IMG/VR virus record: IMGVR_UViG_3300028589_000055
Location: 1 to 21,245 of that record
Origin: a virus
Strand: one strand, 5' to 3'
Length of the DNA: 21,245 nucleotides
Part shown: positions 1-21,245 of the stretch, piece by piece
Layout: each line of letters begins with the position of its first letter
How positions within the stretch are numbered: the first letter of the stretch is position 1
Position numbers and translations under genes: made by a program
The notes under the pieces: model-generated
The model's input: the letters and a program-made list of their open reading frames with translations, nothing else
The model's database searches: none
What the model was told of the DNA's origin: nothing

Positions 1-43
1 TGAAGCTGCGGCTAAAGCATCTGCTTCTGCGGCAACGGCCTAA
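1..43 (+). CDS. 3' end of an upstream gene (partial)
   Basis: An open frame enters from the left edge (codons start at base 2) and ends at TAA 41-43. It reads EAAAKASASAATA, an alanine/serine-rich tail. It is followed seven bases later by a strong hairpin and T-run, as expected for a real gene end. The protein itself lies outside the window and cannot be identified. Confidence 0.6.
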   Translation, partial: EAAAKASASAATA

Positions 44-49
44 CGGCAT

Positions 50-93
50 AGAGAGCGTGGCGCAAGCCACGCTCTCTTTACTTCTTTTTTTTT
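50..93 (+). terminator. Rho-independent-type terminator of the upstream gene
   Basis: A perfect 12-bp stem (AGAGAGCGTGGC, 50-61, with 66-77) encloses a GCAA tetraloop. A run of nine T follows at 85-93, separated from the stem by seven bases (TTACTTC). The T-run is on the plus-strand side only, so it should stop rightward transcription. It lies just beyond the stop of the convergent gene that ends at 103. Confidence 0.85.
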
Positions 94-102
94 GTCGTGA
101 AA

Positions 103-1647
103 TCAATCGTCGAAGTCACGCCAGTCATTACCACCTTCACCGTTGGTAGTACGCGCACCTACTTTCTTATACGAAAGATCTTCGTCAAGAAGCAGATCGT
201 ACTTGAAGCCCATCATCGGGTAATCCAAGAACTTCAATGCGTAATACTTATCCTGTTCCTGAGTTGCACCGATCTTACGATGCTTACCCCATTGGAACTC
301 AGCCCATGCTTGACCTTGGTGGATAGTCTTCGCGGTAAAGACCTCATAGTCAAACTCGGTGTTGAGCTTCTTGGAGCCCTCGTAGTAGCCTTTATCTACC
401 AGACGCTTGATGTAGTCGTCAGGATAGGTTCGAGCCAAGTCACGAGTCGCTGGAGACAGTTGGTGAGCTGTGTACGCAAAGATGTTGTTCGGAGACGTGA
501 ACTTACGGACGCGACGGTGCGCTCCTTGAATCTCGTCACCGGCAACAGCAGCCACGATGTTGTTTTTTGTCAACAGGTTGATGTAGTCGCAACCAGCCGA
601 AACAATCTCGTAACCTTCTTTGATGAATTGCTTCAAGTCATCGATATAGTCATCGACGTCTGCACCACGAGTGTAGTCCAGAATCATGACGTGCCAGCCA
701 TTGGCTGTCATTTTATCGAAAACGTACTGGGCGATCTCACGGGAGTCGACGCCCTTGGTTACAACAGGTAGACCAAACTCGTATTGCATCAACAGGGTGT
801 ATAGCTTCTGAAGAACCAGCTCGGGTTTATCTTCCGCAGTAGCAAATACGTGTAGCGGTTTCTTCGTATCATCAAACAGCACGGGACTATTGAAGATACA
901 GAATGCAAACAACTGATCCAGCAGAGTACCGGACTTGTTCATACCCGGCAATGCGGATACGTTAGCCCACTCGCCACGACGTGCGCCTTCCTGATCGCCG
1001 GTCATCCGGTTAGCAGCCTTGAAGCCGTACTTGAGGATAGCCCGTGGATCAATAGCAAGCTGAGCCATCGCGTAGACTTCCGACAGGCTCTCAACGTCAC
1101 TGATGTCAATGCGACGCATCGCACCGCCAGCTTGACGCTTACCAGACAGTGGAAGCTCTGTCATCTTAGCGATGATCTCTTCACGGAAGCGCGCTACGTC
1201 GCCGACCTTCTCACGATCAAAGCCGAGCTTACGTGCAGCGTCCCGCAGGAGTTTCGTGAACTCCTCTACACCAATGAAGTCGTACAGCTCAGCTGTTGCT
1301 TCATCGAGTTTATCCTTGGCTGCGTCCGGATCGTCTACCAATAGAATGGTGCGGGTAAATAGATCATATAGGCGATCATTATCCCCTGCGGCGATTCGGA
1401 TGCGACCCATTAGGTCGTTAATGTCGTACGGATGCTCTGATCCTTTCTTCTTCATCCAGATGACTAAGTTCCGAACTCGGGACAAAGCGTTGTGTTCCCG
1501 GTTGGAGTTTGAAGCATCATCAGTTAGATGAAGGTGATCGAGTGTACGATCGATTACATTGAGCAAAGCCTCAGGGTCATTCTTGCCCGAATGACTCGAG
1601 TAGTACATGGCACTGATGGCCTTGGCTAACAGTAGCTTAATTTCCAT
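103..1647 (-). CDS. DnaB-like replicative helicase / RecA-fold ATPase
   Basis: A 514-residue protein with a helical N-terminal region (about 1-190) and a C-terminal RecA-like domain. Motifs follow DnaB order: a P-loop-like ALPGMNKSGT at 232-241, aligning with the DnaB ARPSMGKT pattern but with Asn for the last Gly; a Walker-B-like IVSAGCDYINLL at about 348-359; the DnaB motif-3-like TAHQLSPATR at 393-402; and GKHRKIGATQ at 454-463, matching the DnaB GKQRNGPTG segment that carries the Lys/Arg fingers. By family it would unwind DNA at the phage replication fork, but the weak P-loop leaves room for another RecA-fold role. ATG 1647 is preceded by GTGAGG. The gene diverges from the gene at 1686 with 38 bases between starts. 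Confidence 0.65.
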   Translation of the reverse strand: MEIKLLLAKAISAMYYSSHSGKNDPEALLNVIDRTLDHLHLTDDASNSNREHNALSRVRNLVIWMKKKGSEHPYDINDLMGRIRIAAGDNDRLYDLFTRTILLVDDPDAAKDKLDEATAELYDFIGVEEFTKLLRDAARKLGFDREKVGDVARFREEIIAKMTELPLSGKRQAGGAMRRIDISDVESLSEVYAMAQLAIDPRAILKYGFKAANRMTGDQEGARRGEWANVSALPGMNKSGTLLDQLFAFCIFNSPVLFDDTKKPLHVFATAEDKPELVLQKLYTLLMQYEFGLPVVTKGVDSREIAQYVFDKMTANGWHVMILDYTRGADVDDYIDDLKQFIKEGYEIVSAGCDYINLLTKNNIVAAVAGDEIQGAHRRVRKFTSPNNIFAYTAHQLSPATRDLARTYPDDYIKRLVDKGYYEGSKKLNTEFDYEVFTAKTIHQGQAWAEFQWGKHRKIGATQEQDKYYALKFLDYPMMGFKYDLLLDEDLSYKKVGARTTNGEGGNDWRDFDD

Positions 1648-1685
1648 ACCGCCTCACCGCAGGCAAATTGAATTGGGGATATCTC

Positions 1686-2213
1686 ATGAGTAAGCCAGTC
1701 AGTATTCGCTACATCCCAAAATGGTTGAGCGGTGCTATGACGCACTACGGGACTGACATCAAAGAATTCGAAAGCATAGTATCGAGACACGATGTTGATC
1801 TTTACAAGTTGGCGAACCATCTGTTCCGCGCTCGTCTGAACAGTATGGGTCTGGAAGAGTTTGATTTCCCAGACGCCGATGCTGGTAAAGGCTTCAGCGC
1901 AGATGATGCTGTGTTCGCTCTGTTCGGAGGTAACCCACAACAGCTGGCGATCCCTCAGTTCGTCCTGGGCTACTTCGACATCTATCCTGACAAGTACGAT
2001 GGTATCATCATCGTCGAGCGGGAAGGTGGTGAAGTAAAGGATGTTATGAAAGAACTGCTGAAAGCTGTCGCCCTTTATCGGGGCGTCGATGTGGCTTACG
2101 CGTCGGTTGTCTTCAGAAGATATCTGGAGAAAGTAAATAAAGACCTTGAGCCCGGCAGCAGTCATGCGGTCAACCTTACTCGTGAATTGGCGAACAACGA
2201 CCAGCACGAGTGA
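1686..2213 (+). CDS. Unknown small phage protein
   Basis: A 175-residue soluble, slightly acidic protein that I do not recognise. The frame is open from a TTG at 1668, but ATG 1686 (MSKPVSIRYIPKW) has GGGG at 1675-1678 seven bases upstream and is the better start. No membrane segment or catalytic motif is visible. Predicted helices dominate (for example DVMKELLKAVALYRGVDVAY near residues 115-135). It lies between the divergent DnaB-like gene and the capsid gene, with 179 bases of structured non-coding DNA after it, so it may be transcribed separately from the capsid gene. Confidence 0.75.
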   Translation: MSKPVSIRYIPKWLSGAMTHYGTDIKEFESIVSRHDVDLYKLANHLFRARLNSMGLEEFDFPDADAGKGFSADDAVFALFGGNPQQLAIPQFVLGYFDIYPDKYDGIIIVEREGGEVKDVMKELLKAVALYRGVDVAYASVVFRRYLEKVNKDLEPGSSHAVNLTRELANNDQHE

Positions 2214-2251
2214 TAAGTGATACATGTTATGCAAATCACTGCTATTACGGT

Positions 2252-2264
2252 GATATGTATAAAC
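2252..2264 (+). promoter_or_regulatory. Candidate late promoter for the capsid gene (TATG core)
   Basis: GATATGTATAAAC lies about 130 bases before the capsid ATG. A near-identical GATATGTAAAC stands at 20505-20515, upstream of the gene at 20533. The known late promoter core of phage phiKZ is TATG, so two intergenic copies in the right orientation are suggestive. Three GTGAT/ATCAC half-sites (2217-2221, 2235-2239, 2250-2254) surround it and could be a regulator site. No transcript data are available here. Confidence 0.4.
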
Positions 2265-2292
2265 ACACGGTTTCCATAACGCCTGCGGGACG

Positions 2293-2340
2293 TAGGATCG
2301 CTGTCTCTAGTCGACTAGTGACAGGTCGGCGTCGATCCTA
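2293..2340 (+). promoter_or_regulatory. Long imperfect hairpin/palindrome in the capsid leader
   Basis: TAGGATCG (2293-2300) pairs with CGATCCTA (2333-2340). Directly inside, CTGTC (2301-2305) pairs with GACAG (2320-2324), and the centre CTAGTCGACTAG (2307-2318) is a perfect palindrome. One T-T mismatch and an eight-base bulge (2325-2332) are the only interruptions. There is no T-run, so it is not an ordinary terminator. It could be an RNA stability or processing element of the capsid mRNA, or a DNA site for a dimeric protein. Confidence 0.6.
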
Positions 2341-2342
2341 AA

Positions 2343-2356
2343 ATAGAAGCTTCTAT
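2343..2356 (+). repeat. Perfect 14-bp palindrome in the capsid leader
   Basis: ATAGAAGCTTCTAT is its own reverse complement and begins two bases after the hairpin at 2293-2340. It ends 26 bases before the ribosome-binding site of the capsid gene. It could be a binding site for a dimeric regulator or a short leader hairpin (five-pair stem, AGCT loop). Confidence 0.6.
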
Positions 2357-2392
2357 CCTTCAGCAACACCAAATTGCAATTTGGAGCAATTC

Positions 2393-4579
2393 ATGAGCAA
2401 GATCGTAATTGACAAAAAATCCGGTATGCCGGATCTGGAACACGTTTCCGCAGTGAAGATCAAAGATCACCTGCTGAACGGTAATGGTTACAGCACCGAA
2501 GCCAGCGACATGCTGAGCGCCCTGCAAAACGGCAGCTTCGAAGCTCGTAGCACCCTGTCCCAGATCGCTGGTGAACTGGCCGGCGTCCTGCAAACCACCG
2601 TTGAAAACCAGAAAGCCGAATACGCCAACCCTGCTGGTCTGGCCGCTGCGTCCTTCCTGAAAGCATTCGGCAGCAAGCCTTCCGAACTGCTGCGCCTGCA
2701 AACTTCGATGGAAGGCAAGTCGCTGACCGACGGCACCCGTTACGCTCACGCTGACGGTTCCGAGTACGACAGCGTCTACTCCACCGAATCGTACGACAAC
2801 CAGTCGCTGATCGACCACCTGTCGATTTCGATCGGTCTGAACTACAAGATCGCTCGCCAAGGCCCGGCCATGGAAATGATCTACCGCACTGTGCCTCTGT
2901 CCCCAGAGCAAGGCGGTATCGACATCCAGATCCCGAACCTGTACGTCGAAAACACCCTGCAACACGCCCTGGACGGTTCCGAGTCGGACTTCGGCCTGCG
3001 CCGTGTAATGGACTCCGCGATCGACTTCACCGTTCTGAACGACAACAGCACTCAGCTGATCCCTGGCTACAACGCCACTTCCGCTGCGAACTTCGTCGCC
3101 ACTTCGGTTATCACTCCGTTCGACTACGTCAACGGTCGCCGCACTGTCAAGACCTCCGGTCTGGCCGTTGGCAAAACCATCAACCTGCTCGGCATCGGCC
3201 AGATCGATTCCGTACAGCGCGTTGGCCAGGCTGACTACACTGAAGCACTGGACCGCAACATCGGTATCGAATCCGTGTTCCTGAGCCTCGGCGCAGACAC
3301 CATCCGCTTCGACACCAAAGGCCTGCCGTACAGCCGCTTCGTGAAGACTCCAGAGCAAGGCGGTCGCGCCATGGCGCTGAACTTCCCGCTGACCACCCTG
3401 GAAATCAACAAGGACACCGTTGCTTATAACGACGCTGCCCTGGCTGGTTCGGTCTTCGGCACCATCGCTACCGGCGACTACAAAGTCCGCCTGAAAACCA
3501 TCATCAACGGTCAAGCTGACGTTGAGCGCGGTACTGTGAACATCAACGCCGGTTCGCTGGAAGTGATGTACATCAAGAACGCCGCTGGCGACAAGATCGA
3601 CGTTGCTGCTGGCGTTGGTAAGACCATCGTTGATGGCCTCGCTGCACTGACCACCTCTGCCTGGTGGCCTGATGCTCGCCTGACCAACACCAACCATCGT
3701 CACCTGGGCCTGATGCTCAACGTGCGTAACGTGACCGAACGTCTGCTGACCCGTCAGCGCGCGCCGTTCTTCGTTCCGTACCCACTGAGCGAAAACCGCG
3801 ACCAGACCGTAATGGACTGGTTGACCTTCGCCGTTGGTTCCTACATCAACAACGAAGCTGTCGGCACCCTGATCGGCTACCACGAGCGCCTGATGCGCCT
3901 GACTGGCGGCCTGCGCGGTGAGCTGACCGGCGGTGACTTCGAAATCAACGCACTGCCTATCGAAGGTATTGGCCGCTGGTTGGTCAACCCTTACGTTCAG
4001 GAACTGGACGTTGACCTGATGGAAACCGCTCAGTCGCAGGAAACTGTGGCAAACGTGGAAAACGGTATCGAAGTGCTGGTCAACACCCTGCGCTCCGTGT
4101 CCTTCGACATCCTGCAACGCACCAACTACGAAAACGCCTGCCGTTACATGGACGGTGGCGAGATCACTTCGAAGTGGCGCATTGCCCTGGTTACCAGCAA
4201 GAAGATCGAGCGCTTCATGACGATCCAAGGCGACAGCCGCACCCTGGGTGCCGGCCTGAGCTACCAGCTGGAAGCCGACGTCGACCAACGTCTGTCGGAC
4301 GTGATGTACCTCACCATCGTTCGCGATGGCGAAGGCGTGGACGCTCTGTCCGCCGGTGCAATGCTGTTGACTCCGACCCTCGTGTCGACCATCAGCGTTA
4401 CCCGTAACAACCGTCCTGGTAACGAAGCTGTTGTACAGCCTCGCTTCCAGCACTACAACTTCCTGCCGATCATCGTCAAGCTGAACATCAAAGGCGTCGA
4501 CGAGCTGCTGGAACAGACCCTGCCTTTTCGTATCAAAGGCGACGTTAATACCACTGAAGTTGGCGGCACCCAGCCGTAA
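2393..4579 (+). CDS. Major capsid protein, phiKZ type
   Basis: A 728-residue protein close to the length of phiKZ gp120 (about 747), the capsid shell subunit of the jumbo-phage head. The frame is open from TTG 2381, but ATG 2393 has TTGGAG six bases upstream. Recognisable stretches lie in the C-terminal half (LLTRQRAPFFVPYP, GEITSKWRIALVTS and a C-terminal QPRFQHYNFLPIIV). Codon use is strongly biased (almost all Leu are CTG), as expected for the most abundant virion protein. The N-terminal 107-132 residues contain S-X-E tripeptides (SME 105-107, STE 130-132) of the type cut by phiKZ-family head proteases, so the mature protein may start there. A strong hairpin follows the stop. Confidence 0.85.
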   Translation: MSKIVIDKKSGMPDLEHVSAVKIKDHLLNGNGYSTEASDMLSALQNGSFEARSTLSQIAGELAGVLQTTVENQKAEYANPAGLAAASFLKAFGSKPSELLRLQTSMEGKSLTDGTRYAHADGSEYDSVYSTESYDNQSLIDHLSISIGLNYKIARQGPAMEMIYRTVPLSPEQGGIDIQIPNLYVENTLQHALDGSESDFGLRRVMDSAIDFTVLNDNSTQLIPGYNATSAANFVATSVITPFDYVNGRRTVKTSGLAVGKTINLLGIGQIDSVQRVGQADYTEALDRNIGIESVFLSLGADTIRFDTKGLPYSRFVKTPEQGGRAMALNFPLTTLEINKDTVAYNDAALAGSVFGTIATGDYKVRLKTIINGQADVERGTVNINAGSLEVMYIKNAAGDKIDVAAGVGKTIVDGLAALTTSAWWPDARLTNTNHRHLGLMLNVRNVTERLLTRQRAPFFVPYPLSENRDQTVMDWLTFAVGSYINNEAVGTLIGYHERLMRLTGGLRGELTGGDFEINALPIEGIGRWLVNPYVQELDVDLMETAQSQETVANVENGIEVLVNTLRSVSFDILQRTNYENACRYMDGGEITSKWRIALVTSKKIERFMTIQGDSRTLGAGLSYQLEADVDQRLSDVMYLTIVRDGEGVDALSAGAMLLTPTLVSTISVTRNNRPGNEAVVQPRFQHYNFLPIIVKLNIKGVDELLEQTLPFRIKGDVNTTEVGGTQP

Positions 4580-4591
4580 CTTGGACCTGCC

Positions 4592-4609
4592 ACCGGAAGT
4601 AATTCCGGT
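4592..4609 (+). terminator. Hairpin after the capsid gene
   Basis: ACCGGAA (4592-4598) pairs with TTCCGGT (4603-4609) around a GTAA loop, 13 bases after the capsid stop. There is no T-run. It probably protects the 3' end of the capsid mRNA or works with the larger hairpin 30 bases on. Confidence 0.5.
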
Positions 4610-4637
4610 TGCACCCTAAGTGGATTGACGGGTTAAC

Positions 4638-4667
4638 ATAAAGCCGGGACTTCGGTCCCGGCTTTAT
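4638..4667 (+). terminator. Terminator of the capsid transcript
   Basis: ATAAAGCCGGGAC (4638-4650) pairs perfectly with GTCCCGGCTTTAT (4655-4667) around a very stable TTCG loop. The A/T flanks are symmetric, so the element could act in both directions. It lacks the T9 run seen after other terminators here, but the base after the stem continues as CTTTATGC, a trailer shared with the terminators at 10537 and 20239. Confidence 0.8.
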
Positions 4668-4705
4668 GCCGTCTACGGCTATTAGTGGATAAAGAAATTA
4701 CAGCC

Positions 4706-4714
4706 ATACATTAC
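4706..4714 (+). promoter_or_regulatory. Candidate promoter element before the gene at 4785
   Basis: ATACATTAC at 4706-4714 recurs as ATACATTAC at 20490-20498, again in non-coding DNA upstream of a plus-strand gene. It lies about 70 bases before the ATG at 4785 and after the capsid terminator, where a new promoter would be expected. The surrounding 4680-4784 is AT-rich and has no ORF. Two copies only, so this is a weak call. Confidence 0.3.
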
Positions 4715-4784
4715 TAAAATAGGCGTAGTAGGAAAGAGTAAAACAATTGGGGACCGTAGTTATATACACAGGGGCAATAAGGTT

Positions 4785-5900
4785 ATGGATAGTTCGGGAC
4801 GTCGTTTTGTTCCGTTCGATAAGTTCACCTCTAGAGCAGAGTTGAACGACCCCGACTTGAAGGGTCGCGAGAACGCAGCGTTTACAATGCGCTATGTTAA
4901 TGCGTCAAGTCGGACTCTAAGCGTCAAAACCAGAATGGGCGTGCATTCGATTCTCAAACCGAAGCAGTACACTCAGGGCGGTGAATACATTGACGTCTTT
5001 CTCGAATGGACTATGACTAAGGAATCTTACAAATCGACCTATGTTGATTTCTTAGACCGGCATCACAATCCGCAGGGGTTAGCAGCGGAGATCATTAATG
5101 CCTTTGAAGCCAGATTGAATTCCTGGACTCACGGTGGCAAGCTGACTACTTTACAGATTCATGTAGAGATTCAGCTTAATGATGTTGTTAATGCTGGCGG
5201 CACTGTGTACCTGGAAGAGTTGGATCTATTGATCTCGCTTGAGCCAGAAGTTGAGAAGTTCGAGGAACATCCGTTCAGTAACTTTAATCGGTTGCAGTAC
5301 GGGTTAGCCGCTGACCTACCTCACTTGGGTAAAGATACTCTGCTGTTCTCGATCAAAGCCGTAGACAATAGTTCTCTTAGGAATCGACATGATCGGTTTA
5401 TCCTATTGGGTAATACCGTTCACCACATTCCAATTGAACGCGATTTAAGGTTACGTGACGGTGTACATGTCACAACTCGGCGACCAGCCGCTGTGAAGAA
5501 CGTCGTAGGGTCTGGTGCAACCATCCACACTGAACATCTGTCGTTTGAAGATGCAGATGCTCGGTACAACTTAGCTGACAGTATTGAGAAAGCCCAAGCT
5601 GGTGTTAGTTGGCAAGAAATGCGTAAAGAAGAAATCGCTCGTAGGGCTCACGATCAGAAGATGAAAGAATTTGATCGGGCGGGTGAGAAGGCTGATACAG
5701 ACCACACGTATACACGAGAGAAGACAGAGTCCGAAAGGGCATTCGCTCGTGAGCGTGAGGAATGGCTTCGCTGGAAACATCGCGAAGACGATGTTAAGGA
5801 GAAGACTAAAAACTTGGGCGACTGGATACGTCTGGTCGGTGGGATAATCACATCGTCGCTAACTGTGTTAACGATGGTGGCTAAAATGAAACCTTCATAG
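4785..5900 (+). CDS. Tail-anchored protein with C-terminal coiled coil, function unknown
   Basis: A 371-residue protein that I do not recognise. Residues 1-250 look like a compact beta-rich domain (for example LTTLQIHVEIQL at 120-131 and VYLEELDLLISLE at 141-153). Residues about 265-343 are a highly charged helix or coiled coil (QEMRKEEIARRAHDQKMKEF and so on). A hydrophobic segment near 348-366 (WIRLVGGIITSSLTVLTMV) ends the protein, which fits insertion in a membrane by the tail. GGGG at 4771-4774 precedes ATG 4785. It is the first gene after the capsid terminator and is followed, 16 bases on, by the polymerase-like gene. It may be a virion or membrane-associated protein. Confidence 0.7.
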   Translation: MDSSGRRFVPFDKFTSRAELNDPDLKGRENAAFTMRYVNASSRTLSVKTRMGVHSILKPKQYTQGGEYIDVFLEWTMTKESYKSTYVDFLDRHHNPQGLAAEIINAFEARLNSWTHGGKLTTLQIHVEIQLNDVVNAGGTVYLEELDLLISLEPEVEKFEEHPFSNFNRLQYGLAADLPHLGKDTLLFSIKAVDNSSLRNRHDRFILLGNTVHHIPIERDLRLRDGVHVTTRRPAAVKNVVGSGATIHTEHLSFEDADARYNLADSIEKAQAGVSWQEMRKEEIARRAHDQKMKEFDRAGEKADTDHTYTREKTESERAFAREREEWLRWKHREDDVKEKTKNLGDWIRLVGGIITSSLTVLTMVAKMKPS

Positions 5901-5916
5901 ATGGGCAGGGGATGGA

Positions 5917-7569
5917 ATGCATACTTGGTTATTTGACGACTTGCAGCAAAGGATGCCTGTTTTCAATCAGGACATTCTGGATGGCCTCGCCTATCGCGGC
6001 CTGGACGATGCTAAAGGCCTCGTAGATCAGACTATTGCGTGTGCTGAAAACAGTTATCCAGATGACTTTGAGTACAACGGATCTTACATCTGTAGTCCTC
6101 AAGAAGCGTACAGCGTTATGTCATCTTCGCTGACACGCTCCGATCGTTCCACCCCCTCCATCGACTTAGCGCAAAGCGATGTCTACATGGTGAAGTATCA
6201 GTTCTCCTGTAATGGCGTTCCGCTATATCCGCGGTACTTCTGTCTGCCAGCACCGCGCCGCGGTGGTTTGCTCACAATTACAGGAAAGCAATTTGCCATC
6301 GGCGATGTTCTCACAGACCCTGGCCTTTCGATAGGCCAGGACTTTGTGTTCATCCGTATGTCACGCGCTCCGGTTACATTCAAGCGCCTGATCTACACCG
6401 TTTTGAAAGATGGAGAAGATTACTCCGAGTACATTGCTTATTCTTGGTTGCACCATCGGTCTGCCAACAATAACAAGAAGTCGGAAAGTGACACCATCAC
6501 GCTAGGTAAGGTGATGTCTACTCTGCCGCATTATCTCTTCTGTCGTTATGGCTTGAAGGAGACGTTCGCTCGGTTTGCGTATTGCGATGTTGCAATCGTT
6601 ACCGAAGAGTTCTTGGCGGAGAACCCTGTTGACCCGGACAAGTACACCGTAGTCAGATCAGCCAAGTCCCGGCCGGCTGCATTGAAGCTGCGTGTACATT
6701 ACCCTGATATCGCTACAAATCTCTGCTTGATCATTCCTAAAGCGGCTACCAACCAACTTACCATGGCTTTCGCCCTGGCCTTCTTCTATCTCGTGGATCT
6801 GTTCCCTCAGGATCTGCTGGTTGAAGACTTGCTGGGCGATGACATCTGGAAGCGTTGGATGGGTTACGTTCTCTTTGGCGACCAGATGTCTGTTGGTAAG
6901 CTGGTTGAGAACGTGGTGAGTCACCTCATCAGTCTGGATGATTACGTAGACATCGAGGTACGCAAGACTCTGCTGGATGAAGAGAACTTGGATGTTGAAA
7001 ACCTCTACGAGTTCTTCGCTTACATCCTCGTTCAGATCGATCACCTGATCGACTCGAAAGCGGAATCCATTGGCTCCATGTATGGAAAACGCTTGGTGAC
7101 TGCGCAGTATGTACTGCGTGACATCTACGAGCAGATCTTCCGGTGTCTCTTTGAGATCACAAACAACCGGAAGCGTAAGCACACAGCGGATGACTACAAC
7201 AAGATCTTGGGTAAGTTCTTTATGCCCACGATCATCTTCAACCTTCGCAAGACCAGCAGCAAACCGTTTATGTCCAGCGTGTCTACACCTGGCGACAACA
7301 TGTTCTTCCGAATCACATCTCGCTTGGTAATGCAGGCGCAAACAAGCGCTGGGCGTAAATCCCAGAACTTGAACGTGAACGATCCACAATCGTGGCTCGA
7401 CGGTTCGATTGCTGAAGGGGGTAACCACCTTATCCTTCCGAAGCACTCCCCACTGGGTCGTAATACGATCAACCCGACAGTGGAACTGGATGAGAAGAAC
7501 ACGATTGTGCGGAAAGAACACATGAAGCCAATCGTTGCGCATATCGACGCCGCTATCGGCCGTAACTAA
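5917..7569 (+). CDS. Probable N-terminal beta fragment of phage multi-subunit RNA polymerase (phiKZ gp123-like)
   Basis: A 550-residue protein two genes after the capsid gene, the same relation as phiKZ gp123 to gp120. phiKZ gp123 is the N-terminal half of the beta subunit of the non-virion RNA polymerase, which transcribes middle and late phage genes. Weak beta-like landmarks appear in the right order: GLLTITGKQFAIGDVL at 117-132 (compare the beta INGTERV..QL..SPG region), QIDHLIDSK at 373-381 followed by a helix (compare DIDHLGNRR), and near the end LILPKHSPLGRNTINPT at 505-521, where beta has the PTHYGR..PIETPEG segment. The protein stops where split phage polymerases break the subunit. 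No catalytic Asp triad is expected in this half. AGGGG at 5907-5911 precedes ATG 5917. Could instead be an unrelated phage protein. Confidence 0.55.
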   Translation: MHTWLFDDLQQRMPVFNQDILDGLAYRGLDDAKGLVDQTIACAENSYPDDFEYNGSYICSPQEAYSVMSSSLTRSDRSTPSIDLAQSDVYMVKYQFSCNGVPLYPRYFCLPAPRRGGLLTITGKQFAIGDVLTDPGLSIGQDFVFIRMSRAPVTFKRLIYTVLKDGEDYSEYIAYSWLHHRSANNNKKSESDTITLGKVMSTLPHYLFCRYGLKETFARFAYCDVAIVTEEFLAENPVDPDKYTVVRSAKSRPAALKLRVHYPDIATNLCLIIPKAATNQLTMAFALAFFYLVDLFPQDLLVEDLLGDDIWKRWMGYVLFGDQMSVGKLVENVVSHLISLDDYVDIEVRKTLLDEENLDVENLYEFFAYILVQIDHLIDSKAESIGSMYGKRLVTAQYVLRDIYEQIFRCLFEITNNRKRKHTADDYNKILGKFFMPTIIFNLRKTSSKPFMSSVSTPGDNMFFRITSRLVMQAQTSAGRKSQNLNVNDPQSWLDGSIAEGGNHLILPKHSPLGRNTINPTVELDEKNTIVRKEHMKPIVAHIDAAIGRN

Positions 7570-7595
7570 TTCAACCTCACTAATAGGGAAGCTGT

Positions 7596-9551
7596 ATGTC
7601 ACGCGACCAACGCGAATCTGAACGGATCTGGAACCTCGTCTTTGACGAGACCGTCCGTTACATCGAGGCAAAGGCTGATGGTGTCGATGTACGGGATGAT
7701 TTCATTCTGGATCTTCGCCGCAGTTACGCTGAGAACCTCGGCAAGCATCGTTACAACAACAACAACATGGACAAGCTGGTCAAGTTGACCTTTGTGAACC
7801 TTCGCGAAATCGAAGACGAGCTGGGTCAACGTGGTGATCGTGAGAAAGACGTCATCCGTATGGGTGTTGAAGCGATGGTGGATGGTCACTTCGCTGAATC
7901 CGTCTTTGCCGATCCGAAGCTTGTTCGGGAACTACCGCGTGATGCTGAGCGCGGTATGGAAGAAGCAATGCGGTTGGCTGGTAAGCTGGCCGGCGGTGGA
8001 CGCCGTCGTGGTGGTCGTGACGATCGTGATGACGATCGTGATGATCGTCGTGGCGGTGGTGGGGCTCGTTGGAGCAATCGTGATGATCGGGATGATCGGG
8101 ACCGTGACCGCGGTGGCCGTGATCGTGATCGTCGCGATACTCGCCGTAGTGGTCCTCGTGATAGTCGTGCTGGTAACGATAGCGACGACATTCACGATAT
8201 CCTCTCTGACATCGGTGTTGCTAACGATGAGCGGGATGATCGGGACGACCGCGATGAGCGTGATGACCGTCGTGATGAGCCACGGCGTGAACGCGAACCT
8301 GAGCGTGAACGCGAGTACGAACACCCTGCTGAACCGCTGCCGCATCTGGAAGCACGTAACACCCACGTAGATGGTCCTGACCATACGCGTGCAAACCCGT
8401 ACGAAGATTACTGGGTGGATGATGAGCATTGGCGTGTCGCTCACTTGTCCGGCTGGAAACTTACTGGCGATGGTGAATCCCTGATCACTCTCGTCCCAAC
8501 CCTTTACGACGTCAACCAGTACATCAAGTACTACGTCATGAATAGCAGCGGCGAAGTCCGCGAGGAGTTAGTTGAAGTGGATAACGAAAACAAGCAATTG
8601 GCACACAGCCTGCGTGAAGACACCCAAGGTATCGACATCCCGAAAGCAGCTCCTACCGGCGGTATCTCGCTGAAGGCTCTGAAAGAAGGTACTACCGAAA
8701 TCAGCCTGGAGCTGGATAAGCCTGGTCTGAAGCTGGGTGACCTGATCAAGCAGATCCCTACTGACCAGTTGACCTTCAGCAATGCTCTCGCCGCCGACAG
8801 CATCGCAAGCTCCGTATTCCAAGGGCGTGTACGCCTGAACTCGGAAGAAGCGCCTGTTCGCGTTGATGTGCAATTCCTGCGTACCCCAATCGCTGTACAA
8901 GACATCGGTCAACTCGACCTGGTTGCTAAAGTCGGCGCCGCTGGCACCCTGACCCAAGCCGCTGAGCTGATGGAAGAACTGAAGCCACAATTCGAGAAGC
9001 CTGTATTCGAGCTTCTGAACAAACGCTTCACCGAAAACCTGCTGCGCTCCGCGAAATTCCAGTTCCAGTTCGACAAGGTTGCTAAGCTGAACTTCAGCCA
9101 GCACTACGGCCGCTTCCTGACCGCTTACGGCAATGTCCGTGGCGCTGGTGAAGCTGCGCAGTTCGCACAGCGTGTTGGTCACGTCACCACCCTGTCGACC
9201 GCTTACGTATCTGCTGAAGAAATCGCCGACATCGCCGGCGATCTGATCGTTGATGTGAAGAATCCGAAAGCTCTGGTCTTCCTCGACGTTCTGGCTGTTG
9301 CATCCTTCGCTGCTACCATCGACGAACTGGGCATCGGCCTGGCTCTGACCATGGACGAAACCGGTCTGGCTGTAACTCAGTCGACCAACCGCGACCTGTT
9401 CACCACCCTGCGCGGTCTGTACTCGGCTCTCGAGCAGCAGACTCCCCCAGGCCTGAAGCCTCGCCTCTTGCTGTCCACCTCTGACAACCGCCTGATCGAA
9501 GTACTGCCTTACGCCTGCCGCCTGGAATCTTTCATCCTGGCTGCTGTGTAA
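7596..9551 (+). CDS. Protein with a long Arg/Asp-rich disordered segment, function unknown
   Basis: A 651-residue protein in three parts. Residues 1-130 are helical and charged. Residues about 132-265 are low-complexity, dominated by RD, RDD, DRG and RER repeats with GGGRRRGG and GGGG patches; this stretch is broken once by a short amphipathic segment, DDIHDILSDIGVAND (197-211). Residues about 266-651 form an ordinary folded domain (YWVDDEHWRVAHLSGWKLTG at the start). The mixed-charge, Gly-containing stretch resembles segments that bind RNA or form condensates, but no known domain is recognised. GGGAAG lies before ATG 7596, 26 bases after the polymerase-like gene. Leu codons shift from mixed in the N-terminal part to mostly CTG in the C-terminal domain. 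Confidence 0.75.
   Translation: MSRDQRESERIWNLVFDETVRYIEAKADGVDVRDDFILDLRRSYAENLGKHRYNNNNMDKLVKLTFVNLREIEDELGQRGDREKDVIRMGVEAMVDGHFAESVFADPKLVRELPRDAERGMEEAMRLAGKLAGGGRRRGGRDDRDDDRDDRRGGGGARWSNRDDRDDRDRDRGGRDRDRRDTRRSGPRDSRAGNDSDDIHDILSDIGVANDERDDRDDRDERDDRRDEPRREREPEREREYEHPAEPLPHLEARNTHVDGPDHTRANPYEDYWVDDEHWRVAHLSGWKLTGDGESLITLVPTLYDVNQYIKYYVMNSSGEVREELVEVDNENKQLAHSLREDTQGIDIPKAAPTGGISLKALKEGTTEISLELDKPGLKLGDLIKQIPTDQLTFSNALAADSIASSVFQGRVRLNSEEAPVRVDVQFLRTPIAVQDIGQLDLVAKVGAAGTLTQAAELMEELKPQFEKPVFELLNKRFTENLLRSAKFQFQFDKVAKLNFSQHYGRFLTAYGNVRGAGEAAQFAQRVGHVTTLSTAYVSAEEIADIAGDLIVDVKNPKALVFLDVLAVASFAATIDELGIGLALTMDETGLAVTQSTNRDLFTTLRGLYSALEQQTPPGLKPRLLLSTSDNRLIEVLPYACRLESFILAAV
8008..8300 (+). 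repeat. Degenerate tandem repeat encoding Arg/Asp runs
   Basis: The unit CGTGATGATCG and variants (CGTGATGACGATCG, GGGATGATCGGGACCG) recur many times between about 8008 and 8300, with one break near 8180-8225. The repeat stays in frame with the coding sequence and encodes the RD-rich segment of the gene at 7596. The copies vary at third positions, so selection on the protein is more likely than a recent DNA expansion. Confidence 0.7.
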
Positions 9552-9643
9552 GCTTTACCATCAGGTTCCTGCTACGCCAAGCACAGAGGTGGCCCGCAAT
9601 GTGGCCGCACCCAACCATCTAACCGTAATACTGTAGGACGAAT

Positions 9644-9669
9644 CCGTACACCCTTCAATGGGTGTACGG
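9644..9669 (+). terminator. Ten-pair hairpin between 9551 and 9723
   Basis: CCGTACACCC (9644-9653) pairs perfectly with GGGTGTACGG (9660-9669) around TTCAAT. It lies about 90 bases after the stop of the Arg/Asp-rich gene and just before a second, T-tailed hairpin, so the two may act as a tandem terminator. Confidence 0.65.
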
Positions 9670-9671
9670 TG

Positions 9672-9698
9672 CATTATCCGAGAGGTAATGTTTTTTTT
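9672..9698 (+). terminator. Terminator with T8 run
   Basis: CATTATCC (9672-9679) pairs with GGTAATG (9684-9690) around GAGA with one bulged T, followed at once by eight T (9691-9698). This is a standard intrinsic terminator shape in the rightward direction, placed 24 bases before the next start codon, so the gene at 9723 must be transcribed by read-through or from a promoter inside this short gap. Confidence 0.65.
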
Positions 9699-9722
9699 GT
9701 TTGAAAACCACAGGGGATGACG

Positions 9723-10361
9723 ATGACTTCTATCATCGAACGCTTGGCATTTGCTAATCCCGAGGAAGAAGCTTCTTTTGAAGCCTCCGGGATGGAATAC
9801 GAAAACGAGATTTACATCTCGGGTTATGATCTTAATCAGATCGTCACCACAGCGACGTATCACGAGGGTCAGGAGCAATGGGGGATCTTTGTACCCAAGT
9901 CTGATCAGAACGCCTCCAGCGGCTCCATACGCGTTCGTATGACCGAACATGAAGACGCTTCGGTTGTGTACGAGCAAACTACGAAGACTGATGCTAAAGA
10001 GAAGGGTAAACTCGAGAACGAGCGTCCTTCTGATGAAGTAATGTTCGGCCAGTTCAAACTGATGGCTGATCAGGGTCTCATCAAGATGCGCTACGTCATC
10101 GAAGCTCAGACTCGTGACGGCGAACCCTTCAAGTTTGAAGTGGACATCTTCCGCAACGGTAAAGGTGAAGTAGTTCCATGGGCGAAGATCGATGCTGAAC
10201 TTCCGGATGGTTATGAACTGACCCCAGAAGAGATCCCGTTCACTCATGATGAACTCATCATCCTGACCCCTGCCATGAAAGTGGACCGTCAGGCTGAAGT
10301 GAACAAGAAGGTCGCTAAGTTGTACGAGACCTACTTCCGTAGCCCGAACGTTCACGTATGA
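9723..10361 (+). CDS. CYTH-fold (triphosphate tunnel) protein
   Basis: A 212-residue protein. An in-frame ATG at 9717 touches the Shine-Dalgarno AGGGG (9712-9716), so ATG 9723, six bases away, is the better start. CYTH-family landmarks appear in order: SIRVRMTE (68-75, R70 and R72), YEQTTKT (83-89, K88), KMRYVIE (121-127, K121 and R123), KFEVDIFRN (137-145, E139 and D141) and WAKIDAELPD (153-162, E159). CYTH enzymes act on triphosphate substrates such as thiamine triphosphate, polyphosphate or nucleotides through a metal-lined tunnel. The usual N-terminal ExExK is degraded here (EYENEIY, 25-31), so activity or substrate may differ. It is followed after eight bases by a 50-residue ORF with which it is probably co-transcribed. 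Confidence 0.72.
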   Translation: MTSIIERLAFANPEEEASFEASGMEYENEIYISGYDLNQIVTTATYHEGQEQWGIFVPKSDQNASSGSIRVRMTEHEDASVVYEQTTKTDAKEKGKLENERPSDEVMFGQFKLMADQGLIKMRYVIEAQTRDGEPFKFEVDIFRNGKGEVVPWAKIDAELPDGYELTPEEIPFTHDELIILTPAMKVDRQAEVNKKVAKLYETYFRSPNVHV

Positions 10362-10369
10362 GGTGCTGT

Positions 10370-10522
10370 ATGTACGCCAACAAGTTAGCCTTGGCTATCA
10401 GTGCCGTTATCCATTCCAAAGCTTATACAGATCAGCAGCGCCGGGATGATATTGCTTGGCTGCGTAGTTTGTATGAGATCACGGAACCTAATGTGGTTGG
10501 CACTATCGGTCACGTTAGTTAA
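10370..10522 (+). CDS. Small 50-residue protein, function unknown
   Basis: ATG 10370 to TAA 10520-10522, reading MYANKLALAISAVIHSKAYT and then a polar helix (DQQRRDDIAWLRSLYEITEP). A GAGG at 10360-10363, six bases upstream, overlaps the stop codon of the CYTH gene, which points to coupled translation. A strong terminator follows 14 bases after the stop, as expected for the last gene of an operon. Nothing identifies the function. Confidence 0.65.
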   Translation: MYANKLALAISAVIHSKAYTDQQRRDDIAWLRSLYEITEPNVVGTIGHVS

Positions 10523-10536
10523 TGGCATAAGCCGAC

Positions 10537-10585
10537 ATAAAGACCGTGGGGAAACCCACGGTCTTTATGCTCATTCTTTTTTTTT
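10537..10585 (+). terminator. Terminator between convergent gene groups
   Basis: ATAAAGACCGTGGG (10537-10550) pairs perfectly over 14 bases with CCCACGGTCTTTAT (10555-10568) around a GAAA (GNRA) loop. Nine T follow at 10577-10585 after an eight-base gap (GCTCATTC), the same displaced arrangement as at 50-93. It stops the rightward operon; the symmetric flanks may also help end the leftward one, whose last stop is at 10611. Confidence 0.88.
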
Positions 10586-10610
10586 GTGTAACCACCCTAA
10601 CAGTGAGTTA

Positions 10611-11021
10611 TCACATCGAAGCCAGCACTTTGATCAACTCAATGATTTCCGGGATGTTCAAGCCATTCTTGGCTGCGACCAAGGTGGTGACAAACAGAAT
10701 ACCAAGACCAACCAATTTCTGAAGCTCACTCGGCGACCATGGAACTGTTGGCGCTTGAGCTGTCGCAGGGGTTTGGAGAGGGGCAGGAGTCGGATTCTGA
10801 CCACCGGCAGCTACGCCGAGACTCGAAGTCAAAATCATATCCTGAGTAGCCGCGTCCAGGGTTGCGAGTGCATCCTGGATCTCCTTAGCTTCTGCGGTGC
10901 TTGGGTCCAACTGACGATCACTTGGAAGGAAGCCATTGACCAGAGCGATCAATGTAGGCTCCCAGGTGAAGCCCACCGCCGGGTTCTTTGCCATAAGCGA
11001 GATAGCATCTCTTACGTTCAT
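10611..11021 (-). CDS. Small membrane-type protein with Pro/Ala linker
   Basis: A 136-residue protein. A GTG at 11030 is also in frame, but ATG 11021 has GGTGG about five bases upstream. Residues 1-70 are helical; 77-97 form a Pro/Ala/Gln/Thr linker (NPTPAPLQTPATAQAP); 103-117 are hydrophobic (LVGLGILFVTTLVAA) and look like one membrane helix, followed by a short helix (IPEIIELIKVLASM). It is the last gene of the leftward cluster, after the RuvC-like gene. A single-pass protein at the end of a virion cluster could be a holin-like or virion-associated factor, but no motif proves this. Confidence 0.65.
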   Translation of the reverse strand: MNVRDAISLMAKNPAVGFTWEPTLIALVNGFLPSDRQLDPSTAEAKEIQDALATLDAATQDMILTSSLGVAAGGQNPTPAPLQTPATAQAPTVPWSPSELQKLVGLGILFVTTLVAAKNGLNIPEIIELIKVLASM

Positions 11022-11049
11022 GGGAACCACCAGATGTCATGTTAAGAGC

Positions 11050-11070
11050 ATGACGGCCTAAGGCCATCAT
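11050..11070 (-). terminator. Possible hairpin between the RuvC-like gene and the small membrane-type gene
   Basis: ATGACGGCC (11050-11058) can pair with GGCCATCAT (11062-11070) around TAA, with one C-A mismatch. There is no T-run on the minus strand, so it may be a processing or partial termination point rather than a full terminator. Confidence 0.3.
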
Positions 11071-11091
11071 TTATCTACATTAACTCCATGT

Positions 11092-11685
11092 CTATGTAAA
11101 TGCTTTAGCGGCGTCCAGAGCAAGGAATCTGCAAACTGTGATACCGTCAACGGAGTGTTCGTCAAGATCCTTGATAGAGATCCCCTCCCCCTCAATGATG
11201 TTATCATCATCCATGATAAATTGACGAATTAATTCTTTATCGGTTTTATATTGCCCAACAGGGCACACCGCTTTCTTTGCCTTACCTGGAGAGACTTCAA
11301 CGAACTGTAAAGTCCGTCTATGTTTATAACAGGTATCGTCCAAGTACTTCATGGCCGTTACCAGTGTCCGGTAGGTGCTGATATTCAGGTGAGAGAACGG
11401 AGCCTCACATCCTACGATATCAGGATCGTACTCTTCTAAGATTTCTGCAAGGCGTTCATTAACAACCAGCAGACGTGCGTCAAGGTTGCCTCTGTTCGCT
11501 GCAACCCCCGCGTGCTTGTTATAAGCCGACTTGTCGGCAGTAACAGTTTCAGCAAAGATTACAGTTGATACACCTGTACGGAGATCGTGGTCTATGATTG
11601 TAAACCCGACCGTATTGGTGCCGTTGTCGATACCGAGAATCCGATATATCCAATGGCCACTGAATCCTGGCTTAAGCTCGAACAT
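11092..11685 (-). CDS. RuvC-like Holliday-junction resolvase
   Basis: A 197-residue protein of RuvC size with the full set of acidic/His positions: ILGIDNGTNTVGF (D20), DIVGCEAPF (E94) and DEHSVDGI (H177 and D180, matching the His-x-x-Asp pair of Thermus RuvC). SPGKAKKAV in the middle matches the RuvC P-x-x-[VK]K region. RuvC enzymes cut four-way DNA junctions as dimers; in jumbo phages such an enzyme would resolve branched replication products before packaging. The start at 11685 has no adjacent Shine-Dalgarno. Instead an AGGAG lies 29 bases upstream, beyond a stable hairpin (see 11686-11719). It sits in a leftward cluster of virion-type genes, 36 bases after the 294-residue gene. Confidence 0.85.
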   Translation of the reverse strand: MFELKPGFSGHWIYRILGIDNGTNTVGFTIIDHDLRTGVSTVIFAETVTADKSAYNKHAGVAANRGNLDARLLVVNERLAEILEEYDPDIVGCEAPFSHLNISTYRTLVTAMKYLDDTCYKHRRTLQFVEVSPGKAKKAVCPVGQYKTDKELIRQFIMDDDNIIEGEGISIKDLDEHSVDGITVCRFLALDAAKAFT

Positions 11686-11719
11686 AGCTGGTAGGCGCTA
11701 CCGAAGTAGCGCCACTCCT
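11686..11719 (-). promoter_or_regulatory. Split ribosome-binding site bridged by a UUCG hairpin
   Basis: On the minus strand, AGGAG (11719-11715) is followed by T, then GGCGCTAC (11713-11706), TTCG (11705-11702), GTAGCGCC (11701-11694), then TACCAGCT and ATG (11685). The stem is eight perfect pairs closed by the very stable C(UUCG)G loop. Unfolded, the Shine-Dalgarno is 29 bases from the ATG; folded, the effective distance is nine bases, which is normal. Phage T4 gene 25 is a known case of such hairpin-bridged initiation. Confidence 0.7.
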
Positions 11720-11721
11720 GT

Positions 11722-12606
11722 TTAAACGGACTCGCCGATCGTTTCAAGGGTAGGGATCGACTGCGTGCCGAGCATCGGGATTTGGTTACCGACGTCGAAT
11801 TGCAGAGTCAATTCCTGTTCGTTGTAGTACAACGCCTTGTGGTCAGCTGCGAACGCGTAGATTTGAGTACCGATCGCTTCGTTGAACTGGGTAGTACCCG
11901 AAGTGGTCTGTACGGTAACGGTGCGGTCGGCGGCTGTGCAGAGTGCGAACTCCGACATGATCGCGTATTCCTCGTCACCACCATACAAGATCTTGGACAC
12001 GTTGACGTACTCTTGCACGTCAGTTGTGGACAGGACAACTGGCAGCAAGGCAGATACAGCCAGCTTGACGTCAGTGGTGGTGGCAGCGCCGGTGGAAGGC
12101 AGCTGGATCGGTTCTGGGTACAGGTTCGAGGTGTTAGGCACGAACACGACTTCAGTAACGATACCGTCTTCGGTAGTGATCTTCTTCATCACTACAGTCA
12201 CGTCATCCTGGCTGACGTGAATACGCAGACCGAAGTAAGCGTAGTAGTTGACGCCGTCAACCAACATCTCTACACGCAGAGCGTACTTGTCGCGGATGGA
12301 CTTTGGAAAGTCGTCATCCACAGGACGCATTGCCATTGGCATTGGGTTGTAGAGCGAAGCGTTGTCGGCGTAGTGGTCCAAGATCGAAGTCTTGGCAATA
12401 CCGTTGTTACCGATCGACGCGGTGTGACCTTTGTTACCGGCCATGAGGATGCAGAGCTTCACACGCTCAGTGGCGGTAGGACGGGCGTTCTCTTGAACCT
12501 CGAGACGTTCGTTCATGGTGGACTTGGCATCGATCACTGGGTTCTGACCGAGCAACAGCGACACCAGAAGTTTCGCACCGTAAACCGTGGCTTGTACCGT
12601 ATTCAT
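11722..12606 (-). CDS. Probable virion protein, function unknown
   Basis: A 294-residue, mostly beta-predicted protein without membrane segments or catalytic motifs (for example VDGVNYYAYFGLRIHVSQDD in the middle). ATG 12606 has AAGGGA about six bases upstream. It follows the 325-residue repeated-domain protein by nine bases and precedes the RuvC-like gene, so it belongs to the same leftward operon. Its placement beside portal-adjacent genes suggests a tail or baseplate protein, but it does not clearly carry the repeated domain of its upstream neighbours. Confidence 0.65.
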   Translation of the reverse strand: MNTVQATVYGAKLLVSLLLGQNPVIDAKSTMNERLEVQENARPTATERVKLCILMAGNKGHTASIGNNGIAKTSILDHYADNASLYNPMPMAMRPVDDDFPKSIRDKYALRVEMLVDGVNYYAYFGLRIHVSQDDVTVVMKKITTEDGIVTEVVFVPNTSNLYPEPIQLPSTGAATTTDVKLAVSALLPVVLSTTDVQEYVNVSKILYGGDEEYAIMSEFALCTAADRTVTVQTTSGTTQFNEAIGTQIYAFAADHKALYYNEQELTLQFDVGNQIPMLGTQSIPTLETIGESV

Positions 12607-12615
12607 AATTGTCCC

Positions 12616-13593
12616 TTAACGAGAGAAGAGTGGTGGGGTGGATGCGTGGTTAAACGGCAGGTTACCGGGAACCTTGCTGTCGGAATAACGGTACGCAATC
12701 TTGAGGACACCCGTGATGTTGTTACACCATTTGCTCAGATCGAGACAGAACACGTAATTGTACGCTGGATCTTTCACAGTGTGCGCTACGCTCACGAAGC
12801 CGTTGTAGATCACTTCAGAGCCGTGGACGTTGAAAGGTAGTGTCTGATCAGGCACGGACACCCATTCATCGCCAGTGAGCCTACGGAGTAGCTGAGGCAG
12901 CTTCTCGAGATCACTCCACACGAAACCGGTTGGGAACGTGTACAGCCACGATTCAGCAGCCCGACGATCGTCATGAGACATGTAAGCGTCAGACAACTTC
13001 AGCTCACCTTCTTCCAGAATCATGTCAACTGGAGGCAAGCCTTGGTTACTGTCGCTATAGAACTGACGGATGTTCAGCAGCGAATCAATCGTTGCACCCA
13101 GCAGCGTCAGAGACTGACGCGTGATAACCTTGAAGCTACCAACGAAGATCAGGTGGTCGCCTGAGATCGTTACCAGGTATTCGCTGTTCTGAAGTGCTGG
13201 CAGTGGATCAGGAACTGGGACTTCACCCGGTGGGATCAGATCAATCGTGATCAACTCAGGTTCCAGCTTCAGGCCGTACTGTTCGTACAGAGCGGCATTG
13301 ATAGCCTCAGCTGTAAGTTCAGGAACGTGAACTGCCAGTGGCTCGTTGTTCAGGAGTTGACCGATATCAACCCGACGATACAACAGGCGCTGGACTTCTT
13401 CGCTCCAACCATTAGTCGAGGCGAACTTGATATCAACCGCCGTCAGATTCTCCTCACCTTCATGAGTGGGGAGACCGAACTGTAGCTGCTCAGGTTTCAG
13501 CAGACGGTTGTTTGTAGCGTTGATATAATCGACCAGCAAGTCTTTTGAGTTCTTGCTGTATCGAGATATCCGGGGTTTCTTAATCGTTTCCAT
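12616..13593 (-). CDS. Virion-type protein with two copies of a repeated domain (paralogue A)
   Basis: A 325-residue protein. The frame is open from 13626, but ATG 13593 (METIKKPRIS) has GAGAGGTG just upstream, while the longer start would overlap the preceding gene. Residues about 30-155 share an order of motifs with the next two genes: YRRVDIGQLL (72-81), PELTAEAINAAL (91-102), a GL..EPEL turn and NSEYLVTISG (136-145). A second copy seems to cover about 160-270, ending HGSEVIYNGFVSV (257-269). By its place in the cluster beside the portal gene it is probably a tail or baseplate component. The start lies 15 bases beyond the stop of the 169-residue gene. Confidence 0.65.
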   Translation of the reverse strand: METIKKPRISRYSKNSKDLLVDYINATNNRLLKPEQLQFGLPTHEGEENLTAVDIKFASTNGWSEEVQRLLYRRVDIGQLLNNEPLAVHVPELTAEAINAALYEQYGLKLEPELITIDLIPPGEVPVPDPLPALQNSEYLVTISGDHLIFVGSFKVITRQSLTLLGATIDSLLNIRQFYSDSNQGLPPVDMILEEGELKLSDAYMSHDDRRAAESWLYTFPTGFVWSDLEKLPQLLRRLTGDEWVSVPDQTLPFNVHGSEVIYNGFVSVAHTVKDPAYNYVFCLDLSKWCNNITGVLKIAYRYSDSKVPGNLPFNHASTPPLFSR

Positions 13594-13607
13594 AATCACC
13601 TCTCGCC

Positions 13608-14117
13608 CTAAAATGCAGGCGGCCACAATCCGTCAAGTACATTGTTCGAGAAAGCGTCAGAGAGAAGGATCGTAGTCCCAGGCTCTCCCAGCGTTACTGT
13701 CGTTTCACCAACCCATCTCAACGAATTCGGCTTGGCCTTGAGAGTAAAGCTGCTGCCCTGTACGAGCGCATTCTCAAAGTCCATATCCGTAATCACCAAA
13801 CCTGAGGCCAGCGCGATGTTGTTCATCACACCCTTCACCGTAATAGGTGGCGTCAGATCCAGACTCATACCACCGAAGACGTCCGCTACGTGCAATCTAT
13901 TGTAGCGGTACGTCATCTGACCTGTATGCTGTCTGTAGATGTTTTCATCTATAGACTCATGCGTGGTGATCACCACGTTGGTCACGGCACCTTCAACAAT
14001 CATCGGAGGACCGATGCTTGCGAACTCTGCTCTCAGGTGGAGATTGAAATGGTTATTGGCCATGATCAGTAACGCCACGGCAGGATCGAACTTCAATAAC
14101 CGTAGCGTGTCAGTCAT
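13608..14117 (-). CDS. Virion-type protein with one copy of the repeated domain (paralogue B)
   Basis: A 169-residue protein that looks like a single unit of the domain in its neighbours: IGPPMIVEGAVTNVVI (35-50), RYNRLHVADVFGG (71-83), PPITVKGVMNNIAL (90-103), SGLVITDMDF (105-114) and NSLRWVGETTVTL (131-143). The last matches SYRWVGEVDCVIA in the 319-residue neighbour. ATG 14117 has only a weak upstream CGGGT, 18 bases after the stop of the 319-residue gene, so translation may be coupled. Probably a structural protein; the exact place in the virion is unknown. Confidence 0.65.
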   Translation of the reverse strand: MTDTLRLLKFDPAVALLIMANNHFNLHLRAEFASIGPPMIVEGAVTNVVITTHESIDENIYRQHTGQMTYRYNRLHVADVFGGMSLDLTPPITVKGVMNNIALASGLVITDMDFENALVQGSSFTLKAKPNSLRWVGETTVTLGEPGTTILLSDAFSNNVLDGLWPPAF

Positions 14118-14135
14118 GGGGTTACCCGTTAGGTC

Positions 14136-15095
14136 TTAAGATGTCCGAGTGTATTCAACCAAGATGGCGCCGCAGTAAGCCAACGAGTTGTTAGCGAACG
14201 TCACTGGGAAGGAAGCTTTAGCTCCTACCGCAAGCGTAGGCATCGCAGTTGGCTTGATGTCGGCTGCTGTTATCGCACATCCCATTTGCGTCGAAAGTAA
14301 CGCAGCGAGTTGTGTCATGTTCGCATAGCCAGGTCCACCGAACTTAACAGGGCGTCTGAAGGTCAATGGCCACGATCTGCGACCGTAGTAAACCGTCAGT
14401 GCCCCGATGTAAGGAACGCCGTTGAACGTCAACAGGAGAGCTGTGTTGTCACCAGCATCCTGAGGCCCATTCTCGCTAACTTGCGAGATGGTGAACATGT
14501 TCGATTGAATCGGAGTGTTCAGTGACGCAGCATTCATCAAGTTCAGGTGCATCGCAATCTGATTCTTGATGTTAAGGCTAATGAACGCATCGGTGTGAGA
14601 CAACGTCAGCGTATTAACCAGAATGCGGCCAGCGATCTCAAGACCAAGGCGGGCAATCACGCAATCAACTTCACCTACCCATCGATAGGAGTCAGCAGCT
14701 GCGATAACCGAAGCTGTACCCAATTGGGTAAAGGTATCATCGATGAAGTCTGTCTCACCGATTGGAACCTTGAACGGCCAGAAGAGATTACCCATCAAGT
14801 CCTTAGGAGTTGCTGGAACTTCAGCCGCTACAGACAGATCCACCCCAGACAAGAACGCAGGGAGGTTGATCCGTTGGTATTCGAACGTGAATGAACCGTC
14901 ACGATCCCACAGACTAACCGGAGCCCTGCTCTTGTCGATAGACACCTTAACGCTGGTATTGACACCACCGAGAGAGACCGGCTTTTCTATCTTCAGGTAT
15001 GTAGCTTTGAGGGGAGCTTTTAACTTCTCCCCGATTTGAGCCCTCAACGCATCGAGTGGATGCATCTTCAAGAGTGTTTCTGGTGCAATGCTCAT
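14136..15095 (-). CDS. Virion-type protein with two copies of the repeated domain (paralogue C)
   Basis: A 319-residue protein. Copy one covers about 12-150 (FEYQRINLPAFLSG at 71-84, VPATPKDLMGNLF at 93-105, DSYRWVGEVDCVIA at 135-148); copy two covers about 163-315 (TFRRPVKFGGPGYANM at 245-260, TQLAALLSTQMGCAITAADI at 261-280, NNSLAYCGAILVEY at 302-315). Each copy starts with a helix and a set of beta strands, then the [YF]xR segment, a helix and the NS/DS-x-x-x-x-G strand. AAGGA about seven bases before ATG 15095 overlaps the stop of the 742-residue gene, so translation is probably coupled. Role: probable tail or baseplate part, inferred from position. Confidence 0.65.
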   Translation of the reverse strand: MSIAPETLLKMHPLDALRAQIGEKLKAPLKATYLKIEKPVSLGGVNTSVKVSIDKSRAPVSLWDRDGSFTFEYQRINLPAFLSGVDLSVAAEVPATPKDLMGNLFWPFKVPIGETDFIDDTFTQLGTASVIAAADSYRWVGEVDCVIARLGLEIAGRILVNTLTLSHTDAFISLNIKNQIAMHLNLMNAASLNTPIQSNMFTISQVSENGPQDAGDNTALLLTFNGVPYIGALTVYYGRRSWPLTFRRPVKFGGPGYANMTQLAALLSTQMGCAITAADIKPTAMPTLAVGAKASFPVTFANNSLAYCGAILVEYTRTS

Positions 15096-15105
15096 GAGTG
15101 CATCC

Positions 15106-17334
15106 TTAGATACCCAGGAAGTTCTTTCTACGCGCTTCTGTCAGAAGCTCATACCCGGCAAGTGTATCGTCGATAACCAGATCACCCAATGGTCGTTTAG
15201 GAATCGCAAGATACCCAACAACATCAGTCTGAACGATCTCACCGATATCAGTCTGAGGACTTTCAATCAGCGTCATTCTTGGAAGCGGCATGTCGATCTG
15301 TTGTTTCAGCTCGATGCTACCTACAAGTTTGATTCCGACGTCAGCAGGAACCTTAGCCATTACCCGCAGGTCTTTGGCCACCATGTTGACTTTCGGATAC
15401 GGCATCAACTGCTGCATGTACATCTTGCCGTTCTCATGAAGATTCATGATAGTGGGCAAGCGGTTCTCTACGTCGTAGTAGCTGTCCGACCATTCTTTAG
15501 GAATGGAAAGCTTCGGAAACTTACCATCGACAATCTTAATTGGACTGTCGTTGATCTGACCGATGTATTGAACCGTGTACGAGGACAGCGCAGTCATCAC
15601 GCGAAGCATCGCGGAGTGGACTTCACGAACACGCGTTGCGTTAGAAAGGTTACTGCCTGTAGCTGTGTTGAAGATCTGGTCAGCCATCATGGAGAATTCA
15701 AGATCCCCCATGCCGGTAATGTCGATGCCGACACTATTCAACCAGTTGTCGTAGTTCATCTCACCCGCAAGGTCAATGCGGATGTCCATGTAGCAATGGT
15801 CGATGATCGTGTGCAGTTCACCTTCAGCTTTGTAGTCGCCGTTGTAGTTCCGCATGTCACGATGATGCAACATCAAAGCCTGGATGTCTTTACAGGTGTC
15901 GCGGAATGCCTCGATGCTGACGTACGTGCCGATCTGCACCTGAGTATCCAGAATGTAGTCGACGTAGTATTCAGGCACCTTCTTACGCGTTGTCATGCTC
16001 ATCAGCTTCGCCTTGGTAGGCAAAGGGATACGACGAACACGGCGAGCGTTTACGATCGGAACGTGAGAAAGCTTCTGACCGATAGAACGGTTGTAGGCGT
16101 AGAGGTAGAAAATAAAGGCATTCTTAACCGAGAGACGATAGAGATCACCGTTCGCAGGGTTAGTGAACACGACCACGGAATTAAAGCGTTTGTAATGAGA
16201 CAGATAGATCCAATGGTTGAGCAGCACCTCTGTCAGCGTGAATGGCTCAGCATCGGTTCGGTCAACGACGTTCGACTCAAGCACTTTCGTCTTAAGTTTG
16301 TTGCCCTTGAACTTATTCATCTCAGCGAAGACATCTTCTACGACGTCGTCTTGAATAACGATGTTGTCACGAGCAAGCGGAGTCTCGAGCTCGAGAAGTT
16401 CCTGAGGGCTCCTAACACTGCTACCCATCGCAGGCTCAATGCCGTTGATGGTCTTACGGACGAATACAACCAGCGGCTTCAGATCGATCGTCAGCCTTTC
16501 GTAATCATGCTCGAGGTCGTAACCTGCCAGCGAGAAGCCACGGTCAGTCAGATACTTCTGAGTAATCAGATCGAAGGTTTCCCCACGACCCAAGTTCAGG
16601 TTCAGGTAACGGATGTTCCGATACGTGAACAGTTTCTGCTTGAGCGTCATGAGATCGAACTCATCACCTACAGCTTGGTTAAAGCTGCTGATGTACTGAC
16701 GCAGGTGGTAGCTGTGAGCTTGATCCGTTTTGCAGACAGCCTTACGGCTGTTGATGACCACTTGGGTCAGTCGTGTGTACAGAATGCCCAAGAACGCTGG
16801 ATAGTAGTACGGCTCGAACAAAGCGTAGTCCGAGTTGTCCCACCGTTTAAAGCAGTGAGTGATGTAACGCTGGATATCAGGAATCAACTGCTGCTCTGAG
16901 GCTTCCACCAAAGACGCGTCATACTTGAGGATAGTATGGTCAGCGGCTTGGATAGCTGTCTCTATGTCAATCGGGTTAATGATCCCGTTGATCAGCATCT
17001 TCTGGTCCGGGTACGCAGCTACCAGTTCTTTATAGTAGGTAGTCCCGTAGGTGTATTCCTTTCGCGTTGCAGCATGGATCTTTAAGTTGGCTTGCGTGAA
17101 GTCAATGATCGTGTTGTCGTCGAGGGAGGTTACCTGCATCAACGTGTTGCTGGAGTGATACAAACCCGCGTTGTTCTTGTAGTACTTCCAGCTGTACGGA
17201 TCATTGAGGTTAACAGCTATCCCCGCTTTAAGTAACCGCTGGTTCATCATGTTGGCGGTGTAGCTACTTTTAATCACGAGTGTCGCGACAAGCTTTATAA
17301 TGCTTTTGATGTAAAGCCTGTAGTAGGCATTCAT
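15106..17334 (-). CDS. Large probable virion structural protein
   Basis: A 742-residue protein, first gene of the leftward cluster, with ATG 17334 preceded by GGGGTAAG. Rich in Tyr and Asn, mixed alpha/beta, with no signal peptide, catalytic motif or clear repeat that I can see. It diverges from the portal-like gene with only 32 bases between the two start codons and is followed ten bases later by the 319-residue gene. In phiKZ the genes around portal gp129 encode virion proteins, so a tail or baseplate role is likely. The true fold is unknown to me. Confidence 0.65.
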   Translation of the reverse strand: MNAYYRLYIKSIIKLVATLVIKSSYTANMMNQRLLKAGIAVNLNDPYSWKYYKNNAGLYHSSNTLMQVTSLDDNTIIDFTQANLKIHAATRKEYTYGTTYYKELVAAYPDQKMLINGIINPIDIETAIQAADHTILKYDASLVEASEQQLIPDIQRYITHCFKRWDNSDYALFEPYYYPAFLGILYTRLTQVVINSRKAVCKTDQAHSYHLRQYISSFNQAVGDEFDLMTLKQKLFTYRNIRYLNLNLGRGETFDLITQKYLTDRGFSLAGYDLEHDYERLTIDLKPLVVFVRKTINGIEPAMGSSVRSPQELLELETPLARDNIVIQDDVVEDVFAEMNKFKGNKLKTKVLESNVVDRTDAEPFTLTEVLLNHWIYLSHYKRFNSVVVFTNPANGDLYRLSVKNAFIFYLYAYNRSIGQKLSHVPIVNARRVRRIPLPTKAKLMSMTTRKKVPEYYVDYILDTQVQIGTYVSIEAFRDTCKDIQALMLHHRDMRNYNGDYKAEGELHTIIDHCYMDIRIDLAGEMNYDNWLNSVGIDITGMGDLEFSMMADQIFNTATGSNLSNATRVREVHSAMLRVMTALSSYTVQYIGQINDSPIKIVDGKFPKLSIPKEWSDSYYDVENRLPTIMNLHENGKMYMQQLMPYPKVNMVAKDLRVMAKVPADVGIKLVGSIELKQQIDMPLPRMTLIESPQTDIGEIVQTDVVGYLAIPKRPLGDLVIDDTLAGYELLTEARRKNFLGI

Positions 17335-17366
17335 GACTTACCCCGATCTTAGTAGGAGAGGATTAA

Positions 17367-20228
17367 ATGGCAGCAGATGACGAACGCGCGCAGAAGAAAG
17401 TCTCGCAGTTCAGGAATTTAAGTAAGGCTGATGAACGCGTTCTTGGTCGTCTGGTCACTGACCGTACTGATCCGAACCGCGGGAAACTTAAGGATATCGA
17501 TCTCAGTGCCGTAGGGGCAGTAACTCGCCGCACACTTCGTGACGCCACTGATATCCGTAACATCTTCCAAGTTCAGCCTGACTTGAACATTGCTCGAGAA
17601 ATTCTGGTCAGCGCTGTGGTATCGCCAGGCGATCTATCGTCGACCACATTGATCTTCAGCAGCAAGATCGACGGCAAAGAAACGGCACTCACCGCCCAGA
17701 TGGTGGATGTCATCGAGAACTTCTTTATCAATGAGAAGAACCTCGACAAGAAAATCACTGGCTGGATCGATGATGCATTGGTCTGGTCAGGCGCACACCC
17801 GATCATGATTATCCCCGAGGCTTCTATCGATCGGATGATCAACGGCGCTCAATCGGCCAGTATGGAATCCGTGGCGAGCTTTGACGGAGAGTGGACTAAT
17901 GGATGGTATCGTCCAAAAGGCATCTTCGGTCTAGCTCTACCAACCGCAAAGGGCATCGACTACGTCAGCTTGGAGTCAAGCCAACGGAGGATAAACACCG
18001 CGGATATGGCGGATTATCATACCATCAAGATGATGGGTGGAGCCAAAGAAACGAAGGGCAAGAAGATCTCCCTTCCTATTAAGGTTACCGACAACTTGGC
18101 TGCGTTCCGTATGCCAATGGTGATGGAAGCCAAGCGCACCAAGATGCGTGAATCGGTTTACGGTAATCCTTCGATGGAATCCCGCCGTCGCCGTCGGGCT
18201 CAGCGTGATGCTGATGCTGCTCAGAATGACAATGGTGAAGGTACTGGCGCTGGCAAGAAGACTGCCGCTCAGTCTCCAGGTGCTATCCATAGTCAGTTCT
18301 TCAAACCCCCACAGGGAATGAAGCGTAGTCGCCTTGAGGTCGTGCCTACTCGTAAGCAGGTCGGCGGCGAAGCCATCGGTCACCCTCTCGAGTATCACCT
18401 CGCTATCGAAGCCGTGATGCCTATCTGCGTTCCGGGTGATCCGACCAACATTGTTGGGTATTTGGTAGCTCAGGATCAGAATGGATTCCCGCTATCATTC
18501 TCACGGCGAGTGGATTATTACAGCGACATCCGTCGCGGTGCAATGGGTGGTGATCAGGTTGGCTCCAGTAGTCAGGTTTCTGGTGAACTACTCAACATGG
18601 CAAACGAAACCCTCAACGGGGGTATTTCTAATGCCAGTGATGCACTGATCGACCGTTTGGTTCAGTTGCACGGTGAAGTGGTTGAACACGACATTATCGC
18701 TCGGATCTCTTCTGGTCTGCTCGGTGGTGAAGTTGAGATCGCTCGTAGTGAACACATCGACAAGCTGATGTTTGCACGGACCATGAAGAACCAACAAACC
18801 ATCCTGCTGTACGTTCCTGCCGAACTCATGATCTACATGTGCTTTGACGTGAACGAGTATGGTGTTGGTAAATCGATCCTTGACGACGCTAAGGCGTTGG
18901 CGGCAATGCGTGCAACTCTACTCGTAGCCAACATCATCGGCGCTGTTAAGAACGCGATTCCTGGTAAAGACATCAACATCACGTTGGATGCTAAGGACGG
19001 TGACCCGGTTGGTACGGTTACATTCCTGTCGAACGAAGCGATGGCGCTGTCCTATCACCAGTTCCCAACTGGTATCATCAGTGTTCAAGGTTTGGCCGAA
19101 CAACTTCAGATGTCGGGCTACTCGGTTAACGTAACGGGTCACCCTGCTTATCCTGAAGTATCGACCACTATTACGCCGCGTGAAAGTAACTACGTGCCTG
19201 TTGACACTGACTTGCTGAACTCTCTGCGTAGTGACCTACATCGGGTGTTCTCCCTGACGCCTGAGATGGTCGATGGCGTGAATGAGCCTGACTTTGCTAC
19301 AACGGTGGTGGCTAACCACTTGATGCTCCTGAAACGCGTCATGGTGCTTCAGAACATCGCTAACCCACAGATCACTGACTACGTGCGTGTCTTCACGTAC
19401 AACTCGGGGATTCTGCTGGAACAGCTGATGGACATCATCGATAACAACGAGAAGCTCATCCCTGATGAGTACAAGGAAGACCCGGAGGCTTTCCTCGAAG
19501 CTTTCCTGAACTCTCTCGTTGTTAACCTGCCAGCGCCTAGCACTGACAACCTGACCAAACAGATCGAGCTGTACGATAAGTACTCGGAAGCGTTGGACAA
19601 GATCATTCCTGCCTACGTTACTGAGGAATACTTCCACGGCTACACGAGCGACACGGTCAAGGAAGCAATCCCAACGGTTATCGCATCGCTCAAGGGTATC
19701 GAGCTGCGTCGTTGGATGCGCGAACGCGGGTTCTTCCGTGAGTTGGATATCTTCGTTAATACCGAAGATGGCAGCCCACTGCTGAATCTCAACGAAGAAA
19801 TGAAGCAACACGTTACAGCAATGATCGCCGGTCTCGGCGATTACATCAAGATCGTCGCTGAAGATGCTTATAAGCATCGTAAGGATCAGGAACGTCTGAA
19901 GAAGCTTGACCAGAAAGTGAAAGATGCAATCGCTGAACTGGGTGCTGAATCGGAAGAAGCTGCTCCTGACTTCGACGCAGAAGCTCCAGTACCGGATATG
20001 GGTGAGCCGAATGCTGAAGAACAACCTGCTGATGATGAGCTCTCCCTTGATGAAGAACCAGCTCCAGAGGAAGAACCTCTTGAAGAGGAGAAACCTGAGG
20101 AGGAGTTGGAAACTCCTGAAGAAGAGAAGCCAACTGAAGAAGAGCCTGTAGAAGAAGAGGCTCCTGCTGAAGAACCTACTGAAGAGAAGCCTGCTTCTCC
20201 TGAAGATGAGTTCAAGTTGGATCTGTAA
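17367..20228 (+). CDS. Portal-like protein (phiKZ gp129 type)
   Basis: A 953-residue protein, in the size range of jumbo-phage portals, which form the twelve-subunit ring at the tail vertex through which DNA enters the head. The N-terminal part (about 40-170) has the portal-like order of a RRTLRDATDIRNIFQ helix and long helices with LDKKITGWIDDALVWSGAHP. Residues about 271-330 are a basic low-complexity insertion (RRRRRAQRDADAAQ and on). Residues about 330-850 are well-folded. The last 95 residues (about 860-953) are an acidic Glu/Pro tail. AGGAGAGG at 17354-17361 precedes ATG 17367. It faces the leftward virion cluster and ends at a terminator. Identity rests on size, gene order and general pattern. 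Confidence 0.65.
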   Translation: MAADDERAQKKVSQFRNLSKADERVLGRLVTDRTDPNRGKLKDIDLSAVGAVTRRTLRDATDIRNIFQVQPDLNIAREILVSAVVSPGDLSSTTLIFSSKIDGKETALTAQMVDVIENFFINEKNLDKKITGWIDDALVWSGAHPIMIIPEASIDRMINGAQSASMESVASFDGEWTNGWYRPKGIFGLALPTAKGIDYVSLESSQRRINTADMADYHTIKMMGGAKETKGKKISLPIKVTDNLAAFRMPMVMEAKRTKMRESVYGNPSMESRRRRRAQRDADAAQNDNGEGTGAGKKTAAQSPGAIHSQFFKPPQGMKRSRLEVVPTRKQVGGEAIGHPLEYHLAIEAVMPICVPGDPTNIVGYLVAQDQNGFPLSFSRRVDYYSDIRRGAMGGDQVGSSSQVSGELLNMANETLNGGISNASDALIDRLVQLHGEVVEHDIIARISSGLLGGEVEIARSEHIDKLMFARTMKNQQTILLYVPAELMIYMCFDVNEYGVGKSILDDAKALAAMRATLLVANIIGAVKNAIPGKDINITLDAKDGDPVGTVTFLSNEAMALSYHQFPTGIISVQGLAEQLQMSGYSVNVTGHPAYPEVSTTITPRESNYVPVDTDLLNSLRSDLHRVFSLTPEMVDGVNEPDFATTVVANHLMLLKRVMVLQNIANPQITDYVRVFTYNSGILLEQLMDIIDNNEKLIPDEYKEDPEAFLEAFLNSLVVNLPAPSTDNLTKQIELYDKYSEALDKIIPAYVTEEYFHGYTSDTVKEAIPTVIASLKGIELRRWMRERGFFRELDIFVNTEDGSPLLNLNEEMKQHVTAMIAGLGDYIKIVAEDAYKHRKDQERLKKLDQKVKDAIAELGAESEEAAPDFDAEAPVPDMGEPNAEEQPADDELSLDEEPAPEEEPLEEEKPEEELETPEEEKPTEEEPVEEEAPAEEPTEEKPASPEDEFKLDL

Positions 20229-20238
20229 TGTGATTGGG

Positions 20239-20267
20239 GTAGACAGGATCTTAATGGTCCTGTCTAC
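20239..20267 (+). terminator. Terminator of the portal-like gene
   Basis: GTAGACAGGA (20239-20248) pairs perfectly with TCCTGTCTAC (20258-20267) around a nine-base loop, ten bases after the stop. It is followed by TTCGCTTTATGC, sharing the CTTTATGC trailer of the terminators at 4638 and 10537, but has no long T-run. Confidence 0.75.
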
Positions 20268-20338
20268 TTCGCTTTATGCTGCGTGTTAATTATTCACCAT
20301 CACACTTGCTTTTATGTTAAAGAGCTTTCTTCCTTATT

Positions 20339-20457
20339 CTAGAGGAGACGTAGTAACCTAGACTAGAAGTCTAGGGGACGAAGTCGACGATGGACTAACG
20401 TGAAGGAGTCGTAGACGACTGAACCTCTCTAGTTCTTTACTAGGGAAGGGGAGGGGG
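20339..20457 (+). ncRNA. Structured, CTAG-rich non-coding element (leader or small RNA candidate)
   Basis: No ORF is present. Hairpins: CCTAGACT (20357-20364) with AGTCTAGG (20368-20375); AGTCGT (20407-20412) with ACGACT (20415-20420); CTAGT (20429-20433) with ACTAG (20439-20443). CTAGAGG (20339-20345) can close around them by pairing with CCTCT (20424-20428). Three near-copies of AGGRGWCGWAG (20343, 20373 and 20404) are spaced 30-31 bases apart. Six CTAG sites occur within 110 bases. A purine run (GGGAAGGGGAGGGGG) and CTTTTT end the element. It does not match a tRNA. A regulatory leader of the gene at 20533 or a free small RNA are both possible. Confidence 0.45.
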
Positions 20458-20488
20458 CTTTTTGCTGTATAGTTAAATTTACTTGGGC

Positions 20489-20515
20489 GATACATTACAA
20501 ACCCGATATGTAAAC
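20489..20515 (+). promoter_or_regulatory. Candidate promoter for the gene at 20533
   Basis: GATACATTACAAAC (20489-20502) and GATATGTAAAC (20505-20515) lie back to back, 18-44 bases before ATG 20533. The first shares ATACATTAC with 4706-4714; the second shares GATATGTA(T)AAAC with the capsid leader at 2252-2264 and contains the TATG core known from phiKZ late promoters. Confidence 0.4.
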
Positions 20516-20532
20516 CCCCGAGGAACAACACC

Positions 20533-21159
20533 ATGATTACTGGCACGATGAGATTCGCAGCAGGTTGTGTATTAGCCGCAGGCGGCCTCTTGGTGACGTA
20601 TAAGGCAGGGATGGACCTGTACGACAAGCATCAAGAGAACAAGAAGATCCGCGCCTATCTAGAGGCGCTTAGAATCCACAACAGCTATTACGAAGAAGAG
20701 TACAAGCTATCCAAACACGACTACATGGAACGGCTAGCTGTACCGTTTCGTTATGTCCACCGATTTCCTTACGTCAACTGCACTAAAGCTGAGAAGTATG
20801 AAATCTTAATGTGTCCCTTCGGGGTACTCATTAATCACGACGTAGCGCTTATGCTGGCATGCGCTATGGCAGTTAAGCAGTATCAGTACGACTACCCTAA
20901 GATTCTCGGCGGTGGTCCGCTGGTGTGGTCCTCAGCGCAAACACGGTACGTTACTCAAGACAATCTGGAAAGCGGTATGCGCGACCTCTTCCATGCTGAG
21001 TACACGGCCGAACATTACCTCGATCAATGCCTGTACTTCCGTAAACAAATGAAAGAACACAAGGGAGAGGCGATAGTCCTCTTCGTCCAGAAACAATCCA
21101 AAATCATTCGCCACTTACTCAATGATGATTCATTCGAGCCCGGCGAAGATATGCTCTAA
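20533..21159 (+). CDS. Membrane-anchored phage protein, function unknown
   Basis: A 208-residue protein. An N-terminal hydrophobic segment (about residues 7-23, RFAAGCVLAAGGLLVTY) looks like a membrane anchor or uncleaved signal, followed by a charged helix (YDKHQENKKIRAYLEAL) and a soluble domain with many Tyr and His (for example YNYE-type stretches and HAEYTAEHYLDQ near 155-166). GAGGA upstream and ATG 20533 fit; an internal ATG at residue 6 is less likely. It stands alone behind the structured element at 20339-20457 and is followed after 11 bases by the next gene, so it probably starts an operon. Confidence 0.7.
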   Translation: MITGTMRFAAGCVLAAGGLLVTYKAGMDLYDKHQENKKIRAYLEALRIHNSYYEEEYKLSKHDYMERLAVPFRYVHRFPYVNCTKAEKYEILMCPFGVLINHDVALMLACAMAVKQYQYDYPKILGGGPLVWSSAQTRYVTQDNLESGMRDLFHAEYTAEHYLDQCLYFRKQMKEHKGEAIVLFVQKQSKIIRHLLNDDSFEPGEDML

Positions 21160-21170
21160 GGAGAGTAGCA

Positions 21171-21245
21171 ATGCCAGAAGCTAAAGAAGTACTCAGCCCT
21201 GAAGTGGAACGTTTCCACAATAACCTCGAGTTTACACTCGAGTGC
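21171..21245 (+). CDS. 5' end of a downstream gene (partial)
   Basis: ATG 21171 opens a frame that runs to the window edge (MPEAKEVLSPEVERFHNN and on, 25 codons). AAGGAGAG (21158-21165), overlapping the previous stop codon, is a strong ribosome-binding site about six bases upstream, which suggests co-transcription and coupled translation with the gene at 20533. Too short to identify. Confidence 0.7.
   Translation, partial: MPEAKEVLSPEVERFHNNLEFTLEC

Follow-up and report, generated by a model that had tools for sequence, protein, structure and literature searches.

The split ribosome-binding site of bacteriophage T4 gene 25 was reportedly studied by Nivinskas (1999) and by Malys and Nivinskas (2009). 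According to the excerpted text of a review, a hairpin between the strong Shine-Dalgarno (SD) sequence and the AUG of gene 25 cuts their spacing from 27 to 11 nt, a structure in gene 38 cuts it from 22 to 5 nt, and initiation at both genes is lower when the structure is destabilised (PMC3014915). In the same excerpts, these are the two T4 genes named as having a hairpin-bridged split ribosome-binding site, and the gene 25 layout is described as present in close T-even phages and absent from more distant relatives (PMC3014915). For thrS of Escherichia coli, the part of a further paper available to us reports that the ribosome accommodates a long leader hairpin without unfolding it (PMC3936740). 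Our literature searches found no open-licence paper joining jumbo phage, Shine-Dalgarno and RuvC, and none joining jumbo phage, transcription terminator, hairpin and phiKZ. Judging from comparative sequence evidence, the site described here, upstream of a phage ruvC gene, matches those of T4 genes 25 and 38 as a further example in a different phage group.

The window, that is, the whole stretch of 21,245 bases that was analysed, derives from the IMG/VR record IMGVR_UViG_3300028589_000055. The ORF at 11685-11092 was identified as RuvC (PF02075, E 7.8e-08; phrog_159, E 1.7e-17). Its upstream neighbour belongs to the DUF7208 family, some homologues of which are annotated as virion structural protein in named jumbo phages. 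The junction between the two genes comprises the following features.

12606-11722, minus strand: DUF7208 gene (PF23838, phrog_3315), upstream neighbour of ruvC, from family matches
11724-11722, minus strand: TAA stop of DUF7208, read in the sequence
11719-11715, minus strand: distal SD, AGGAG, from the sequence and its pairing energy to the 16S 3' end
11714, minus strand: single U between AGGAG and the hairpin, read in the sequence
11713-11694, minus strand: bridging hairpin of 20 nt (8-bp stem and UUCG loop), from the fold and the paired stems in relatives
11713-11706, minus strand: 5' arm of the hairpin, GGCGCUAC, read in the sequence
11705-11702, minus strand: hairpin loop, UUCG, read in the sequence
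11701-11694, minus strand: 3' arm of the hairpin, GUAGCGCC, read in the sequence
11693-11686, minus strand: 8-nt linker from the helix to the AUG, UACCAGCU, without an SD, from the sequence and pairing energy
11685-11683, minus strand: AUG of ruvC, read in the sequence
11685-11092, minus strand: ORF of the RuvC-family resolvase, 197 aa, from PF02075 and phrog_159

Along the minus strand, the order reads TAA, AC, AGGAG, U, hairpin, 8 nt, ATG. The first-pass annotation had described a strong AGGAG 29 bases upstream of the start and directly behind the preceding stop, an 8-bp hairpin with a UUCG loop between them and an effective spacing of nine bases, and all of these were seen on the minus strand: AGGAG and AUG are 29 nt apart in the unfolded state and 9 nt apart with the 20-nt hairpin folded. 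It had also claimed that no usable SD adjoins this AUG, which agrees with the energies of pairing with the 16S 3' end, −3.1 kcal/mol for the strongest proximal site vs −7.9 kcal/mol for the distal AGGAG. A UAG in the ruvC frame lies inside the 3' arm, and inspection by eye found no ATG, GTG or TTG from there to the AUG. Elsewhere in the window, three adjoining genes on the minus strand (12616-15095) all have matches to DUF7941 and phrog_1037, which could reflect tandem duplication of a virion protein gene.

We consider it probable (roughly 0.84) that these elements form a split ribosome-binding site bridged by a hairpin before ruvC. As far as the excerpted accounts go, the likeness to T4 gene 25 lies in a distant strong SD with a hairpin between it and the start codon (spacing cut from 27 to 11 nt in gene 25 and from 29 to 9 nt in the window), whereas gene 38 is a different gene from a different phage group with a shorter effective spacing of 5 nt. 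The thrS site, in the text available, is likewise a split ribosome-binding site in which a folded hairpin is tolerated; however, a long single-stranded upstream region is essential there, whereas a short hairpin parts the SD from the AUG here.

The predicted folding energy of the window hairpin was −13.5 to −15.7 kcal/mol, varying with the ends taken. The 26-nt hairpin had a z score of −4.30, with 1 of 200 shuffles folding equally well, and a 51-nt stretch had a z score of −2.26 (6 of 200 shuffles as good); in the 101-nt context, z was only −0.87 and 39 of 200 shuffles were as good. A stem of at least 8 bp at an allowed place arose in 11 of 1000 shuffles of the stretch, and the stem required in each of the split rows arose in 3-74 of 1000. 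Taken alone, the window hairpin is unusual, only modestly beyond chance and not decisive. Since the 101-nt context did not stand out, relatives were needed, and it is conservation that decides. A search of the window against Rfam returned nothing at the gathering score. CUUCGG hairpins in T4 have been the subject of older work. In the window, CUUCGG occurs 20 times vs 11.04 in shuffles, with 5 of 100 shuffles reaching 20, and in five relatives it is about as frequent as the same pattern reversed. On these counts, the loop sequence was set aside.

A DNA-level search of named phages gave no match; therefore, intermediate relatives were taken from IMG/VR via the DUF7208 and RuvC proteins. The resulting clade consists of 18 contigs, all from IMG/VR, namely the window and 17 close ones recovered by these searches. 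Relatives of the window reach 267,467 bases and are thus jumbo phages, and homologues of its DUF7208 protein, all at < 60% identity, occur in 255 phage records, some of them from phiKZ-type jumbo phages. In the RuvC tree, 11 clade rows (near-duplicates left out) formed one clade against nine outgroup rows, with support of 100/99.

The order SD, hairpin, ATG precedes ruvC in 15 of the 18 clade contigs. Five near relatives of the window, with RuvC identities of 95-100%, share an identical 32-base stretch from AGGAG into the linker, with flanks that differ in three of them. Four further stem lineages (L025/L128; L026-L028 with L029; L030-L032; L043/L138) show the same order with different stems, and the clade therefore holds five distinct stem sequences, of 8, 9, 10, 10 and 8 bp. 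Since these stems share no alignable sequence, pairs were counted row by row, with stem ends set by hand, rather than by a covariation programme on an alignment. By this count, ten clade rows contained no unpaired stem position, and two to four pair types occurred at each of the eight outer stem positions among five representatives. On a finer scale, one A-U stem pair in L129 is changed to G-U in L132, and the hairpins of L133-L135 vary in the loop only. The first-pass annotation had proposed comparing this intergenic region among related phages; the stem sequences differ while pairing is kept in all five stems, and its likening of the site to T4 gene 25 gains support from relatives that keep the pairing, the upstream SD and the helix-to-ATG distance. 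Beyond that likeness, the phage group and the gene are different, and five paired stems in one clade and a second gene, discussed below, set the present case apart from gene 25, which in the excerpted review has reporter and DMS evidence behind it, whereas the ruvC site is predicted from sequence comparison.

An SD next to the ATG or a lost stem in relatives, which had been named beforehand as counting against such a site, was found in 2 of the 18 contigs (L136 and L137); both are without this hairpin and have an SD-like AAGGGG near the ATG. L137 has another hairpin, of 6 bp, that holds its SD. Within the clade, the RuvC tree places L030-L032 as the earliest branch and L137 with the remaining rows (83/83); if this order, of modest support, holds, the state of L136 and L137 would be a loss of the hairpin. 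The DUF7208 tree leaves the branching order within the clade open. L139 (L033/L139) keeps a 10-bp hairpin and an 8-nt linker, but the SD before its hairpin is poor, and a GGGAGG is contained in the 5' arm and loop. The 3' arm of the L128 hairpin has a predicted anti-SD pairing of −10.4 kcal/mol, nearly as strong as the −11.9 kcal/mol of the distal SD, and ruvC of L128 could be translated with the hairpin unfolded.

Across nine split rows, GGAG and ATG are 29-37 nt apart unfolded and 7-10 nt apart folded. For comparison, four relatives (G002, G006, G007 and G009) contain 329 starts with a GGAG no more than 20 nt away, and in 286 of these the distance is 5-9 nt (mode 6-7); this set of starts was chosen so as to favour a near SD. 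The distance from helix to ATG is 7-9 nt in ten clade rows. In the clade rows, the upstream stop lies 6-21 nt from the helix and a variable 35-56 nt from the ATG. Across these sequences, the conserved distance is that from helix to ATG, which would be the one relevant to initiation.

A split-like site was found at none of 27 outgroup ruvC loci, including two distant ones from a bacterial genome search, when any in-frame start was tested. Proximal pairing in ten outgroup rows was −4.0 to −11.9 kcal/mol; in four of these (L060, L061, L063 and L079), a distal site had a small advantage over the proximal one, and no hairpin of this kind lay in between. Among named phages, the 17 regions examined (from 116 RuvC-match and 255 DUF7208-match records) held no split ruvC by the same rule. 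This absence from the outgroups resembles the absence of the gene 25 layout from distant relatives in the excerpted T4 review. In the locus of Serratia phage Moabite (L081), a terminator is annotated at 1457-1484 between the upstream gene and ruvC. Similar UUCG hairpins followed by T-rich sequence occur in L081 and L067, neither of which is split-like.

A genome scan that required an SD, a perfectly paired stem, a gap of 5-11 nt and then a start codon, under a rule set after the ruvC sites were known, placed ruvC at the top in G002, G006, G007 and G009 (1743, 2135, 2064 and 1071 starts tested, respectively), narrowly so in G009 (14.5 vs 14.0). In the window, ruvC was the sole match, and in G013 (L139), the scan did not find the ruvC site. 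Over all starts, the split-like layout was not enriched, with seen/expected counts of 6/9.6 in G002, 9/9.1 in G006 and 7/12.7 in G007; the counts were 6/5.2 in G009, 2/1.4 in G013 and 1/0.3 in the window. With totals no higher than background and rules drawn up with ruvC already in view, the scan ranks ruvC but does not show an enrichment.

The second-best scan site in G007 belongs to the gene for the terminase large subunit, terL (phrog_2). Fifty-two terL loci were fetched, L185 was dropped since its start was missing, and 8 of the 51 assessed are split (L140-L145, L161 and L182). One terL stem pair is G-C in L140 and A-U in L161, a compensated change, and L144 has a different stem. In 40 of the 43 non-split loci, the script rule finds an SD no more than 17 nt from the ATG, and in many of them a hairpin was seen by eye before this near SD; the orthologues in G002 and G006 also have the hairpin first and then the SD. 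Upstream of terL in L146-L160 and L190, a motif TATG[CT][CT]G was seen by eye after the hairpin and before the SD. The ATG of this motif is in the terL frame without a stop in L147, L148, L151 and L190, is separated from terL by a TGA in L150, and in others is the start of a very short ORF.

Three things are seen directly: how the elements are laid out, a predicted fold that is stable, and its retention by paired stems of different sequence. In the mechanism that we propose for them, the 30S subunit would pair with AGGAG just past the DUF7208 stop in a DUF7208-ruvC transcript, and the hairpin, kept folded, would remove 20-28 nt from the spacer. The AUG would then lie 7-10 nt from the GGAG core, near the 5-9 nt typical of GGAG-bearing starts in these genomes. 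The ribosome would presumably accept the folded hairpin, unfolding would be expected to lower ruvC translation, and the hairpin would probably set a steady level rather than act as a switch. As for its origin, a hairpin stands just past about a quarter of the stops in these genomes, and near starts the SD mostly follows the hairpin; in ruvC, as in the terL of certain relatives, the SD may have come to lie 5' of the hairpin.

The hairpin might instead be an ordinary post-stop element that serves 3' protection of the DUF7208 message, processing or termination, its place between AGGAG and the ATG being incidental. In four relatives, a stable hairpin follows 250 of 1054 ORF stops vs 23 of 1054 mid-gene points, which suggests an element that the clade uses routinely at 3' ends or for processing; the ruvC hairpin, 6-21 nt past the stop, is within the reach used in that count. 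However, the fixed distance is to the ATG and not to the stop, and the 7-9-nt linkers of ten clade rows contain no T run. Moreover, six gene sets, that of the window among them, yielded 153 genes with a hairpin at most 45 nt upstream; the SD follows the hairpin in 99 of these, whereas ruvC has no SD in that position. An SD at least 5 nt before the hairpin with none after it was found in 8 of the 153, comprising four ruvC (including those of the window and of G002, which is close to it), one terL and three others, under rules that missed the ruvC of G009. We regard a purely post-stop role as unlikely, and it can coexist with a split site in the same hairpin. An intrinsic terminator was rejected, as the stem in the window is followed by UACCAGCU and not by a U run. 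The 250 post-stop hairpins, drawn from loci L007-L019 and L084-L118, carry TATG[CT] on the 3' side in 139 cases (rough chance 1%-2%) and [GA]CATA on the 5' side in 118, and have a T5 run within 25 nt in 51.

Ribosomes finishing DUF7208 could also reinitiate at ruvC, with AGGAG and the hairpin merely holding or slowing them. This would fit the position of the SD, close behind the stop in the window and overlapping with it in L128, and several named phages have ruvC adjoining or overlapping the annotated gene before it. The geometry of SD, helix and ATG is nevertheless constant while the stop-to-ATG distance varies (35-56 nt), and in L129/L132 the helix lies 20-21 nt past the stop; we find reinitiation quite unlikely as the explanation. 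The annotation had further suggested a switch operated by temperature or by a protein, and neither form was favoured by the comparisons. The thrS leader of E. coli is autoregulated. The T4 DNA-metabolism proteins gp43 and gp32, in the excerpts consulted, are translational repressors of their own genes that act at RNA operators lying upstream (PMC3014915), and RuvC itself could be imagined in such a role. However, no loop or stem sequence is common to the lineages, and a sequence-specific protein operator was rejected on this ground; a protein may recognise the hairpin shape alone. An RNA thermometer was rejected as well: the SD lies outside the helix, and the predicted energy of the window hairpin is still −13.2 kcal/mol when heated to 45°C and −7.3 kcal/mol at 65°C, with no melting near growth temperature, the hairpins as a group keeping −6.3 to −12.7 kcal/mol at 65°C. 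A regulated switch of either kind is, in our estimate, very unlikely. A chance inverted repeat would be compatible with the shuffling result for the 101-nt context (39 of 200 as good) and with the background level of split-like sites genome-wide, but is strongly disfavoured by the same layout before the same gene with different paired sequences in five stem lineages, and we give it almost no credence.

A broader and decidedly tentative idea, which we think possible but doubtful, is that split sites are born from the general post-stop hairpin, the SD moving to its 5' side and a start codon forming on its 3' side, so that a single hairpin would both terminate or protect the message before it and control access to the following gene. 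If so, transcripts ending at the hairpin would carry the SD without ruvC or terL, and the level of the downstream gene would depend on how often transcription reads through the hairpin. In the terL loci, the transition between the two orders would then be visible.

The hairpin-bridged split site, our preferred reading of the ruvC locus, calls for caution with gene finders that score SD distance without structure, and its natural stem variants offer tests of how well the 30S subunit copes with a helix between SD and start codon. The occurrence of this layout in another phage group, with different paired stems and at a second gene, suggests that bridging a distant SD with a hairpin is a selected and repeatable solution.
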